Shown here: positions 1-64,000 of the stretch, one piece after another
How positions within the stretch are numbered: position 1 is the first letter of the stretch
Layout of the letters: each line of letters begins with the position of its first letter
DNA from: Rhodospirillaceae bacterium
Lineage (GTDB): Bacteria; Pseudomonadota; Alphaproteobacteria; Rhodospirillales; Rhodospirillaceae
Length of the DNA: 64,000 nt
Assembly: GCA_040219235.1 (NCBI GenBank)
Contig: JAVJSV010000021.1
Coordinates: 62,001-126,000, forward strand
Direction of reading: 5' to 3'
Translations under genes and position numbers: made by a program
The notes under the pieces: model-generated
The model's input: the letters and a program-made list of their open reading frames with translations, nothing else
Told to the model about the DNA's origin: nothing
Databases searched by the model: none

Positions 1-1182
1 ATGACCGATGCCGGCGTGCTTGAAAACGCCATCGTGTTGATCGATGACGATGAAATCGTCGCGGTCGGCAGCGCTGTTGAAATTCCGGACGGCGCAACCA
101 TAATCGATGCCGCTGGCCGCCCGGTCACGCCCGGTCTGATGAACGTGGTCACCAAAATCGGTTTGCTGGAAGTTGGGCAAGTCGATGCCGCGGAGGACTA
201 TGGTTTATCCGGTGCACCGTTCACCGCGGCCTTTAATGTTGCCGCTGGACTCAATCCGGACTCAGTATTGATTCCCATCACACGTTTGGATGGCATTACC
301 CGGGCGGTCACAGTCCCATCCGGGTGGGGCGCCGTCTTCGATGGTCTTGGAGCCGTCGTTCATCTTGGCATCGACGACGACATTGTCGAAGAAGATGAAG
401 CGGCGTTGTACACGTCCTTTGGCGGTCGTTCTGCCAGCGTTATGGGCGGTGCACGTGGCGCACTTGATGTGTTTTTGCGCCAAGCGTTTGAGGATGCCTT
501 GCACTTTGATAAAAACCGTCGCGACTTTGAAAAGAACCGAACCCGTGAGTACGTCCTGCATCATCTGGACCTTGAAGCGCTGTTGCTCGTCTTGAGCGGC
601 GAGATTCCCATGGTGGTGGACGTCAATCGCGCCGCTGACATGCGCGTGCTGATGGATCTCGCGGACGACTATGACATTCGCATGATTTTCACCAGCGCAA
701 GGGAAGCCTGGAAAGTGGCTGAGGATCTGGCCGATGAAGAGATCACGGTAATCATTGATCCGTCCAACAACCTGCCGACCACTTTCGATAACATCTACGC
801 CACCAAAGACAACGCACGGCTGTTGCACGAGGCCGGGGTGAAATTTGCCATCGCGACCATTTCGTTCAACGATCTTAATAACCCGCGCAACATCACTCAG
901 CTGGCCGGAATCGCTGTCGCCAATGGTTTGCCCTATGACGCCGCGCTTAAAGCCATCACCCGCAATCCCGCGGAGATGTTTGATGTCGATGATGACTACG
1001 GCACGCTGGCGCCGGGTATGGACGCCGATGTGGTGGTGTGGGAGGGCGATCCGCTGGAACTCGTCACCCTCCCAACACATGTCTTCATCAAAGGCGATCT
1101 GATGCCGCAGGACAACCGCCAGCTCCGCCTGCGCGACCGCTACAAAAACCTCAGCAATCCAACGCCCATGCAGTATCGGTAA
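1..1182 (+). CDS. Divergent amidohydrolase family protein, probably cut at its 5' end by the window edge
   Basis: The protein has the two-part layout of the imidazolonepropionase-like amidohydrolases. An N-terminal beta-sandwich strand set leads into VTPGLM near residue 42, and the C-terminal signature (NPAEMFDV, then LAPGMDADVVVWEGDP) lies around residues 323-355. The metal-binding HxH normally found just after the PGL motif is absent; NVVTKIGL stands there instead, as in a divergent branch of the family, so hydrolase activity is uncertain. The ATG at base 1 reads MTDAGVLENA, which in relatives is an internal sequence, so the true start and any signal peptide probably lie upstream of the window. 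The last 27 codons recur at 2139-2219 as a remnant of a second copy. Substrate unknown; peptide or cyclic-imide hydrolysis is possible by family. Confidence 0.75.
   Translation: MTDAGVLENAIVLIDDDEIVAVGSAVEIPDGATIIDAAGRPVTPGLMNVVTKIGLLEVGQVDAAEDYGLSGAPFTAAFNVAAGLNPDSVLIPITRLDGITRAVTVPSGWGAVFDGLGAVVHLGIDDDIVEEDEAALYTSFGGRSASVMGGARGALDVFLRQAFEDALHFDKNRRDFEKNRTREYVLHHLDLEALLLVLSGEIPMVVDVNRAADMRVLMDLADDYDIRMIFTSAREAWKVAEDLADEEITVIIDPSNNLPTTFDNIYATKDNARLLHEAGVKFAIATISFNDLNNPRNITQLAGIAVANGLPYDAALKAITRNPAEMFDVDDDYGTLAPGMDADVVVWEGDPLELVTLPTHVFIKGDLMPQDNRQLRLRDRYKNLSNPTPMQYR
1102..1182 (+). repeat. Copy A of an 81-bp repeat (3' end of the amidohydrolase gene)
   Basis: This is the last 27 codons, including stop, of the intact amidohydrolase. 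They match 2139-2219 at roughly 70 of 81 positions by eye. Both copies read MPQDNRQ and later LSxPxPMQ before the stop. The differences are mostly single-base, partly at third positions, as expected of diverged paralogous genes rather than a recent target-site duplication. Confidence 0.85.
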
Positions 1183-1466
1183 GGGGCGTACGTAACGCCC
1201 CTCCTGTCGAATTTCGCCTTGCGGAGAAGGAAGCTGCTGAACTAAATCTTACGTGGGTAAAAGCTTTGTCAGCTAAAGGTGAGCGTGTTGCTTTGAATAC
1301 CTTGCGCGATAGATTAGGACTAGAAGAAGATATCTGCAAAAAGCTAGATATGTTCAATTGTTCAGGTTTTATGTCTCTTCACTTAACTCCATTAGGTAAG
1401 GTCATAGCAATCTCAAGTTTGCAGGCAAATGATCAAATAAATGGAAGTATGGACGAGTTGCTGTGA
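1183..1466 (+). pseudogene. 5'-truncated ORF of unknown function in an AT-rich insert
   Basis: One reading frame stays open through this stretch (NAPPVEFRLAEKEAAEL, then TLRDRLGLEEDICKKLDMF, ending at TGA 1464-1466). It has no in-frame ATG before 1350 and no visible ribosome binding site; the frame only continues upstream as an overlap of the amidohydrolase gene. It therefore looks like the 3' part of a gene whose beginning was lost at the junction near 1183. The middle resembles a small helix-turn-helix-like fold (alternating Leu, a turn, then LTPLGKVIAI), but no family is recognised. Base composition is visibly richer in A and T than the flanking genes. Confidence 0.45.
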
Positions 1467-1509
1467 TTTTAAATTCGCTTAAATCACTAGACGTTTATCG
1501 AACTTAGCT

Positions 1510-2139
1510 ATGGCCGCTCGTAGTCAGATTATCAGAGATCGTTTGCTGAGCATTCTCCAGTCGCGGCAACATGATTATTCGATTGAATATAGCCGTGAGC
1601 AAGCCAAAATGATCGCTAAACACGATGGCTGGCTGTCTAACAGTAGGCGTGGAGTTTGGGCTGGTATGCTAGCACTTACAGAATTTCGAACGTCTATTTT
1701 AGTTGTGGGTCGTGCATATCTCAAAAAGTGTAGCCTTTCTAGGGTATGCCCAGCAGATCACATTGATATTGTTGAAGAAGTTATCGCTCACCATGTCGAG
1801 CGCATAGAGAGCATATTTATAACTAGTATCAATTCAGGTGCATCTTATGGGCATGTAAGTGGACATAAAAAAGTGTTCTGGAACGTTACCGGGCAGTTTA
1901 AGGAGCATGAGCTGCCAGCTTCCTTAAGTGAACTGCAGCGAGGGTTTGTTGATGACGAACTAATTTATGAGCACAAACCGATGATATTGCGTGTTTGGGA
2001 AACTTGGCTAAGGTCCACTATCTTAAAAGTGCTAGTGGGTGTTTTTCTTGGCGTCGCCGGTCTGTATTTAGCTCAGAACTTTAAAATCGGCATTAACAAT
2101 ACAATCGGTATTGAAGAACGTAATGGAAAATCGAATTGA
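1510..2139 (+). CDS. Hypothetical protein with a C-terminal membrane anchor, inside an AT-rich insert
   Basis: A 209-residue protein, mostly hydrophilic and helical, with one clear hydrophobic segment near the C terminus (VLVGVFLGVAGLYLAQ, about residues 175-192) and a short tail, suggesting a tail-anchored or single-pass membrane protein. I do not recognise the family. Codon choice is AT-rich compared with the surrounding genes, including many TTA, AAA and ATA codons, consistent with horizontal acquisition. No convincing Shine-Dalgarno sequence precedes the ATG. Its TGA overlaps the ATG-like first codon of the amidohydrolase remnant at 2139. The truncated ORF at 1183-1466 is on the same strand, so the two may have arrived together. 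Real gene likely; function unknown. Confidence 0.6.
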   Translation: MAARSQIIRDRLLSILQSRQHDYSIEYSREQAKMIAKHDGWLSNSRRGVWAGMLALTEFRTSILVVGRAYLKKCSLSRVCPADHIDIVEEVIAHHVERIESIFITSINSGASYGHVSGHKKVFWNVTGQFKEHELPASLSELQRGFVDDELIYEHKPMILRVWETWLRSTILKVLVGVFLGVAGLYLAQNFKIGINNTIGIEERNGKSN

Positions 2140-2219
2140 TGCCGCAGGACAATCGCCAACACCGCCTGCACGACCGCTACAAACACCTCAGCGACCCAGT
2201 GCCCATGCAGTTTAGGTAA
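2139..2219 (+). pseudogene. Remnant (last 27 codons) of a second amidohydrolase copy
   Basis: Translation gives MPQDNRQHRLHDRYKHLSD and ends PVPMQFR-stop, nearly the same as the C terminus of the amidohydrolase ending at 1182. No upstream part of this copy is present; the sequence before it belongs to the AT-rich insert. The simplest reading is an ancestral tandem pair of amidohydrolase genes in which most of the second gene was replaced by the 1183-2138 segment. Confidence 0.75.
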
Positions 2220-2225
2220 GAACTT

Positions 2226-2957
2226 ATGACGTCTCATTCACGCTTTGATGGCCAGTCTGCCATTGTTATCGGCGGGTCCAGCGGAATCGGTTTGGCCACG
2301 GCCCGGGGGCTGCTGGCCGAGGGGGCAACGGTGACCATTGCCGGGCGCTCACAGGAGCGCCTCACTGCGGCACAGGCTGATCTGGGTGCCGAGGTTTCGA
2401 CAGTGGTTTTGGATTGTGCCGATGACGCCGCCGTCGCGGCTTTCTTTAACGGCCTCTCCCGCGTTGATCATCTGGTTGTGACCCTGGCGGGTGGTGCGTC
2501 TTTGGGGCCATTTACCGACGTGCCCGTCCAAGGCTTTCGCGATACCTTCGAGGGCAAGTTCTGGCCATATCTCAGCGCCATGCATCATGGGGCCAAGGTG
2601 CTGAGCGCACACGGCACACTCACCATTGTCACCGGGGCGTCGGCCATTGCGGCGGTGCCGACCGCATCGGCACTAGGTGCGGTCAATGGCGCGTTGGAAG
2701 GCATGATCAAAACCCTGGCCGTTGAACTGGCCCCGCGCCGCGTCAACGCGGTTTCGCCGGGTCTCACAGATACGGCCGCCTGGAGCCGCATTCCCGATGA
2801 CATTCGCGAGGGTATGTATGCGCAGTCTGCGGCTGAAACGCCGGCGGGACGCATTGGTCAGCCGGAAGATGTCGCCGAAGCCGTGATGGCGTGCATGGCA
2901 AATGGGTTTCTCACCGGTCTTGTGTTGCCCTGTGACGGTGGCAAGCGTCTTACGTAA
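2226..2957 (+). CDS. SDR family oxidoreductase with atypical active site
   Basis: A 243-residue short-chain dehydrogenase/reductase with the N-terminal nucleotide-binding motif GGSSGIGLATA (about residues 16-26), an adenine-pocket Asp (LDCADD) and the C-terminal DGGKRL end. The place of the catalytic YxxxK reads ALGAVNGALEG, so both Tyr and Lys are replaced (A and N). This is seen in a known divergent branch of SDRs and need not mean a broken gene, but classical hydride-transfer chemistry is doubtful. The gene lies 6 bp after the amidohydrolase remnant and is followed by a repeat patch before a convergent SDR gene. Substrate unknown. Confidence 0.8.
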   Translation: MTSHSRFDGQSAIVIGGSSGIGLATARGLLAEGATVTIAGRSQERLTAAQADLGAEVSTVVLDCADDAAVAAFFNGLSRVDHLVVTLAGGASLGPFTDVPVQGFRDTFEGKFWPYLSAMHHGAKVLSAHGTLTIVTGASAIAAVPTASALGAVNGALEGMIKTLAVELAPRRVNAVSPGLTDTAAWSRIPDDIREGMYAQSAAETPAGRIGQPEDVAEAVMACMANGFLTGLVLPCDGGKRLT

Positions 2958-2995
2958 GGTCTAGTTTTTTTGAGCAGAGGATGTCCGGTTTCGTG

Positions 2996-3189
2996 CATGG
3001 GCTCGTTCCAAGGGGGCGTGCCGCAGCGCTTCCATGGGCTCGTTCCTGCACTCATACGTCCATGGGCTCGTTTGAACGCAACCAGTCGTGCATGGGCTCG
3101 TTCCACCGTCGAGCCCACAAACAATAATTCTCGTTCCACCGTCGAGCCCACAAACAATAATTCTCGTTCCACCGTCGAGCCCACAAACA
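2996..3189. repeat. Palindromic repeat patch with 33-bp tandem repeats between convergent genes
   Basis: Four copies of CATGGGCTCG lie at 2996, 3033, 3061 and 3091. The last runs into three tandem 33-bp units (3097-3129, 3130-3162, 3163-3189 partial), each carrying CGAGCCCACA, the reverse complement of the GGGCTCG core. At 3093-3117 the arms TGGGCTCG and CGAGCCCA form a perfect 8-bp hairpin with a 9-base loop. The patch fills the 242-bp gap between two genes that end facing each other, so it may act as a REP-like transcription stop or mRNA-end structure. No spacers are present, so it is not a CRISPR array. Confidence 0.85.
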
Positions 3190-3199
3190 GCGGATTTTC

Positions 3200-3997
3200 T
3201 TAAATCGTGCCGCCGCCATCGACGCGCAGTTGAGTGCCTGTCATAAAGCGGCTTTCATCGCTGGCGAGGAAGACAGCCGCATCTGCAACCTCTGCTGCCG
3301 TGCCCATGCGCCCCATGGGATAGCGCGCATTCACTGAGGCCACAAACGCCTCTTGAGATTGATCTGCGGTGCGATTTTTGTAAATCATTTGCGTATCAAT
3401 TGCGCCGGGCAGAATGACATTACAGCGAATGCCATAGCCTTGTTCCGCACAATGCAACGCGACGGTTTTTGTCAGATTCACAATCGCGGCTTTAGATGCT
3501 GAGTAGGCTGTTGTCGGCGAGCGCGGACGCACCGCCGCCTGTGAAGCCATATTGATAATCACGCCGCCGCCGGTTTCCTTCATGGCTTTAACAGCCGCCT
3601 GACAGCCTAGAAACGTGCTGGTCGCATTCACGTCTTGAATGCGTTGCCATTGTGCTAGCGAGGTGTTTTCGATGTTACCGGTTTCCAGAGTACCGGCGTT
3701 ATTGACCAGGATATCCAGACGTTTAAGCCGGACCAGAAGCGTTTCTATTACAGCCTGCCAGTCATTTTCCTGGGTAACGTCCATGTGTTCAAAAAAGGTC
3801 TGATCACCCAGCTCAGTCGCCAGTGCTGAGCCTAGATCCTGATTGATATCAGACACGCAAACCACAGCGCCTTCAGCCACAAACCGCTGTGCGATTTCAG
3901 CGCCGATATCACCCGCTGCGCCGGTCACCAGCGCTATTTTTCCATCCAGCCGTTTCATGTCAATGCGCCCATGGCTAATCTTTCCCTGCACGATCAT
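3200..3997 (-). CDS. SDR family oxidoreductase (glucose/3-hydroxyacyl-type classical SDR)
   Basis: A classical SDR of 265 residues as read from 3997. The motifs are complete: cofactor binding VTGAAGDIGAEIA, ILVNNAG, a catalytic Ser in INMASQAA, YSASK for YxxxK, and a C-terminal VDGGGTI. It should catalyse NAD(P)-dependent oxidation or reduction of a hydroxyl or keto group; the substrate cannot be read. The start at 3997 gives a 4-bp ATGA overlap with the upstream methyltransferase stop, implying translational coupling. However, the typical N terminus MKRLDGKIALVTG begins at an internal ATG at 3958, so the first 13 residues may not be used. Neither start has a strong ribosome binding site. Confidence 0.85.
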   Translation of the reverse strand: MIVQGKISHGRIDMKRLDGKIALVTGAAGDIGAEIAQRFVAEGAVVCVSDINQDLGSALATELGDQTFFEHMDVTQENDWQAVIETLLVRLKRLDILVNNAGTLETGNIENTSLAQWQRIQDVNATSTFLGCQAAVKAMKETGGGVIINMASQAAVRPRSPTTAYSASKAAIVNLTKTVALHCAEQGYGIRCNVILPGAIDTQMIYKNRTADQSQEAFVASVNARYPMGRMGTAAEVADAAVFLASDESRFMTGTQLRVDGGGTI

Positions 3998-5208
3998 CCA
4001 GAGGATCTGCTTGGCCCACCGGCAAAGGCTTCTACAGCGTTGAACCCGGCGTCATTGACCACGATGTAAGCATAATCAACCGCGGGAAACTCTTGCGCAC
4101 ACGCGCTAAACAGCGCCGTCCACCACTCCGCAGATTCCAGCGTGCAATGAGCATTCTCGCCGTTCGGCAGATGTTTGCCCGCCGGGTATGTGGCGATTGT
4201 AGCAAACACAGCTTTGTCGGCATGCTCGAAGAGTTCACGCACAATCCACGGCAGGTCGAGGCGGTCACAGTGTTCTAAGACATCTGTGCAGATCACCGCA
4301 TCATATTTTTGACCCACCGCAGATGAAGTTTCGGGCCGGCCTGCATCGTACACTTTGACCGAGTCCACGCCGAGATAAGCGCTCATGTCGTTATAGGCAG
4401 CGTCTGACTTATCGCGTATGTCTTTCAGTGTGTATTGCTGACCCTTGCCGCCACCGTAATCCAGCACGGTTTGATAGTCTTTGTCTTTAAACAGATCTCG
4501 GATATAGGGGGCGACCCGCAGAAAGGTCATAATGCCAGCAAACGTGAGATCGCCATCATCCGTATTTTCGCTGTGCATCAGCTCATATTGTTGGGAAAGC
4601 TCAGCATAGCGAGGACTAGGCTGGTTTCGGCTGAACATCGGAGCGTTCGCCTCGTTGCGTGGAGGAAAAACAGACGTGTACTCCAGCGGCCTTACGGCAG
4701 CCAACCGGTCATAAACGGCTAAACTTTGAACTACATGTCCTGTCAGTGACAGGGCTGTAGATAGCACTTGCAGCATACTTGAGTTTTCAGGGTGTTTGGA
4801 GAGCACTTTTTCAGCGTTTTCTCGTGCGCGGTCCCACTCCAGGTTTCTGGCATAGGCGACCGCTAAATCGTGCAATGCTCCCACATGGTTTGGCAGACGG
4901 CTGACCAATTTCTCAAAATACGCAACGGCGTTGTGTGTGTCGTTTAAGTGCAGCAACAGAGCCCCCATGGCCGCAATCACGGCCGGCGAGTCCGGATATT
5001 TTAAGATGGCCGCGTTAAGCGTGTCCCGTGCTTCTTGAGGCCGACCCTGCGTGTTCAAGAGCGCGGCCAAGCCGAGGTAGATGTTTTTATGTTCAATGCC
5101 CGTTGCCAGGGCCGTTCGGTAGGTTTTCTCCGCGCCGTGAATATCTCCGGATTTCTGTAACTCAGATGCACGGCGTAAAAAATCGCTGGGGTCTTGGGGA
5201 GTGTTCAT
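3994..5208 (-). CDS. TPR-repeat protein fused to a class I methyltransferase domain
   Basis: The 404-residue protein has two parts. Residues 1 to about 170 are tetratricopeptide repeats (successive 34-residue helix pairs such as SGDIHGAEKTYRTAL and DTHNAVAYFEKLV). The C-terminal half carries a SAM-dependent methyltransferase-like core, with motif I as VLDYGGGKGQQY near residue 255, an acidic VKVYDAG strand and YDAVICTDVLEH as motif IV. Such fusions often modify glycans or surface polymers, but the substrate is not evident. An ATG at 5208 is preferred over the TTG at 5211. It is the first gene of a probable two-gene unit with the SDR that overlaps its stop. Confidence 0.8.
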   Translation of the reverse strand: MNTPQDPSDFLRRASELQKSGDIHGAEKTYRTALATGIEHKNIYLGLAALLNTQGRPQEARDTLNAAILKYPDSPAVIAAMGALLLHLNDTHNAVAYFEKLVSRLPNHVGALHDLAVAYARNLEWDRARENAEKVLSKHPENSSMLQVLSTALSLTGHVVQSLAVYDRLAAVRPLEYTSVFPPRNEANAPMFSRNQPSPRYAELSQQYELMHSENTDDGDLTFAGIMTFLRVAPYIRDLFKDKDYQTVLDYGGGKGQQYTLKDIRDKSDAAYNDMSAYLGVDSVKVYDAGRPETSSAVGQKYDAVICTDVLEHCDRLDLPWIVRELFEHADKAVFATIATYPAGKHLPNGENAHCTLESAEWWTALFSACAQEFPAVDYAYIVVNDAGFNAVEAFAGGPSRSSG

Positions 5209-5333
5209 CAAGGGGGCTCTATAAGACAGTCAAAACTTAAACCATAGAAGCCTGTTTACCGTATTTTGAAAGTCTATGACACCATCCAGCTTTATACGGG
5301 TGTTGCGCTGTTGCTTGAGCGTTATCTTAAGTC

Positions 5334-5681
5334 CTAGGCGTCCTCGGCAATCATCCACATAAAAAACACGGCAATGAGGATGCCTGTTGCCGCAATGGTG
5401 GTCTGTGAGCTGCTCAACCAGTCCGGTATCTTCATGATCTCGAAATTGGGTGAGGGCACAGCAAGTGCCAGCCCAGAAATCTGCCATAGGGTGATCAATG
5501 CCGCAGCTGTACCCGTCGTGAACAGGATCAGAAGTCTTAAGCGTGCGCGTCTTCGCAGCCGGTTTGTGATGCGCTCAACGAAAGCGGCGTCGATTAACGG
5601 CCCCGATGCGGATGCAAACAGATTGGTTAACCAACGGTCGTTTTCATAGCTCTGCTCTGCGTCAATGTCTTGCTGCGACAT
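5334..5681 (-). CDS. Small two-pass membrane protein, putative partner (anti-sigma-like) of the adjacent ECF sigma factor
   Basis: 115 residues. An N-terminal cytoplasmic stretch of about 45 residues contains the ITNRLRRRARLR basic patch that precedes the membrane in many small proteins encoded after ECF sigma genes. Two hydrophobic helices follow (LLILFTTGTAAALITLW and TTIAATGILIAVFFMWMI). The start codon overlaps the sigma stop by one base (TAATG), so the two are translationally coupled. No zinc-binding HxxxCxxC motif of the ZAS class is present, so an anti-sigma role rests on position and topology only. Confidence 0.7.
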   Translation of the reverse strand: MSQQDIDAEQSYENDRWLTNLFASASGPLIDAAFVERITNRLRRRARLRLLILFTTGTAAALITLWQISGLALAVPSPNFEIMKIPDWLSSSQTTIAATGILIAVFFMWMIAEDA

Positions 5682-6244
5682 TATTTTAATCCTTGTGTGT
5701 GATCGTCTTCCGGATCTTGAGTATGCCCCAAGAGTTGCTTCAGCTTTTCCCGCCCCCGGTTGGCATGAGACTTTACTGTGCCAAGCGGTAAACCCGTTGC
5801 TTCAGAGACTTCGCGATGACTCATACCCTCGCCAAAACACAATACGATGACGCTGCGCTCATCCGGTTTCAATGTGGCCAAAGCTTTGTCTAAATCCATC
5901 ATTTCGGCGATCGGTTGACGGCTGGTGTGTTGTTCCTCTGAACCCAGTTCCGCCAATGCCGTCCGCACCGTCCCCTCCTTGCGTTTGGCTTGAAGAAACT
6001 GAGTCGTTGCAATGCGCGATAGCCACGGGCCGAAAGAACCCGGCCCACGATACGTGGAGAGTTTGTCGAAGGCCTTCAGAAACGTGTCTTGCGCTAAATC
6101 GTCTGACTGAGATCGATCGCCAGCGGTGAGTCGCAACAGCGTCCGCCTGACGCGGTCCTGATATCGTGCGATCAAAACACCATAAGCCTGCATGTCCCCA
6201 ACGGCGAGAACGTGGACGATGAGATCTTCGTCTAACTGAGACAT
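5681..6244 (-). CDS. RNA polymerase sigma factor, ECF subfamily
   Basis: A 187-residue sigma-70 family protein with only regions 2 and 4. Region 2 (about residues 24-66) includes the core-binding and -10 recognition helix around DDLAQDTFLKAF. Region 4 (about residues 128-172) includes the helix-turn-helix MSHREVSEATGLPLGTVKSH that reads the -35 element. It directs RNA polymerase to a small regulon, usually after release from a membrane partner. It is the middle gene of a three-gene set (6651 to 5334) and overlaps the next gene by one base. Confidence 0.93.
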   Translation of the reverse strand: MSQLDEDLIVHVLAVGDMQAYGVLIARYQDRVRRTLLRLTAGDRSQSDDLAQDTFLKAFDKLSTYRGPGSFGPWLSRIATTQFLQAKRKEGTVRTALAELGSEEQHTSRQPIAEMMDLDKALATLKPDERSVIVLCFGEGMSHREVSEATGLPLGTVKSHANRGREKLKQLLGHTQDPEDDHTQGLK

Positions 6245-6270
6245 GAGCCGGGCTAATCCGTGCTCCGGTT

Positions 6271-6651
6271 TTATTCATCCTGGCTTGCACGGGAGAACTT
6301 CCACAGCAGCAAGTAGGCCGCCCCGACAAGAAACGGGAAGGTGGAAATCACCATAAAGAAGGCTGCTCCGCCTTCGTCACGCCCTATCAAAGCGGCGATG
6401 ATCCCGCACACAAACAAAGCCAACCCGAATGACAAGAGAATAACACCGCGACGGAGGTCGGAATTCTTTGGTGCCGCTGGCTCGCCGAGGGCCTGGATCA
6501 ACTCCGGAGTCAGTGGGGAGCCCTGGGCCAGTGCTGTTCGAATGGTTTCTTGCACTTGTGCCCGAGTGCGATGGCGGTAGTGCAGAAAAAAAACACCAAA
6601 AAAGACAGCGCAAATAATCAGAAAAACTGGGACGATTTGGTCCGGACCCAT
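6271..6651 (-). CDS. DUF6249-like membrane protein upstream of the ECF sigma gene
   Basis: 126 residues with one N-terminal transmembrane helix (IVPVFLIICAVFFGVFFL), a soluble linker containing LTPELIQALGEP, and two C-terminal helices (about residues 70-90 and 97-117). The layout resembles the small membrane proteins annotated as DUF6249 that often precede ECF sigma genes. A good GAGGAG ribosome binding site lies 8 bases before the ATG. The sigma factor starts 26 bp downstream, so all three genes probably share one transcript. Its biochemical role is unknown; a part in sensing or sigma control is inferred from context. Confidence 0.7.
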   Translation of the reverse strand: MGPDQIVPVFLIICAVFFGVFFLHYRHRTRAQVQETIRTALAQGSPLTPELIQALGEPAAPKNSDLRRGVILLSFGLALFVCGIIAALIGRDEGGAAFFMVISTFPFLVGAAYLLLWKFSRASQDE

Positions 6652-6750
6652 AAGCTTAACTCCTCGTTCTATATCTTGCCCCTCAAGGGTGCCCTTAAGG
6701 TGAAATTACTTGATTATAGATGAGATGCGCTGCCGTCCTCGAATGGATGC

Positions 6751-6774
6751 AAAAAAGCCTGAAAAAATCAGCCA
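6751..6774 (-). terminator. Possible intrinsic terminator after the SDR gene ending at 6768
   Basis: On the minus strand the stop codon sits in an imperfect stem (GGCTGA, then TCAGGC) with a T-rich loop, followed by a run of six T (complement of 6751-6756). The stem is short and has one bulge, so this is a weak candidate. Confidence 0.35.
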
Positions 6775-7529
6775 GCGCCAGCCCCGCCGTCAATATTGAA
6801 CTCCACACCCGTGATGTATTTTCCAGCTTCTGAGCACAAATAAACCACGGGATCGCCCACATGATGAGGCTCGCCGGTTTCTCCCCAGGGAATACGCGCG
6901 GCCACCATTGGTTTCTTTTTCTCTGCATCGGGTCCAAGCACATCAGGCACACCGGCGGTCCAGATCATGCCAGGGTGTATGGAATTGACCCGAATGTTGA
7001 CCCCAGCTCCTTCAATCGCCCCGGCGCGGGTCAGCCCAAGTTGGGCACCTTTAATCGCGCCATAAGCTGTGCTGCGTGGGTTTGCTTTTTGACCGACGAT
7101 AGAACTCATGTTGAGGATGACTCCGCCACCTGCGTTAACCATATGAGGCCATGCGTATTTCATCCCCAGAAAAGGACCATCCAGATCAACCAGCCGCAAA
7201 AATATCAGATCATCCCGTGTTAACTCTTCCACAGGCTTAACGACGGCTTCACCTGCATTATTGACCAGGAAGTCAAGGCGGCCATAGGTTTCTAGTGTTG
7301 TCTTGATCACACGTTGCCAGTCTTCTTCAAGCGTAACATCCTGGCGCACATAAAGGGCATCGCCCCCGGCGTCCCTAATCAGCTGTTCTGTTTCCTTACC
7401 GCCAGGTTCTTTGCGGCCTGTGACCACGACTTTAGCTCCGGCCATGGCAAGGCTCATGGCGCAGGCCCGCCCAATGCTGGCTGCGGTTGTTCCGGTTACG
7501 ATTGCGACTTTTCCGTCTAATGCGCCCAC
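6768..7529 (-). CDS. SDR family oxidoreductase (classical)
   Basis: 253 residues. The motifs read VTGTTAASIGRACA for cofactor binding, FLVNNAG, a catalytic Ser in LNMSSIVGQ, YGAIK for YxxxK, and a C-terminal NIDGGAGAG, so it should be an active NAD(P)-dependent oxidoreductase. The start is a GTG at 7529 with a GAGGGG ribosome binding site six bases upstream. It is transcribed divergently from the DUF1838 gene pair, and a 21-bp tandem repeat lies in the shared upstream region. Substrate unknown; neighbours suggest a pathway with DUF1838 proteins and an MDR dehydrogenase. Confidence 0.88.
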   Translation of the reverse strand: MGALDGKVAIVTGTTAASIGRACAMSLAMAGAKVVVTGRKEPGGKETEQLIRDAGGDALYVRQDVTLEEDWQRVIKTTLETYGRLDFLVNNAGEAVVKPVEELTRDDLIFLRLVDLDGPFLGMKYAWPHMVNAGGGVILNMSSIVGQKANPRSTAYGAIKGAQLGLTRAGAIEGAGVNIRVNSIHPGMIWTAGVPDVLGPDAEKKKPMVAARIPWGETGEPHHVGDPVVYLCSEAGKYITGVEFNIDGGAGAG

Positions 7530-7539
7530 GATTCGCCCC

Positions 7540-7581
7540 TCTGTCGTCCTAGCTATAACCTCTGTAGTCCTAGCTATAAAA
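7540..7581. repeat. Two tandem 21-bp repeats in a divergent promoter region
   Basis: 7540-7560 and 7561-7581 match at 18 of 21 positions, both containing GTCCTAGCTATAA. They lie 11 bp upstream of the SDR start codon at 7529 and about 150 bp upstream of the first DUF1838 gene. They may be paired operator sites or a duplicated promoter segment: on the minus strand each unit contains TTATAGCTAGGAC. Confidence 0.7.
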
Positions 7582-7727
7582 TGTTCTAACTATTAGCATG
7601 ACACTGATGAGGCTAAGCTAAAGGCTGCCGTGCTCATTTGGTCACTGGTCGGCTATCGCCGCTTGAAACCGCTTTTGTAACGCTGAGGCCGGTACAACAG
7701 AATGTCATCCCATAGAGGAGACGAGAC

Positions 7728-8609
7728 ATGGTTAGCAGGCGACACGCACTTTCCGCTGCAGCGGGGGCAACAGGCGCTCTCATCAGCGGCCAAACTGCCC
7801 AAGCTCAGACTCTGACATCTTTAAGTTCACCGATCAGTCAAACCACATCCGAATTTATTTATTTCGATGATCCAGCAGAAGAGTTCCGTGCTCAGTTTCG
7901 CATGGGACGGGATTTGGTCGAGGACCAGGGTTCAACCCTAACCTGGTATCATTGGATGGTTTTTATTATTCCAGGCGGTCGTCGACCCGAACCTCTAATG
8001 CGCTATGAGGGTATTGAATACAGTTACTTCCGGAATCTGGGCGATAATAATTATCGTATTCATGCTCACAATGTTTCGTTTGCGCGTGATCTGAAAACCA
8101 ACCAGTTTACAGACCGTGTCACCAATCCGATCACTGGCGAGCAAGTGGACGTTCCGGTTTCACTTTTGCTCCATGATCCTGGGACGGTCGGAAATCCAAT
8201 CGGTTTTCGTAACCTGAGTGGAGACGGTAATTACCAGAAGGTGTACCGTCAGTTCCGCATCGAAGACAATCTTATTAAGCTCGACAGTGTGCGCAGTGCT
8301 CCACCCGATTGGCCCGCAACGCATATCGAAAATTCTTGCAGTTGGGTCGATATGGATCTCTATGCCAATGAGACCATTACCTCTCTGCCGGTTCATTTCT
8401 GCGGGCATTACGCCTTTGAATATTATTCTTGGCTGAATATGCCAGAGGAATACAAACACGGACATTTGACGGGGTTTTGGGATGGTAAAAAAGTAAACTC
8501 CCCCGCCGAATTGCCACGAGAATTTCTGGATCGCATGGAGCGCGAATACCCCGAGTTATTGGAACCGCGCTGGAACGAATTTGATAGCCCTGTGCCCTTC
8601 GAATTATAG
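7728..8609 (+). CDS. Tat-exported DUF1838 family protein, copy 1
   Basis: 293 residues. The N terminus MVSRRHALSAAAGATGAL is a twin-arginine signal, with likely cleavage after the AQAQ region near residue 27. The mature part carries the conserved blocks of DUF1838, including LTWYHWMVF, RYEGIEYSYFRNLG, VSFARDLKTNQFTD, NPITGEQ and ENSCSWVD. The family has no established activity; many conserved aromatic and acidic residues suggest an enzyme or binder folded before export. A GAGGAG ribosome binding site lies before the ATG. The next gene is a close tandem duplicate of identical length, and the following dehydrogenase has the same leader. Confidence 0.85.
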   Translation: MVSRRHALSAAAGATGALISGQTAQAQTLTSLSSPISQTTSEFIYFDDPAEEFRAQFRMGRDLVEDQGSTLTWYHWMVFIIPGGRRPEPLMRYEGIEYSYFRNLGDNNYRIHAHNVSFARDLKTNQFTDRVTNPITGEQVDVPVSLLLHDPGTVGNPIGFRNLSGDGNYQKVYRQFRIEDNLIKLDSVRSAPPDWPATHIENSCSWVDMDLYANETITSLPVHFCGHYAFEYYSWLNMPEEYKHGHLTGFWDGKKVNSPAELPREFLDRMEREYPELLEPRWNEFDSPVPFEL

Positions 8610-8664
8610 AGAAAGTGCTGCAACACCTTGTTTTGGTGTCCACCCATTTGAGGAGAATAAAACT

Positions 8665-9546
8665 ATGGTCAGTCGTCGAGAGATTTTAGCAGGTACAGCT
8701 GGCGCAACGGGGGCTCTTTTAGCGGGGAAGCCGTCTATGGCGCAAACTGTTAAATCGGTAAGCCCACCGGTCGCGCAAAGTGTGTCCGAGTTTCTTCAAT
8801 TTGATGATCCTGTTGAAGAATTTCGCGCACACATGCGTATCGAACGAGACTTGGTTGAGGAGCAGGGCAGCACACTGACGTGGTATCACTGGATGGTCTT
8901 TGTCATTCCGGGCGGTCGCCGTCCAGAACCGCTAATGCGCTACGAGGGTATTGAATACAGTTACTTCCGCAACCTGGGGAATAACAATTACCGCATTCAT
9001 GCCCATAATGTGTCATTCCCGCGCGACCTTAAGACAAACAAATTCACAGATACGGTTGTGAATCCGATCACAGGCGAAACCATAGAAGCCCCTGTGTCAC
9101 TGCTTCTGACTGACCCTGGCACGATTGCCAGTCCCATCGGGTTTCGCAACATCAGCGGTGACGGTACCGCGCAAGAAGTCTATCGGCAGTTCCGCACAGA
9201 AGACAATCTCATCAAGCTGGATAGCGTACGTAGTGCGCCGCCGAACTGGCCAGCAACTCATATCGAGAATTCATGTCAGTGGGTCGAGTTTGACCTGTTT
9301 GCCAATGAGACGATTACCTCTCTACCGGTTCATTTCTGCGGTCACTATGCGTTTGAATACTATTCCTGGCTGAACATGCCGAAAGAGTATGAACACGGGC
9401 ATCTATCAGGGTTCTGGGATGGAAAAAAGATCAACGGTCCAGCTGAACTGCCGCGTGAAATTCTAGATCGCATGGAGCGCGAATACCCCGAGTTGCTGCA
9501 GCCGCGCTGGGATGATTTCGACAGCCCAGTGCCTTTCGAAATCTAA
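8665..9546 (+). CDS. Tat-exported DUF1838 family protein, copy 2 (tandem duplicate)
   Basis: 293 residues, the same length as the preceding gene and by eye about 80% identical to it over the mature protein; for example both have PEPLMRYEGIEYSYFRNLG and LPVHFCGHYAFEYYSWLNM. The leader MVSRREILAGTAGATGALLA is again a twin-arginine signal. The ATG at 8665 is chosen over upstream in-frame codons because GAGGAG lies at 8650-8655 and because the Tat signal begins there. Most differences are conservative, so both copies are probably functional. Only 55 bp separate it from copy 1, indicating one transcript. Confidence 0.86.
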   Translation: MVSRREILAGTAGATGALLAGKPSMAQTVKSVSPPVAQSVSEFLQFDDPVEEFRAHMRIERDLVEEQGSTLTWYHWMVFVIPGGRRPEPLMRYEGIEYSYFRNLGNNNYRIHAHNVSFPRDLKTNKFTDTVVNPITGETIEAPVSLLLTDPGTIASPIGFRNISGDGTAQEVYRQFRTEDNLIKLDSVRSAPPNWPATHIENSCQWVEFDLFANETITSLPVHFCGHYAFEYYSWLNMPKEYEHGHLSGFWDGKKINGPAELPREILDRMEREYPELLQPRWDDFDSPVPFEI

Positions 9547-9597
9547 CACCAACATTTGGTAAATGGATTAAAACTCAAGCCCCCAATGGAGATTTAA

Positions 9598-10746
9598 ATG
9601 GTGAGTCGTAGAGATGTTTTAGGCGTTGCTGTTGGTGTGACCGGAACAGCCCTGGGAACGGGCAAAGCCGCAGCTCTGTCTGGCGCTGGGGAACAACTCG
9701 CTCAGGCCACTGGCGAGACTTATCGCGCTTTTGAGATCGGTGAACAAAAGGGGCCTGATACATTACGGCTGGTTGAACGTCCGGTCCCAACGCCAGCTCG
9801 GGGTCAGGCGCTGATCAAAGTGACGGCGACCTCCATCAATGCCCGTGACCATGGCTTAATCTCTAACCTTTTTCCCTTCCCTCCCGGCCGCCGCCCAGAC
9901 ACACGCATCCCCATCAGCGAGGGCGCGGGTGTCGTTGTCGCCGTTGGTGAGGATGTAACCGGCGTGAAGCCTGGGGACCGTGTTACGGCAAGCCATTTTT
10001 CGTCCTGGGTTAAAGGGCCGTGGGACCCTGAGCAGTCTTACATTGGGGATGTCGGCAACAACATTGATGGCTGGCTGGCCGAGATGGCGCTGCTTCCTGC
10101 CCATGCTTTGGTCAAGTTGCCCGAAGGTGTATCAGAAGAAACCGCAGCAACTTTTGTTTCATCAGGAGTGACGGCATGGCATGCCCTCTATGAAGTCGCA
10201 CGCGTGAAACCTGGTGATATCGTTTTGTCTTTGGGCACCGGCGGTGTTTCATCCTTCGGAGTTCAACTGGCGAAATCGAGTGGGGCAAAGGTGGTGGTAA
10301 CCTCCTCCAGTGATGAAAAGCTGGAAGAAATGAAAGCGTTTGGCGCAGACATCGGTATCAACTATCGCGCCACGCCAGAGTGGGGTAAGGCGGTTCTGGA
10401 CGCCACGGATGGGCATGGCGCAGATATTGTGTTGGAGAATGTGGGTCGTAGAACGCTTGATCAATCGCTCACCGGAACCGCTGTGAATGGCTATGTTGTG
10501 ATGATCGGGACCGATCGTTTGCCCGAGCAACTGCCCAAGATGCCGGGCTTTTACATGAAGAACATCACTATGAAGGCGATCAGCAACGCCAGTGTCGCAA
10601 TGCTCAATGATATGGTGCAAGCCTATGCGGTGAGTGGCCTGAAGCCAGCCATCACCAAGCGATTTAAGTTTGAAGATGCCATTGAGGCCTTCGAGTTTCA
10701 GCGGCAACACGATGGCATTGGTAAGGTGATTATTGATCACACTTAA
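9598..10746 (+). CDS. Zinc-independent MDR (quinone-reductase-like) dehydrogenase with a Tat-like leader
   Basis: 382 residues. After the leader MVSRRDVLGVAVGVTGTALG comes a medium-chain dehydrogenase: GroES-like domain (ALIKVTATSINARDHG, then ISEGAGVVVAVGE), then a Rossmann domain with VLSLGTGGVSSFGVQLA and GADIVLENVG. The zinc-binding Cys/His ligands of zinc alcohol dehydrogenases are missing, as in quinone oxidoreductases. It should use NAD(P)H on a carbonyl, quinone or alcohol. The SRRxxL leader is shared with the two preceding DUF1838 genes, suggesting export with cofactor already bound, as known for glucose-fructose oxidoreductase. A GGAG ribosome binding site precedes the ATG. Confidence 0.85.
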   Translation: MVSRRDVLGVAVGVTGTALGTGKAAALSGAGEQLAQATGETYRAFEIGEQKGPDTLRLVERPVPTPARGQALIKVTATSINARDHGLISNLFPFPPGRRPDTRIPISEGAGVVVAVGEDVTGVKPGDRVTASHFSSWVKGPWDPEQSYIGDVGNNIDGWLAEMALLPAHALVKLPEGVSEETAATFVSSGVTAWHALYEVARVKPGDIVLSLGTGGVSSFGVQLAKSSGAKVVVTSSSDEKLEEMKAFGADIGINYRATPEWGKAVLDATDGHGADIVLENVGRRTLDQSLTGTAVNGYVVMIGTDRLPEQLPKMPGFYMKNITMKAISNASVAMLNDMVQAYAVSGLKPAITKRFKFEDAIEAFEFQRQHDGIGKVIIDHT

Positions 10747-10773
10747 AGGAGAGAGGGCTCGTTATCTGCGTCC

Positions 10774-10801
10774 CTAACTGAGTGGCCTTATGCTAACTGA
10801 G
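10774..10801 (+). promoter_or_regulatory. Candidate LytTR-type direct-repeat operator
   Basis: CTAACTGAG occurs exactly at 10774-10782 and 10793-10801, 19 bp apart on centre, ending 13 bases before the LytTR gene. The reverse complement, CTCAGTTAG, resembles the ACAGTTAAG-like half-sites of LytTR regulators, which also bind paired direct repeats about two helical turns apart. Autoregulation is inferred. Confidence 0.4.
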
Positions 10802-10814
10802 GTGACGACGATAC

Positions 10815-11627
10815 ATGAATAGGGCGAGCCTCCTCTTTTACATTGGGCTTCCTGTCGCACTTTCCATATTGAATGGCACGCGGGGCTCTCTCTATGCCCC
10901 GGATTTAGGGCCCAGTGTGCTGATCCCTTTTTGGTACGTCTGTAGCCAGTTCTTTTGGCTTGTGAGTGCGGGCCTGACTTTGGGATTGGCAAGGTCGCTC
11001 ACCATCCAAGGTGCCAGCTTACTTGCTATCGCGGTTTTCAGCGCATGGATCAGTATTGCTCTTAGCTATTTCTATCTTGGCGTTGTGGTTGGCATTTTTC
11101 GTGAGTCACTCGGGTCATTGTCAGAAATCGTTGAATCTGATGGCTTTTTACTCGTTGATCCGTTTGTCTCGTTCGCATTCGGTTCAAATGCACTTGGCGG
11201 GATAACCGCTTGGGTTGTTGCATTTGCGGTGCGCAATAGAATTCTGACGGGGTCGTGGGGAACGCTTTCGAGCACAGAGGTAATCGCTTCGGAAGGGCCT
11301 AACGACACGCCAGAGTTTTTGCAAAAGGCGAATCCAGCCATCGGGCAAGAATTGATCGCTCTGGAAGCACAGGAGCATTATTTAAAAATCTACACCGTGT
11401 TAGGCGAGGACATGGTGATGTGCCGCATGCGTGATGCGGTATCGGAACTCAAAAATTGGCCCGGTATTCGCGTTCATCGGTCTTTCTGGGTCGCAAAATC
11501 TGCGGTTCAAGAGGTCGAGAAAACAGGCAGAACCTTCAAGTTGACTCTGACCAACGGCCTTAAGGTGCCGGTAAGCCAGTCCTACAGGGGGGTGATCGAG
11601 CGAGAAGGTCTCGTTATCACCATTTGA
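10815..11627 (+). CDS. Membrane-anchored LytTR-domain transcriptional regulator
   Basis: 270 residues. The N-terminal 150 carry about four transmembrane helices (for example LLFYIGLPVALSIL and ITAWVVAFAVRN). After a linker, the C-terminal 95 residues form a LytTR DNA-binding domain: LIALEAQEHYLKIYT, CRMRDAVSEL, GIRVHRSFWVAKSAV, then LTNGLKVPVSQSYRG. No response-regulator receiver domain is present, so the membrane part probably senses the signal directly, as in other alphaproteobacterial membrane-LytTR proteins. It sits between the MDR gene and the third DUF1838 gene and is the obvious candidate regulator of this cluster. Paired CTAACTGAG repeats lie just upstream. Confidence 0.88.
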   Translation: MNRASLLFYIGLPVALSILNGTRGSLYAPDLGPSVLIPFWYVCSQFFWLVSAGLTLGLARSLTIQGASLLAIAVFSAWISIALSYFYLGVVVGIFRESLGSLSEIVESDGFLLVDPFVSFAFGSNALGGITAWVVAFAVRNRILTGSWGTLSSTEVIASEGPNDTPEFLQKANPAIGQELIALEAQEHYLKIYTVLGEDMVMCRMRDAVSELKNWPGIRVHRSFWVAKSAVQEVEKTGRTFKLTLTNGLKVPVSQSYRGVIEREGLVITI

Positions 11628-11660
11628 ATTGCCGGAAACTCTGCTGCTGCGGATCTGCTG

Positions 11661-11678
11661 CATGAAAGCGCATTCATG
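11661..11678. promoter_or_regulatory. Small inverted repeat after the LytTR gene
   Basis: CATGAA and TTCATG form a perfect 6-bp inverted repeat with a 6-base centre, followed by AATTTTG. It may be a weak terminator of the LytTR gene or an operator for the DUF1838 gene at 11778; the sequence does not decide. Confidence 0.25.
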
Positions 11679-11777
11679 AATTTTGTCGAATCCCGGTCCT
11701 AATGCGCATTGCGGCTAACTCGTTGTGTATTCACTATAGCTTCAGTTTGAAAATCACCAGTCAACGGGAGTTAAGAT

Positions 11778-12692
11778 ATGCTTGATATTATGAAGCGTGC
11801 GTTCGCAGGGGGGGCTGAGTCTGGTCTGTCGCGCCGTGAGGCGTTAAGCGTTCCGGCAATAGGCGCGGCAGCAACAGCATTTGGCATGAATTCTGCGCAG
11901 GCGGCCAGTCATGTCGAGGCAACCTATATGCCTCCCTCAAGCGGTCGGGTGCTGTCCGAGCAATTCTCGTTTGAGAACCCCTTGGCCAAGATGAAGGCTG
12001 AGTTTCGACTTGGCCGGGCGTGGGAAGATGAGGCTGACGTCTTACTGTGGTACTTTTTCACCATGTTTATTGTGGCGGAAGGCAAGAAGGTTCAACCCGT
12101 GGTGCGCTATGAAGGTATTGAGTTTTCCCATCATCGTAAGATCGGCGAAAACCTCTTTGAAGTTCACGGCCATAACACGTCCTATCCGCGTGACGTTTAT
12201 ACGGGTGAGTTCATTGAGGAGTTGGTTAACCCCGTGACTGGCAAAACCCATGGCGTCACCCCGACCATTCTGACCGAAGACCCGGGCATGATTTACGGCG
12301 TTGCCGGTAAGCGCCCGCTGGACCGGGAGGGCGCGGAATTTACGGAGACTTATTCTCTATTTCGCCTTGAAGATGACATCGTGAAACAGGAAGAAATTCG
12401 GGTTCCGCCCGACAATTGGTTCACACCATTTATTGAGACGTCTCACAATTGGACGCCGCGCGGCATGTTTGAGGATGAGTCCATCACGCGTCTGCCCTTG
12501 GGGACCAGTGGGGGATATGTTTTCCCTTATCCATCGTGGTTAGAGATGGAAGATAATCCTGGTCATATGTTTGCGATCTGGAGCGGCAAAAAGCTGGACG
12601 GTGTTCATCAACTGCCGCAGAGTTATTTTGATAAAATTCAACAAGACAATCCGGAACTGCTTGTTGTTGATAAGAGTAAGTTTAAAGGATAG
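11778..12692 (+). CDS. Tat-exported DUF1838 family protein, copy 3 (divergent)
   Basis: 304 residues. The twin-arginine motif SRREAL begins near residue 18, preceded by a longer n-region, and is followed by a hydrophobic Ala/Gly-rich stretch ending AQAAS near residue 43. The mature part shows the same DUF1838 blocks as copies 1 and 2 but in diverged form: RYEGIEFSHHRKIGENL, YPRDVYTGEFIEEL, NPVTGKT, and ETSHNWTPRGMFEDESITRL. It is therefore an older paralogue with probably a different ligand. GGGAG precedes the ATG. The beta-lactamase-fold gene begins 5 bp after its stop, so they are co-transcribed. Confidence 0.83.
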   Translation: MLDIMKRAFAGGAESGLSRREALSVPAIGAAATAFGMNSAQAASHVEATYMPPSSGRVLSEQFSFENPLAKMKAEFRLGRAWEDEADVLLWYFFTMFIVAEGKKVQPVVRYEGIEFSHHRKIGENLFEVHGHNTSYPRDVYTGEFIEELVNPVTGKTHGVTPTILTEDPGMIYGVAGKRPLDREGAEFTETYSLFRLEDDIVKQEEIRVPPDNWFTPFIETSHNWTPRGMFEDESITRLPLGTSGGYVFPYPSWLEMEDNPGHMFAIWSGKKLDGVHQLPQSYFDKIQQDNPELLVVDKSKFKG

Positions 12693-12697
12693 CAGCC

Positions 12698-13885
12698 ATG
12701 CTTCGAAATCTCCTCTATGGCCTGGGTGGGCTGGCGTTTTGCGTCGTCATTTTTGCCGGTGTTGAGTACTCCTCAGACCCCATATTTTGGCAGCGTTACC
12801 TTAATCCACCGGCCGATGCCATGGAGCCGGGACCAGACTTTTATCAACCCGCGTTCGACCTCAACGAACCGTCGACGGTTTTCTTTCCAACAGCTGAAAA
12901 CCCAACAATTTCAAACGATGTCCTTGAGGCGACTGCGCAGTGGGCGGATGACACTGGGGCAACGGCGTTCATTGTGGTGCACAAAGGTAAAGTGCAGATC
13001 GAGCGCTATTGGCGGGAGGGCGGTGTTGATGAACTTATGACCGGTCGCGCCATGACCAAAACAATCAATGCTCTCCTGGCTGGGATCGCGATCGGAGATG
13101 GTAAGATCGCCCTTGATGATCGCATTGGCGATTATATCGATGAATGGAGTGATGTTCCGCAAGGCGACATCACACTGCGCAACCTGCTCCACCATGCGAG
13201 CGGGTTGGAGAACCCGCCCCTTGGACCTGGGGCTTGGAACCGGTTTACACGGTCGGCCTGGACCGGCGATGTGGTGATGGTGGCTCTCGATCATAGCCAG
13301 GAACTTGAACCGGGCACCTTGTTCGATATCGGCAACGTCCCGTCGCAACTTGTCGCTATTGTTGTAGAGCGTGCGATTGGCAAACCCATTGAAGACTACT
13401 TTTTAGAGAGAATCTGGCGACCCATCGGGGCTGACCGGGGCAGCTTCTTTATGGACCGGGCCGATGGCATGATCCATATTGATTGCTGTTTTCGAACCAC
13501 GCCTTACAACTGGATGCGCCTCGGTGCTTTAATGCTCAATGATGGCATCTGGGATGGCGAACGGGTGTTGCCTGAAGGATGGGTGGACACAATGACAACA
13601 CCGTCCCCCCGCAATCCCAATTACGGCATGCATATTTGGCTTGGACGGGAGTTTGTCACAAACCGGCCTTACTCTGAGCGCCGCGACATTGGCATCCCGC
13701 ACACCGAGCCGTTTGTTCGGGATGATATCTATTTTTTTGAGGGCGGCGGCTATCGCAACCTCTACATCATTCCGTCTGAAGATATGCTGATTCTCAGACT
13801 GGGAAAAAGTGATCCCAATTGGGATGCGTCCTATCTGCCTAATAGGCTGGTTGAGGGCATTATCCCGGTTTCGTCTGAGCCTTAA
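12698..13885 (+). CDS. Beta-lactamase-fold (class C/EstB-like) serine hydrolase homologue with lost catalytic residues
   Basis: 395 residues with an N-terminal hydrophobic segment (about residues 5-25), indicating a membrane anchor or signal. The fold is that of the beta-lactamase-related serine hydrolases: GIAIGDGKIALDDRIGDYI, ITLRNLLHHASGLEN, PSQLVAIVVERAIGK and WMRLGALMLNDG. The nucleophile motif SxxK reads AMTK (codons GCC ATG ACC AAA at 13050-13061), so the serine is alanine. The second motif YxN reads IGN. Two of the three catalytic groups are thus missing, and it may be a binding protein or regulator. It overlaps the convergent SDR gene by 4 bp. Confidence 0.85.
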   Translation: MLRNLLYGLGGLAFCVVIFAGVEYSSDPIFWQRYLNPPADAMEPGPDFYQPAFDLNEPSTVFFPTAENPTISNDVLEATAQWADDTGATAFIVVHKGKVQIERYWREGGVDELMTGRAMTKTINALLAGIAIGDGKIALDDRIGDYIDEWSDVPQGDITLRNLLHHASGLENPPLGPGAWNRFTRSAWTGDVVMVALDHSQELEPGTLFDIGNVPSQLVAIVVERAIGKPIEDYFLERIWRPIGADRGSFFMDRADGMIHIDCCFRTTPYNWMRLGALMLNDGIWDGERVLPEGWVDTMTTPSPRNPNYGMHIWLGREFVTNRPYSERRDIGIPHTEPFVRDDIYFFEGGGYRNLYIIPSEDMLILRLGKSDPNWDASYLPNRLVEGIIPVSSEP

Positions 13886-14553
13886 GCGGCCAGCATCCCA
13901 CCGTCGATGGGCAGCACGTATCCGGTGATGTAATAGGCTTCATCCGAGGCCAGAAACGCCACAGCTTCAGCGATGTCTTGCACGGTGCCTGGTCGTCCTA
14001 ACGGCACCGATGCGCCCGCCATGACATCACCCATGGGGGTGCCTTCAATTTGTCCCGATTGCACACAGTTCACGCGGATACGGTCTTTGGCTTCACAACA
14101 CGAGAGGGCTGCGCCGCGCGTCATCATGCGCACGCCATTCGCTGACGCGCAGAAGGCGGCTTGTCCGGCGACACCGACCGTTGCGGTTGCCGGGGCAACA
14201 TTGACGATAGCGCCGCCATTACCAAATTCACGCATTTTAACAACGCCATATCGCGTGGCCAGAAAGGCCGCTTCGATGTTGTCACGATTGACGGCGCGAA
14301 ACTCTTCCAAAGACGTCTCGACGATAGCTTTCGGGGCTGCATATTTGGCTTCGGAAATGGTCACCAGAATGTCCAACCGCCCATGTTGCTTTTCAATGGC
14401 TGCAAGACCGTGCTCCCAACCTTCGACGGTTGTGACGTCAAAGTCAGCAGCGATCACCGTTGCGCCGCCGTCCTGAAGCTGCGCGCAGATTGCAGTTCCG
14501 GTCGCGCCGTCTGCGTTGGTGACCAACGCAACTTTACCGTCAAACTTTGCCAT
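13882..14553 (-). CDS. SDR-fold protein with degenerate active site
   Basis: 223 residues, SDR-like throughout: KVALVTNADGATGTAICAQL at the N terminus, ILVTISEA where NNAG is expected, and a C-terminal ITGYVLPIDGGMLAA. The catalytic residues are absent: YxxxK reads FCASAN, and the Ser position reads VNVAPATA. The glycine motif is also imperfect (TNADGATG). The reading frame is intact and the folding core is conserved, so it is more likely a selected non-enzymatic or re-purposed protein than a pseudogene. It ends inside the last codons of the convergent beta-lactamase-fold gene, which also lacks its nucleophile. Confidence 0.82.
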   Translation of the reverse strand: MAKFDGKVALVTNADGATGTAICAQLQDGGATVIAADFDVTTVEGWEHGLAAIEKQHGRLDILVTISEAKYAAPKAIVETSLEEFRAVNRDNIEAAFLATRYGVVKMREFGNGGAIVNVAPATATVGVAGQAAFCASANGVRMMTRGAALSCCEAKDRIRVNCVQSGQIEGTPMGDVMAGASVPLGRPGTVQDIAEAVAFLASDEAYYITGYVLPIDGGMLAA

Positions 14554-14667
14554 AGGTTCGTATCCTGAAAGGTCCGGGAAATGATGTGACAGATTACAAG
14601 CGAAGTAACAGTTTAGGCCAAGCCCCTGATAGGCTGCTTGTTCGCCTTCTGACTACCTTGGAGGCTT

Positions 14668-15129
14668 TTAACCCCGTCCTCTATACCCCGGCACACCTTG
14701 GTCTGGAATCCAAAGTCCATTCGGGGCGGTGCCGGTTTGCCAGAATACGTCTATGGGAATGCCGCCGCGCGGGTACCAGTAACCGCCAATGCGCAGCCAT
14801 TTTGGGTCAGTCGCCTCGACGATGCGTTTGCCGATCATCACGGTACAATCTTCATGAAAAGCGCCATGATTGCGAAAAGAACTCAGGAAAAGTTTGAGCG
14901 ATTTTGATTCTACAATTTTTTTGCTCGGTACGTAATCAATCACCAAATGGGCGAAGTCCGGTTGCCCTGTCACTGGGCAGACGCTTGTGAACTCGGGGCA
15001 GGCGAACCGGATGAGATAATCCGTATCACCATGCGGGTTATCGACAATTTCAAGAACAGCGTCCGCAGGAGATGCGGGCGTGTCGGTCATGGTGCCCAGC
15101 TGTGACAGTGTTTCAGTTATGTTGGCCAA
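14668..15129 (-). CDS. queF: NADPH-dependent 7-cyano-7-deazaguanine reductase (preQ1 synthase)
   Basis: A 153-residue short-form QueF, which reduces preQ0 to preQ1 in queuosine biosynthesis for tRNA modification. The nucleophilic Cys lies in [12 protein letters not shown], with the conserved Asp in the same block. NADPH- and substrate-binding parts are recognisable ([20 protein letters not shown] and a [11 protein letters not shown] end). The start is a TTG at 15129: GGAG lies seven bases upstream, whereas the internal ATG at 15090 has no good ribosome binding site. No other queuosine gene is in the window. Confidence 0.95.
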
Positions 15130-15205
15130 AATCTTGCTCCATCAGCATAGAAGTTTTTCTCACTCTAACTTGTCTTCAGCGTCAGGGCACTATAGGTGAA
15201 GGTGT

Positions 15206-15445
15206 ATGTCAGATACATCATCGATGCCACAGACCGCAAATCCTGAAGATCTCCCCGCCTCGCCGTGTATCGGTGTGTGCACAATTGATCGTGAGACGAA
15301 GATGTGCATTGGCTGTCTGCGGACGCTCTCTGAAATTGGCGCGTGGCGCACCATGACACTTGATCAAAAACGCGATGTTGTTGCGGCGTGCAAAATCCGT
15401 GCTGAAGATGCGCAGAATAACCGCCCGAAAGGTGCCTCAAACTAA
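15206..15445 (+). CDS. DUF1289 family cysteine-rich small protein
   Basis: 79 residues carrying the DUF1289 signature: SPCIGVCTIDRETKMCIGC followed by RTLSEIGAW. The four cysteines are spaced like a small metal-binding knuckle, probably for zinc or an Fe-S cluster. The family is common in proteobacteria and has no firm function. A GAAGG ribosome binding site precedes the ATG. The N-terminal 18 residues are polar and not conserved in the family. Confidence 0.9.
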   Translation: MSDTSSMPQTANPEDLPASPCIGVCTIDRETKMCIGCLRTLSEIGAWRTMTLDQKRDVVAACKIRAEDAQNNRPKGASN

Positions 15446-15646
15446 CCCTAATTCCACCCTGTTTGCTGCCACACTTTATAAGCACATTTCAATCTCTGTG
15501 AGCGCGGGCGATTCGGTGCGCTTAGCGTCTTCACGTCTTGAATCGTGCACTGCGGCGAATCGCCGGAAACCATGCGAATTCCGCGACATGTTGTGCCTTC
15601 ATGACAAAGCGATACAATACTTTGAGGCAACAAGGATGATTTTGAG

Positions 15647-15907
15647 ATGGATCAGGTTAGCGTTTTTCCGGCAAATGAAGATGGCGAAACAGTTGTGCCT
15701 GTCTCACTCCCCGTGCCCGTATCTCTGGTTTTAGATGACGTTCAGGGCATTATTTCTCGTGCTGTTTCGGTGGCTCGTGCGGCCGGACGTGACTACGTGG
15801 CACAATGCCATTCGGCAGCGGAAGCGGTTATTGCCGTGCGCCATGATGTGTCTTTCACTGAGGCATTGAAAGCCGTCTATCGCGTTCGAGAACAGGACGC
15901 CGCTTAA
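15647..15907 (+). CDS. Hypothetical 86-residue protein
   Basis: A small protein with a Val/Pro-rich N-terminal third (VVPVSLPVPVSLVLDD) and a helical remainder (IISRAVSVARAAGRDYVAQ, then EALKAVYRVREQD). No family is recognised. It has a plausible upstream AAGGATG-type ribosome binding region, codon use like its neighbours and no overlap with a better ORF. It stands alone between the DUF1289 gene and the convergent methyltransferase, about 200 bp after the former. Confidence 0.5.
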   Translation: MDQVSVFPANEDGETVVPVSLPVPVSLVLDDVQGIISRAVSVARAAGRDYVAQCHSAAEAVIAVRHDVSFTEALKAVYRVREQDAA

Positions 15908-15922
15908 ACGCGCTCGGATGGC

Positions 15923-16702
15923 TCAGTTGATCTGAGCCACAACAAAAATTCTTTTCATCAGAAACAGCGTTTTTCCGTCCGCTTGCTTAGGATAGGCAGA
16001 GAGAACGCGGGTGCTATAATCAGCCAGGAACTCTTCTTGGTCTGGACCTGAGAGCACTGATAAATAAGGTGTCAGGCCGGTGCCGATAATCCAGTCAAAA
16101 ACCGGATTTTCCCCCTCCAGCACGTGGTGATAATCCGTCACCCAGATGTCCACTGATCGTGCGCAACGCGAGAGAATATCGTACATCTGCTCAGGCTGCA
16201 TCGGGTCTTGATACATCCAGAGCTGTGCGAGTTTGTCCGCCCACCGCTCCGACGTTACCGTTTCCCGAATGCAAGTCTGGTACGGGCAGGCTTCCGTGAC
16301 GGGGATCTGAAACGCCAGCCAACCTTCTGGGAGAACCAGTGAGGCAAGGCGCGGCAGAACGGTGGTGTGATCGGGCACCCAATGCAAAGCTGCATTGGAA
16401 AACACCAAAGCCAACTGTGACTCCGGCTCCCATGTTGCAATATCGCCTTGCTGCCATTGCAACAGGCCATGTGTGTCCGATGCGCGTGCTTTCGCGAGCA
16501 TATCTTCTGACATGTCCACGCCCATGATGCTTCTGTCTGGCCAAGCCTCCTTGAGTTTTTGAGTCACATTGCCTGGGCCGCACCCGAGATCGACTATGGA
16601 GCCTGCAATTTCAAGCGGGATCTGCGCTAGCAGGTCGAGCGCCGGGCGTGCCCGATAGGCTTCGTAACGCAAATAAACTTCAGGGTTCCAGGTTTGGCTC
16701 AT
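15923..16702 (-). CDS. tam: Trans-aconitate 2-methyltransferase-like SAM-dependent methyltransferase
   Basis: 259 residues. The N terminus WNPEVYLRYEAYRARPALDL is the hallmark of Tam. Motif I is VDLGCGPGNVTQKL, then IMGVDMSEDMLAKAR and FSNAALHWVPDH. Tam methylates trans-aconitate, a spontaneous by-product that inhibits aconitase. The gene begins 10 bp after the stop of the fused TRAP permease, so it is the third gene of a TAXI-TRAP operon. That may hint that the transporter handles a related carboxylate, but this is only positional evidence. Confidence 0.88.
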   Translation of the reverse strand: MSQTWNPEVYLRYEAYRARPALDLLAQIPLEIAGSIVDLGCGPGNVTQKLKEAWPDRSIMGVDMSEDMLAKARASDTHGLLQWQQGDIATWEPESQLALVFSNAALHWVPDHTTVLPRLASLVLPEGWLAFQIPVTEACPYQTCIRETVTSERWADKLAQLWMYQDPMQPEQMYDILSRCARSVDIWVTDYHHVLEGENPVFDWIIGTGLTPYLSVLSGPDQEEFLADYSTRVLSAYPKQADGKTLFLMKRIFVVAQIN

Positions 16703-16712
16703 AACGCTCTCG

Positions 16713-18791
16713 TCATATCGGTTGGGCGCGCTTGGATATCACAATCACTCCGCTGAGCAACAGCAAGGCGATGCCGCCGACGGCCCATGAGCCATGCGGC
16801 CAGAGTAGAACCACTGCCAGGGCCGCCGTAATGAGGCGAAAGGGAATACTGACTTTTCCTTCTAAGTGTCCATGAAGCGTTGCCGTGAAGGCGTATAGCC
16901 CACCGATGGTGAACAACGTAATCTGAAGGAGTGTAACGGCGTCGCCGCCAATCAATGGGGTGAACGCCATGACCAGGGGGATAAGATACAAACCCTTTGC
17001 GTAAGCCCAAGCTGTGAATCCCGTGGCTAAGGGGTTCGTCCCCGCAATGCCCGCTGCAGCATAGGCAGTGAGGCACACCGGCGGCGTCACGTTGGAATCT
17101 TGCGACAGCCAAAACACAATCATGTGCGCTGTGAGAAGCGTTGCGGCCAGGGTTGAGGCTGACAACGCTTGATCCGAGATTGTGGTTCTCAATTCCGGAG
17201 GGATGGCGGCCAAAAAGGTTAGCGCGTCTTCGCGGGGCATGGCAGACCCGAGCGTGGCGGCTTGCTCCGGCAGTATCACCATCAAGATCGTCTTGGCACT
17301 TTCGTTTAATGAGCCTGTCATGAGAGCTTCAAGGAGCTTTGCATCGAGCATCAAATCGGCCAAGGCCGGCGCGGCCAGCGGTGCTAAGACCACATATGCG
17401 GCAGTGACGGGCAGGCCGAGACCCAGCACCAAAGAGGCGAGGGCGACAAAGGTGAGCGTGAGGAGAAGGCTGCCGCCCGACCAGGATACGATCATCTGCG
17501 ATACGGTTGGGCCGAGACCTGTTGTTGTCACGGCCATGACCACAAGCCCAACACTCACAAGCAACACGGAGATCGATGCGGCTGTTAAGCTCCCATGAGC
17601 CAGTGTCTCAATAACATCGCGCCCGTTCATGGGGTGCGGGCCAAAACGGGCACAGACGACCGTTGCAACAGTGGCCGCTGCTGCCGACCATGTTGGCGTA
17701 AACCCGGCAATCAACAATCCGACCAGAACCAGGATGGGTAACAGGACCGGCCAGCGCTTAACTAAATTGTGATTGTCTTGGTCTTGCGGTTGGGTTTCGT
17801 TTTCTGGGCGCAAGCCAAGTTTCAACGCTGAAATACGAACGTGAAATGCAATCGATAAAAAGTAGAGTGCGGCAGGTAGTGCCGCGACTGAGATGATGGT
17901 CAGGTAACTTTCACCTGTGTAGTTCGCCATCAAGAACGCACCCGCCCCCATCACCGGTGGCATCAACTGCCCGCCTGTGGACGACGCGGCTTCAATTCCG
18001 GCAGCGGTGCGCGCCGGAAAACCGGCGCGCTTCATCAACGGTATGGTGACGACGCCGGTTGAAACGGTATTTCCAATAGCTGAGCCAGAGACAGACCCCA
18101 TCAAACCAGAGCCGATGACAGCCACAAACCCTGGACCGCCAGCGATGCGACCCGCTGCTGAACGGGCAAGCGCAAGAATGACGTCTGAGGCTCCACTCTT
18201 CAGCAAAAAGGTGCCGAAGAGGATGAACATGAACACATAGCTCCACGAGATGCGGGCGATCGTGCCGAACATACCGTCACCGCCATAGGTCGCGCGATAC
18301 AGTACCGTTTCCCATGTTAGACCGGGAAACTGAAACACTCCCGGAACAAATTTCCCCCACCAGGCCGTATAGGTGATGGCAACAATCGCCAAAATCGGAA
18401 TCACCCAGCCCGTTGCCCGCCGTGTCAGTTCAAGCGCGCAGAGCACCAAGGCAATAGCGACAGCCCAGTTCATCATGCTGAAGGTCTGGCCCCGATCATA
18501 AAAGGTATCTTCACCGGCAATCAGAGCGACGCTTGCTCCGAAAGCCACAAGCGCTAAGCCAATATCACAGGCATTGGAAAGGGGTGTTTGAGCGCCTTTG
18601 CGGTAAGGCACGGTCAATGCAACCAGCGCCCCAAGGGTGCCGAAATGCAGCAGGGACATCCATAATTCTGAAAGCGGTGAAAACGAGTTAAAGAAAATGT
18701 GGAGAAGCGCGATGCCTGCGGCAACCGCGGTTAACCAAGCGGGCCTGTTGTTCTCGGTGGTGAGTGTGGCCGGCGTTGCAACGTCGCTCAC
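16713..18791 (-). CDS. TRAP transporter fused permease (4TM/12TM fusion) of the TAXI type
   Basis: 692 residues, almost entirely membrane helices. The N-terminal third corresponds to the small DctQ-like subunit and the rest to the large DctM-like subunit. Typical DctM sequences appear as GLMGSVSGSAIGNTVSTGVV, ASSTGGQLMPPVMGAGAF and LGLGLPVTAAYVVLAPLAAP. The start is a GTG two bases after the stop of the binding-protein gene, so the two are translated as a pair. It drives sodium- or proton-coupled uptake of an organic acid delivered by the TAXI protein. A closing run of helices after residue 600 is usual for this fusion class. Confidence 0.93.
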   Translation of the reverse strand: MSDVATPATLTTENNRPAWLTAVAAGIALLHIFFNSFSPLSELWMSLLHFGTLGALVALTVPYRKGAQTPLSNACDIGLALVAFGASVALIAGEDTFYDRGQTFSMMNWAVAIALVLCALELTRRATGWVIPILAIVAITYTAWWGKFVPGVFQFPGLTWETVLYRATYGGDGMFGTIARISWSYVFMFILFGTFLLKSGASDVILALARSAAGRIAGGPGFVAVIGSGLMGSVSGSAIGNTVSTGVVTIPLMKRAGFPARTAAGIEAASSTGGQLMPPVMGAGAFLMANYTGESYLTIISVAALPAALYFLSIAFHVRISALKLGLRPENETQPQDQDNHNLVKRWPVLLPILVLVGLLIAGFTPTWSAAAATVATVVCARFGPHPMNGRDVIETLAHGSLTAASISVLLVSVGLVVMAVTTTGLGPTVSQMIVSWSGGSLLLTLTFVALASLVLGLGLPVTAAYVVLAPLAAPALADLMLDAKLLEALMTGSLNESAKTILMVILPEQAATLGSAMPREDALTFLAAIPPELRTTISDQALSASTLAATLLTAHMIVFWLSQDSNVTPPVCLTAYAAAGIAGTNPLATGFTAWAYAKGLYLIPLVMAFTPLIGGDAVTLLQITLFTIGGLYAFTATLHGHLEGKVSIPFRLITAALAVVLLWPHGSWAVGGIALLLLSGVIVISKRAQPI

Positions 18792-18793
18792 GC

Positions 18794-19804
18794 CTAATTG
18801 AGTCCCGGCGGCATCAAGTCTTGATCAATATCCAACCCAGCCTCACGATAAAACCGCAGCGCGCCGGGGTGCAGGGGCACGGGGAGGCCCGGCAAGGCGG
18901 TTTCCAAGCTCATATCCGCCGTGGCTTTATGGATGGCTTTCAGAAAGGTGAGGTTGCCATAGATGGTTGAGACGATCTGATAGACGTCTTCGTCAGACAC
19001 ACCCTCATGAACAGCCAGAAAGTTCGGCTGGGCAAGAGTCATCACATCGGTACTTTGTCCGGGATAGGTGTCTGCAGGAATGACATACCGTGTCCACAAA
19101 GCCCGTGGTGTATTCGCTCTGATCATTTGCTCATCTGTGAAAGAGAGCAGTTTTGCTTTGTCGCCAAGGGCTGCAGAGGCCCGGGTGACGGCACCGACCG
19201 GCGGCCCAGCCGGCAGGTTGGCCGCAGATAAAGTGCCGTTCTGTAGACCGTCGGCGCTCGGTTCATACCCTTGGTAAACCAGATTAAAATCAACGTCTGG
19301 ATCATACCCCAATTGTATCAAGAGCGCTCGTCCTGACCCTTCTGTGCCTGAGTTGCGCGCGCCAATGGACAGGCGCTGGCCTTTGAGCGCGTCAAAGTCC
19401 GATGCCGTGCCACTTGGCGCATACTGCGCGCGCACCAGCCAATGCTCTACATTGGGCCATAGCGTTGTGATGGACCGCAGATAGGTTTGTGGACCATCAG
19501 ATTGCAGTGCGCCGCTGCCATCTTTGGCCCAGGCACCGTAGATGCCTTGGAGCAATGCAAACTGCACCTGCTGTTCACGCAGCAGCTTGATGTTTTCGGC
19601 CGATCCCGCAGAAGAAATCGCTGATAACGAAGGTCCACCTGTGGGATCAAGCTTCACTTTGGTCAGGGTCGCAAGGGCCACGCCAACAGGATAATACGTC
19701 CCGCCCGTTGTCGCTGTCGCCAATAGGTATGACTCGGCGCTTGCTTTAAGAGCGCCCAGAGTGAAGGCCAGTGAAATCAGAGAAATAAAGAAATGCTTTT
19801 TCAT
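18794..19804 (-). CDS. TAXI family TRAP transporter substrate-binding protein
   Basis: 336 residues. A Sec signal peptide starts at the ATG at 19804 (MKKHFFISLISLAFTLGA, cleavage near KASAES). That start is preferred over the in-frame TTG at 19834. The mature protein begins with the family block LLATATTGGTYYPVGVALA and continues with AGSAENIKLL, FALLQGIYGAW and RLSIGARNSGTEGSGRALL. It binds a substrate in the periplasm and hands it to the fused permease encoded two bases downstream. The ligand is not readable; known TAXI ligands include glutamate and other carboxylates. Confidence 0.92.
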   Translation of the reverse strand: MKKHFFISLISLAFTLGALKASAESYLLATATTGGTYYPVGVALATLTKVKLDPTGGPSLSAISSAGSAENIKLLREQQVQFALLQGIYGAWAKDGSGALQSDGPQTYLRSITTLWPNVEHWLVRAQYAPSGTASDFDALKGQRLSIGARNSGTEGSGRALLIQLGYDPDVDFNLVYQGYEPSADGLQNGTLSAANLPAGPPVGAVTRASAALGDKAKLLSFTDEQMIRANTPRALWTRYVIPADTYPGQSTDVMTLAQPNFLAVHEGVSDEDVYQIVSTIYGNLTFLKAIHKATADMSLETALPGLPVPLHPGALRFYREAGLDIDQDLMPPGLN

Positions 19805-19858
19805 GACGGAAGTGTAGGCGAGGGAGCGCGTCAATCAAAGGACTATAGGACAGAAACC

Positions 19859-19889
19859 AAAAAGGGTGGTGACCGCGCGGCCACCACCC
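19859..19889 (-). terminator. Intrinsic terminator of the TonB-dependent receptor gene
   Basis: On the minus strand GGGTGGTG and CACCACCC pair perfectly over 8 bp around a GC-rich 10-base centre (19872-19881) that can itself pair, followed directly by TTTTT (complement of 19859-19863). It starts about 25 bases after the receptor stop codon. Confidence 0.88.
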
Positions 19890-19914
19890 CAATGGGTTTT
19901 AATACCTAAGGTGT

Positions 19915-22095
19915 TTAGTACTGAAACTTGAGCTCTAAGCCCCAACGACGGCCTTCTTGTAACGTCGAAAGACGCGGTGCACCAAATTGCGCGAACGGCA
20001 GAGTCGTGCTTTGCTGGACAATGGCTTCATCGGACAAGTTTTTGCCATAGAAGGTCAGCGTCCATTGCTCATCCATGCTGATCAGACTGACCGAGGCATT
20101 AAACACATCGTAAGACGGCAGAACGCCAATGTTGTTGTCAGTGTAGAACGCGCTGCTGCGATGACTGTATTCACCACGCAAACTCAGCACGGCAAAATCA
20201 CCCAGGTCTTGGTCAAAGGTGGAGCCGACGGTGTAGGTCCAGGTTGGCAGGCGCGGAATAGAGAGCGCCAGGTCGGCATCATTAATCACACCATCGCTGC
20301 TGAGATCAAAGCGGACTTCATCGTAGTCGCCATCTAAATAGCCGATAGAGGCGTTAAACGCCCACTGGGGGATTGGCAGAGCAACCATGTCCAACTCAAA
20401 TCCCTTAATGGTCGCGTCAGCCGTGTTTCTGATGCCCTGAACAACACCCACAATTGGGTTCGCAACATTTAACTCCCGCTGAAGGTCCTGGAGGTCATTA
20501 TAAAAGGCGGCGCCGTTCATCACGAAGCGACGGTCCATCCAGCTTGATTTAAAACCAACTTCAAAAGAATCCTGCTTTTCTTCGTCCGTTGGGCCCGCGT
20601 CAAAAATAGCGGGAACAGTCGTGCGGAAGTTGTACCCGCCAGAGCGGAAGCCTCTTGTCCAATGGGCGTAGAGCAGGGCATCTTCATTGGCGTCATAGCG
20701 CACGCCGATTTTAGGTGTCACGTTGCTCCACTTTTCAGAATCTGAGAAATCAGGGGCACACACCAGTGTTGTGACATTGCAAAGTCCAAAGCGTGTAACG
20801 TTCGCGCTTTTCTTTTCCTCGGTATAACGCGCGCCTGCCGTGACCGTCAGGGCATCTGTTATGCGATAGTCCGCATTCAAAAACGCGCCGTAGTTCTTGT
20901 GGGCTTGGTCACCCCCTAGGCCCGCGACAATGGTGTTAAAGGCCAAGTATCTATTTTCCCGATACAATACATCTTGGTCGAAGTAATAGAGGCCAGCTGT
21001 GAGATCCAGTTGATCTGTCACTTCGCCGAAATAGCGCAGCTCATTACTAATCTGATCCTGGTCGATGATGATGTCGCCATGGAACAAGAGCAGTGGACTG
21101 GCATCCACATCTGACAGAGCGTTCTGTTCGACTTTGCGGTAGCCGAAGATGTTGGTCAGCGTGCCGGGCCCAATATCCCAGTTTGTTTCGAAAGTGACTT
21201 GATTCCACTTAATATCAACGAAACCCGGTTCATCGATTTCAACGAAAATATTATCGGACGTATCCGACGGGTTATTGGTCAATGCGCGTTGCCCAACGGC
21301 ACCATCACCCTCTAAATCACCGTGTTCATAGATGAGCGTCATGTCCAAATCTTCATTGGGCGTAAACACGAAGGAGGGGCGTAGCATCAGCGTTTCCTGA
21401 GCGCCGACATCCCGCGTTGGATCTGCGAGGTTATCGAAATAACCATCGTCGTCTTTGTAATAGACACTCAATTTGCCGGCGAGTTTGTCGCCTGCCAATG
21501 GGCCTTCAACAGCAGCCGAAGCGGAATACTCGGGTCCAGTTTCGTAGCTGATTTTAGCCTTGGCACCGAATTCACCCGTTGGACGTTTAGAGCGCAGCAG
21601 GACAGCGCCGCCTGTGACGTTCCGTCCGAACAGCAGCCCTTGTGGTCCGCGTAAGATCTCGATGCTTTCCAGATCAAATGTGTCGACCACAACACCAGCG
21701 GTAATGCCGAGATACACACCATCCATGAATAAACCGACGGTAGGATCAACCGAGGGGATCGAGCTGTTAATACCCAATCCACGGATCGAGAAGTTTTGCA
21801 CACCGGGGGTGGTGCCGACTTGATCAAGGCTCACGTTCGGACTTGCAAAGGAAAGATCTTCGATCGTTGTCAACTGGCGGGCATCAAGAGCGCTTTCGTT
21901 GAACGCAGAAATGGCGACAGGTACGTCTTGTAACTGTTCAGCGCGGTTTTTCTTTGTGCCGTAGACTTGAATTTCTTCGATGAGTATTGCGGCGCGCCCT
22001 GCTTGAGCGACTTGTTCTTGCCCAAGAGTTGCTGTTGATGAAAAACATAATGCAGCAGCAGAGGCAGCCAACATTGCTTTGAAAGTCGGTTTCAT
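19915..22095 (-). CDS. TonB-dependent outer membrane receptor
   Basis: 726 residues from the ATG at 22095, which begins a Sec signal peptide (MKPTFKAMLAASAAALCF). It is chosen over in-frame starts further upstream. A TonB-box-like IEEIQVYGTKK leads into the plug domain (VPVAISAF, FSIRGLG, VGLFMDGVYLG, EILRGPQGLLFGRNVTGGAV), followed by a 22-strand barrel ending in LELKFQY with the usual terminal aromatic. It imports a scarce large ligand across the outer membrane using TonB energy. The plug is of the type common in sphingomonads and marine alphaproteobacteria; the ligand cannot be inferred. It is transcribed divergently from an ATP-grasp-like and hydrolase pair. Confidence 0.95.
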   Translation of the reverse strand: MKPTFKAMLAASAAALCFSSTATLGQEQVAQAGRAAILIEEIQVYGTKKNRAEQLQDVPVAISAFNESALDARQLTTIEDLSFASPNVSLDQVGTTPGVQNFSIRGLGINSSIPSVDPTVGLFMDGVYLGITAGVVVDTFDLESIEILRGPQGLLFGRNVTGGAVLLRSKRPTGEFGAKAKISYETGPEYSASAAVEGPLAGDKLAGKLSVYYKDDDGYFDNLADPTRDVGAQETLMLRPSFVFTPNEDLDMTLIYEHGDLEGDGAVGQRALTNNPSDTSDNIFVEIDEPGFVDIKWNQVTFETNWDIGPGTLTNIFGYRKVEQNALSDVDASPLLLFHGDIIIDQDQISNELRYFGEVTDQLDLTAGLYYFDQDVLYRENRYLAFNTIVAGLGGDQAHKNYGAFLNADYRITDALTVTAGARYTEEKKSANVTRFGLCNVTTLVCAPDFSDSEKWSNVTPKIGVRYDANEDALLYAHWTRGFRSGGYNFRTTVPAIFDAGPTDEEKQDSFEVGFKSSWMDRRFVMNGAAFYNDLQDLQRELNVANPIVGVVQGIRNTADATIKGFELDMVALPIPQWAFNASIGYLDGDYDEVRFDLSSDGVINDADLALSIPRLPTWTYTVGSTFDQDLGDFAVLSLRGEYSHRSSAFYTDNNIGVLPSYDVFNASVSLISMDEQWTLTFYGKNLSDEAIVQQSTTLPFAQFGAPRLSTLQEGRRWGLELKFQY

Positions 22096-22436
22096 AAAAA
22101 TACCCCAGTCCATAATTATTCTTATCGCCCGGTCTTTTTGATCAAGGCGCAGTGCTTTTTTATATGTCGTAAATGTTAAAGGAAAAACCAAGGTTAACGC
22201 TAGCGCTTTACCAGCGAAGGTTTAGTTCCTGTGGTAGTGTGACTTTAGCGCCGCAGATAAAATGCTGCATCGCAGCAGATTAGAATAAATCACACCAAAA
22301 ACTGCATCAGTGTTCATTGCGCTGCAGCATGGATAGAAAAAACCCGCTCATCATTGGTAAGATTGATATTTTACAGGCTGTTCGACCCGAATGAAAAACC
22401 CAGATACTATGCGTCATCATTATTTAGGACGCTAAA
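22096..22436. promoter_or_regulatory. Divergent promoter region with candidate operators
   Basis: This 341-bp gap separates the TonB receptor and the ATP-grasp-like gene. It holds the palindrome CGCTAGCG at 22198-22205, of the type bound by LacI-family regulators, and TGCTGC-ATC-GCAGCA (22263-22277), a perfect 6-bp inverted repeat. A further GCTGCAGC palindrome lies near 22320. No promoter elements are certain. Confidence 0.35.
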
Positions 22437-23384
22437 ATGCCAATTTTCGAGTTTGACCCTTGGCGGATGCAGTATTTCGAAAATATAGCCTGCCCAGACG
22501 ACGTAAAAGTCCCTACCGAGGATGGCGATGCGTGGCTTTGGTATCCTGAATATAAATGGATATACAACAAGCTCGCCATCGCTGAGAGTCAGGGTTTTGA
22601 GTGCGCCCCCCATGGCATAGATCCCCCTGCTTTTCCGACCTTTTCCAAACCGATTTACAACATGCGTGGTATGGGGGCGGGCAGTCGAGTTATTCGTAGT
22701 CTCAAGGAATACAAGCACCTCCAACGTCCTGGTCATTTCTGGATGCCGCTGCTGGAAGGTGAGCATGTGTCGAGCGATCTAGCTGTGGTCAATGGCGAAG
22801 CTGTTTGGTGGCGCCACACCATAGGTCACCCGCTGGATGGCGGAATGTTTGACTATTGGCATGTCCTGAAGGAAAGCCGCCCTGAAATTGAGTCTTACTG
22901 TAGTGACTGGGTAAAGAAAAATTTACGCGGCTACACCGGCATGGCTAATTTTGAAACCATTGGAGCCCGCATCATTGAAGCTCATTTGCGGTTCGCTGAT
23001 CAATGGCCAGACCTCTATGGTGATCACTGGGTTGACGCTTTGATCAAACTCTATGCAGACGGTGTCTGGGACTATGATGATAGCCATCGGCGCGACGGCT
23101 ATAGCGTCGTGCTGTTTGGTTCCCATGGTATTCAGTATGCTCACCCTCCGGCCGATCTCGTGGCAGACCTTCTGAAAACACCTGATGTGACGTCTATCCA
23201 GATTACGTTTCATGAAGATAAACCTCCGAGTGCTCACTCCATGCCGCCTGGCGGATTTAGATTGGCCATCGTCAATTGCTGGGATCCGAAAGCTGGCCGC
23301 GCCGTACGCGAGAAACTGGCATTGAGCTACTGGTCAGCGCAAAAAATTCTGACCAATCGTACACGCAAGGCTGCTGCTGGGTGA
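22437..23384 (+). CDS. Hypothetical protein resembling the C-terminal half of an ATP-grasp enzyme
   Basis: 315 residues, cytoplasmic, no signal. The central part looks like the ligand-binding half of an ATP-grasp fold: RPGHFWMPLLEGEHVSSDLA followed by NGEAVWWRHTIG, then MANFETIGARIIEAHLRFAD, where relatives have the N-x-E and R metal-site pattern. The N-terminal nucleotide subdomain is not recognisable, so function is uncertain. Its TGA overlaps the GTG start of the CocE-type hydrolase by four bases, so the two are translationally coupled. Pairing of a possible ligase with an acyl hydrolase suggests metabolism of an amide or ester. Confidence 0.6.
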   Translation: MPIFEFDPWRMQYFENIACPDDVKVPTEDGDAWLWYPEYKWIYNKLAIAESQGFECAPHGIDPPAFPTFSKPIYNMRGMGAGSRVIRSLKEYKHLQRPGHFWMPLLEGEHVSSDLAVVNGEAVWWRHTIGHPLDGGMFDYWHVLKESRPEIESYCSDWVKKNLRGYTGMANFETIGARIIEAHLRFADQWPDLYGDHWVDALIKLYADGVWDYDDSHRRDGYSVVLFGSHGIQYAHPPADLVADLLKTPDVTSIQITFHEDKPPSAHSMPPGGFRLAIVNCWDPKAGRAVREKLALSYWSAQKILTNRTRKAAAG

Positions 23385-25417
23385 GTGCCGCCGAACTGTT
23401 CGACCTTGATACTATTGAGGAAATTGAAAACGTCTGGATCCCGTTACCGGACGGATGCCGCCTCGCGGCCCGTTTGTGGTTGCCGAAGTCGGCCTACATG
23501 GATCCTGTCCCGGTTATCTTGGAGTACATTCCTTACCGCAAACGCGATTTCATGCGCTCTAGAGACGAGCCAATTCATCGCTACCATGCGCTTCACGGCT
23601 ATGCCGCAATCCGGGTTGATGTTCGGGGATCAGGCGATTCTGATGGCATATTAGAGGACGAATATACAGCCAGTGAACTGGCCGATGCCATCGCTGTTAT
23701 CGACTGGCTAAGTCAGCAGGACTGGTGTGACGGTAATGTTGGGATGACGGGTATCTCCTGGGGCGGATTTAACGCTCTGCAGGTTGCAGCCCTACGGCCC
23801 GCCGCGCTCAAAGCCGTCATCACATTGTGCTCTACCGACGACCGTTACGCTGACGATGCGCACTACATGGGTGGCTGTTTGCTCAATGAAAACATGCAAT
23901 GGGGCTCAATCCTCATGCTTTACACCGCCTTGCCGCCGGACCCTGATATTGTCGGCGAGAGTTGGCGCGAGACGTGGAAGCAACGGCTTGAAGCCCTGAA
24001 TCCATTTCCGGCGGTTTGGATGGGCCATCAAACCCGTGAAGGATTCTGGCAGCATGGTTCCGTCTGTGAAGACTGGAGCGCCATTCAATGTCCGGTGTAT
24101 GCCGTGGGCGGTTGGGCCGACGGCTACACCAACGCCATTCCAAGGCTGCTGGAGAACCTGCGCGGCCCCAAAAAGGGTTTGATTGGTCCGTGGGCGCATT
24201 GCTTTCCGCACGATGGCACGCCCGGGCCTTCTATTGGCTGGATGCAAGAGTCGCTGCGCTGGTGGGATCATTGGCTTAAGGGCCGGGATACCGGAATGAT
24301 GGACGAACCCGTTCTGCGGGTGTGGATGCAAGAGAGTGTTCCGCCTCAGCCGCAATATGCGGAATGGCCGGGGCGGTGGGTGGCTGAACCGGTGTGGCCA
24401 AGTCCAACCATAAAAACGCAAACGTGGGTAATGAATCCGGGCCACCTCAGCCGTGACCCTGAACCACAGACAGAAATTTCCTTTTCCTCCCCACAAACCA
24501 CCGGCGTGCGGTCGGGCGAATGGTGTGGCTTTGGGGCCGATGGTGAAATGCCGCGCGATCAGCGCCCAGATGATGGCGGTTCACTGGTGTTCGACAGCGA
24601 TGAGTTGACGCAGCGGCTCGAAGTGCTTGGTGCTCCAGTGGTCGAAATTGACGTCTGCGCGGACTCTCCGTCAGCCATCATTGCCGTACGCTTAGGGGAT
24701 GTGGCCCCTGATGGTTCCGTGCTACGCGTCAGTTATGGGCTTCTCAATTTAACGCATAGAGACTCTCATGAACGTGCGAAGCCTCTTGAGCCAGGAGTCT
24801 GGTATCGTGTGCGCATCCAATTGAATGACATTGCGCACGCCTTTCCGGTGGGGCATCGTTTGCGTGTCAGTTTATCAACATCATACTGGCCGATTGCCTG
24901 GCCATCACCGTCCGCAGTGATCATTGATGTGAAAACGGGCACCAGCACTTTAACTTTACCGGTTCGCCCACTCCGCCCGGAAGACGAAGAGTTAAAACCA
25001 TTCCAAGCCCCGGAAGCGGCGCCTGGCACCAGTCATAAAAAACTGCGTGCACTGCCCATGCAGCGCGGCCTGGAAATTGATCTGACCAGCAATGAGATGG
25101 TGTATACGTTGCGCAGTGATGGGGGTGAGTTTGATGGGGCGTCTCTGGCCCATATTGCGGAGATCAACCTCGATATCGGGTATACGCTGTTGAAGCGTTA
25201 CCGCATTGTTGAAACGGATCCGCTTTCGGCCGTGGCGGAATTTGAGCAGTCTGCGGTGCTACGGCGGGAAGGCTGGAATATTAAGGTGCTTTGTAAAACG
25301 CGGCTCACCTCGACAACTGACACATTCGAGTTTACCGGCAGTGTTGAATCCTTTGAAGAGGGAGACGCTTTTGTGCAACGGGATTGGACACTGTCCATTC
25401 CGCGCGATTTCGTTTGA
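23381..25417 (+). CDS. CocE/NonD family hydrolase (X-Pro dipeptidyl-peptidase S15-like)
   Basis: 678 residues from a GTG at 23381 that overlaps the previous stop (GTGA). The alpha/beta-hydrolase part carries the nucleophile elbow MTGISWGGFNALQ, an Asp in VGGWADGYTNA and a His in IGPWAHCFPHDGTPG. The C-terminal jelly-roll domain follows (VVEIDVCADSP, YRVRIQLNDIAHAFPVGHRL), as in cocaine esterase and S15 peptidases. It should cleave an ester or an amide or peptide bond. No signal peptide, so cytoplasmic. An additional C-terminal 130 residues (from about 560) are less typical. The open frame extends upstream to 23276 but lacks a start signal. Confidence 0.9.
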   Translation: MSAAELFDLDTIEEIENVWIPLPDGCRLAARLWLPKSAYMDPVPVILEYIPYRKRDFMRSRDEPIHRYHALHGYAAIRVDVRGSGDSDGILEDEYTASELADAIAVIDWLSQQDWCDGNVGMTGISWGGFNALQVAALRPAALKAVITLCSTDDRYADDAHYMGGCLLNENMQWGSILMLYTALPPDPDIVGESWRETWKQRLEALNPFPAVWMGHQTREGFWQHGSVCEDWSAIQCPVYAVGGWADGYTNAIPRLLENLRGPKKGLIGPWAHCFPHDGTPGPSIGWMQESLRWWDHWLKGRDTGMMDEPVLRVWMQESVPPQPQYAEWPGRWVAEPVWPSPTIKTQTWVMNPGHLSRDPEPQTEISFSSPQTTGVRSGEWCGFGADGEMPRDQRPDDGGSLVFDSDELTQRLEVLGAPVVEIDVCADSPSAIIAVRLGDVAPDGSVLRVSYGLLNLTHRDSHERAKPLEPGVWYRVRIQLNDIAHAFPVGHRLRVSLSTSYWPIAWPSPSAVIIDVKTGTSTLTLPVRPLRPEDEELKPFQAPEAAPGTSHKKLRALPMQRGLEIDLTSNEMVYTLRSDGGEFDGASLAHIAEINLDIGYTLLKRYRIVETDPLSAVAEFEQSAVLRREGWNIKVLCKTRLTSTTDTFEFTGSVESFEEGDAFVQRDWTLSIPRDFV

Positions 25418-25428
25418 TGACATTAAAG

Positions 25429-26469
25429 CTAAAGCGCTCTGGTTTTAACCCGGGCCCAGGCGGTGTCGATAATCAGGCGCAGCATGTCAGGATAGCTCAG
25501 GCCATCAAACGACGACATGATGGCTAGCTTGCCGCCTGACTCCCAGGCCGGGTTAGGATTCACTTCCATCAATTTTGGTTCGCCGTCAGCGGCGACGCGA
25601 AAATCAAACCGTGCATAGTCGCGCAAGTGCAGGCGCTGAAACAGTTGTGAGACGCCGCCGAACATTTTTTCTTTAACCAGAGCGGCTATATCCGCTTTCC
25701 GGAATCCGATATCAGTCCAATAGGGTGAGTCAGGCAATGATTTTGATTCATAGGATAGAATTGGATTTAGCCCCTTTGGCAGTTTAGAGAAATCCACTTC
25801 AAGCGGTGGTAGAATTCGCAGGCCGGACTGCGGATTGCCAATGATTCCAATGCCGTATTCTGGTCCGGGCAAGTATTCTTGATACAGCGCGTCCCGGCCC
25901 GGCAATGCCTCACGGAGCCAAGTCATATAGGCTCTCGCTTGCGCCGCATCGCACACCACGGCATCCTTTGTGATGCCTAAACTGCCATCCGCTGTATTGG
26001 GCTTAATCAGGGCCGGGAAAAAATCAGGCAACGTGTCGAGCGGCGCGTGCGCTGGTATGAAGACCTCTTTTGGCACAGCGATACCCAGACTTTCTGCAGC
26101 CATCCGCACCAAAGCCTTATCATAACAGATCACCATGGCTGCCGGGGGTGCTCCTGTGTAGGGCACGCCAAGCATTTCCATATATGCAGGGAGGTTCAGC
26201 TCAAGGACAGCTTGATTGAGATAGCCGGTGTCATTGAAATTGACGACCAAGTCTGGCGGAGAGTGCCGTAAGCGGTCGAGCACGGGCGGGTGCTCATTCC
26301 AGACGTCAACGTCGTACGCTCCATGGCTTTGAAAAGCGGCCACCATGATCTGGTGTTGTTCAATATCCTCTGGATTATAATGCCCGCCAGGTTTCGTTGG
26401 ATCGACTGCAGTGTGATCCCCTGTCATAATTGCGATGCGACGTGGACGGTCAGGCAAAGATTCAACCAT
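25429..26469 (-). CDS. D-alanine-D-alanine ligase-like ATP-grasp protein
   Basis: 346 residues with the Ddl-like ATP-grasp layout. An N-terminal domain contains NFNDTGYLNQA, followed by PYTGAPPAAMVICYDKALVRM, ALIKPNTADGSLGITKD for the ATP-binding loop, YQEYLPGPEYGIGIIG, and the metal-binding end FDFRVAADGEPKLMEVNPNP. It should form a peptide-like amide bond using ATP. It is not next to cell-wall genes and differs from housekeeping Ddl in the first domain, so a specialised ligase role is likely. It ends 11 bp from the convergent CocE hydrolase. Confidence 0.82.
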   Translation of the reverse strand: MVESLPDRPRRIAIMTGDHTAVDPTKPGGHYNPEDIEQHQIMVAAFQSHGAYDVDVWNEHPPVLDRLRHSPPDLVVNFNDTGYLNQAVLELNLPAYMEMLGVPYTGAPPAAMVICYDKALVRMAAESLGIAVPKEVFIPAHAPLDTLPDFFPALIKPNTADGSLGITKDAVVCDAAQARAYMTWLREALPGRDALYQEYLPGPEYGIGIIGNPQSGLRILPPLEVDFSKLPKGLNPILSYESKSLPDSPYWTDIGFRKADIAALVKEKMFGGVSQLFQRLHLRDYARFDFRVAADGEPKLMEVNPNPAWESGGKLAIMSSFDGLSYPDMLRLIIDTAWARVKTRAL

Positions 26470-26618
26470 GGGCTGGATAGTACTCCGTCGTTAACGCGAG
26501 ACCTGTTGCATATGCGAGCCGATTAGCAGTGTCAGGCGCGCAATCACGCCATAGTAATTCAATAATTCCGCCTCAACCTGTTTAGTGAAGCGATGCATTT
26601 AGCTATGTCATGATTAAA

Positions 26619-27293
26619 CTAAAATGGTTTCACTTTGCCAAGAAACGCGATCAGTGCGACGATGCCCCAGAGCGTCAGCGCAGCAACTTTAGAGCGGCCC
26701 AGGGCGGCCTCGATGATGTCGTTGCCTTTTTCAGCGTCTGCGCCACCTGCGCGCACCATACCAAACCCAATAATCCAGTCTTTAATGACACTGCGTAAAT
26801 ACACCCCGAGGGAGACCGCGCCTGCGAATAGGAATATCTTTGCGGCGAGCCAATTGCCCGCAATTGGATTGTCAGAGATCAAAGACCAGAGGCCGAGTCC
26901 GCCCATGCCGAGAATCACGATGTACCTCAGGTACATATCGATCCCGCGTACCTTGGCTGTCATTGGATGCTGCTCGTTAAAAAACATCCACCAATTTGCA
27001 GCCAACCAGATGAGACTGACGACCCAGATTGTCACTAGGCCGAGACCGCCGATGGGTGAGACACCGATCATCCACGACATTTGGAAACCCACGGGAATGA
27101 GAGCAATCAAAGCGGTCCTTGGCCCCATATCGCATTGCATAAGAACGTGCATGAACCGGAAGCGCTCGTCTAAGGGTAGATTGCGGTTCGCAACGTATTG
27201 TGCCGTGAAGTACACGCCGAGGTCTCCGCCCAGCCAATATACGAACAGGAGGGTATGGATATAGATAAGTAGGTCGTATGATGTGAAGTCCAC
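26619..27293 (-). CDS. Integral membrane protein (CopD/DUF2269-like topology)
   Basis: 224 residues with about six transmembrane helices. It opens with YDLLIYIHTLLFVYWLGGDLG, a His-containing first helix typical of heme- or metal-related small membrane proteins, and a second His follows in FMHVLMQ. The rest alternates hydrophobic segments with short loops and ends ALIAFLGKVKPF. GTG start at 27293 with GGGGAG five bases upstream. The family is not securely recognised; a cytochrome-b-like or CopD-like role is suggested by the histidines only. It stands alone on its strand. Confidence 0.7.
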   Translation of the reverse strand: MDFTSYDLLIYIHTLLFVYWLGGDLGVYFTAQYVANRNLPLDERFRFMHVLMQCDMGPRTALIALIPVGFQMSWMIGVSPIGGLGLVTIWVVSLIWLAANWWMFFNEQHPMTAKVRGIDMYLRYIVILGMGGLGLWSLISDNPIAGNWLAAKIFLFAGAVSLGVYLRSVIKDWIIGFGMVRAGGADAEKGNDIIEAALGRSKVAALTLWGIVALIAFLGKVKPF

Positions 27294-27393
27294 GGTTGCT
27301 CCCCAAAGGTTCCCATATGATTGATGTCAAAAATTCATCATACCTGAAGCCTGACCGGGCGCCAGGGTCTGAATTGTTCGTGCGAGGGTCATC

Positions 27394-27918
27394 ATGACAG
27401 ATAGGTTTTTATCACATACTTTAACCGGCTTGGCATGTGCTGGCCTCTTTATGATGTTGGTGTCGGCGTCTGCCTTCAGCTATGAAAAACGCGGTGGCAC
27501 AGCAGAAGATTATGCCGCCATTGAAGCGATAGAAGTGCGATGGCAGGCCGCTTACGGGGCACGAGATTTTGATGCTTTGGCTGAACTTTACACTGAAGAC
27601 GGATGGGTAATGGCACGCCGTCAACCGGCCATGCGCGGGCGCGCACAAATCCGAGATTTTTTTCAGTCTGTTGCAGAAGATACCAAACTCGCGGTGACTT
27701 TTGATGTCGAAGAACTAGAGGTGATTGGCGATTATGCCTGGAATACAGCCCGCTTCGCCTTAACGTATCAATCTATGTCAGGTGCGGCACCTGTTCATGA
27801 TTTCGGCCGCGCTTTGATCTTGTACAAAAAAGGTTTAGACGGTCTTTGGCGTATCCATCGTGATATGGATACACCAACGCCAGACGCCGAAGATATGAGC
27901 CCCCCAACCCCACGTTAA
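27394..27918 (+). CDS. Exported NTF2-fold protein (DUF4440/SgcJ-like)
   Basis: 174 residues with an N-terminal signal peptide (LTGLACAGLFMMLVSASAFS). The mature part is the SnoaL/DUF4440 pattern: DYAAIEAIEVRWQAAYGARD, LAELYTEDGWVMARRQP, MRGRAQIRDFFQSV and a C-terminal DGLWRIHRDMDTP. The fold is a cone-shaped ligand-binding dimer found in isomerases, dehydratases and ketosteroid-like enzymes; activity is unknown. A GAGG ribosome binding site lies before the ATG. It precedes trkH by 16 bp on the same strand, so the two may be co-transcribed. Confidence 0.85.
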   Translation: MTDRFLSHTLTGLACAGLFMMLVSASAFSYEKRGGTAEDYAAIEAIEVRWQAAYGARDFDALAELYTEDGWVMARRQPAMRGRAQIRDFFQSVAEDTKLAVTFDVEELEVIGDYAWNTARFALTYQSMSGAAPVHDFGRALILYKKGLDGLWRIHRDMDTPTPDAEDMSPPTPR

Positions 27919-27934
27919 GCAGTACACTGGTTCC

Positions 27935-29374
27935 ATGGCCCGCATATTCAATGTTCTTGGCATTCTGCTGACAATCCTTGCCTGTGCTCAGGTTGTTCCT
28001 TTGCTGGCCGATCTGGTGGCTGGAAATCCGGACTGGATGGTTTTTGCGGTTTCTTCGGTCCTCACATTATTCCTTGGAATGTCTCTGGTTCTCGCCAATG
28101 CTAGCCATGCGGAACGGATTACCATCAGGGAAGGCTATTTGCTTACGGCTTTGGCTTGGGTGGTCTTGCCTGTTTTTGGGGCGGCCCCATTTCTCTTCAG
28201 CGTTGAAGATTTAAGCATCACGGATGCCATCTTCGAGAGCGTATCGGGCATCACTACCACAGGCTCTACGGTGCTCACCGAACTAGACACCCTGCCACCC
28301 GGGCTGCTGTTGTGGCGGTCTATGCAGCAATGGATCGGCGGCATTGGAATCATTGTGATGGGCGTTGCAATTCTGCCGCTGCTGCGGGTCGGTGGTATGC
28401 AACTCATGAAAACCGAGAGTTCAGACACATCCGATAAAGTTCTGCCACGGGCCAGGCAAGTCGCGACAGGTATCTTTGCAGTTTACATTATTCTGACTCT
28501 CATTTGTGCGATGGCGTATGGCTTCGCAGGGATGACCAGTTTCGACGCCATAAATCATGCCATGACCACGATTGCGACGGGCGGCTTCTCGACCCATGAC
28601 GATTCATTTGGGCACTTTCAGTCAACTTGGCTGCCCTGGATTGCTGTATTTTTCATGATCTGTGGAGCATTGCCCTTTAGCTTGTATCTCAAGGCAATCG
28701 GCAGAGATCCGATGCTGTTATTTAAGAATTCACAGGTTCAGTTTTTTCTTGGGTTTTGCCTGTTTGTGATCGTTCTTATGGCTATTTGGGCGTGGCGCAC
28801 GATGCCGCTTTCCTTCCCGGAGGCGCTCTCTCAATCTGCATTTAATACGATTTCAATCGTCACAACGACGGGATTTGTAAATGCGGATTATACGTTATGG
28901 GGAAGTGCATCCGTTGTGTTTCTCATTATTACGTTTGCCGGTGGTTGCTCGGGGTCGACATCCGGGTCTGTAAAAATGTTTCGCTACCAATTGATGTGGT
29001 CTTTTCTGAAGTCACAGGTAAATCGGTTGATTCACCCCCATGGAGTGTTTCCCGTGACCTATGATGGTCATGATGTGTCTTCTGATATTGTGCTCTCGGT
29101 TACAGCTTTTCTTGCTCTGTATCTGATCAGTTGGTTTGGGCTGTCTGTGGCTCTGGCCGCCTGTGGTTTGGAGTTCCAGACCAGTGTTTCAGCGGCGGCC
29201 ACAGCCCTCACAAATGTTGGTCCGGGCTTAGGGCCTATTGTTGGTCCAGCTGGTAATTTTAGTAGTCTTGGTGATCCAGAGAAGTGGCTACTTTCCGCCG
29301 GGATGCTTTTGGGGCGCTTGGAGCTATTTACTCTTTTTGTGATGATCACACCGCGGTTTTGGCGCGACTTCTAG
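27935..29374 (+). CDS. trkH: TrkH family potassium uptake protein
   Basis: 479 residues with the four pseudo-repeated pore units of TrkH/KtrB. The selectivity-filter segments are visible as FESVSGITTTGSTVL, HAMTTIATGGFSTHD, FNTISIVTTTGFVNADY and TALTNVGPGLGPIVGPAGNF. The diagnostic block WIGGIGIIVMGVAILPLL follows the first pore. It takes up potassium with the help of the cytoplasmic regulator TrkA, which is not in the window. It overlaps the convergent GGDEF gene by 4 bp. Confidence 0.94.
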   Translation: MARIFNVLGILLTILACAQVVPLLADLVAGNPDWMVFAVSSVLTLFLGMSLVLANASHAERITIREGYLLTALAWVVLPVFGAAPFLFSVEDLSITDAIFESVSGITTTGSTVLTELDTLPPGLLLWRSMQQWIGGIGIIVMGVAILPLLRVGGMQLMKTESSDTSDKVLPRARQVATGIFAVYIILTLICAMAYGFAGMTSFDAINHAMTTIATGGFSTHDDSFGHFQSTWLPWIAVFFMICGALPFSLYLKAIGRDPMLLFKNSQVQFFLGFCLFVIVLMAIWAWRTMPLSFPEALSQSAFNTISIVTTTGFVNADYTLWGSASVVFLIITFAGGCSGSTSGSVKMFRYQLMWSFLKSQVNRLIHPHGVFPVTYDGHDVSSDIVLSVTAFLALYLISWFGLSVALAACGLEFQTSVSAAATALTNVGPGLGPIVGPAGNFSSLGDPEKWLLSAGMLLGRLELFTLFVMITPRFWRDF

Positions 29375-30528
29375 GCCAGTTCTGCTGAAGGTGCGGTGTT
29401 CTCGCGCTTTGTGTCTTCGTCAAAAGCACGCTGAGGCGAGGCAGCGAAGACAGCTTTCTCGCGACCCTGTTCAATCGCGTCTTCCAATCCTTGTTCAACT
29501 CTTTTGAGCAGATCATTCCCAGTGTGGTCCGAGCGACTTGCTTCGGTTACACCCGCCGAAACCGTAAAGTGAACGACCTCACCGTAGACGTTTACTTCCA
29601 AGCTTTTCAAATCATCCACCATCCGGTGGGCGAGTGTTAGGGCCCCTGGGCCTGGCGTTTCCGGGAGCAAGGCGACAAAGCGGCGTTCGGATAACCGGCC
29701 AAAACTATCGCAATGGCGCATAACCAACACGCAGTAGCCCGCAAACACGCGCGCCACCGTATCAGCGGCGTGGTCTCCCCAGGTGTCGCGGATTGCAGCA
29801 AGACCATCAATCTCGAACATGATGCACGAAAAGGGCTCGTTGTAACGTCTCGCACGGGTGAACTCATTGTTGGCCAACACCCGGATGTGTGTTTTGTTGG
29901 CGACGCCTGATAGTTCATCAGTGGTTGCGCGGCGGCTCAGTTCCCATTTGTATGAAAAAGCTTCACGCGCCGTCCGGTCAGCCACAAAGGCAACCACAAC
30001 CGCAATGGCAAGTGCTGGCGCTAAGTATCCGAACGCCGAGACCATGCTGATGGCCACGTCCTGAAGGGGGAACAGAAACAACGTCGCCAGCACGGCAACC
30101 ACAAGTGCTGACGCCACAGCCGCCAGAGATATTAGCAGCGTTGGTGAAAGGGCGGTCAGATAAATACATAACAGCCCCATGAGCAGAGCAAAGCGCGTGT
30201 CGCCACTGTCAGGAAGACTTGCCGTGCCAAAAGCAATGTGAGTTGCAAAAGCCAACGCAAAAAGGATCGGCAACAGTTCAGCCCGGTCTTGAACAAAGCG
30301 TATGAAACTGGTGGCAAAGAGAATCAGAGTGAAGGCGAGAAGCATCAACGAGGAATTGCCAAGCACGCCGCCCGCTTGGCCTGAACTGTACGCAACCCAC
30401 ATGGTGCCAAGACAATAGAGTCCCCCGCCGACGAGAACGAACCATCGCTGCAATACGGTCTGGTTTTCCGCCCGATCCGTTTGGTATGCGGCTTCTTTTT
30501 CTTGGCCGAAGTGAGATTCAAAGATCAT
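29371..30528 (-). CDS. Membrane GGDEF-domain protein with degenerate signature
   Basis: 385 residues. About six transmembrane helices occupy residues 30-190, then a GGDEF domain begins at TTDELSGVANKTHI. The substrate-binding half (IMFEIDGLAAIRDTWGDHAADTV) is kept, but the active-site loop reads GRLSERRFVALLPET, where diguanylate cyclases have GG(D/E)EF. Synthesis of c-di-GMP is therefore unlikely; a receptor or regulatory role is possible. A GGAG site lies nine bases before the ATG. A second GGDEF gene lies 73 bp upstream on the same strand. Confidence 0.85.
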   Translation of the reverse strand: MIFESHFGQEKEAAYQTDRAENQTVLQRWFVLVGGGLYCLGTMWVAYSSGQAGGVLGNSSLMLLAFTLILFATSFIRFVQDRAELLPILFALAFATHIAFGTASLPDSGDTRFALLMGLLCIYLTALSPTLLISLAAVASALVVAVLATLFLFPLQDVAISMVSAFGYLAPALAIAVVVAFVADRTAREAFSYKWELSRRATTDELSGVANKTHIRVLANNEFTRARRYNEPFSCIMFEIDGLAAIRDTWGDHAADTVARVFAGYCVLVMRHCDSFGRLSERRFVALLPETPGPGALTLAHRMVDDLKSLEVNVYGEVVHFTVSAGVTEASRSDHTGNDLLKRVEQGLEDAIEQGREKAVFAASPQRAFDEDTKRENTAPSAELA

Positions 30529-30600
30529 AACTCATATGCTCCAGAGCTTAGCTTATCACACCCGGAAAATAGAGCCACCTAACACAACGGCACATTTTTT

Positions 30601-31566
30601 CTAATGGGTTTTTGCTATGCTTATCTCTGTCGCCCGAGTCATGCGACAGGTGCGTTTGGCTTCTGTCATGGCGTCGGCAGCTCTCTGTAAAACGTCAGTG
30701 CCAGATACATGCTCGCCGCCGCGACTAAAGGCTGTAACGCCGATAGCGGCACTCATTTCATGTTCTCCATCAAATGTCCGCACAGGTTGTGCGAAAGCCG
30801 TGGCAATGCGTCGTGCAACCATCATGGCATTGGCAGTGTCAGAGACCTGATCAATGAGGCAGCCGAACTCGTCACTGCCTAAGCGGGCCATTGTTTCACT
30901 TGGCCACTTCATGGCTTTTAAGCGCCGGCCTGTCTCACGCAGAATAGCATCACCAACTTTAAGTCCGTACGCTTCATTGATGAATTTCAGACCGTTTAAG
31001 TTGACGTAAACCAGAGCCCCCATCGAAGGCCCCGCGCTAGGAGCGGTTGAGATTGTTTTGTTGATCGCATCTAAAATGGCTTTGCGGTTTGATAAGTTTG
31101 ACAGCGGATCGTGGAAAGCCGCTTTGGCCAACTCTGACTGCCGTTTATGGCGCGCGAGTGTATAGCGGATAGATCGTTCCAACCCTTCAACGGTCATATC
31201 GCCTTTAACCATGAAATCATAAGCCCCGCGCGAGAGCGCGCCTTCATCAACGGCGGGGTCCTGCATGCCGGTTAGCATAATAAAGGGAATGTCGATGTCA
31301 CGCCGACGGGCTTCGTCCATCAGATCAAAGCCGGTATTGGGTGTTAAGTAGTAGTCGGTGAGACAAATATCCACGGATTGATTGGTGAGGGCATCCATCG
31401 CGTTCGGAATCTCATCCGTGGTCACGATGTTGTCTCGCCGGATACCGCTGGCCTCAAGGAACCGTTTAATCAGGCTGGCATCCATTGCATTATCTTCAAA
31501 AAGCAAAACACGCAGGGCGTTATCGACCTGTGACCGCGGCAGAACCATATCTGTCCTCAAACTCAT
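30601..31566 (-). CDS. Response regulator with receiver and GGDEF domains
   Basis: 321 residues. The N-terminal receiver domain has acidic residues (LLFEDNAMD), the phospho-acceptor Asp in ICLTDYYL near residue 71, Thr in IMLTGMQD and Lys in DFMVKGD. The GGDEF domain follows (HDPLSNLSNRKAILDA) with the signature RLGSDEFGCL, which keeps D, E and F but has Ser for the second Gly, so cyclase activity is plausible. It resembles PleD-type regulators with one receiver. No cognate histidine kinase is adjacent. It precedes the degenerate GGDEF gene on the same strand. Confidence 0.9.
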   Translation of the reverse strand: MSLRTDMVLPRSQVDNALRVLLFEDNAMDASLIKRFLEASGIRRDNIVTTDEIPNAMDALTNQSVDICLTDYYLTPNTGFDLMDEARRRDIDIPFIMLTGMQDPAVDEGALSRGAYDFMVKGDMTVEGLERSIRYTLARHKRQSELAKAAFHDPLSNLSNRKAILDAINKTISTAPSAGPSMGALVYVNLNGLKFINEAYGLKVGDAILRETGRRLKAMKWPSETMARLGSDEFGCLIDQVSDTANAMMVARRIATAFAQPVRTFDGEHEMSAAIGVTAFSRGGEHVSGTDVLQRAADAMTEAKRTCRMTRATEISIAKTH

Positions 31567-31878
31567 CCGCTTCTGACGGCGGAAATTGATTTATACCGCC
31601 TGATGGGAGCGGCCTCGTGTTGAGCATCAAGCTAGCTTCAAATGGTTACCACGGGGTGAATCAATCAAGGCAAAACCGCGGTAGGTCTGGCGTAAATCGC
31701 GAAAATGTTTGCCGCAAATGAGAAAAAGAATGTGACAGAGCGGCAATGTCACTGGGATGTGAGGCAGAATCCTAGGCGTTGTGTGCCATAGTCTGATGAG
31801 TGATCGGTTCAGAGCACCGATTCGTAGATAAATTAAGATGCCCGCTGCCGGGCCGCTGAAAATGACTAAGGAGGTCCC
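31567..31878. other. 312-bp divergent intergenic region
   Basis: This is the spacer between the receiver-GGDEF gene and msrP. I see no ORF, RNA gene or strong inverted repeat. Its right end holds the near-perfect ribosome binding site TAAGGAGGT (31867-31875) for msrP; promoters for both genes presumably lie here. Confidence 0.5.
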
Positions 31879-32856
31879 ATGCTGATTCGAATGGCCAAGA
31901 AATCTGACCCAAAACCGAGCGAGATCACATCAAAGCAAGATTATTTGAATCGCCGGTCTTTTATGGCTGCAACCGGTCTGGCCGCTGGGTCTGCCGCGCT
32001 CGGCTTCAATCTGTCTCCGGCTTCGGCAGCCGTCGAGCGTCCTGGGGTCAATGAGGCCCTATCCCCTCTTGTTGATGGGTATGGGAAGGTCGGCGAAGAC
32101 GATTCGTTGACTCCTTACGATGATGTCACGACCTACAATAATTTTTATGAGTTCGGCACGGGCAAGAGTGATCCGGTTGAAAACTCAGGCCCGTTCACCC
32201 CCCGGCCTTGGGAAATTACCGTTGACGGATTGTGCGCAAATCCCGGGACGATCGGGTTAGAAGATTTTCTGAAGTCCCACGATCTGGAAGAGCGCATTTA
32301 TCGCCTGCGTTGTGTTGAAGCGTGGTCGATGGTTGTGCCGTGGGTCGGTATTTCCCTGGCGGATGTGGTCAAGCGTTTCGAGCCCAAGAGCGCTGCCAAG
32401 TACGTACGCTTTGAGACGGTTGTACGACCGGAAGAGATGGTGGGGCAGAGGTCTCGCCGTATTTTGCCATGGCCTTATGTGGAAGGTCTCCGACTCGATG
32501 AGGCAACGCACCCGCTTTCCCTATTGGCTGTCGGCCTGTATGGCGAAGTCCTGCCAAACCAAAGTGGTGCGCCAATCCGACTGGTGGTGCCGTGGAAGTA
32601 TGGCTTTAAATCTATTAAATCGATTGTCAGACTCTCCTTTACCGATGAACAGCCTGAGAACACATGGAACGTCATGGCTGCCAACGAGTATGGCTTCTAT
32701 GCCAACGTCAATCCGAACGTTGACCATCCCCGCTGGTCGCAAGCCCGCGAACGCCGCATTGGCGATTTTCTGCGCCGGGAAACACTCATGTTTAACGGCT
32801 ACGAAGAAGAGATTGGTGATCTCTATGCCGGATTAGATTTGAGAAAGAACTACTGA
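31879..32856 (+). CDS. msrP: Protein-methionine-sulfoxide reductase catalytic subunit MsrP
   Basis: 325 residues, the molybdopterin enzyme formerly called YedY, which repairs oxidised methionines in periplasmic proteins. A Tat signal ([20 protein letters not shown]) starts near residue 29. The molybdenum-ligating Cys is in [20 protein letters not shown]. Further family blocks are [26 protein letters not shown] and [29 protein letters not shown] lies just before the ATG. Its membrane heme partner MsrQ is normally the next gene, but here lies at 40933. Confidence 0.96.
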
Positions 32857-32970
32857 GGTTATGACTGTTGCCGCAGTCTTAAAAAATGAACGTTCAACTC
32901 TGAGGCGATTTGTTCACTACATATTTGCTGTATAGTGATTGGCCATAGTCCATTTTTCGGGATTAATCGC

Positions 32971-33783
32971 ATGGTCAATTTAAAGACACTCGCAATAACC
33001 AGCGCAATAATCAGCATTGTCAGTGGATTTTCTGCTGTTAGTGGCATTGCCCAAGAGCCTTCCGTTGAACGATCAAGCTTTTTCACTTTTAATGAAGGTG
33101 ATCGCATTGAAGACTCAGGCGTCATTGCCGTTGAGTCTGGTCGCTTCGCGCGTTCCGAAGCCTTCGAGGTGGTGCGTCATGCCGAGGGTGGCCGGACCAT
33201 CACCAGCATCATTACGGGAGCTGACGGCAGCTATCGTGTTGAGGGACGATGGTCCTATGATGCTACTGAACATGCGATCGGCGCCGACGGAAAAGCCAGT
33301 TATAATGGGGTCCCCGCCAGTATCAATATTGTGGCAACGCCTCCAACAGCGGCGATCACGGTGCGTGCCGGTGCCGTAGAGCGCACAATTCCCGCGCCGT
33401 GCGATCCAGACTGTCTGATTGATATGGCCCCAAGTGCTCTGCCGATGTTCACGATGACCCGCCGGTACGATGTGTCCGTGGGTGGAGATCAGGCGTTTCG
33501 ATGGATTGGGCAGGGGCTGGTTGCCGATCAAGTGTTACTCGAAGGAGTTGCGAAGATTCGCCTGCTCGACCGTCAGACCGTCGGTGATGTTGACGTTTCA
33601 CATTTCATTTTTGTCGAAACACTGACAGATGCCAAGACAGGGGCCGTGACCAGCTTTGCGTTTAATCTTTGGGTCGACGCAGACCATCGCCCCCTGGCGT
33701 TCGGTATGACCAGCGGTACACTTGGGGTGCGCAAAGGTTTTGAAGCCGTCCCGGCCGCAATGCCCGCGCAGTTTGCCGAATAG
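32971..33783 (+). CDS. Exported protein of unknown function
   Basis: 270 residues from the ATG at 32971, with a Sec-type signal (LAITSAIISIVSGFSAVSGIAQ). The mature part is beta-rich and has a CDPDC pair of cysteines near residue 146 that could form a disulfide or bind metal. Repeated features are ITSIITGADGSYRVEGRWSYD and FAFNLWVDADHRPLAF. A periplasmic protein with a beta-barrel or lipocalin-like fold is possible, but no family is recognised. It follows msrP by 114 bp on the same strand, where msrQ would be expected. Confidence 0.65.
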   Translation: MVNLKTLAITSAIISIVSGFSAVSGIAQEPSVERSSFFTFNEGDRIEDSGVIAVESGRFARSEAFEVVRHAEGGRTITSIITGADGSYRVEGRWSYDATEHAIGADGKASYNGVPASINIVATPPTAAITVRAGAVERTIPAPCDPDCLIDMAPSALPMFTMTRRYDVSVGGDQAFRWIGQGLVADQVLLEGVAKIRLLDRQTVGDVDVSHFIFVETLTDAKTGAVTSFAFNLWVDADHRPLAFGMTSGTLGVRKGFEAVPAAMPAQFAE

Positions 33784-33825
33784 TTTTATCCCGGTCTTTA
33801 ACGTCTGATTGCTACCGCGTTATCT

Positions 33826-34845
33826 TTAGCTGTCGGGTACGCCAAACACTGAGCCCTTGCCGCCCGGTCCGCCGCGTCCGGCGGCGCGTTTTTCGTCGAT
33901 GATTTTCTTGGCGTAAGACCACGTGTTCTCGTTTTCGCTCAGACCTTTCCATTCTTTCGGGGCTTCAAGATATTTCGGGTAATTCTTGGCTGTGTAATCC
34001 CGAATATATTTTGGTAACCCCTCAACACCATTCATGAACTTAAACGACTGCGAATGATAAACCATGTGGCCGGCACGATTGCCCATTTCCATGAATGGCA
34101 GCCACATGCCACAGCGTGCCCAGGCTGTGTGGTTTGAGGCCGAGGCCACGTCCGGGTTCGCCACTTCGCTGAGGCTGCTGGAGATGGCCCATAACTCGCA
34201 GGATTGGTAGACGTCCTGTTGCGAATGCAGGGGATAGTCTTTGCGTGTCAGCGGGTTCTCTTGGGTGCGGAACACGTCGATTTGAAAGACAATGCGATCG
34301 CCGACAATCTCGTGATCAAAAGGCGGAGACCGGAAACCACCTGACACCCGCGAAATACGGTTCACGGGATCATTCAGAATATGCAGCACTTCAACGGTTC
34401 GCCCTGTCGCTGGATTCGTCCATGTATCGAGAATTTCTCCCGTTTTGGGGTCCATGTAGTACAGAATTTCTCGATGATAGAAATGCCAGACGCCATCGCC
34501 TTGATAATCCAGGCGCGTCGCGCCCACACCATAGGTTTGAAAGGCCAGATAATTTGCTTCTCCAGGCACCCACATCCAGGCTTTGCCTCCAAAACCGCTG
34601 ATCACGTCTTCACCGGAGAGGTCGCCCTGAATTTTTAGCAACGACCGTAAATTGGTTTCCGGGTCCATGCTGTCAAAATCTGTCGGCACAGCTGCGTTTG
34701 CGCTTCTCGGCATAATTGATGGTGCGGCCAGTCCAGCAGCGCCTAAGCCCGCAGCTTTCAGCATATCGCGGCGGCTGGATGCCTCTGTGGCAGCAAGGGT
34801 TTCAGACAGAAGCGGTGGCAGAGCGGCGGAAGAGGGCAAGGTCAT
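33826..34845 (-). CDS. Tat-exported DUF1838 family protein, copy 4
   Basis: 339 residues. The twin-arginine signal reads SSRRDMLKAAGLGAAGLA (about residues 23-40) and ends near ANA. Mature blocks match the family: RSLLKIQGDLSGEDVI, AFQTYGVGATR, FYHREILYYMDPKTGEILDTW, NPATGRTVEVLHILNDPVNR and MGNRAGHMVYHSQSFKF. It is much more distant from the 7.7-12.7 kb copies than they are from one another. The C terminus has a Gly-rich tail (RAAGRGGPGGKGS). It is divergent from the formylglycine-generating-enzyme-like gene, with 236 bp between them. Confidence 0.78.
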   Translation of the reverse strand: MTLPSSAALPPLLSETLAATEASSRRDMLKAAGLGAAGLAAPSIMPRSANAAVPTDFDSMDPETNLRSLLKIQGDLSGEDVISGFGGKAWMWVPGEANYLAFQTYGVGATRLDYQGDGVWHFYHREILYYMDPKTGEILDTWTNPATGRTVEVLHILNDPVNRISRVSGGFRSPPFDHEIVGDRIVFQIDVFRTQENPLTRKDYPLHSQQDVYQSCELWAISSSLSEVANPDVASASNHTAWARCGMWLPFMEMGNRAGHMVYHSQSFKFMNGVEGLPKYIRDYTAKNYPKYLEAPKEWKGLSENENTWSYAKKIIDEKRAAGRGGPGGKGSVFGVPDS

Positions 34846-34995
34846 ACGAGAAGTCCCTTATGGCTAGTCTTGAAGATATAAAAACCTACCGCGCAAATTG
34901 ACTGACCTGCGGCCCTCTCTCCAAGACTGTCCGACTGGCGGGCGGCGACACTCGGTGGCATAATTGCTGTTAATCAAACATTTTGAAAGCCAACA

Positions 34996-35033
34996 TGGAA
35001 AATCAATCTGGAAAATCAATCTGGAAAATCAAC
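34996..35033 (+). repeat. Three tandem 13-bp repeats
   Basis: TGGAAAATCAATC occurs at 34996-35008 and 35009-35021, and a third copy with one change near its end at 35022-35033. It lies about 50 bp upstream of the start at 35082 and might be an upstream regulatory element or simple replication slippage. Confidence 0.7.
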
Positions 35034-35081
35034 GTGCTAAGTTTGTATTCTGTCCGGCGAAAAAGTAAGGGAGTTATCTCA

Positions 35082-36041
35082 ATGCGTAATGCGGCAGTTT
35101 TAACGGGTGCACTTGGCATTTTCTTCGGCTTTATGCCGGTCGCTCCAACTTCGGCTCAAATCATAGAGTTGTCTCCAGGCGCGGTCTTGTCAGACTGCGC
35201 CGACTGTCCAGAAGTTGTTGTGATTCCCCCCGGCACGTTCACAATGGGATCCGACCATATGGAACCCATGCGGGACGATGAACTGCGCCCAGAAGGGCCG
35301 GTTCGCACCATCACAATCTCAAAGCCATTTGCCGCTGGCCGTTATGAAGTGACCAAAGCGCAGTTTGACTCTTTCATCAATGCCACAGGCTATATTCCAA
35401 CTAACTCCTGCGTGACCTGGGGGGGACGTGATCCGGTTGATGGCGTCACCTGGCAAGAACCTCGTCTGGGTGTTGAGCCCCGCGACACTGATCCAGTGGT
35501 TTGTGTGGATTGGAATGATGCCAAGGCTTACACCCAATGGCTGGCGGGGCGCACGGGGCAACCCTACCGTTTGCTCACTGAGGCCGAGTGGGAGTACGTG
35601 GCTAAAGCCGGCGCACGCACGGTGTGGCCGTGGGGTGATGATCCCGATCAGATTTGTGAGTACGGCAACGTCTTCGATAAGTCCGGGTTAACTGAACCGC
35701 GCTCTACATCCAATTCAAACGCGGCCGCCCAGGCTGCAAACTGTGATGATGGTGCCATGCTGGTGGCTGAAGTTGGGCAATACAAGCCCAACGCTTTCGG
35801 TCTTTACGATACCATCGGCAATGTGTGGGAGTGGGTCGAAGACTGCTCGTTGATGCTTTACACAGACGGACCCTTGGACGGATCGGCGTATCAGTCTATG
35901 GGAACGTGCGAGAAGCGTGCCGTGCGCAGCGGCAGTTGGCGTAGTCGCATATCGCGGCATCGCCCTACGTTCCGCGGGCGTGATCCAGACGATTTGGCTT
36001 ATTACATCTTTGGTTTCCGGATTGCCCGCGATCTGAACTAG
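35082..36041 (+). CDS. Exported formylglycine-generating-enzyme (FGE-sulfatase) fold protein
   Basis: 319 residues from the ATG at 35082, which starts a Sec signal (AAVLTGALGIFFGFMPVAP) and has AAGGGAG upstream. An upstream ATG at 34983 in the same frame is rejected since it reads through tandem repeats. Domain blocks: VVIPPGTFTMGS, AAGRYEVTKAQFDSFI, PVVCVDWNDAKAYTQWLAG, YRLLTEAEWEYVAKAG, YDTIGNVWEWVEDCS and SGSWRSRI. The fold includes true sulfatase-activating enzymes and many modification or ergothioneine-type enzymes; as an exported form with no sulfatase nearby, its role is open. Confidence 0.88.
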   Translation: MRNAAVLTGALGIFFGFMPVAPTSAQIIELSPGAVLSDCADCPEVVVIPPGTFTMGSDHMEPMRDDELRPEGPVRTITISKPFAAGRYEVTKAQFDSFINATGYIPTNSCVTWGGRDPVDGVTWQEPRLGVEPRDTDPVVCVDWNDAKAYTQWLAGRTGQPYRLLTEAEWEYVAKAGARTVWPWGDDPDQICEYGNVFDKSGLTEPRSTSNSNAAAQAANCDDGAMLVAEVGQYKPNAFGLYDTIGNVWEWVEDCSLMLYTDGPLDGSAYQSMGTCEKRAVRSGSWRSRISRHRPTFRGRDPDDLAYYIFGFRIARDLN

Positions 36042-36049
36042 GGCACCTA

Positions 36050-39000
36050 TTAGAACCTAAACCGGACCGTCACAGCGCCAGTGTGGGCGGTGTACCCACT
36101 GGCTTTTTCGCCATCATAATCAAAGGCGACTGTGGCGTGTTCATTCTTGTAGAAAACGCCGAGGCCAAGCGAGAACACGTTCTGCAGGTGCTTGGCACCT
36201 TCTAGTGTGAAGGTTGGACCGCCGGCTGCGAAAGCATACTCTAAATCCTGCGTGCCAGTCATGAATTCCCGCGTGAAGGTGCTGCGGACTTCAAACTCTA
36301 AGGTTGTGTTGTCTTCCTGCAAGAACGCTTTTCGTGCCGCTAAACCGAGGCTGCCCCGCAAGGAGTCGACCGTGTTCGACGGTACGCTGAGGTTCAAGCC
36401 GTTGCCGCCACCTTCTTCAATATAGGAGCCTTGGTTAATGTAGAGGTACTGCACCCGCGCCGTGGGAACGAAACTCAGCGTGCCGCGACGGACACCAAGT
36501 GCCAATTGCCAGGCTGTACCGAGTTCGTAGCCATTGCCGTCGCCTAGGAGAGTTCGGTCAATGCCAGCAAACTCCACATTGCGCTCGGTGTTAAACGAGT
36601 CATAGGCAAAAGTAACACCACCTTGGATATGACGGATGGGTGTGCCGGTGCGGAAGTAGCCGTTGAGTTGGGAGCTGCTGAATTCTGTGGGTTTGTTAGG
36701 TGACTCTAAGAGATCTGGGAAGCTCCAGAGTTGCGTGTAGGCTAAACCTGCGCGCGTGCTGTTGCCCACATAACGATCCGTGCCAATCGCAATGCCGCCC
36801 GACCACTTGGTGTACCCAAGCTGTTCGCCATCCGCTTTGCGTTTGGCGTAGTGCCCCATGGGCTGAATCCAAACCGTTGGACGGTCGCGGTAGAAACCAA
36901 GTGCGGGAACACGGTCTAGTCTTCGGTTAATAGACCCCAGCGCCATATTCTGTTGATCAAGCGCTGATTGAACGATGGCATTTGTCGTGTCTGGAAGAAT
37001 TTGACCGAGTGCGGACTCAAAGTCAGTTTGTGTGGTTAGCGCCGCGAGGGTAGTAAAAAATTCTGTGTCTGCGCTGAGTGCGGCACCGGAAGATTCATAC
37101 AAGATGCCCAGGTTGGTTGGCAACGCAAGGTCTTCCGCCGTGCGGCGTGTCACTTCCAGTAAAATTGCATTCGGTGTTGCTGTCTCTGTCACGACACGAA
37201 TGTTATGCATGTATGACGTTTCTGCAGGCACTGCGTCCGCTGGGATCAATGTCGTGTTCAGTTGTCCAGCCTCAACAAGCGTAAATGTTTGTTGATCTGT
37301 GATGAAGTTGCGCAAAATCGGAACAATTTGTGTATCGGCTGACAAGGTGGCCGTTCCGGTTGTGCTGATCGTGCCCGCTCTTTCGTTCACACCATCCACT
37401 TCAATGCGTAGCGTCGTGCCGCCTTGGATATCCAAGCTGGATAAAGATGCGCCCGCGTCTGCTGGAATGGTCCAGTCCGTATTTGAAACGGTTAGGTCGA
37501 CCGTAGACCCGGTTCCAACAAAGCCGCCTGTGTATGTAGAGTTGACGATGGAGGCTGTTTTCGCGCCAGTGGTGAAGCGAAACGTTCCCGACACAATTGA
37601 GTCTGAGAGGGAGATGACATCCGTGCCGCCGCCCATGGAGATCACAGACGCGCCGATTGAGCCGCCGGTTGCGGTGAAGGTATCGTTGCCCGCGCCGTTG
37701 CCGAGGTAAATATCGCCTGTCATCGTGCCTGAGTTAAAGAAGGTGAAATCCGCAGCCGTGTTACGCGCATCAAGCGCCATGATTGTGCCTGTCGATCCAT
37801 CTCGGATAGTGGCAAGGACGTCGCCAGTGTTTGAAAAATTGGCGAGGTTGCCGCCCCGGTCGACGATCGCAAAAGCACTTGAGCCAGACCCGGCGGCGTT
37901 GGCTTGAATAACACCTGTGTTGGTGACGCTGGTCAGCACGCCCTGTTCTTCAACAATAATGGCGTAGGCGTCACCACCAAGGTCGCTGATCGTACCTTCG
38001 TTGATGTCCTCGTCTGAATCGTTGGTCACGGCGAGAATTGAACCACTGTTCACAATGCTCGGCACGGTTCCGTAGTTGGCAATCCGAATTGCGGTTGAGG
38101 TTGCGTCCGTTGTGCCGGCCCGAATGTCACCGCCATCATTACGCAATCCGCCCGTCACCGTGGCCGTGTAAATTGTTCCACCAGAAACCAGACCGCCAAT
38201 CGTGATGCCTTCGGCTGGAACGCCTTCCACGGTTCCACCGACCGAGAGAACACCGCGGTTGATGATGCCAAAAGCGTCATCACCGCTGCCCACAGCGCCA
38301 ATATTTATACTGTTGAATGTTCCTTTGGGACCGCCGGGCCTGACCCGGATGGCCTGACCATCGCCAAGCACTGAAATCTCAGCATCTGCGATGTCGAGTG
38401 CCGGATCGTCCGCATCTAAATCGGCTTCCTGGGCGTCCGTCACACTGTTGCCGAGAATCTCGATTCCACCGCCGACAGAGTTGGCAATCCACATCCCGGC
38501 CTCGCCGGCAGATTCTGGAATGATATTGAAATCGACGTCTCTAAAGGATGATCGGCCCGCATTAATGCTGCCCGCATTGGTGATCTTACCCGACACTTCT
38601 CCGCCAACATACAGCGCGATGCCGTCTTCGCTGGAAGACGTCAGCACCCCATTGTTTGAAAGATCGCCATTCACATCGCCATTGAAGCTGAGAGAAATAG
38701 AACTGCGTCCGATGGTGGTAATGCGACCGTTGTTGACAAAGGAGCCGTTCATTCTGGTGTTGAGCAAGATGCCAATCGTCCCGTCACCGCCAACTTCCAG
38801 CACACCAGTGGAATTGTTAACCAATGAACCATTAAATGTTCCAGGGCCGCTGATGAGGATGCCCTTATTGTTGACAGGTGTATCAATCAGGTTGCTGTCA
38901 TCTGCCGGTCCCGGAATTGAGATCACACCGTTATTTGTAATGTTTCCAGTCAGGGTGCCGACCGAGCCATCGACCAATATGCCAACCGCGTTGGACTCCG

Positions 39001-39274
39001 CTTCTAAAGAGATCTGACCATCGTTGGTGATGGAGTTGTTGCTGTTCAGTGTGACAGGAATGCCCGTCGTCAGAGCGATCGAGCCGCCACCCTCAATCAC
39101 GATATTGCCTGGGCCAGAGCCGTCTCCCGTCGCCGTATTTGCTGGTGTTGTGCGCGCATCTGTAACTGTTAAATCGCCGGCTAAGGCATAGCCCGTTATT
39201 CCAACGGAGAGGGCCATACTTGAAGCAAGCAGTTTGGCTGCCAAGGTGGTCTGGTAGGACTTTGTAAAACTCAT
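36050..39274 (-). CDS. Autotransporter with NNG-rich repeat passenger
   Basis: 1074 residues from the ATG at 39274. A signal peptide (KLLASSMALSVGITGYALAG) leads to a passenger of roughly 750 residues built of short beta-helix turns with recurrent N-N-G motifs (ITNDGQISL, LVNNSTGVLEV, FVNNGRITT, LSNNGVLTS, ITNAGSINA). The C-terminal 280 residues form a 12-strand autotransporter barrel beginning about VWIQPMGHYAKR and ending in VTVRFRF with a terminal Phe. It secretes its own passenger to the cell surface, perhaps as an adhesin. Cysteines are absent from the passenger, as expected. The end lies 8 bp from the convergent gene at 36041. Confidence 0.93.
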   Translation of the reverse strand: MSFTKSYQTTLAAKLLASSMALSVGITGYALAGDLTVTDARTTPANTATGDGSGPGNIVIEGGGSIALTTGIPVTLNSNNSITNDGQISLEAESNAVGILVDGSVGTLTGNITNNGVISIPGPADDSNLIDTPVNNKGILISGPGTFNGSLVNNSTGVLEVGGDGTIGILLNTRMNGSFVNNGRITTIGRSSISLSFNGDVNGDLSNNGVLTSSSEDGIALYVGGEVSGKITNAGSINAGRSSFRDVDFNIIPESAGEAGMWIANSVGGGIEILGNSVTDAQEADLDADDPALDIADAEISVLGDGQAIRVRPGGPKGTFNSINIGAVGSGDDAFGIINRGVLSVGGTVEGVPAEGITIGGLVSGGTIYTATVTGGLRNDGGDIRAGTTDATSTAIRIANYGTVPSIVNSGSILAVTNDSDEDINEGTISDLGGDAYAIIVEEQGVLTSVTNTGVIQANAAGSGSSAFAIVDRGGNLANFSNTGDVLATIRDGSTGTIMALDARNTAADFTFFNSGTMTGDIYLGNGAGNDTFTATGGSIGASVISMGGGTDVISLSDSIVSGTFRFTTGAKTASIVNSTYTGGFVGTGSTVDLTVSNTDWTIPADAGASLSSLDIQGGTTLRIEVDGVNERAGTISTTGTATLSADTQIVPILRNFITDQQTFTLVEAGQLNTTLIPADAVPAETSYMHNIRVVTETATPNAILLEVTRRTAEDLALPTNLGILYESSGAALSADTEFFTTLAALTTQTDFESALGQILPDTTNAIVQSALDQQNMALGSINRRLDRVPALGFYRDRPTVWIQPMGHYAKRKADGEQLGYTKWSGGIAIGTDRYVGNSTRAGLAYTQLWSFPDLLESPNKPTEFSSSQLNGYFRTGTPIRHIQGGVTFAYDSFNTERNVEFAGIDRTLLGDGNGYELGTAWQLALGVRRGTLSFVPTARVQYLYINQGSYIEEGGGNGLNLSVPSNTVDSLRGSLGLAARKAFLQEDNTTLEFEVRSTFTREFMTGTQDLEYAFAAGGPTFTLEGAKHLQNVFSLGLGVFYKNEHATVAFDYDGEKASGYTAHTGAVTVRFRF

Positions 39275-39488
39275 GGGAACCGTCACTCTACACACACAGG
39301 TATTAAGGAGGCGGATGCCCCCAGGGAAACCTCAATATTTTGAAGGCCAATGTAGACACGTCTTGGGGCGGTTAAGTCAATCCATGGCAAACTTTATCGC
39401 CAGTTTTTTATTGTTGAAATGTGGCGGGAATGCGCTGAAAACCATTGTCTTTCATAAGATCCAATGTCTTTCGTATGATTCAGAAAGA

Positions 39489-40841
39489 TTAAATGGTGGG
39501 GGCCGGGGTGTCCCTGCTGGTATCATCAGGCTTCGTTTCGCCTGGCATCCGTCCAGGCGCTTTCCAGCGCACCAAAACGGCGCAGAGGAAGACAAGGCTG
39601 TTAATGCCGCCAACCATGATGAAAACCGCATTGGGGGCAATGGAGTCAAATAGCCAGCCGCCAACAAACGAACAGAACAGGATGCCGATGGCACCTGAGA
39701 TGTTGAACCCGCCGATCACTGCGCCCCGCTCTGCCAAGGGTGCTTCTTGGCCAACCAAGGCCTGAGACCCAAAGAAGGCTGAGATTTGTCCAATACCCAA
39801 CAAGACCAACAGCGGGCGGGCGTCAGCAGCAGTGGGGTCATCAACAAAACCCATGCCGAGATACCCCAGCGCTGCAAGCGCCATGCAAAACGCAAGAAAC
39901 CCAGTGCGGCTGAAACGGTCAATGAAAAATACAATTAAGATCGTCCAGATCAAAGCTGCGGATTGCGCGATGATAAAAGCGGTGGTCGCTTTACGGGTTG
40001 CTTCCCCCGTTGGGAGCCCTTGGTCAACGCCAGCAACGGTTCCCCACAGCGTCAAAAATGTGCCGAGAATGACGAGATCGCCGCGGGCGATGAAGGCCGC
40101 GCCGTAAGACAAGGCAATACGAGGATTTCTCCACCCTTGTTTTACGGCGCTGACGGCGAGGTCTTTAATCGGCGGCTTTTCATCTTCGTTCGCGGGTGTT
40201 CCGTCTTTCAACCCAAACCACAGCACGATTGTAGATAGCACGCACAGCCCGGCTATCAGCCAATGAACCATTTCACCAGCTTCGGGCCCCGTCATACCAT
40301 TCTCGACAAACCGTTCTGGAAGAGAGCCAAAGACGCGGTTAATGAAAACAACACCTAACCCGTTCATGGCGCCGACAATGCCAACGAGTTTTCCACGCGA
40401 GGCTTCTTGCGGGTAGTCTGTCACAATGGTGGCAAGCATCCCGGTCGAAGTGGCGACGCCAATCGCGTAAATAATGCGGTAAAGCGTGAGTTCGAAGATG
40501 CTATCAGCGATAGGATACAGGGCGTATCCCAAGCCCATGGTCAAGAACCCGAACAGGTAAACAGATTTGCGTCCAATGCGGTCTGCGGCAATTCCGACAG
40601 GCCCAAACAGAAGGAGCGTGATGATCTCCGTCCAAAAGACCAGATTGCCGCTGACCACGCCCTGCTCATCTGTGGGAACGCGTAAAATTTCAGTCAGGAC
40701 ATAAGGCGTCCCAATGCCAATAAAAGTGAGGAGGCCAATCGTAAAAAAAGCCGCGTACATCAGGGTCAGAGTGTTTCCCTTGGTCACACCCGGGGCCAAC
40801 CAAACTGGGCCGAATTTGTTGCAGCTCTTATCGATGACCAT
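39489..40841 (-). CDS. MFS transporter
   Basis: 450 residues with 12 predicted transmembrane helices. The loop 2-3 signature is GIAADRIGRKSVYLFG, and a long central cytoplasmic loop (about residues 210-235) contains KDGTPANEDEKPP. The C-terminal half has FFIDRFSRTGFLAFCMAL as a second version of the signature. It exports or imports a small organic solute by proton antiport or symport. The gene stands alone between the autotransporter and msrQ, so no substrate hint is available. The C terminus is a hydrophilic tail of about 20 residues. Confidence 0.9.
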   Translation of the reverse strand: MVIDKSCNKFGPVWLAPGVTKGNTLTLMYAAFFTIGLLTFIGIGTPYVLTEILRVPTDEQGVVSGNLVFWTEIITLLLFGPVGIAADRIGRKSVYLFGFLTMGLGYALYPIADSIFELTLYRIIYAIGVATSTGMLATIVTDYPQEASRGKLVGIVGAMNGLGVVFINRVFGSLPERFVENGMTGPEAGEMVHWLIAGLCVLSTIVLWFGLKDGTPANEDEKPPIKDLAVSAVKQGWRNPRIALSYGAAFIARGDLVILGTFLTLWGTVAGVDQGLPTGEATRKATTAFIIAQSAALIWTILIVFFIDRFSRTGFLAFCMALAALGYLGMGFVDDPTAADARPLLVLLGIGQISAFFGSQALVGQEAPLAERGAVIGGFNISGAIGILFCSFVGGWLFDSIAPNAVFIMVGGINSLVFLCAVLVRWKAPGRMPGETKPDDTSRDTPAPTI

Positions 40842-40932
40842 ACCGTTTCCCCCTCACGGTTCCGTGCTTCACGCGGATGTGTGAAGCCAGATGCTTCCCT
40901 TGTGTGGAGAGGTAGACTACACGGCTAGAGTT

Positions 40933-41559
40933 ATGACTGATACGGCAGAAATCACAACACCCCCTCAGCGGCACGCGCGCAAGTCACCAGATCGATGGCT
41001 CAAGCCAATTGTTTTCTGTACCTGTCTTTTGCCGCTGATTTGGATCGTCTTTAGCGCCGCTACTGGTGGTCTTGGCGCCAACCCAATTGAGGCTATTACC
41101 AGAGAGCTTGGCGATTGGGCTCTAAGATTTCTGCTTATTACTTTGGCCGTAACACCGATACGTGTGGTGACGGGGTGGAACGTAGTCGGAAGAGTGCGGC
41201 GTATGCTCGGGTTGTTCGCTTACTTTTATGTGCTCTTGCATCTTTTCAGCTATATCGGTTTGGATCAGTTCTTTTACTGGTCTGGAATCTGGCAAGATAT
41301 CGTAAAGCGCATTTACATCACGCTAGGTTTGGCAGCTGTGCTTCTGTTAACCCCGCTCGCGATTACATCGACGGATAAAATGATAAAGCGTCTCGGTGGG
41401 CGAACGTGGCGTAGGATGCATGTGCTGGTTTACCCAGCGGCCATCCTAGGCGTGATCCACTTTTACATGATGATCAAGGCCGACTTCACAGAGCCGCTGA
41501 TCTATGCCCTGATCTTGAGTGTATTGCTCGGCTTTCGCATATACAAAAAATGGACCTGA
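40933..41559 (+). CDS. msrQ: Protein-methionine-sulfoxide reductase heme-binding subunit MsrQ
   Basis: 208 residues with about six transmembrane helices. Heme-ligating histidines are visible in YFYVLLHLFSYIG and in RRMHVLVYPAAILGVIHFY, and ITLAVTPIRVVTGW and GRVRRMLGL match MsrQ. It passes electrons from the membrane to MsrP in the periplasm. The ATG at 40933 is used rather than an upstream in-frame start at 40891. The catalytic partner msrP is 8 kb upstream on the same strand, which is unusual because the two are normally adjacent. Confidence 0.92.
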   Translation: MTDTAEITTPPQRHARKSPDRWLKPIVFCTCLLPLIWIVFSAATGGLGANPIEAITRELGDWALRFLLITLAVTPIRVVTGWNVVGRVRRMLGLFAYFYVLLHLFSYIGLDQFFYWSGIWQDIVKRIYITLGLAAVLLLTPLAITSTDKMIKRLGGRTWRRMHVLVYPAAILGVIHFYMMIKADFTEPLIYALILSVLLGFRIYKKWT

Positions 41560-42010
41560 ACTCGGCAGCAGGTTTAAGACTTTGGCCGACCTTTTTGGTT
41601 GCTCTGATTTGAGCTGCGCTCGTTTCTTCTGTTTCACTGCAATGCGCATCCCGCCGTCAGATGCAAAATTAATCGCTAACCACGGATTATGACTAACAAT
41701 CCCGGCAGGGTGAGTTGCGAAGTAAGGAATTGGCCTAATCATGGCATAAGCCTTTGAAAATAAGCGGCGACAATTAGTTTTTATTCGAAACTAATATATA
41801 CTGACCAAGTCACAAGGTCAACGGCCTCAATTTAACGGCCATCTTCCTCCCTAAAAATAAGCTGCCACGCGCCCTCTAGGCTTTTTCACCGCGCATGGTT
41901 ACACTCAACAAGCGCAATAAAAAAATAAAATGCGCCAGGGACGTGGCCAGGGATGTGGTAGGGGGAATTGCGCGCGGCATCGCATATTTTTTGAGGTGCC
42001 GCTGAAACAC
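41560..42010. other. AT-rich 451-bp intergenic region with operator-like inverted repeats
   Basis: ATTAGTTT and AAACTAAT (41773-41780, 41788-41795) form a perfect 8-bp inverted repeat with a 7-base centre. TGACC and GGTCA (41802-41806, 41816-41820) follow after TATATA. The pattern resembles a TetR-type operator overlapping a -10 box, but no TetR gene is present. An open frame on the minus strand (41742 downward) covers part of the left side but runs into msrQ and has no recognised product. Confidence 0.5.
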
Positions 42011-43372
42011 ATGATGACTGAACACCAGAAAGTCTCTGATCATTCGGAAATTGAGTCTCTGCGCGAAAACGAAGAGCACTGGCGTCGTATGGCGCAACAG
42101 ACCCAAAAAATTCTGAATGCTGCGAATGAGGGAATCATTGCGATTGACCTAGAGGGCCGCATTACCATGGCCAATACGGCTGCCGCTGAGGTTTTGGATC
42201 GTGACCGCAGCGCCTTGTGCGCCAGCACCATTGACGGTGCTTTAACATACGGCACCGGTTCTGACCGGGCAGGAGAGTCTCTCGGCCTCTCTGCCACGCT
42301 TAGTTCGGCAAACTATTATGTTGCCCAAGATGTAAGGTTGGCACGCGGCGATGGACGTGCCTTTGAGGCTGAATACGTGATCGCTCCGATGCGTGAAAAA
42401 GGGAAGACCACGGGGTATGTGATGACCCTTCGCGACGTGTCGGAGTGGAAGGCGGTGGAGGCTCAACTCCGGCTGGCAGCAACCGTGTTTGATTATACCA
42501 GTGAAGGTGTATTGGTTGCTGATTCGCGGGAAAGGATCACCAAAATAAACCGCGCCTTTACCGAGATTTCAGGCTTCAAGCCGAGCGAAGTTGTAGGGCA
42601 GCCGATACGGTCCTTTTTGTTTGTTGACGATAAAATTTATCGCGAAACGATGGCTGATTTGCATAAGTCGGGTCAGGTTGAGTGGGAGCAATGGTGCAAA
42701 AATAAAAACGGCGATCGCTATGCTGCCCGGCAGGCATTATCACTCGTAAGGGGACCCGATGGCGAAGTCCAAAACTATGCTGCGGTCATTAACGACATCA
42801 CCAAACGTAAACTCGATGAAGAGCAGATTCGTTATCAGGCCAACTACGACCAGTTAACCGGAATCCCAAACCGGGCGCTGTTTATGGATCGTCTGTCACG
42901 GATGGTGATCGAAAGCCGCCGGACCAAAACCAATATTGGTTTGATGTTTATTGATTTGGATGGTTTTAAGGCGGTCAATGACTCGCTCGGTCATGATGCG
43001 GGTGACTTGCTGTTGAAACAAACCGCCGATCGGTTGAATTTCTGTGTGCGTGAGTCTGATACGGTTGCCCGCCTCGGTGGAGATGAGTTCACGGTCATTA
43101 TGCCACTAATTGATAGCATTGAGAGCACTGTGGTGGTGGCAGAACGCATCCTCAAATCTTTGACAGATCCCTTTGATCTTGATGGCCAGATCGGGCGAAT
43201 CTCTGCCTCTATTGGGATCTCGATGTACCCTGATCAGGCCGCCGACGATAAAGAACTGCTCCATAAGGCGGACGTCGCCATGTTTCACGCCAAATCCCAA
43301 GGCAAGGCGAATTACCAGTTTTACCGTGAAGGCCTTGAAATTGAGGGGGTTCCGGAGCGCGAGGAGGCGTGA
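42011..43372 (+). CDS. PAS-PAS-GGDEF diguanylate cyclase
   Basis: 453 residues from the ATG at 42011. A short coiled-coil start (IESLRENEEHWRRMAQQT) precedes PAS domain 1 (ILNAANEGIIAIDLEGRITM) and PAS domain 2 (FDYTSEGVLVADSRERITKI, then FTEISGFKPSEVVGQP) with a PAC segment. The GGDEF domain (YDQLTGIPNRALFMDRL) carries an intact signature RLGGDEFTVIM and the substrate-binding FIDLDGFKAVNDSLGHDAGD. It should make c-di-GMP in response to a small ligand or redox signal. No EAL domain. No transmembrane helix, so it is cytoplasmic. An upstream in-frame ATG at 41930 is in low-complexity sequence and is not preferred. Confidence 0.93.
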   Translation: MMTEHQKVSDHSEIESLRENEEHWRRMAQQTQKILNAANEGIIAIDLEGRITMANTAAAEVLDRDRSALCASTIDGALTYGTGSDRAGESLGLSATLSSANYYVAQDVRLARGDGRAFEAEYVIAPMREKGKTTGYVMTLRDVSEWKAVEAQLRLAATVFDYTSEGVLVADSRERITKINRAFTEISGFKPSEVVGQPIRSFLFVDDKIYRETMADLHKSGQVEWEQWCKNKNGDRYAARQALSLVRGPDGEVQNYAAVINDITKRKLDEEQIRYQANYDQLTGIPNRALFMDRLSRMVIESRRTKTNIGLMFIDLDGFKAVNDSLGHDAGDLLLKQTADRLNFCVRESDTVARLGGDEFTVIMPLIDSIESTVVVAERILKSLTDPFDLDGQIGRISASIGISMYPDQAADDKELLHKADVAMFHAKSQGKANYQFYREGLEIEGVPEREEA

Positions 43373-43506
43373 TCACCAGCAGCCTCAATTTGCACACCCG
43401 TAACAAAAATCCTGGCCTTGCAATCCCTGGCCTGGTCAGCCAAAACCCTTAACACGACCAGACCATGTACCCGCCCATTCACAGCCAGTTGCGATCCAGG
43501 TATCAT

Positions 43507-45495
43507 ATGACCCTTTCAGACACCGCAGTTACCCAAACGGAAATGGCAAATGCCATCCGGTTCTTATCTGCTGATGCCGTCCAGGCGGCCAATTCCGGCC
43601 ATCCAGGGATGCCTATGGGCATGGCCGATGTGGCGACCGTGCTGTTTACCGAGTTCTTGAAGTTTGATGCCGCTGATCCACGCTGGCCGGATCGTGACAG
43701 ATTTATCCTGTCTGCTGGCCACGGGTCGATGCTGCTGTACAGCCTGATGTACCTCACAGGCTCGAAAGACATGACCATCGAGCAGATCAAAAATTTCCGC
43801 CAATTGGGCAGTATTACGGCTGGTCATCCTGAGTATGGTCATGCGTCTGCGGCTGAGACCACGACGGGTCCGTTGGGACAAGGTCTGGCCAATGCCGTGG
43901 GCATGGCTCTGGCTGAACGCATGCTTGAGGGCCGTTTCGGGTCCAGTGTTGTGGATCATTACACCTATGTGATTGCCGGTGACGGCTGTCTGATGGAAGG
44001 CATCAGTCACGAGGCGATTTCTTTGGCGGGTCATCTTAAGCTCGGCAAGCTGATCGTTTTGTTTGACGATAACAAAATCAGCATTGATGGGCCGACAGAT
44101 TTAACGGTCTCAGATGATCAATGTGCGCGCTTTGCGGCTTCCGGGTGGGATACCTCAAGCGTTGATGGGCATGACCCGGAAGCGGTTTCGGCTGCGATTG
44201 AACAGGCCCGGCAAACCGATCAACCCTCACTCATTGCCTGTCGCACCACCATTGGGTTTGGCGCACCAACTCTGGCAGGAACATCAAAAACTCACGGTTC
44301 TCCCTTAGGTGATGAAGAGATTGCCGGTGCCCGGGAAGCGCTTGGATGGACTGCGGCACCGTTTGAGGTGCCTCAAGAAATCTTATCAGCGTGGCGTGAA
44401 GCTGGACGCCGTGGTGAATCGGCGCATGCCAGTTGGAAAAAGGCATTAAATGCGCTGCCCGCAGACAGAAAAAGTGAGTTTGAGCGCACCGTTTCGGGTG
44501 AACTGCCCGCCGGTTGGGAGTCGGCGATTGCTGACGTCAAAGCCGTGGCTGTCAAAGATGCGCCGAAAATGGCAACCCGCAAAGCTTCAGAGGAAGTTCT
44601 AAAGGCCTTAACCCATGTTATTCCTGAACTGGTTGGCGGCTCAGCTGATTTAACAGGATCCAATAATACTAAAGTCGCGGCTCAGAAACCGGTGACTGCA
44701 GACGATTACTCTGGAGCATACATCTACTGGGGTGTGCGTGAGCACGCCATGGCCTCGGCCATGAACGGCATAGCCTTGCACGGCGGGTTTATCCCCTATG
44801 GCGGCACGTTCTTAGTCTTCACAGATTATTGCCGGCCAGCGATCCGCTTGTCTGCGCTGATGGAGAAAAGAGTCATCTATGTCATGACTCATGATTCCAT
44901 TGGTCTTGGCGAAGATGGACCGACACACCAACCGGTCGAGCATATCGCCAGCCTGCGTGCGATGCCGAATGTTCTGATGATGCGCCCCGCTGATTTGGTC
45001 GAAACAGCCGAGTGCTGGGGCATTGCTGTATCTCAAACGAAGCGGCCATCTGTGCTCGCGCTGAGCCGCCAGGGCCTGCCAACGGTTCGATTGTCAGACA
45101 CGTCCGAGAACCTCTGCGCAAAAGGCGGCTACGTTTTGTCGGAAGCCGATGGGCCACGTCAGGCAACGCTGATTGCCACCGGCTCTGAGGTCTCGTTGGC
45201 TCTTGAAGCACGTGATGTGCTGAAAGCGGATGGTATCTCAGTTGCTGTGGTTTCCATGCCGTGCACCGCGTTGTTTGATGAGCAGGATGAAGCCTATCGC
45301 CTGTCTGTTTTAGGCACTGCCCCCCGGGTTGCTGTTGAAGCGGGCATAAGCTTCGGCTGGGAACGTTACATCGGTACAGATGGCGCATTCATTGGCATGT
45401 CCACGTTTGGCGCCTCTGCTCCAGCCGGCGACTTATACAAACACTTTGGCATTACGGCTGATGCGGTTGTGGCTGCCGTCAAAGAACGCCTTTAG
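43507..45495 (+). CDS. tkt: Transketolase
   Basis: 662 residues, a full-length thiamine-diphosphate enzyme of the pentose phosphate pathway and, in autotrophs, the Calvin cycle. Key blocks are [51 protein letters not shown], the ThDP motif [13 protein letters not shown] with DDNKISIDG, and the pyrimidine-binding part [10 protein letters not shown] plus [18 protein letters not shown]. The C-terminal domain carries [10 protein letters not shown]. The ATG at 43507 is used; AGG lies just upstream. Ribulose-phosphate epimerase follows 34 bp downstream, so the two form a pentose-phosphate pair. Confidence 0.97.
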
Positions 45496-45529
45496 GTGGT
45501 GTTGGAATTAACCTTGGGAGCCATGCGTT

Positions 45530-46171
45530 ATGGCCGTTAAGATTGCGCCGTCAATATTGTCCGCAGACTTCGCCAAGCTTGGTGAAGAAGTCAAAGCGAT
45601 TGACCAGGCCGGTGCAGACTACATTCATGTCGATGTCATGGATGGCCACTTTGTTCCGAATATCACCATTGGCCCTGCCGTGGTGAAGGCGCTTAAGTCG
45701 CACTCCAAAAAGCCATTTGATGTTCATCTCATGATTGATCCTGTGGACCCGTACATTCAAGCATTCGCCGATGCTGGGTCAGACATCATCACGGTGCATG
45801 CAGAGGCGGGGAAGCATCTGGACCGTACGCTTCAATTGATCAAAAGCCTTGGTGTTAAAGCTGGCGTTTCCCTCAACCCGGCTACTCCACCGGAGTCCAT
45901 CGCTTACGTATTAGACAAGATCGATTTGGTCTTGGTGATGTCCGTGAACCCGGGGTTTGGTGGCCAGAGTTTTATTGAGTCCCAAGTGGCAAAAATCAGT
46001 CGTTTAAGAGAGATGATTGGCTCAAATCCCACCGAAATTGAAGTCGATGGTGGAATCACCCCTGAGACGTCTAAAAGGTGCATTGCAGCAGGAGCGACTG
46101 TTCTTGTTGCTGGGAGTGCTGTTTTTGCGACGCCAGACTATGCGAGCAATATCAAAGCTTTGCGCGGTTAA
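45530..46171 (+). CDS. rpe: Ribulose-phosphate 3-epimerase
   Basis: 213 residues, the complete TIM-barrel epimerase that interconverts ribulose-5-phosphate and xylulose-5-phosphate. It starts [17 protein letters not shown], then [19 protein letters not shown] (metal-binding His and Asp), [31 protein letters not shown] and the C-terminal phosphate-binding [15 protein letters not shown] lies upstream of the ATG. It is encoded directly after transketolase, its partner in the pathway. Confidence 0.97.
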
Positions 46172-46262
46172 ATCCCCTTAACTCTATAAATATCTATATA
46201 TTGTAGGGGTTTAGCACTGCTGCTCGGGCCTGATCGCGGGCGTGTTTTTCATGCGAAAAATG

Positions 46263-46291
46263 CTGTCATATTTCTTTAATAAATGTGTCAC
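46263..46291 (+). promoter_or_regulatory. Pho box of three half-sites upstream of pstS
   Basis: The sequence reads CTGTCAT (46263-46269), then CTTTAAT (46274-46280), then GTGTCAC (46285-46291), each separated by four AT-rich bases so the repeats are spaced exactly 11 bp. The first half-site matches the PhoB consensus CTGTCAT fully and the others at six of seven positions of CTGTAAT and CTGTCAC. It lies 98 bp before the pstS start. Phosphate-starvation induction by PhoB, encoded at the end of this operon, is the expected outcome. Confidence 0.82.
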
Positions 46292-46389
46292 AATCGTGAC
46301 GCCGACAACGGATAACGTCCGCTCGAAATGCACCGATCCTCGAGTGTATTTGAACAGTCGTATGACGTTCTTCAGTCTTGGAGACAAAC

Positions 46390-47403
46390 ATGAACAAAAC
46401 AGCTTTCGCACTGGTCCTTGCGGTCCAGATGGGTGGTGTAGCGATTGCAGAAGCACGTGATCAAATTCGTATTGTTGGGTCCTCAACAGTCTTTCCATTT
46501 TCAACAGCCGTTGCAGAGCAGTTTGGCCGCACGACCAGTTTTCCAACCCCTATCGTTGAGTCGACGGGATCTGGAGGCGGTTTGAAATTGTTTTGTGAGG
46601 GCGTTGGAACCAATACACCCGACATGACCAATTCTTCCCGGCGCATCAAAGCATCAGAAGTTGCACTCTGTGCCAGCAACGGTGTCACGGAAATCACTGA
46701 AGTGCGGATTGGGTTCGATGGTATTGTTCTTGCCAATGCCAAAAGCGGCCCATCTCTTGATGTGTCGCTCAAGCAGGTGTTCTTGGCCCTGGCGAAAGAG
46801 GTTCCAGTGAACGGCAAGCTTGTGGCCAATCCCTACACCAAGTGGAACGAAATTGACGCTTCCCTGCCAGATATGGAAATTGAAGTGCTTGGCCCTCCGC
46901 CAACATCTGGAACGCGTGATGCGTTTGTTGAGCTTGCGATGGAAGCCGGATGTGAATCGGTTGAAGGTGCCGCTGAACTCGGCTTAGAAGGCAAGGCGTG
47001 TCACATCATTCGTGAAGATGGTCGTTTTGTCGAAGCCGGCGAGAACGACAACCTGATTGTCCAGAAGCTGGAAGCCAATCCTGCGGCTTACGGTATCTTT
47101 GGGTTTAGCTTCCTTGATCAGAACGCCGACAAGATGAAAGGTGCCACAGTCGCCGGCGTGGAGCCTGAATTTGAAAACATTGCCGCTGGAGACTATCCGG
47201 TCTCTCGTTCCCTTTATTTCTATGTCAAGAAAGCCCATGCCGGGGTCATTCCAGGTATTGAAGCCTATCTTGCTGAATTCACAAGCGACCGGGCCTCTGG
47301 CCCGGACGGGTATTTGCTTGATAAAGGTTTGATTCCTCTGCCGGATGATCAACGTGAATTGGTCCGCCAGCAGGCAGAAAGTCTTGCAAATTTGACGATG
47401 TAA
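46390..47403 (+). CDS. pstS: Phosphate ABC transporter periplasmic binding protein PstS
   Basis: 337 residues from the ATG at 46390, with GGAG seven bases upstream. The signal peptide is FALVLAVQMGGVAIAEA. Phosphate-binding blocks are IRIVGSSTVFPFS, VESTGSGGGLKLFC, DMTNSSRRIKASE and PTSGTRDAFVELAMEAG. Two to four cysteines (LFCEGV, VALCASN, EAGCESV, KACHI) could form disulfides in the periplasm. It binds inorganic phosphate for the PstCAB importer. It is the first gene of the Pho operon and lies behind a Pho box; a hairpin follows its stop codon. Confidence 0.95.
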   Translation: MNKTAFALVLAVQMGGVAIAEARDQIRIVGSSTVFPFSTAVAEQFGRTTSFPTPIVESTGSGGGLKLFCEGVGTNTPDMTNSSRRIKASEVALCASNGVTEITEVRIGFDGIVLANAKSGPSLDVSLKQVFLALAKEVPVNGKLVANPYTKWNEIDASLPDMEIEVLGPPPTSGTRDAFVELAMEAGCESVEGAAELGLEGKACHIIREDGRFVEAGENDNLIVQKLEANPAAYGIFGFSFLDQNADKMKGATVAGVEPEFENIAAGDYPVSRSLYFYVKKAHAGVIPGIEAYLAEFTSDRASGPDGYLLDKGLIPLPDDQRELVRQQAESLANLTM

Positions 47404-47420
47404 TTGGCTTAAAGATGTAA

Positions 47421-47467
47421 TTGGACTTAGTAGCGGCACTCTTTTTGGGAGTGCCGCTGCCGTCCAA
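47421..47467 (+). terminator. Strong intercistronic hairpin between pstS and pstC
   Basis: AGCGGCACTC (47432-47441) pairs perfectly with GAGTGCCGCT (47449-47458) around TTTTTGG, and TTGGAC (47421-47426) with GTCCAA (47462-47467) extends it beyond an internal loop. No T-run follows, so it is more an attenuator or mRNA-stabilising structure than a full stop. It would let pstS be made in excess of the membrane subunits. Confidence 0.7.
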
Positions 47468-47544
47468 ATCAAAAGTCCGGGCACCGTCTTGGAAAAAATG
47501 TGCAGTCCAAGCAAGGCGTATGACTGGGTTAAATAGGAACTAGA

Positions 47545-48924
47545 ATGAGCTTGTCGTTCGTCATTATTGGGGTGCTCTTATTTGCATCGTACGGATTTTA
47601 TTCCGGGCGGCTAAAATCTCTTCGTACGGTGAATGGCGACATTCGCACACTGCATTCTCTGCCAAACTACTATGGTGGTTATGTTGCCCTATGGTGCGGC
47701 TTGCCTGCATTACTGCTCATCTGCGTGTGGGTCTCCGTCGAAAATTCTGTAATTTTGTCGTTGGTTTTATCCGGCCTGGGACCAATTGCTGAGAACCTAA
47801 CAACGTCTGAGCGCAGCCTTCTCATTGTTGATATCCAAAATTTAGCATCCGGTAACATTGCGTCACGAAACGACGCCGAGATCGTTGCTGCGGCGAACCG
47901 CTACAGTTCTTTTCAAAGCATCAGCATGATGGCCATGGTGGTCACCGCGCTTTGTGTGGGGATTGTTGCTTTAATCATAACCAAGCATCGGATTGCCCCC
48001 CAGTTCAGAGCGCGCAACCGTGTCGAGCAAATTATTTCCTTTTTACTGGTGATCTGCTCTCTGATTGCGATTCTAACAACCATCGGCATTGTTCTCTCAT
48101 TGCTGTTCGAGACCATTCGCTTTTTCGGTAAGGTTCCGTTCACCGAGTTTCTCTTTGGGATGGAATGGAGTCCGCAAACAGCACTCCGGGCCGATCAGGT
48201 TGGGTCGTCTGGCGCTTTTGGCGCTGTGCCGCTGTTCGCGGGCACGCTGCTTATTGCCTTCATTGCGATGTGTGTCGCGACACCCATTGGTTTGTTCTCA
48301 GCCATCTATATGGCCGAGTACGCTGACCAGCGGGTGCGGGCCGTCCTGAAGCCTCTTTTAGAAATTCTCGCGGGCATCCCAACCGTTGTGTACGGCTTCT
48401 TTGCCGCGATCACGGTGGCACCGGCTATTCGCGGTTTTGGCGAATCTATCGGGCTGGACGTGGCATCGGAAAGCGCGCTCGCCGCCGGTTTGGTTATGGG
48501 AATCATGATCATTCCGTTTATCTCGTCGCTTGCGGATGACGTGATTACAGCCGTGCCACAATCCCTGCGGGAAGGCTCTTTGGGGTTGGGTGCGACCAAG
48601 TCAGAAACCATCAAACGCGTCGTCTTCCCTGCCGCATTGCCGGGAATCGTCGGTGGTATTTTGTTGGCGGTGTCCCGCGCCATTGGCGAAACGATGATCG
48701 TGGTGATGGCCGCAGGTCTGGCGGCAAACCTGACCATTAATCCGCTTGAAGCGGTGACCACCGTGACGGTTCAAATTGTGACTCTTTTGGTCGGTGACCA
48801 GGAATTTGACAGTGCCAAAACGCTGGCAGCATTTGCCTTGGGCTTGGTCCTGTTCTGCGTGACTCTGGTGATTAATATTGTTGCTCTTAAAGTTGTGCGA
48901 CGTTATCGCGAGCAATACGAATGA
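47545..48924 (+). CDS. pstC: Phosphate ABC transporter permease PstC
   Basis: 459 residues, the long form usual in alphaproteobacteria. The N-terminal 190 residues hold extra transmembrane helices and a periplasmic region (LTTSERSLLIVDIQNLA). The permease domain follows, with GAVPLFAGTLLIAFIAMCVA, IYMAEYADQRVR, ILAGIPTVVYGFFA and the ABC-contact EAA loop around QSLREGSLGLGATKSETIKRVV. AGGA precedes the ATG. The stop overlaps pstA by four bases (ATGA). Confidence 0.94.
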   Translation: MSLSFVIIGVLLFASYGFYSGRLKSLRTVNGDIRTLHSLPNYYGGYVALWCGLPALLLICVWVSVENSVILSLVLSGLGPIAENLTTSERSLLIVDIQNLASGNIASRNDAEIVAAANRYSSFQSISMMAMVVTALCVGIVALIITKHRIAPQFRARNRVEQIISFLLVICSLIAILTTIGIVLSLLFETIRFFGKVPFTEFLFGMEWSPQTALRADQVGSSGAFGAVPLFAGTLLIAFIAMCVATPIGLFSAIYMAEYADQRVRAVLKPLLEILAGIPTVVYGFFAAITVAPAIRGFGESIGLDVASESALAAGLVMGIMIIPFISSLADDVITAVPQSLREGSLGLGATKSETIKRVVFPAALPGIVGGILLAVSRAIGETMIVVMAAGLAANLTINPLEAVTTVTVQIVTLLVGDQEFDSAKTLAAFALGLVLFCVTLVINIVALKVVRRYREQYE

Positions 48925-50240
48925 CGGATGGTGTTATGAACGAACCACACTCCAGCACGACTCGTCACCCCACCACAGAATTGGTTAACGCGGGTTTGAA
49001 GAAACGTTATCGCTCTGAGCGGCTGTTCAAGCTGTATGGTTTGATCGCGGTAACAATAGCGATCGGTATGTTGGGTTTGCTCTTTGTCACCATCGGTGGC
49101 CGCGCGTTGCCTGCATTCGTGCAAACCTTCGTCACCATTGACGTGCAACTCGATGCGGAAACCATTGACCCGGCTGGAACGCGTGACCCTGAAGTGCTCT
49201 CCACGGCCAACTACCAGGCTTTGGTGCGGCAGTCGCTGAGGGATATTTTCCCCGATGTTTCTGGACGGCGTGATCAGCGCGAACTCTATCGCTTGTTCAG
49301 TTCTGGTGCGCCGTTTGAAGTGCGCGAGATCGTCATGGCAAACCCAAGCCTGATCGGATCTGAAATCACGGTGTCCTTCCCAGTCTCAGCGGATATTGAT
49401 CAGCTTTCTAAAGGCAACATATCCCGTGATGTGCCTGAAGCAGACCGGCGGGTTTCAGACAAACAAATCGTCTGGTTTGATGCCTTGGACAGCCAGGGCC
49501 GCATTGAAACCAGATTTAATACGGCGCTCTTCACGCAGGGTGACAGCCGGGAGCCTGAGCTTGCGGGTATCTGGGGCGCTGTGGTTGGTTCTTTTTATGC
49601 GCTGGCCATTACGCTGCTGCTGTCCTTTCCCATTGGCGTTGCGTCTGCTGTGTATCTTGAAGAGTACGCGCCAAAAAATAAACTGACCGATATTATTGAG
49701 GTCAACATCAACAACCTGGCTGCGGTGCCGTCCATCGTGTTTGGATTGCTTGGCTTGGCGATGTTTCTCAATTTCTTTGGGTTGCCCCGGTCAGCGCCTT
49801 TGGTTGGCGGTTTAGTGCTTTCGCTCATGACATTGCCCACGGTGATTATTGCCAGCCGCGCCTCTTTGATGTCGGTTCCACCGTCTATTCGTGAGGCGGC
49901 ACTGGGCCTTGGCGCTTCAAAGCTTCAAGTCATTGTGCATCATGTTCTGCCTTTGGCGATGCCGGGCATGATGACCGGCACCATCATTGGTATGGCCCGT
50001 GCGCTCGGAGAATCAGCGCCGTTGCTGATGATTGGCATGGTCGCGTTTATCGTCGATATCCCGCAAGGCCCCATGGACCCGGCAACGGCTCTGCCGGTCC
50101 AGATTTTCCTCTGGGCGGATGCCCCTGAGCGGGCTTTTGTTGAACGAACCTCAGCGGCCGTCATGGTGTTGCTCGCCTTCTTGATTGTGATGAACGGGCT
50201 GGCCGTCTGGCTTAGAAGCAAATTTGAACAGCGTTGGTAA
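48921..50240 (+). CDS. pstA: Phosphate ABC transporter permease PstA (with DUF3333 N-terminal region)
   Basis: 439 residues. The first 200 (a membrane helix [21 protein letters not shown] and a large periplasmic domain with [20 protein letters not shown]) are the DUF3333 extension of alphaproteobacterial PstA. The permease domain carries [53 protein letters not shown] and the coupling loop [20 protein letters not shown]. It pairs with PstC to form the membrane channel. It overlaps pstC by four bases; pstB starts two bases after its stop. Confidence 0.94.
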
Positions 50241-50242
50241 AG

Positions 50243-51058
50243 ATGGATCAAGAAGCAGTTATCTTTGAAAAGACGGCGGGTCAGCCGCGGATGCCAGCGG
50301 CCCAGATTAAGCTGGCCGCTAACAATGTCTCTGTGTTTTACGGCGAGAAGCAGGCGTTGATCGACGTCAGCCTCGATATTGTTGACCGTCAGGTCACGGC
50401 GTTCATTGGTCCGTCTGGGTGCGGTAAATCTACATTCCTGCGCTGTTTTAACCGCATGAACGATACCATCGAAAGCTGCCGTATGGATGGCAAGATCACT
50501 CTTGATGATCAAGATATCTACGATCTCTCCGTCGATCCCGTTCAGATTCGGGCGCGCATCGGCATGGTGTTCCAAAAGCCAAACCCGTTTCCAAAGTCGA
50601 TCTATGAGAATGTGGCCTACGGACCCCGCATTCACGGCTTGGTCTCGCATGCCGATGAGCTTGAAGAAATTGTCAACTCAAGCCTGGAAAAAGCCGGTCT
50701 TTTGAAAGAAGTCAAAGATCGCTTAGAAGCCCCGGGTACCAGTTTATCCGGTGGTCAGCAGCAACGGTTGTGCATTGCCCGCGCGATCGCGATCAATCCT
50801 GAAGTCATTTTGATGGATGAGCCCTGCTCGGCGCTTGATCCAATCGCGACGGCGAGGATTGAGGAGCTGATTGATGAACTGCGCGAGAATTACACGATCA
50901 TCATCGTGACTCACTCTATGCAGCAAGCGGCGCGCGTATCACAACGTACGGCGTTCTTCCACTTGGGGCATTTGATCGAATGTGCAGACACGGAAACGGT
51001 CTTTACCAATCCTGATCACGAGCTGACTCAGGGTTACATCACAGGGCGCTTCGGGTAG
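50243..51058 (+). CDS. pstB: Phosphate ABC transporter ATP-binding protein PstB
   Basis: 271 residues from the ATG at 50243; a TTG nine bases earlier would overlap the pstA stop and is less likely. All ABC motifs are intact: Walker [11 protein letters not shown]-loop [20 protein letters not shown], signature LSGGQQQRL, Walker [14 protein letters not shown] and the H-loop [10 protein letters not shown]. It hydrolyses ATP to drive phosphate import and contacts PhoU for signalling. PhoU begins 11 bp after the stop. Confidence 0.97.
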
Positions 51059-51069
51059 GTCTTGAAGAG

Positions 51070-51819
51070 ATGATCGCGCAAAAAGACGACCGTCATATCG
51101 TCAAGTCGTTCAGCGAAGAGCTGCAAACGCTGTCAAAGCGTATTGCCATCATGGGTGGTGTCGCCGAGGCGCAATTGTCCTCTTGTATTATTGCGGTTGA
51201 GTCGCGTGATTCTGAATTGGCGGCGAAGATCATCGACGCCGATACGGCTCTGGATGACATGGAAACCGATATCAACGCGTTTACGGTCAGAGTCCTGGCC
51301 TTGCGTCAGCCAATGGCGTCTGATTTGCGCCACGTTGTTGGCGCTTTGAAGATCTCATCCAACATCGAACGTATTGGCGACTATGCCGCAAACGTGGCCA
51401 AGCGCTCTCAGATTGTGAATCAGTTTCCCCCGGTGCGTCCCGTTGCCGGTGTCATCGAGATGGGCAAGCTGGTGCGACAAAACGTGCAAGACGTTCTCGA
51501 CGCTTATATCGAACACAATGTCGAGAAGGCGGAAGCGGTCGCCAACAATGACCGCACCGTTGACGATCTGCACACCAGTGTCTTCCAGGAACTCCTCACC
51601 TTAATGCTGGAAGATTCTGAAACCGTGCCAGCCTGCACGCATTTATTGTTCATGATTAAGAATATGGAACGTATAGGCGATCACGCCACAAGCATTGCTG
51701 AGACAATACAGTTCCTCGTTGCCGGTAAGCCTATGCAGGCGGGCCGGCCTAAACAAGATCCCATCCTCAGCGGTCTGACTCAGCAAGACCCCGATTTCGC
51801 AGCTGCATTGGAGAACTAA
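51070..51819 (+). CDS. phoU: Phosphate signalling regulator PhoU
   Basis: 249 residues of two three-helix bundle repeats. Each bundle carries the metal-binding pattern: first DTALDDMETDINAFTVRVLA with the following LRQPMASDLRHVVGALKISS and ERIGDYAANVAK, then VDDLHTSVFQELLTLM and MIKNMERIGDHATSIAE. It tells the sensor kinase PhoR and the Pst transporter when phosphate is sufficient. The ATG has little ribosome binding site, so coupling to pstB is likely. phoB starts three bases downstream of its stop. Confidence 0.96.
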   Translation: MIAQKDDRHIVKSFSEELQTLSKRIAIMGGVAEAQLSSCIIAVESRDSELAAKIIDADTALDDMETDINAFTVRVLALRQPMASDLRHVVGALKISSNIERIGDYAANVAKRSQIVNQFPPVRPVAGVIEMGKLVRQNVQDVLDAYIEHNVEKAEAVANNDRTVDDLHTSVFQELLTLMLEDSETVPACTHLLFMIKNMERIGDHATSIAETIQFLVAGKPMQAGRPKQDPILSGLTQQDPDFAAALEN

Positions 51820-51822
51820 GAT

Positions 51823-52563
51823 ATGAAACCCAGAGTCCTTATCGTTGAAGACGAAGCCTCTCTGGTTACGATGCTACGGTACAACCTTGAAAAAGAAGGT
51901 TTCGACGTTTCAGAGGCCACAGATGGCGAAGAAGCGATGATTGTCGCTGAAGAAACGCCACCGGATGCGATTATTCTCGACTGGATGTTGCCCCGGATGT
52001 CAGGCATTGAAGTGTGCCGCCAGTTCCGGCGTCGTACACACACCAAATCTGTTCCAATCATCATGCTTACCGCCCGCGGTGAAGAAACCGACAAAGTGCG
52101 TGGGCTGAATGTTGGCGCTGATGATTATATGACCAAACCGTTCTCTATGCCTGAGCTGTTGGCGCGTGTGCGGGCTTTGTTGCGCCGGGCGATGCCGTCG
52201 CAAACCAAAGGCGAGTTGACCTATAGTGATATCGTGATCGACCTTGATGCACATCGGGTGACGCGCGGTGGTCAATACATTCACTTGGGTCCAACAGAAT
52301 TCCGCCTTCTGCAATTCCTGATGGAGCGGCCGGGTACCGTATATTCCCGTGAAGAACTGTTGAACTCGGTGTGGGGCCCAGACATTTATGTTGAGCCGCG
52401 TACGGTTGATGTTCACATCCGGCGCTTGCGCAAAGCCTTAAACCAGGAAGGCACTCAGGATCTCATTCGCACGGTGCGTGCAGCAGGGTACGCGTTGGAC
52501 AGCCAAGGCAATCGTCCGGACGCTGCTGCGCAATCGTTTGGTTCCGAAGGGCCTGGGCTCTAA
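51823..52563 (+). CDS. phoB: Phosphate regulon response regulator PhoB
   Basis: 246 residues. Receiver domain with IVEDEASL, phospho-acceptor Asp in AIILDWMLPRMSG near residue 53, IMLTARGEE and YMTKPF; then an OmpR-type winged helix (LGPTEFRLLQFLMERPGTVY, YSREELLNSVWG, VDVHIRRLRKAL). It binds Pho boxes such as the one at 46263-46291. The C terminus is 15-20 residues longer than E. coli PhoB (QGNRPDAAAQSF). Its kinase PhoR is not in the window. Confidence 0.96.
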   Translation: MKPRVLIVEDEASLVTMLRYNLEKEGFDVSEATDGEEAMIVAEETPPDAIILDWMLPRMSGIEVCRQFRRRTHTKSVPIIMLTARGEETDKVRGLNVGADDYMTKPFSMPELLARVRALLRRAMPSQTKGELTYSDIVIDLDAHRVTRGGQYIHLGPTEFRLLQFLMERPGTVYSREELLNSVWGPDIYVEPRTVDVHIRRLRKALNQEGTQDLIRTVRAAGYALDSQGNRPDAAAQSFGSEGPGL

Positions 52564-52578
52564 AGCAGTTTGCGATGA

Positions 52579-53097
52579 TTATTCACTGTCATACGTCACC
52601 AGCGTATGACAGGGCAGATTGATTTTGGCGCGGCCCTGTAAGAAGCTGAGTTCAATTAAGCAGGCTGCGGCGGCAACCTCTGCGCCAGAATTCTTAAGCA
52701 GGGCAACCGCAGCAGCCAGAGTGCCCCCGGTGGCAAGCAGATCATCGACGATGATGACTGTGTCGCCGGGCTTCACAGCATCATGCTGTATTTCAATGGC
52801 ATCCGTGCCGTACTCAAGGTCATAGCTGTGTGATTTTGTCTCACCCGGCAATTTCCCTTTTTTGCGTATCATCATAACGCCACAGTCCAGGGCGATGCCC
52901 AGTGGGGCCGCCACCAGGAACCCACGCGCATCAATCCCGGCAATATAGTCTGCGTCGTACCCCCGCAGTGCCTCTGCAAGATCGTCTATAGCCCGCTTCC
53001 AGGCTTTGGGGTGGCCGATCAGGGTTGAAATATCAAAAAAGTTAATCCCCGGTTTGGGAAAATCGGGAATTTGCCGGATGTGAGCTTTTAGATTCAT
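52579..53097 (-). CDS. apt: Adenine phosphoribosyltransferase
   Basis: 172 residues, a type I phosphoribosyltransferase that salvages adenine to AMP. It starts with IRQIPDFPKPGINFFDIST and carries the PRPP-binding signature VIIVDDLLATGGTLAAAV, preceded by GIDARGFLVAAPLG and MMIRKKGKLPGETKSHSYDLEYG. No Shine-Dalgarno is seen before the ATG. The gene is convergent with phoB, 15 bp away, and unrelated to the Pho operon in function. Confidence 0.96.
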   Translation of the reverse strand: MNLKAHIRQIPDFPKPGINFFDISTLIGHPKAWKRAIDDLAEALRGYDADYIAGIDARGFLVAAPLGIALDCGVMMIRKKGKLPGETKSHSYDLEYGTDAIEIQHDAVKPGDTVIIVDDLLATGGTLAAAVALLKNSGAEVAAAACLIELSFLQGRAKINLPCHTLVTYDSE

Positions 53098-53504
53098 GAG
53101 GAGATTCAGTGGCGGCTATGGGAGAAAATGGATGGCTTCGTTGAAGGTAACGGCGGGCGGGCGCTATTCCTAGTCAATTAAGATACCCACCACACAACAT
53201 TTTGGGGAACCTGCGGCCAAGTCTAGGCGTTTATTGAACAAGTTTAACATATCAGCACGTGAGTTTTAGCCTGCACGCAAGAAGTGAGAATTGGGATTGC
53301 CTTTGTTTCTGCCAAATTTCGCTAGCACATTGTTCCTCACACGGAATAATGTAGAATGACGCTACTCGCTACGGTTTTATACAACCCCTGCACGATTTGC
53401 TGCCACCGCTTGCTCCGATTTAGCCCTTCTCAGAGTAGGTTTTTATTGAAATCTGTATCGCCGTGATCGCGCGGTTGCTTGCAGATATGAAAAGGAGTTT
53501 CAGT
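53098..53504. other. 407-bp divergent intergenic region
   Basis: This is the spacer between apt and the DUF2336 gene. It has no convincing ORF, tRNA or small RNA. AT-rich stretches (around 53240-53350) could hold promoters for both genes. The right end carries AAAGGAG (53491-53497), the ribosome binding site that sets the DUF2336 start. Confidence 0.5.
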
Positions 53505-54638
53505 GTGACGGAATCCGACCTCACACTATCCGACGTTCAAGACCTTGCGGCCAATCCGTCGCCAGAGGCGCGTGCCGACGCTGCCGCTAAAATTGCGGCG
53601 TCTTACGGGAAGTCTCTGATGTCACAATCAGAGTTAAAGATGGCGCAAGAGATCTTCAGACTGATGATGAAAGACGCCGAAGTCCGCGTGCGTGAAGCGC
53701 TCTCCATCAATCTGAAATCGACGCCCTTGCTGCCCCGCGATATTGCCATGAGCCTGGCCCGTGATGTCGACAGTGTGGCCGTGCCGATGATTGAAATGTC
53801 TGACGTGTTGACCACGGAAGACCTGATCGAAATTATTAACAGTCAGAATCCAACGAAGCTTGCCGCGGTTGCGGATCGCGCGACAATTCATGCAGACGTG
53901 GCCGAAGCTTTGGTCGAGCAAGGGGGGGAGGCTGCCGTTACAAAGCTCGTAGGTAATCCAGGGGCGCATCTCACCGAGCCCTGTATCCACCGGGTGGTAG
54001 ATCGTTTCGGCACGGTTGAAGCCATCCAGGAAAAACTGATCGCGCGTCCCGTGCTCCCGGTGACCGTCGCCGAGCGTTTGGTCACCAAAGTTTCCAACCA
54101 TTTGCGTGGGGCGCTGGTTTCACGCCACAAAATTTCACCTGACCTGGCGGCTGATCTGATTTTGCAGAGCCGTGAGCGCGCCACGGTCGGCCTAGCTGTT
54201 GGGGCCACAGACGATGAAGTTGAAGCCCTGGTCGGACAATTAGATCTCAATAAGCGGCTGACAGCCTCGCTGGTGCTGCGGGCGATTTGCATGGGACATC
54301 TTAAGTTTTTCGAGCATGCTATGGCGCGGCTTGCGGGTGTGCCTTTGGCCAACAGTCGTTTGTTGATTCATGATCCAGGTGGCTCAGGCTTAGAGACCCT
54401 GTGTGTTCGGGCCGACTTACCGGCAGCTATTCGCCCCGCCATTAAAGCGGCTGTTGCGGTGACGGATGAAACCGAGTTCGATGGCCGGACCGGGGCGGCG
54501 GAACGCTATAGCCGCCGCGTGATTGAGCGCGTGCTGACCCAGTATGAAGATCTCAACGCTGATTTTGAAACCGATGACCTGGAATACCTTTTAACCCAAT
54601 TGGGTCAATTGCCGACGACAAACCAGCAGGTTCACTAG
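53505..54638 (+). CDS. DUF2336 family protein
   Basis: 377 residues from a GTG at 53505. AAAGGAG lies seven bases upstream of this GTG and the family's N-terminal TLSDVQDLAANPSPEARADA follows; the ATG at 53487 lies upstream of that ribosome binding site and is less likely. The protein is helical, with HEAT-like repeats (LARDVDSVAVPMIEMSDVL, LVGNPGAHLTEPCIHRVVD, LVTKVSNHLRGALVSRH). DUF2336 proteins are typical of Alphaproteobacteria; in Caulobacter and Rhodospirillales relatives they are linked to regulation, but no activity is established. No enzyme motif is seen. Confidence 0.88.
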   Translation: MTESDLTLSDVQDLAANPSPEARADAAAKIAASYGKSLMSQSELKMAQEIFRLMMKDAEVRVREALSINLKSTPLLPRDIAMSLARDVDSVAVPMIEMSDVLTTEDLIEIINSQNPTKLAAVADRATIHADVAEALVEQGGEAAVTKLVGNPGAHLTEPCIHRVVDRFGTVEAIQEKLIARPVLPVTVAERLVTKVSNHLRGALVSRHKISPDLAADLILQSRERATVGLAVGATDDEVEALVGQLDLNKRLTASLVLRAICMGHLKFFEHAMARLAGVPLANSRLLIHDPGGSGLETLCVRADLPAAIRPAIKAAVAVTDETEFDGRTGAAERYSRRVIERVLTQYEDLNADFETDDLEYLLTQLGQLPTTNQQVH

Positions 54639-54680
54639 ACCCTATTCATTTTCATCAGCGCTATGGTCAGATGAGGGTGT

Positions 54681-55100
54681 TTACCACTCGCCTGTGTTTT
54701 TCATCGACGCCCAGGGTTCTTGCGGCGGCAGGGCATCACCGCTTTGCAGCAGCTCTATGGAGATGTTATCGGGCGAGCGCACAAAGGCCATGCGTCCATC
54801 GCGCGGTGGGCGATTAATCGTCACGCCTTTGTCCATCAAGCGCTGACAGGTTTCGTAGATATTATCCACCGCATAGGCCAGATGCCCGAAGTTGCGCCCG
54901 CCGGAATAGTCTTCCGGGTCCCAATTGTAGGTCAGTTCCACGGCGGCATCTTCGTCGCCCGGCGCGGCCAGAAACACCAGCGTAAAGCGCCCGCCTTCGT
55001 GGTCCCGACGGCTTAGTTCTTTCAGACCTAATTTGTTGCAGTAAAAATCAATCGAGGCATCCAGGTCGGTCACCCGGACCATGGTGTGAAGATATTTCAT
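54681..55100 (-). CDS. gloA: Glyoxalase I (lactoylglutathione lyase)
   Basis: 139 residues, of the nickel-type bacterial glyoxalase I that converts the methylglyoxal-glutathione adduct to lactoylglutathione. Metal ligands can be placed: His in [13 protein letters not shown], Glu in AAVELTYNW, His in [11 protein letters not shown] and Glu in [10 protein letters not shown]. The ATG at 55100 begins the typical N terminus; an in-frame extension to 55202 lacks family similarity and is rejected. It lies between the DUF2336 gene (convergent) and the pseudopilin-like gene. Confidence 0.95.
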
Positions 55101-55208
55101 GTACGGTCCATATTCGTGAATAAGGTATGAGTTAGCATCGCGTGAACGTAATGCTAACGCAAGCCGCCGCCAGTGATAGTTTTTGCTTCGTGTTGACCTC
55201 AAGCCAAT

Positions 55209-58200
55209 CTATGGCGTGACGTCGCACCATCTGCCGTCGCCATCGTTGTCACCATACGTTAACTCCGTACAGGCCCCGACCGCATCGCAGGCTTTCAGCA
55301 CGCGCACATAAAAGTCTGATCTGCGGTTACCTGTTGTTTCAGTATTGAGAAGAGGGGTGACGATAACTGTGTCAAACGAGGGGTTCGTGGGCTCTAGAAA
55401 AGCATCTCCGCGCATTGAGTTGCTGCCATCTGTATTGGTGCAGGTGGGGCCAGACCCAGCCGTAATAGGTCCAAATGTTTCGCACGTGCCTTCAGGCCCA
55501 CCATCACACAATTGTACTTGTGCTTGATCCAAGCCATCGTTGCCATTCTGATTACTGGCTAACTGTTGACCAAATCTACTGAAGCCAATTCTTAAGCGGC
55601 TCCAGCTTTCTTCAAAGTGAAAAATGAGCGTTTCTGTTACGGGTTCTGTTCCCGTCGGGTTTTGCTCCATATCTAAAAGAGCATTACGTCCATACGAAGG
55701 AAAGTTGACGTTGTTGTTTACGGTATTCGTAATGCCGAAACCGGAATTTTCATCATTACCTGTATCTGTTGATTGAATTTCACCAACCCCGCTGATCATT
55801 AAGTCTAACGTTTCACCGCTATCTGGGTAGGAATTAAAGTCTAACCAAGCGCGATCAGTATCTTCACTATCTGTCGGGTCACCCGCATCTAAACCAAGTG
55901 CTGTATTAACGGCATCTGCCGTTATCTCCCCAGTATCGCCTGAGCCAACACTTGCGACGGCAATCGGCGTAAATGAAACACAACGGAATTCTGTGTCACC
56001 ATTGCTATTGTCTGTCACAAGGGTTCGGTCAAAGGCACAGTTCACGTCAGCCCCGCAAGCCTTGAAGGCTCCCACATAAAATCCAGAAAGCCCCTGGATA
56101 TCGCTTGAGTCAATCGGTTCAGGTATAATCTGAACGCGGTCAAAATATTCAGCGCCGGTTAATCCAAAGTCTGTGGAGATAACCATGGAGCTATTATTGT
56201 TATTGTGAACCGCATTGAGGTCGCAGGCCCGGTACGTTTCTGTAGCCACCAGTTGCTCGTCTTCCGCCAGATTGGTGTTGTAGGCCCGCAGGACCACCTG
56301 CTCGAGTAATCCGCCTGTATATGGATCTGTTCCAGTGTTATCCGTGGCCCCAAAGTCGCGCAGATTCACGGTGAATCTCCGGTATTGATTGTCGAATTCG
56401 ACTGTCAGTTTTTCCCGAGCATCCAGAGGATAAAAGGTGGTTTCTGCCTGAAAGGGGTTTTGGCCCACATCAATGTTGGAAATCAGGTTGTTATCACTCA
56501 CGCCTTGGTTGCCGATGAAGTCGTCGAGGTCGAGGTGGAATTTTCCGCGTTCCATGAAAATACGCGCGTTATCCATTTCCCCTATTTCAGTCGTTTCTGG
56601 GATCGCGGCAAAGGCTTGGTCAAGAGTTAGATTTCCAGTAGCAGCCCCGCCCAGATCCGTCCGAATGTCTTCTTCTGTAAAATCCCGTGTCTGAGCTGTG
56701 TCTGAGGCTGGCGTTTTCGAGCCGACAATGGTGTCCGTTCGCTCAAAGTTGAGTCCAAAGCGTTGGATGGTCACTTCGCCGCCGCGATCAGCACCCGTGG
56801 GAGCCGCAGGCATGCCAGAGGTAAACCCAAAGCGGAGCGCTTCCATAGCGGTAACATCTGCGATTTGTATGCACGCTGAAACGTGAGGCCGCCGTGCGGC
56901 GTCTGAGCCGTCATCGTAATCACTGGTCAGGTCATCGCAATCGGATGGGTCTGTGCTGCAAGCCTCCGGTGTGGTCGCATTGCCTGTGTTCCACACCCAG
57001 GCATCAAACCGCACTTCAGTCGCAGGGTCGTCGCATCCATTACCATCATACCAGTGCAGTTCGGTGCGGACCTTTTGAAAACGGGAATTGAAGCCCGAGC
57101 CTTGATCAATGGGGTCACCGTCCTCCAACCATGTTGTTGATGCGTCTTGGTAGCATGCCTCAGGTTGATCTGGATCTGCGGCGATGGCCGCAGTTACTTG
57201 CCGGGTACCGCCATTTACAACTGCGTCAATTCCAAAGCTGTCACCAGGGTCGCCAGTAATGGTCAGGCCATCCATGTCATCGCGACAGACCGGGCCGTTA
57301 AAATTGGCATCCGCAGAACCACCAGCAACAACGGGTGGTCCCACTGGGTCTAGGGGCGGGTTAGTCACCTCACCTTCATCGCCCGCATGGTTATTATTCC
57401 CCAAAATGATAGCGATATGGTTATTGCTATCCAGATCGAATATCTGCTCTGCTTCACCGGTGTCTGCAAAGACAGGACTTGTGTCGATCTCAAGGCCAAA
57501 TCTAAAGACATCGTTCGGCTGTGCCAGCTCTGTGTAGTCGCCTGTGTCACTGTCCGCGCTGGTAAGAGCGTCCTGCTCATCACCAAAGCCAAGAAATTGG
57601 TTCGTGCCACCGCAAGGGGGCTGAACATTAAAACCAGTGCCTGGATTGGCACGGGTAACATCCGTTGGCGCGCCTCCATCGGTTTTATGGGCGAAGTATC
57701 CTAGCACTAGGCCACTGCCACGTGTGGCTGCACTCGTCGATTCAAAGAATACTTCCGCATATTGGCGAATGGTGTACCCCTGAAGCGGGTATGTTGGTTC
57801 CGTATAGCTGCACGCGCGCGTATCGAACGTGTCATTGCTGTTGATACGCAGCACTTCCTTTTCCGAGCCATTTTCACTATCGCCATCGGCATCGTATCGG
57901 GTGCTGTCAAAACTGTTGCTGCTCTGTGTCGCATTGTTTGCTGAGCGCGTGAATACGCGAGCGGTTTCCGCACGACTGAAGCCCACTTGGGCACCTGGGG
58001 GCTCATTTATATCTTGTTCATTAATCACCGGGCATTCAACGGTGAAAGTCTCAGAGGCTTGAACCGCGCGCACAATATCGTCGAATTCGCTGGTGCCATC
58101 CGTCTCGTCGAACGGCCCCGCGCGAAATTCGTTGTTGGTGCCGGGGTCGCATCCTGCCCCGGATGGATTGGGGCAGTTGTCCAATTCAAAGGCCGACGTT

Positions 58201-58775
58201 GGCACTTGCGTTTGGTTGCCACTGTTGCTGTTATAGGCACCGAACCCATTCTCACCATGACTGATCAGCGCGAAGGTATAGTCTGTGCCGTCCTCGGCTT
58301 CGTTTAATGTGCCAACCCGCGCGTTCTCTCCGTTGCAGACGCTGATATTTGTATTGTCGACGATGTAGGTGATGTAGTTGCCCTGGGGATCAATGGCGCT
58401 TGATCGCGGCAAACCAAGAGTCGTCCATGGGACGATGCCCCGGTTCAGGTTGCAGATGGTGCCATTATTCCCAACAGATGTGCCGAGACTACCAGGGATC
58501 GTTGGATCTGACGGACATGGCAGCAGGAAGTTGGCATCCTGAATGGCGGAGACTTCAATGGCATCTTTAATCAGTTTAAAATTGGCACGTTGCGCCTGCG
58601 TCACTTCTAGGCCGCGCCGCGAATTCATCAATTGCGTCTGGCTGATGGCCACACCCGCTGCAATAATCACAACCGTGATGATAACCAGCGCTGCCTGCCC
58701 GGCGTCGTCCCGCACAGCATGATCCCGAGCAGTTTTCAGAATTCGGAACCATTGCATCACTGACTGAAATTTCAT
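55209..58775 (-). CDS. Giant pseudopilin-like surface protein with possible lectin-like region and duplicated C-terminal domain
   Basis: 1188 residues from the ATG at 58775, which has AAAGG upstream. The N-terminal 25 residues are basic; a transmembrane/pilin helix follows (GQAALVIITVVIIAAGVAIS), then a helical stem QRANFKLIKDAIEVS and the LPCP block (NFLLPCPSDPTIPG, GIVPWTTLGLPRS) known in pseudopilin-type proteins. Residues about 290-680 contain GSGLVLGYF, FGLEIDT, NNHIAIILGNNNH and RTELHWYDG, a pattern like L-type lectins. Two related C-terminal domains follow (about 787-930 and 1045-1188), each with an EFD/HFE strand, FG, CD or CG pairs and FY V..KAC. Likely a surface adhesin. Confidence 0.75.
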   Translation of the reverse strand: MKFQSVMQWFRILKTARDHAVRDDAGQAALVIITVVIIAAGVAISQTQLMNSRRGLEVTQAQRANFKLIKDAIEVSAIQDANFLLPCPSDPTIPGSLGTSVGNNGTICNLNRGIVPWTTLGLPRSSAIDPQGNYITYIVDNTNISVCNGENARVGTLNEAEDGTDYTFALISHGENGFGAYNSNSGNQTQVPTSAFELDNCPNPSGAGCDPGTNNEFRAGPFDETDGTSEFDDIVRAVQASETFTVECPVINEQDINEPPGAQVGFSRAETARVFTRSANNATQSSNSFDSTRYDADGDSENGSEKEVLRINSNDTFDTRACSYTEPTYPLQGYTIRQYAEVFFESTSAATRGSGLVLGYFAHKTDGGAPTDVTRANPGTGFNVQPPCGGTNQFLGFGDEQDALTSADSDTGDYTELAQPNDVFRFGLEIDTSPVFADTGEAEQIFDLDSNNHIAIILGNNNHAGDEGEVTNPPLDPVGPPVVAGGSADANFNGPVCRDDMDGLTITGDPGDSFGIDAVVNGGTRQVTAAIAADPDQPEACYQDASTTWLEDGDPIDQGSGFNSRFQKVRTELHWYDGNGCDDPATEVRFDAWVWNTGNATTPEACSTDPSDCDDLTSDYDDGSDAARRPHVSACIQIADVTAMEALRFGFTSGMPAAPTGADRGGEVTIQRFGLNFERTDTIVGSKTPASDTAQTRDFTEEDIRTDLGGAATGNLTLDQAFAAIPETTEIGEMDNARIFMERGKFHLDLDDFIGNQGVSDNNLISNIDVGQNPFQAETTFYPLDAREKLTVEFDNQYRRFTVNLRDFGATDNTGTDPYTGGLLEQVVLRAYNTNLAEDEQLVATETYRACDLNAVHNNNNSSMVISTDFGLTGAEYFDRVQIIPEPIDSSDIQGLSGFYVGAFKACGADVNCAFDRTLVTDNSNGDTEFRCVSFTPIAVASVGSGDTGEITADAVNTALGLDAGDPTDSEDTDRAWLDFNSYPDSGETLDLMISGVGEIQSTDTGNDENSGFGITNTVNNNVNFPSYGRNALLDMEQNPTGTEPVTETLIFHFEESWSRLRIGFSRFGQQLASNQNGNDGLDQAQVQLCDGGPEGTCETFGPITAGSGPTCTNTDGSNSMRGDAFLEPTNPSFDTVIVTPLLNTETTGNRRSDFYVRVLKACDAVGACTELTYGDNDGDGRWCDVTP

Positions 58776-58797
58776 GTCTTGAACCTTTAAGATCATC

Positions 58798-58863
58798 TTC
58801 TGCGTGCAGAAAAACCACATTCTGCGTGTAGAAAAACCACATTCTGCGTGCAGAAAAACCACA
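58798..58863. repeat. Three tandem 22-bp repeats with internal palindrome
   Basis: TTCTGCGTGCAGAAAAACCACA repeats at 58798-58819, 58820-58841 (one change) and 58842-58863. TTCTGC and GCAGAA form an inverted repeat around a 2-base centre in copies 1 and 3. The array lies just upstream of the pseudopilin gene start and within an in-frame extension of that ORF. It is a candidate operator or phase-variable promoter element. Confidence 0.85.
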
Positions 58864-59073
58864 CGGCCCTTAACCTACAGGATACGGGCAATACATTCTT
58901 ATAAATTGAAGTTAATTTTTATTACACACGTAATAAGTGTGTTTCTGCGTTCACATGTGCCTCGCATATATTAAGTAACGCTTTGCAGTTGACTGGCGTT
59001 TCCGTTAGGGCGCGGTAAATCGGTCGTAAAAAGCTTTTATTGAGCTTTGGCATGATGTTTGAGGGGCTGGGGG

Positions 59074-59844
59074 TTATCGACGGGCCTTCATCGCGCCGTT
59101 CTTCAAGGCTGTTATGGCGTTTTCAAACAGCTCAGCCGTGCAATTCACACCGTCCACGGTTTGCCCCTGGTAAGACGTGCAGAGGTTCAGGGCACCCAAG
59201 GCGGTTGCACTGTCAGCGGTCAGTTGCTCCAAGGCTTGACCCCCGCCGTTGGCCAGGTCACGCAAAACCAGCGGACTGGCCATGCCGATGGACTCGATCA
59301 CGTCAAACCCCAAAATATTATGTAATGCCGTGAGCAGTTTTGGCCCCAGCAGTTGAGGCGATGCCGGGCCTTTGTGGCGGTTGGCGAGCGTTAAAACGGA
59401 CTCCAATAGAAAATCCAGAACCGAAGAGTGCCGGTTAAACGCAAGCACCGCATTATGCACTTGCCGGAAACTTTTCAGGCGTCCATTGCTGTGCGGTTGT
59501 ATCCAAATCTGCCGCCCGAGGGCAAAGTTGTCGGCGGGGTTGATGTTCAGTCTTTTCGGTTCAAACACATAAACGTCAGCATCCAGCCAAATCACACGGT
59601 CAATGTCGGGTTGATGCGTAAATACTTCTTTGGCCCAGGCCAAACGGGCAATGTCGCATAGCAACGGCTTTTGCGTGGCGAATTTGTCCAGAAGTCCCTG
59701 GGGAACCAGATCAAAGATGTCGTCCCCCCGGAATTGATAGGCCCAATGGTTTTGGGTTGCCAAGGCATGGACGCTCGCCATGCAGCTGACAACCCAGTCC
59801 GGTTGTGCCGTGGTGCGATAAGATTGTAGCAAGGCAGTACGCAT
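59074..59844 (-). CDS. Glycosyltransferase (GT-A-like, nucleotide-sugar dependent)
   Basis: 256 residues. The DxD sugar-nucleotide motif is in RVIWLDADVYVFEP; other elements are KPLLCDIARLAWAKEVF and KSFRQVHNAVLAFNRHSS, and KLLTALHNILGFDVIE. No signal peptide, so it acts in the cytoplasm, perhaps on a surface polysaccharide or a glycoprotein. The acceptor is unknown. It is transcribed in the same direction as the pseudopilin gene 300 bp away and might glycosylate it; this is only a neighbourhood argument. The ATG at 59844 is preferred over an upstream GTG. Confidence 0.7.
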   Translation of the reverse strand: MRTALLQSYRTTAQPDWVVSCMASVHALATQNHWAYQFRGDDIFDLVPQGLLDKFATQKPLLCDIARLAWAKEVFTHQPDIDRVIWLDADVYVFEPKRLNINPADNFALGRQIWIQPHSNGRLKSFRQVHNAVLAFNRHSSVLDFLLESVLTLANRHKGPASPQLLGPKLLTALHNILGFDVIESIGMASPLVLRDLANGGGQALEQLTADSATALGALNLCTSYQGQTVDGVNCTAELFENAITALKNGAMKARR

Positions 59845-60081
59845 GGCCCGTGTTATCTCACTCAAGTGGCATCTCACTCAAGCAGCGTTTCAGGCAAGTG
59901 TCATCTCATTCAAATTTTAGGTGAGGTTATTTCTAAAGCCGCTGGAAAATCACGGTTAAGTATTGCAGATACCAATTATCGCAGACGCCAACGATTACTT
60001 CCGCTATGCTAAAAGAAAAACAACATCACCAGACGCTGCGTCTGACGAGGCGGGGAGTTGTAACAATGAGTGCAGTCGCAC

Positions 60082-60840
60082 ATGGCTAAAACGGAATCCG
60101 GTATTCGGACCAACAGGTCCCTCGTGCGTGGTTTGAAGGTGCTGACCGAAATCAGTGGCCATGGCCCCATGCGTGCGTCTGAAGTCGCGCGCCGTGTCGA
60201 GTTGCCGCGCGCAACTGTGGTGCGTCTGATTGAAACGTTGATCGAAGTCGGCATGATCCGCCGGCACGACGGCTCTAAAACCTATGAAGTCACAGAGCAG
60301 GTCACGCGTCTGTCCCATGGCTATGACCGGTGGAGTGCGCTCACCGACTCTGCCATCCAAGCCATCAATGCGGCGGCGGATGACCTGACCTGGCCGCTGG
60401 TCCTGACCACGCCCTCGGGTTTGGATATGGTGGTGCGCTACAACACGGATCATACCAGCCCGCTTGCGTTGCAACGCTATAATTTGGGGTTCCGCATTCC
60501 GGTGTTTGATACGGCCAGCGGTATGGTGTTTCTCGCCTATAGCACGGATCAGGGACGCGAGACCTATTTGCGGCTGTTGGAAGCCGAGCAAGGCACTTTG
60601 GATGTCAACCGGGTCAAACGCCGCATTGAAGAAACCCGCCTTGATGGCTATTGCATCCATCATCGGGCGGGAAGTCTGGAAAAAGCCTGCGCTGTGCCGG
60701 TGATCCGGGGAGACAGTTTTATTGGCGCGCTCACCATGCGCTTTATCCCCTCCGCTGTCAGTTATGCGGAATTGAAATCGCGCTATGTCGCGCCGCTCAC
60801 TGAACTGGGCACCACCATCAGCGGCCAGCTCGCGGTTTAA
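60082..60840 (+). CDS. IclR family transcriptional regulator
   Basis: 252 residues. The N-terminal winged helix reads RSLVRGLKVLTEISGHGPMR followed by SEVARRVELPRATVVRLIET. The C-terminal IclR effector domain follows (FDTASGMVFLAYSTDQGRE, LEAEQGTLDVNRVKRRIEE, DGYCIHHRAGSLEKACAVPV). The ATG at 60082 is used; a GTG four codons earlier is less likely. It is encoded upstream of, and on the same strand as, an NhaC antiporter, a nitrilase-fold protein and an SDR, and probably controls that set in response to an aromatic or carboxylic substrate. Confidence 0.9.
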   Translation: MAKTESGIRTNRSLVRGLKVLTEISGHGPMRASEVARRVELPRATVVRLIETLIEVGMIRRHDGSKTYEVTEQVTRLSHGYDRWSALTDSAIQAINAAADDLTWPLVLTTPSGLDMVVRYNTDHTSPLALQRYNLGFRIPVFDTASGMVFLAYSTDQGRETYLRLLEAEQGTLDVNRVKRRIEETRLDGYCIHHRAGSLEKACAVPVIRGDSFIGALTMRFIPSAVSYAELKSRYVAPLTELGTTISGQLAV

Positions 60841-60907
60841 CGCCCTTGACTCCAAAGCCGTCGCGGCTACTCGCGCTCTCGGAATGCTCTGTGTACTATA
60901 GCAGCAG

Positions 60908-62431
60908 ATGCGTCAGGGGGGATCAGGTTCTGTGAGTGAATCAAATGCGTATAAGCATGCGGACCAAGAGCCATTGCCGCAGGTCAGCCTCGTCGAGGCA
61001 TTAATCCCGATCCTCCTCCTGGTTCTCATGCTCGCCTTTGCGGTGGCCACCTTTGGCGACGAAACCACGGGCGGTCCGGCCCAAATCGCGCTGATCACCT
61101 GCGGCATGATCGCCGCCGCTATCGGTATGCGCAAAGGTCTGAGCTGGAAAGTCCTGGAAGACGCGGTGGTGAAATCCATCAGCCGCTCTTCTGTGGCCAT
61201 CCTGATCCTGCTCTCGATCGGTGCGCTCATCGGCGTATGGATGTCGGCCGGGGTTATTCCGACCATCATTTACTATGGCTCTATGGTGCTCAATCCGTCT
61301 ATCTTTTATGTGGCGGCCTTGGTGGTCTGTGCTGTGGTGTCCGTCGCCATCGGCAGTTCGTGGACCACCGCAGGCACCATTGGCATTGCGCTGATCAGTA
61401 TTGCCAGTGCCATGGGGCTTTCTGTTGAAATGACGGCCGGGGCCATCATCTCGGGGGCCTACTTTGGCGATAAACTTTCGCCTCTGTCAGACACCACCAA
61501 TCTGGCCTCCGGGTTGTCGGGCACCGACCTGTTTACCCACATCAGCTTTCTGTTGTGGACGACCGTACCGGCGTTTTTGATTGCGGTTCTGTTTTTCTCG
61601 GTGGCGACCCTGATGATGGGCGATGTCACGCCAGAATCCCAAATCGCGGAACTGCGCGAGAGCATCGCGGCTACGTTCTCGGTCAACGCGGTGTTGTTTG
61701 TGCCGTTGCTCGTCATGTTCGTTATGGGAGTTAAACGCGTGCCGGCGTTTGTGGCTATCTTTCTCTCCACCCTCATCGGCGCGCTGCTCGGCAGTATCGT
61801 GCAAGAGCCCGCTGCCCTGTCTGAAGAGGGCAGTGCAGCGCTCGCGCTGATCAATACCTACTGGTTGGCAGCCGCCAACGGCTTTGCGGCTTCAAGTGCC
61901 GACCCAGTTTTGAACGATCTGCTGTCCGGCGGCGGCATGGGCAGCATGCTGACAACCATCTGGCTCATTCTCAGCGCCATGTTCTTCAGTGGCATGATGG
62001 AACGCACGGGCATGCTGCAACGTATTCTTGTCTCGTTGTTGTTGATGTTCAAAAAAGACGGTTCGCTCATCGCCGGGGCGGGCATGACCGCTTTAGCCAC
62101 CAATGCCCTGGCGTCTGATCAATACCTGTCCATCGTGCTGACCAGCCGCATGTACGCCGACGAATTCAAAAAGCGCGGCCTTGATCCGGTCAATCTGTCG
62201 CGCGCCGTGGAAGACTCCGGCACGGTCACGTCCGCCCTGGTGCCGTGGAACACCTGCGGCGCTTTCATGGCCGGAACCCTTGGCGTGCCGACGTTGGCCT
62301 ACTTGCCGTTTTGTATTTTCAATTTGGCCAGTCCGGTGATTTCAATGATCTATGCCGCGACCGGCTTTAAAATCAGACGGCTAGAAGCCGGCCCAACGGA
62401 CTCACCTGCGGTGAGATCTAAAGCCGCTTAA
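60908..62431 (+). CDS. Na+/H+ antiporter NhaC-family protein
   Basis: 507 residues with about 12 transmembrane helices. Family blocks: VALITCGMIAAAIGMRKG-like start, IGALIGVWMSAGVIPTIIYY, SVAIGSSWTTAGTIGIALIS, GAIISGAYFGDKLSPLSDTT and LSRAVEDSGTVTSALVPWNT. These match NhaC, which exchanges sodium for protons or amino/organic acids. Its position in a likely catabolic unit suggests a carboxylate or amine/proton exchanger for the pathway substrate. The ATG at 60908 is taken; a GTG at 60932 is possible. Nitrilase-fold gene follows 22 bp later. Confidence 0.9.
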   Translation: MRQGGSGSVSESNAYKHADQEPLPQVSLVEALIPILLLVLMLAFAVATFGDETTGGPAQIALITCGMIAAAIGMRKGLSWKVLEDAVVKSISRSSVAILILLSIGALIGVWMSAGVIPTIIYYGSMVLNPSIFYVAALVVCAVVSVAIGSSWTTAGTIGIALISIASAMGLSVEMTAGAIISGAYFGDKLSPLSDTTNLASGLSGTDLFTHISFLLWTTVPAFLIAVLFFSVATLMMGDVTPESQIAELRESIAATFSVNAVLFVPLLVMFVMGVKRVPAFVAIFLSTLIGALLGSIVQEPAALSEEGSAALALINTYWLAAANGFAASSADPVLNDLLSGGGMGSMLTTIWLILSAMFFSGMMERTGMLQRILVSLLLMFKKDGSLIAGAGMTALATNALASDQYLSIVLTSRMYADEFKKRGLDPVNLSRAVEDSGTVTSALVPWNTCGAFMAGTLGVPTLAYLPFCIFNLASPVISMIYAATGFKIRRLEAGPTDSPAVRSKAA

Positions 62432-62453
62432 GGTCGAATTGGGGAAGGGACCC

Positions 62454-63491
62454 ATGATGATTGCGTATCGCGCTTGTGCACTTCAATTCGCCTGCTACCC
62501 CATTAACGGCGCAGCAGATCAAGCCTCGGCCCGCGCCATGATCATGGATGCCATCGCCCGCGCTGCGGCCCTGGTGCCCGGCACGAAAGTCATGGGCGGC
62601 GAAGACATGAAGCTGGTGGTCCTGCCCGAATATGTGTTCACCAATTTCTCTATGGGCACGTCGCCCGCCCAGTGGCGCGATTGGGCAGCGTTTCATCCCG
62701 ATGGGCCAGAATACGATGCCCTGGCCAAGATCGCCCAAGATAATGGCGTCTATCTGGTCACCAATGCCTATGAGCAGGATGACAATTTTCCAGATACATA
62801 TTTTCAAGCTTGCGTCATTTTTGATGACACGGGCAACGTTGTACTGCGCTACCGCCGTTTGAATTCCATCTACACGCCCACGCCCCACGACTATTGGGAT
62901 CGTTATCTTGAGCTCTATGGATTGGACGGCGTGTTCCCGGTGGCCAAAACCCCGATCGGTAATTTGTGCGCGGTGGCCTCAGAGGAGATGCAGTATCCGG
63001 AACTGATCCGCACCTTTGCCCTGCGGGGGGCGGAGGTGCTGTGTCATCCCTGCGCCGACCCGTTGAACCTCGCGCATAATCCGAAGAACGTCATGAAGCA
63101 GGCGCGCGCCATTGAAAACCTGATGTATGTGATTTCGGCCAACCTCTCCACTCACAAGCCGTTCCCCATGGGCGAGCACACCTGCGATGGCGGCTCCCGG
63201 GTGATTGATTTTCAAGGCCGTGTTTTGGCGGAAGCCGGCCAGGGCGAAAGTATGACGGCTCTGGCCGACATCAACATCTCCGCCTTGCGCCGCTATCGCA
63301 ATCGTCCGGAGATTAACAACTTCCTGACCCGTCAGCGCATGGACTTGTATCGCGATACCTATGCGCAAGATATCTGGCCGAAGAACAGCCTGGCTGACCG
63401 TGCGCCTGCACGGGGTCACATGGCTGGCGTGCAGCAAGATGTCCTGGCGCGGCTGAAAGCGGCGGGCATCATCGAAGCGGAGGACAGCTGA
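62454..63491 (+). CDS. Nitrilase-superfamily (carbon-nitrogen hydrolase fold) protein with altered triad
   Basis: 345 residues from an ATG at 62454 with GGGGAAGGGA upstream. The catalytic Glu is kept in LVVLPEYVF. The Lys position reads RYRRLNSIYTP (Arg), and the Cys position reads CAVASEEMQYPEL, where relatives have IC(Y/W)E(D), giving Ser at the nucleophile site by alignment to the downstream PE. A branch of the superfamily with VASEE at this site exists, so it may be a natural non-hydrolytic or serine variant. Other blocks: GAEVLCHPCADP and CDGGSRVIDFQGRVLAEA. One-base overlap with the next SDR (TGATG). Confidence 0.8.
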   Translation: MMIAYRACALQFACYPINGAADQASARAMIMDAIARAAALVPGTKVMGGEDMKLVVLPEYVFTNFSMGTSPAQWRDWAAFHPDGPEYDALAKIAQDNGVYLVTNAYEQDDNFPDTYFQACVIFDDTGNVVLRYRRLNSIYTPTPHDYWDRYLELYGLDGVFPVAKTPIGNLCAVASEEMQYPELIRTFALRGAEVLCHPCADPLNLAHNPKNVMKQARAIENLMYVISANLSTHKPFPMGEHTCDGGSRVIDFQGRVLAEAGQGESMTALADINISALRRYRNRPEINNFLTRQRMDLYRDTYAQDIWPKNSLADRAPARGHMAGVQQDVLARLKAAGIIEAEDS

Positions 63492-64000
63492 TGTCGCCCA
63501 CGATATTACTGACAGGTGCGAACCGTGGTCTGGGGCTCGGTTTTGCCAGAGTTTACCTCGATGCCGGATGGCGTGTGCGGGCGGCTGTGCGCGATCCTGA
63601 TGGCGCGGCCGATCTCAAAACCCTGGGCGCAGGCTATGGTGGCCAGCTTTCAATTCATCGTCTGGATCTGGCTGACTTTGCCACAGTGGATGACCTGGCA
63701 GAGGAGTTAAACGGCGTTCCCATCGATGTGCTGCTGGGCAACGCGGCCAAAACCAACAATCCCATGAGCACGGTCGGTGATACGGATTACGACGCCTGGG
63801 CCGAAGCGTTTCGCGTCAACTGCATGGGCCAAATGAAACTGGCTGAGGCTTTTGTCAGTCACCTCGAAGCTGGCACTCATAAAAAAATGTATTTCGTCTC
63901 CAGCCGCATCGGTGCGAAGCCGCCCGCTGGAATGATTTTGTTCCGCTCCTCAAAGTCGGCATTAAATCAGGTCGTGATGCAACTCTCTTTGTTGCTTGCC
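63491..64000 (+). CDS. SDR family oxidoreductase (C-factor-like), cut by the window end
   Basis: The first 170 codons are present and the frame is open to the window end. The N terminus ILLTGANRGLGLGFA is the classical cofactor motif; LLGNAAKTNNP stands for NNAG, VNCMGQMKL follows and YFVSSRIGAKPP gives the catalytic Ser region. The YxxxK position reads FRSSKSALNQ: Lys is kept, Tyr is Phe. Such C-factor-like SDRs reduce small carbonyls. The ATG overlaps the nitrilase-fold stop by one base (TGATG), so it belongs to the same operon. Confidence 0.8.
   Translation, partial: MSPTILLTGANRGLGLGFARVYLDAGWRVRAAVRDPDGAADLKTLGAGYGGQLSIHRLDLADFATVDDLAEELNGVPIDVLLGNAAKTNNPMSTVGDTDYDAWAEAFRVNCMGQMKLAEAFVSHLEAGTHKKMYFVSSRIGAKPPAGMILFRSSKSALNQVVMQLSLLLA

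Follow-up and report, generated by a model that had tools for sequence, protein, structure and literature searches.

We propose, at a probability of roughly two in five, that the gene cluster at 7728-13885 of the window (the whole 64,000-nucleotide stretch of Rhodospirillaceae DNA analysed here) is one of about 32 loci built around an expanded family of predicted Tat-exported DUF1838 barrels, and that the locus would act on a small molecule beyond the inner membrane. The genome carries 43 DUF1838 genes in 32 loci, with a median identity of 21%, and judged from gene lengths the family takes up about 1% of the genome (roughly 40 kb of 3.97 Mb). A sequence-only reading had missed this expansion. 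All the genes that it named at 7728-12692, and a fourth DUF1838 gene at 33.8 kb, are present, but it missed the beta-lactamase-fold gene, a core gene that has lost its nucleophile. Two DUF1838-like genes, an MDR dehydrogenase gene, a LytTR regulator gene, a third DUF1838-like gene and the beta-lactamase-fold gene run head to tail. The features are as follows.

6768-7529, minus strand: SDR1, a short-chain dehydrogenase in divergent orientation, kept in 7/7 syntenic loci
7639-7653, plus strand: TGGTCACTGGTCGGC block between SDR1 and DUFa, found by eye
7728-8609, plus strand: DUFa, a DUF1838-like protein of 293 aa with a Tat motif (profile scores; same-locus orthologues in other species)
8665-9546, plus strand: DUFb, a DUF1838-like protein with a Tat motif, its ATG at 8665-8667 behind GAGGAG
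9598-10746, plus strand: MDR dehydrogenase with a Tat motif, quinone-oxidoreductase-like (PF00107, E 4e-25; PF08240, E 9e-15)
10815-11627, plus strand: membrane LytTR transcription regulator, optional in the locus (PF04397, E 1.7e-14)
11778-12692, plus strand: DUFc, a third, diverged DUF1838-like protein with a Tat motif (genome-member profile)
12698-13885, plus strand: beta-lactamase-fold protein with the Pfam domain PF00144, in which alignment places an alanine at the catalytic SxxK serine (AMTK)
13882-14553, minus strand: SDR2, a short-chain dehydrogenase, kept in 7/7 syntenic loci
33826-34845, minus strand: DUFd, a canonical DUF1838 protein with a Tat motif (PF08894, E 5.5e-57)
34983-36041, plus strand: FGE-sulfatase-domain protein (Pfam), divergent neighbour of DUFd

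Intergenic gaps within 7728-12692 are 55, 51, 68 and 150 bp, and the beta-lactamase-fold gene starts 5 bp after DUFc. The TTG start listed for DUFb at 8581 looks spurious; analyses of DUFb were run on 8668-9546, that is, minus the first Met. Seven contigs from seven other genomes (loci L066, L067, L068, L071, L075, L087 and L089) share the core order SDR1(-)/[DUFa]-MDR-[LytTR]-[DUFc]-BLA-SDR2(-)-QueF. The beta-lactamase-fold gene belongs to this core in all seven loci, and DUFa and LytTR come and go among them.

The dehydrogenase has ADH_N and ADH_zinc_N domains, no zinc-ligand motif was seen by eye in the orthologue alignment, and the best NCBIfam model, TIGR02824 (quinone_pig3), scores below its cut-off (157.9 versus 296.8). 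On sequence grounds, the protein is of the zinc-free quinone-oxidoreductase type of the MDR superfamily. An SRR or TRR motif is kept in 8/8 orthologues, in agreement with the earlier description of the dehydrogenase as exported-looking. The MDR gene adjoins DUF1838 in the seven other genomes, and another genus retains a second DUF1838-MDR pair (C4:14881-16898), in which neither member shows a clear Tat motif. Genome-wide, only 3 of 22 MDR genes lie near DUF1838 (p 0.41), so the class is not enriched and MDR can be ruled out as a general DUF1838 partner. The partnership that the sequence-only reading had suggested is real but local to this neighbourhood. In its idea of a periplasmic redox system, the redox part is suggested by the Tat-tagged dehydrogenase and not by anything seen in DUF1838.

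Neighbours of DUF1838 differ from copy to copy. Those that recur include FAD oxidases (twin arginines in 4/4), carbon-nitrogen hydrolases (some with a signal, most without) and beta-lactamase-fold genes, and a cassette of carbon-nitrogen hydrolase, barrel and FAD oxidase was found twice, the barrel being DUF1838 in one case and CpeT in the other. Contig L080, which bears the strain name Glaciecola sp. 33A, carries three DUF1838 genes together with a beta-lactamase-fold gene. Among the beta-lactamase-fold genes within 4 kb, 5/6 are less than 300 bp away from a DUF1838 gene, and in alignment the SxxK serine of DUF1838-linked beta-lactamase-fold proteins is Ala or Gly in 15/19 and Ser in 4/19. 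In genome G334, 12 locus comparisons (flanks of about 1.5 kb) yielded as conserved neighbours only a 25% TonB match. Neighbours of DUF1838 were not significantly enriched for Tat motifs in general over controls, whether the motif was loose (21/258 versus 16/350, p 0.09) or strict (5/258 versus 5/350).

A crude hydropathy scan shows the LytTR protein to be hydrophobic in its N-terminal part. Membrane LytTR regulators of Alphaproteobacteria, HigX among them, have been termed ‘fused LRS’, and HigX is widely conserved, as described in PMC13384398; the window protein likewise joins a hydrophobic N-terminal part and a LytTR domain in one chain but, unlike HigX as portrayed there, is accessory and sits beside DUF1838 genes. 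It lacks the two-gene LRS arrangement, the hydrophobic part lying within the LytTR protein itself and the next gene encoding DUF1838. The LytTR-DUF1838 link noted earlier is seen across the genus, where 11/12 accessory LytTRs sit by DUF1838 genes (the twelfth was not assessable), but at this cluster the regulator is optional, being present in L071 and missing from the other 6/7 syntenic loci; the near-versus-control neighbour count was only 3 versus 0 (p 0.08). DUF1838 genes elsewhere are found near MDR genes and near LytTR genes.

In the upstream DNA, each of the eight upstream regions inspected by eye has the TGGTCACTGGTCGGC block, altered at a few positions at most. The genome contains a single exact copy of its 14-mer and 16 matches when up to two mismatches are allowed, fewer than the 27 of the reversed control, and we reject a genome-wide DUF1838 operator of this sequence. 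A 21-bp direct repeat lies at 7538-7579. Because a scan found no such repeat in the seven syntenic upstream regions, LytTR-bearing L071 included, and because it overlaps a promoter-like TATAA sequence, we do not claim it as a LytTR operator.

An improbable alternative is that DUF1838 acts alone and that its MDR, LytTR and beta-lactamase-fold neighbours are incidental, having no more than a transcript in common. It accords with the 24 of 32 loci that hold a single DUF1838 gene, the genome-wide MDR count and the variable presence of LytTR and DUFa at the locus, but not with an MDR-DUF1838-BLA neighbourhood kept in seven other genomes, the LytTR proximity across the genus or the close spacing of the beta-lactamase-fold genes.

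With PF08894, the three cluster copies score 24.7, 17.9 and 24.0 bits, just below the Pfam cut-off of 25 bits, whereas DUFd scores 193.7 bits. A profile of the genome's own DUF1838 members gave the cluster copies 224-248 bits and all 43 members E values under 1e-67, every one of these proteins being in its seed, and also recovered 43 proteins from 26 related loci. Conserved columns include, in DUFb numbering, D120, T123, N132, P133, T135, G136, W234, M237 and G244. We assign the cluster copies by profile to an extended DUF1838 family, though they fall below the Pfam cut-off. DUFa and DUFb are 79% identical, close to an earlier estimate of about 80%, and DUFc, rightly called a third diverged copy, is 36% identical to DUFa and has orthologues in other Alphaproteobacteria and in Gammaproteobacteria MAGs. 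The pair had also been taken for a recent tandem duplication reflecting dosage or recent selection. Neither idea is supported, and a recent duplication is rejected: DUFa is up to 90% identical to same-locus copies of other species and forms a clade with them (support 97/99) that leaves DUFb outside, the exact placement of DUFb being weakly supported (86/80).

The Tat tag given earlier to the DUF1838 proteins is borne out at the level of the motif: among 46 aligned proteins (four from the window), the first arginine is kept in 45 and the second in all 46. Twin arginines occur within the first 80 residues of 39/43 DUF1838 proteins of the genome, a motif-plus-hydrophobic test passed 28/43 (loose) or 20/43 (strict), and the Pfam TAT_signal model matched DUFd alone, below its cut-off.

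The fold predicted from an AlphaFold2 model of DUFb (pLDDT 87) and a model of DUFd (pLDDT 76.6) is a helix-capped beta-barrel, provisionally calycin-like. The nearest folds include the calycin-like barrels Rv2717c, nitrobindin and CpeS, and Ycf58, a phycobiliprotein lyase and the spirocyclase OssO also matched. The fold class stays provisional because calycins and outer-membrane barrels stand side by side in the VIA lists, the latter scoring about as high. The best Foldseek match of DUFb was OmpU (E 1.4e-3); for DUFd, ApoB, a photosystem II PsbO chain and LmcA headed the four matches with E under 1e-3, and query TM-scores were 0.28 or less in both lists shown. Compared with the calycin-like CpeS/CpeT lyases, DUF3598/BFA1 and nitrobindin, DUF1838 has extra C-terminal helices and no sequence homology was found; the top VIA match of DUFd is a designed barrel. 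A PDB sequence search with two queries (best E 0.13) returned no known DUF1838 structure with an unrelated function. The structure prediction proposed earlier gave a barrel. The residues conserved across paralogues look structural, and no catalytic set was found among them.

It is possible, if rather unlikely, that DUF1838 proteins are not enzymes but exported barrels that bind or deliver a ligand, every copy being specific for a single compound that it would supply to the adjacent enzymes. The calycin-like fold matches, the scaffold-like conserved residues and the partners that vary from copy to copy all suit this idea. Calycin-like folds nevertheless include enzymes, as the lyase and spirocyclase matches illustrate, and the signals, being of the Tat and not the Sec type, suggest that the proteins fold before export, in the cytoplasm.

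Across 41 genomes, DUF1838 matches numbered 28-47 in ten, three in one and none in 30. Carriers of the set of about 43 genes belong to a few groups of mostly uncultured bacteria whose close relatives have few or none. Reciprocal best hits were closer than any same-genome paralogue in 22/24 comparisons with another genus and 9/13 with another family; the subfamilies are ancient. The expansion, its distribution among lineages and the exported-looking dehydrogenase together point to undescribed chemistry outside the cell membrane. CpeT-like genes were present in 10/10 high-copy DUF1838 genomes versus 0/31 others, and the near all-or-none pattern of DUF1838, with the matching CpeT-like spread, offers a clean comparative handle. 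Of the genome's 15 CpeT-like proteins, 4 are encoded within 6 kb of DUF1838 (p 0.07), a weak co-localization. The exact co-occurrence, together with CpeS, Ycf58 and nitrobindin among the fold matches, could suggest that the barrels handle tetrapyrroles or bilins from phytoplankton. We consider this very improbable: outer-membrane barrels match about as well, a profile comparison of DUF1838 with 14 of the 15 CpeT-like proteins detected no homology (hhalign probability 1.3) and the CpeT-like proteins look exported by eye, unlike phycobilin lyases, which are not known to be exported.

In the open-licence literature searched, DUF1838 had a lone mention, as a table entry (ArtU of the Streptomyces aurantimycin biosynthetic cluster), and nothing was found for PF08894. 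That entry, and the envelope action of the membrane LytTR HigX described in PMC13384398, would fit a system that makes rather than breaks, tailoring either a part of the envelope or a secondary metabolite that the cell secretes. This is distinctly unlikely given genes dispersed over 32 loci, and no assembly-line synthase was noticed among the neighbours scanned, a minority of all neighbours.

Under our preferred reading of a small-molecule-processing module, the MDR would fold in the cytoplasm, probably with a nicotinamide cofactor bound, and then cross by Tat, as would the DUF1838 proteins. The ligand of the barrels would be small and probably hydrophobic; they would either retain it or catalyse a step other than redox (isomerization, hydration, cyclization or cleavage), the redox step falling to the dehydrogenase. 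The serine-less beta-lactamase-fold protein would bind but not hydrolyse, SDR1 and SDR2 would finish processing in the cytoplasm, and the membrane LytTR, where present, would regulate the module. The glucose-fructose oxidoreductase of Zymomonas is reportedly Tat-exported with its NADP, in work ascribed to Halbig in 1999, and is likewise a nicotinamide enzyme with a twin-arginine signal; it belongs to a different fold family from the MDR of the window, in which cofactor retention is presumed. Few exported nicotinamide enzymes are known, and the pairing of a conserved, Tat-tagged MDR with a named family lends itself to direct tests. The preferred reading is favoured by the core order in seven genomes, the MDR Tat motif, the second DUF1838-MDR pair, the many loci of ancient subfamilies, the accessory LytTRs, the recurring neighbours, the cassette and the glucose-fructose oxidoreductase precedent. 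It is weakened by the unenriched MDR class, the varied neighbours of the single-copy loci, the non-significant Tat enrichment, the LytTR count and its absence from most syntenic loci, and the failure to find a catalytic residue set.

More broadly, and as a doubtful proposal, some uncultured, apparently aquatic Alphaproteobacteria may have a metabolism beyond the inner membrane that has yet to be described. Its interchangeable module cores would be Tat-exported DUF1838 barrels, by the dozen, and several CpeT-like proteins; their partners would be carbon-nitrogen hydrolases, exported nicotinamide and flavin oxidoreductases and beta-lactamase-fold proteins without the serine, all controlled by accessory membrane LytTR regulators, and a lineage would tend to possess either the full repertoire or next to nothing of it. 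PMC6946804 describes expansions of FMNO, enolase and ring-hydroxylating dioxygenase paralogues in SAR202; as there, one family in uncultured bacteria has tens of ancient, deeply diverged copies tied to other expanded families, but the SAR202 enzymes have a known chemistry, whereas DUF1838 proteins have no known activity, mostly carry Tat motifs and are predicted beta-barrels. Under the preferred reading, the spread of DUF1838 would, like those expansions, widen the range of usable dissolved compounds and, if the modules are catabolic, they would add a hitherto unseen way of turning over dissolved organic matter.

The cluster described by the sequence-only reading, in which three DUF1838-like genes with a Tat motif (DUFa, DUFb and DUFc) accompany a Tat-tagged dehydrogenase (MDR) and a LytTR regulator, with a canonical DUF1838 (PF08894) copy farther along the window, is borne out by the gene layout:

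7728-8609, + strand, DUFa
8665-9546, + strand, DUFb
9598-10746, + strand, MDR dehydrogenase
10815-11627, + strand, LytTR regulator
11778-12692, + strand, DUFc
12698-13885, + strand, beta-lactamase-fold gene
33826-34845, canonical DUF1838 gene

The six cluster genes share a strand, with successive gaps of 55, 51, 68, 150 and 5 bp, and are flanked by two short-chain dehydrogenase genes (SDR1 and SDR2) on the opposite strand. The SDR1/DUFa intergenic region carries a 21-bp tandem duplication (7538-7579; 2.0 copies, 95% matches) that was not found in the seven syntenic loci considered next. Other tandem repeats in the window are a 33-bp repeat between ORFs (3097-3189; 2.8 copies, 100% matches), the 13-bp repeat TGGAAAATCAATC within the start of an FGE-sulfatase ORF (34996-35032; 2.8 copies) and a 22-bp repeat at the start of a minus-strand ORF of 1217 aa (58798-58863; 3 copies).

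A genome scan queried with the trio of cluster genes returned 26 loci, from which near-identical records may be missing; 18 belong to records named Alphaproteobacteria, Rhodospirillaceae or Rhodospirillales and 8 to Gammaproteobacteria. Isolate names suggest an aquatic origin for these genomes. MDR was in place in 7 of the 26, and in every one of these it is accompanied by SDR1, SDR2, QueF and the beta-lactamase-fold gene. DUFc lies downstream of MDR in six and a single DUFa/b-type gene upstream in five; LytTR occurs in one (L071), and the DUFa-DUFb tandem pair in none. A second locus type combines DUFa/b-type genes with a different beta-lactamase-fold gene (L069, L070, L072, L076, L077, L078 and L080), and LytTR matches (34-37%) were found at L072, L077 and L079. 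One second-type locus, from the named strain Glaciecola sp. 33A (L080:7484-11616), has its beta-lactamase-fold gene with three consecutive DUF1838 genes. In five Gammaproteobacteria MAGs (L081, L082, L083, L085 and L086), a DUFc ortholog (68-70%) adjoins a conserved predicted-transporter block without MDR; the one gene of this block that was scanned is MFS_1.

The tandem pair had been taken to be recent, which the tree contradicts: DUFa groups (97/99) with four single copies from the same locus in other genomes and one member of the L069 pair, and DUFb falls outside this group, so the pair is old.

An N-terminal SRR or TRR followed by a hydrophobic stretch was present in all eight MDR orthologs. 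No zinc-ligand motif was seen in MDR by eye, and its top NCBIfam model was the quinone_pig3 subfamily, with a score below the cut-off. Glucose-fructose oxidoreductase, reported as a Tat-exported nicotinamide enzyme, provides a precedent. The window cluster is a real, conserved module carrying export signals. Near DUF1838 or CpeT-like (PF06206) genes, twin-arginine starts also occur on four FAD amine-oxidase-family proteins, one aldo/keto reductase (L053:5957-7000, with a DUF1838 gene ~3 kb away) and one NAD(P)H-binding (PF13460) protein (L197:2908-3699) that adjoins a CpeT-like gene and is possibly another exported nicotinamide protein.

We compared 258 genes within 4 kb of DUF1838 genes with 350 genes in 20 random control stretches, for 18 families, with uncorrected p values and profiles derived from the near set. 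Four families were more frequent near DUF1838, with near and control counts of 8 and 1 for SDR (p = 0.006), 4 and 0 for CN_hydrolase (p = 0.03), 9 and 3 for alpha/beta hydrolase (p = 0.035) and 6 and 1 for beta-lactamase-fold genes (p = 0.046); LytTR gave 3 and 0 (p = 0.08), and MDR, TonB, SBP and FAD oxidase were not enriched. Among the neighbours kept in G011, a genome of another genus, an MDR together with an MFS gene, a beta-lactamase-fold gene, an SBP and a Rieske oxygenase each accompany a DUF1838 of their own; some further conservation may be plain synteny. The SxxK serine is replaced by Ala or Gly in 15 of 19 aligned DUF1838-linked beta-lactamase-fold proteins. We tentatively read the cluster as an exported, probably catabolic module of putative enzymology that would process small molecules and include a nicotinamide enzyme carried by Tat (probability about 0.4); the main rival, that DUF1838 proteins are ligand-binding barrels without catalysis, seems less likely.

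Nineteen LytTR matches were found across seven genomes of the genus. When core and accessory LytTRs were divided post hoc, with the data already seen, seven appeared by eye, from N-terminal sequence grouping, to be one core gene per genome, with no DUF1838 nearby in the DNA examined (only ~1 kb on one side for four). For 11 of the 12 accessory LytTRs a DUF1838 gene is 0-5583 bp away; the contig that carries the twelfth is 4.4 kb long and leaves little room for neighbours. In the window's own genome, where DNA no more than 6 kb from a DUF1838 gene makes up 10.5% of the sequence, 4 of 5 LytTRs were near such a gene (p = 6e-4); the wider count was 11 of 18 (p = 3e-7, with orthologs not independent). 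Membrane LytTRs are normal in Alphaproteobacteria according to PMC13384398, so what is new about the window-type regulators is their neighbours.

The own genome has 46 PF08894 matches, which together with a protein search gave 43 DUF1838 genes in 32 loci (median pairwise identity 21%). Across 41 genomes compared, 10 had 28-47 matches (all seven from the genus, the window's own among them, plus single genomes from three other genera), one had 3 and 30 had none. With at most seven candidates scored per genome, matches occurred in 6 of 384 other genomes sampled from the class and 3 of 397 from the phylum, samples that may overlap. A genome from another family, G334, had 24 matches. Reciprocal best hits were closer than any same-genome paralog for 22 of 24 pairs with G011 (represented by 32 DUF1838 genes from its retrieved loci) and 9 of 13 with G334, showing that the subfamilies are ancient.

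CpeT, the sole further family compared for this split and picked for its proximity to DUF1838 genes, had between 2 and 15 matches in each of the 10 high-copy genomes and none in the other 31, including the genome with 3 DUF1838 matches (Fisher p = 9e-10 by genome; 4/4 versus 0/31 by genus, 2e-5; both optimistic given relatedness). By eye, most own-genome CpeT-like proteins have a signal-like N-terminal stretch. One cassette reads CN_hydrolase - CpeT - FAD oxidase (L198) and another CN_hydrolase - DUF1838 - FAD oxidase (L040), with oxidases 40% identical; at L047, oxidase, CpeT and DUF1838 are consecutive. No DUF1838-CpeT homology was detectable. The window cluster opens a view of a striking expansion in the uncharacterised DUF1838 family.
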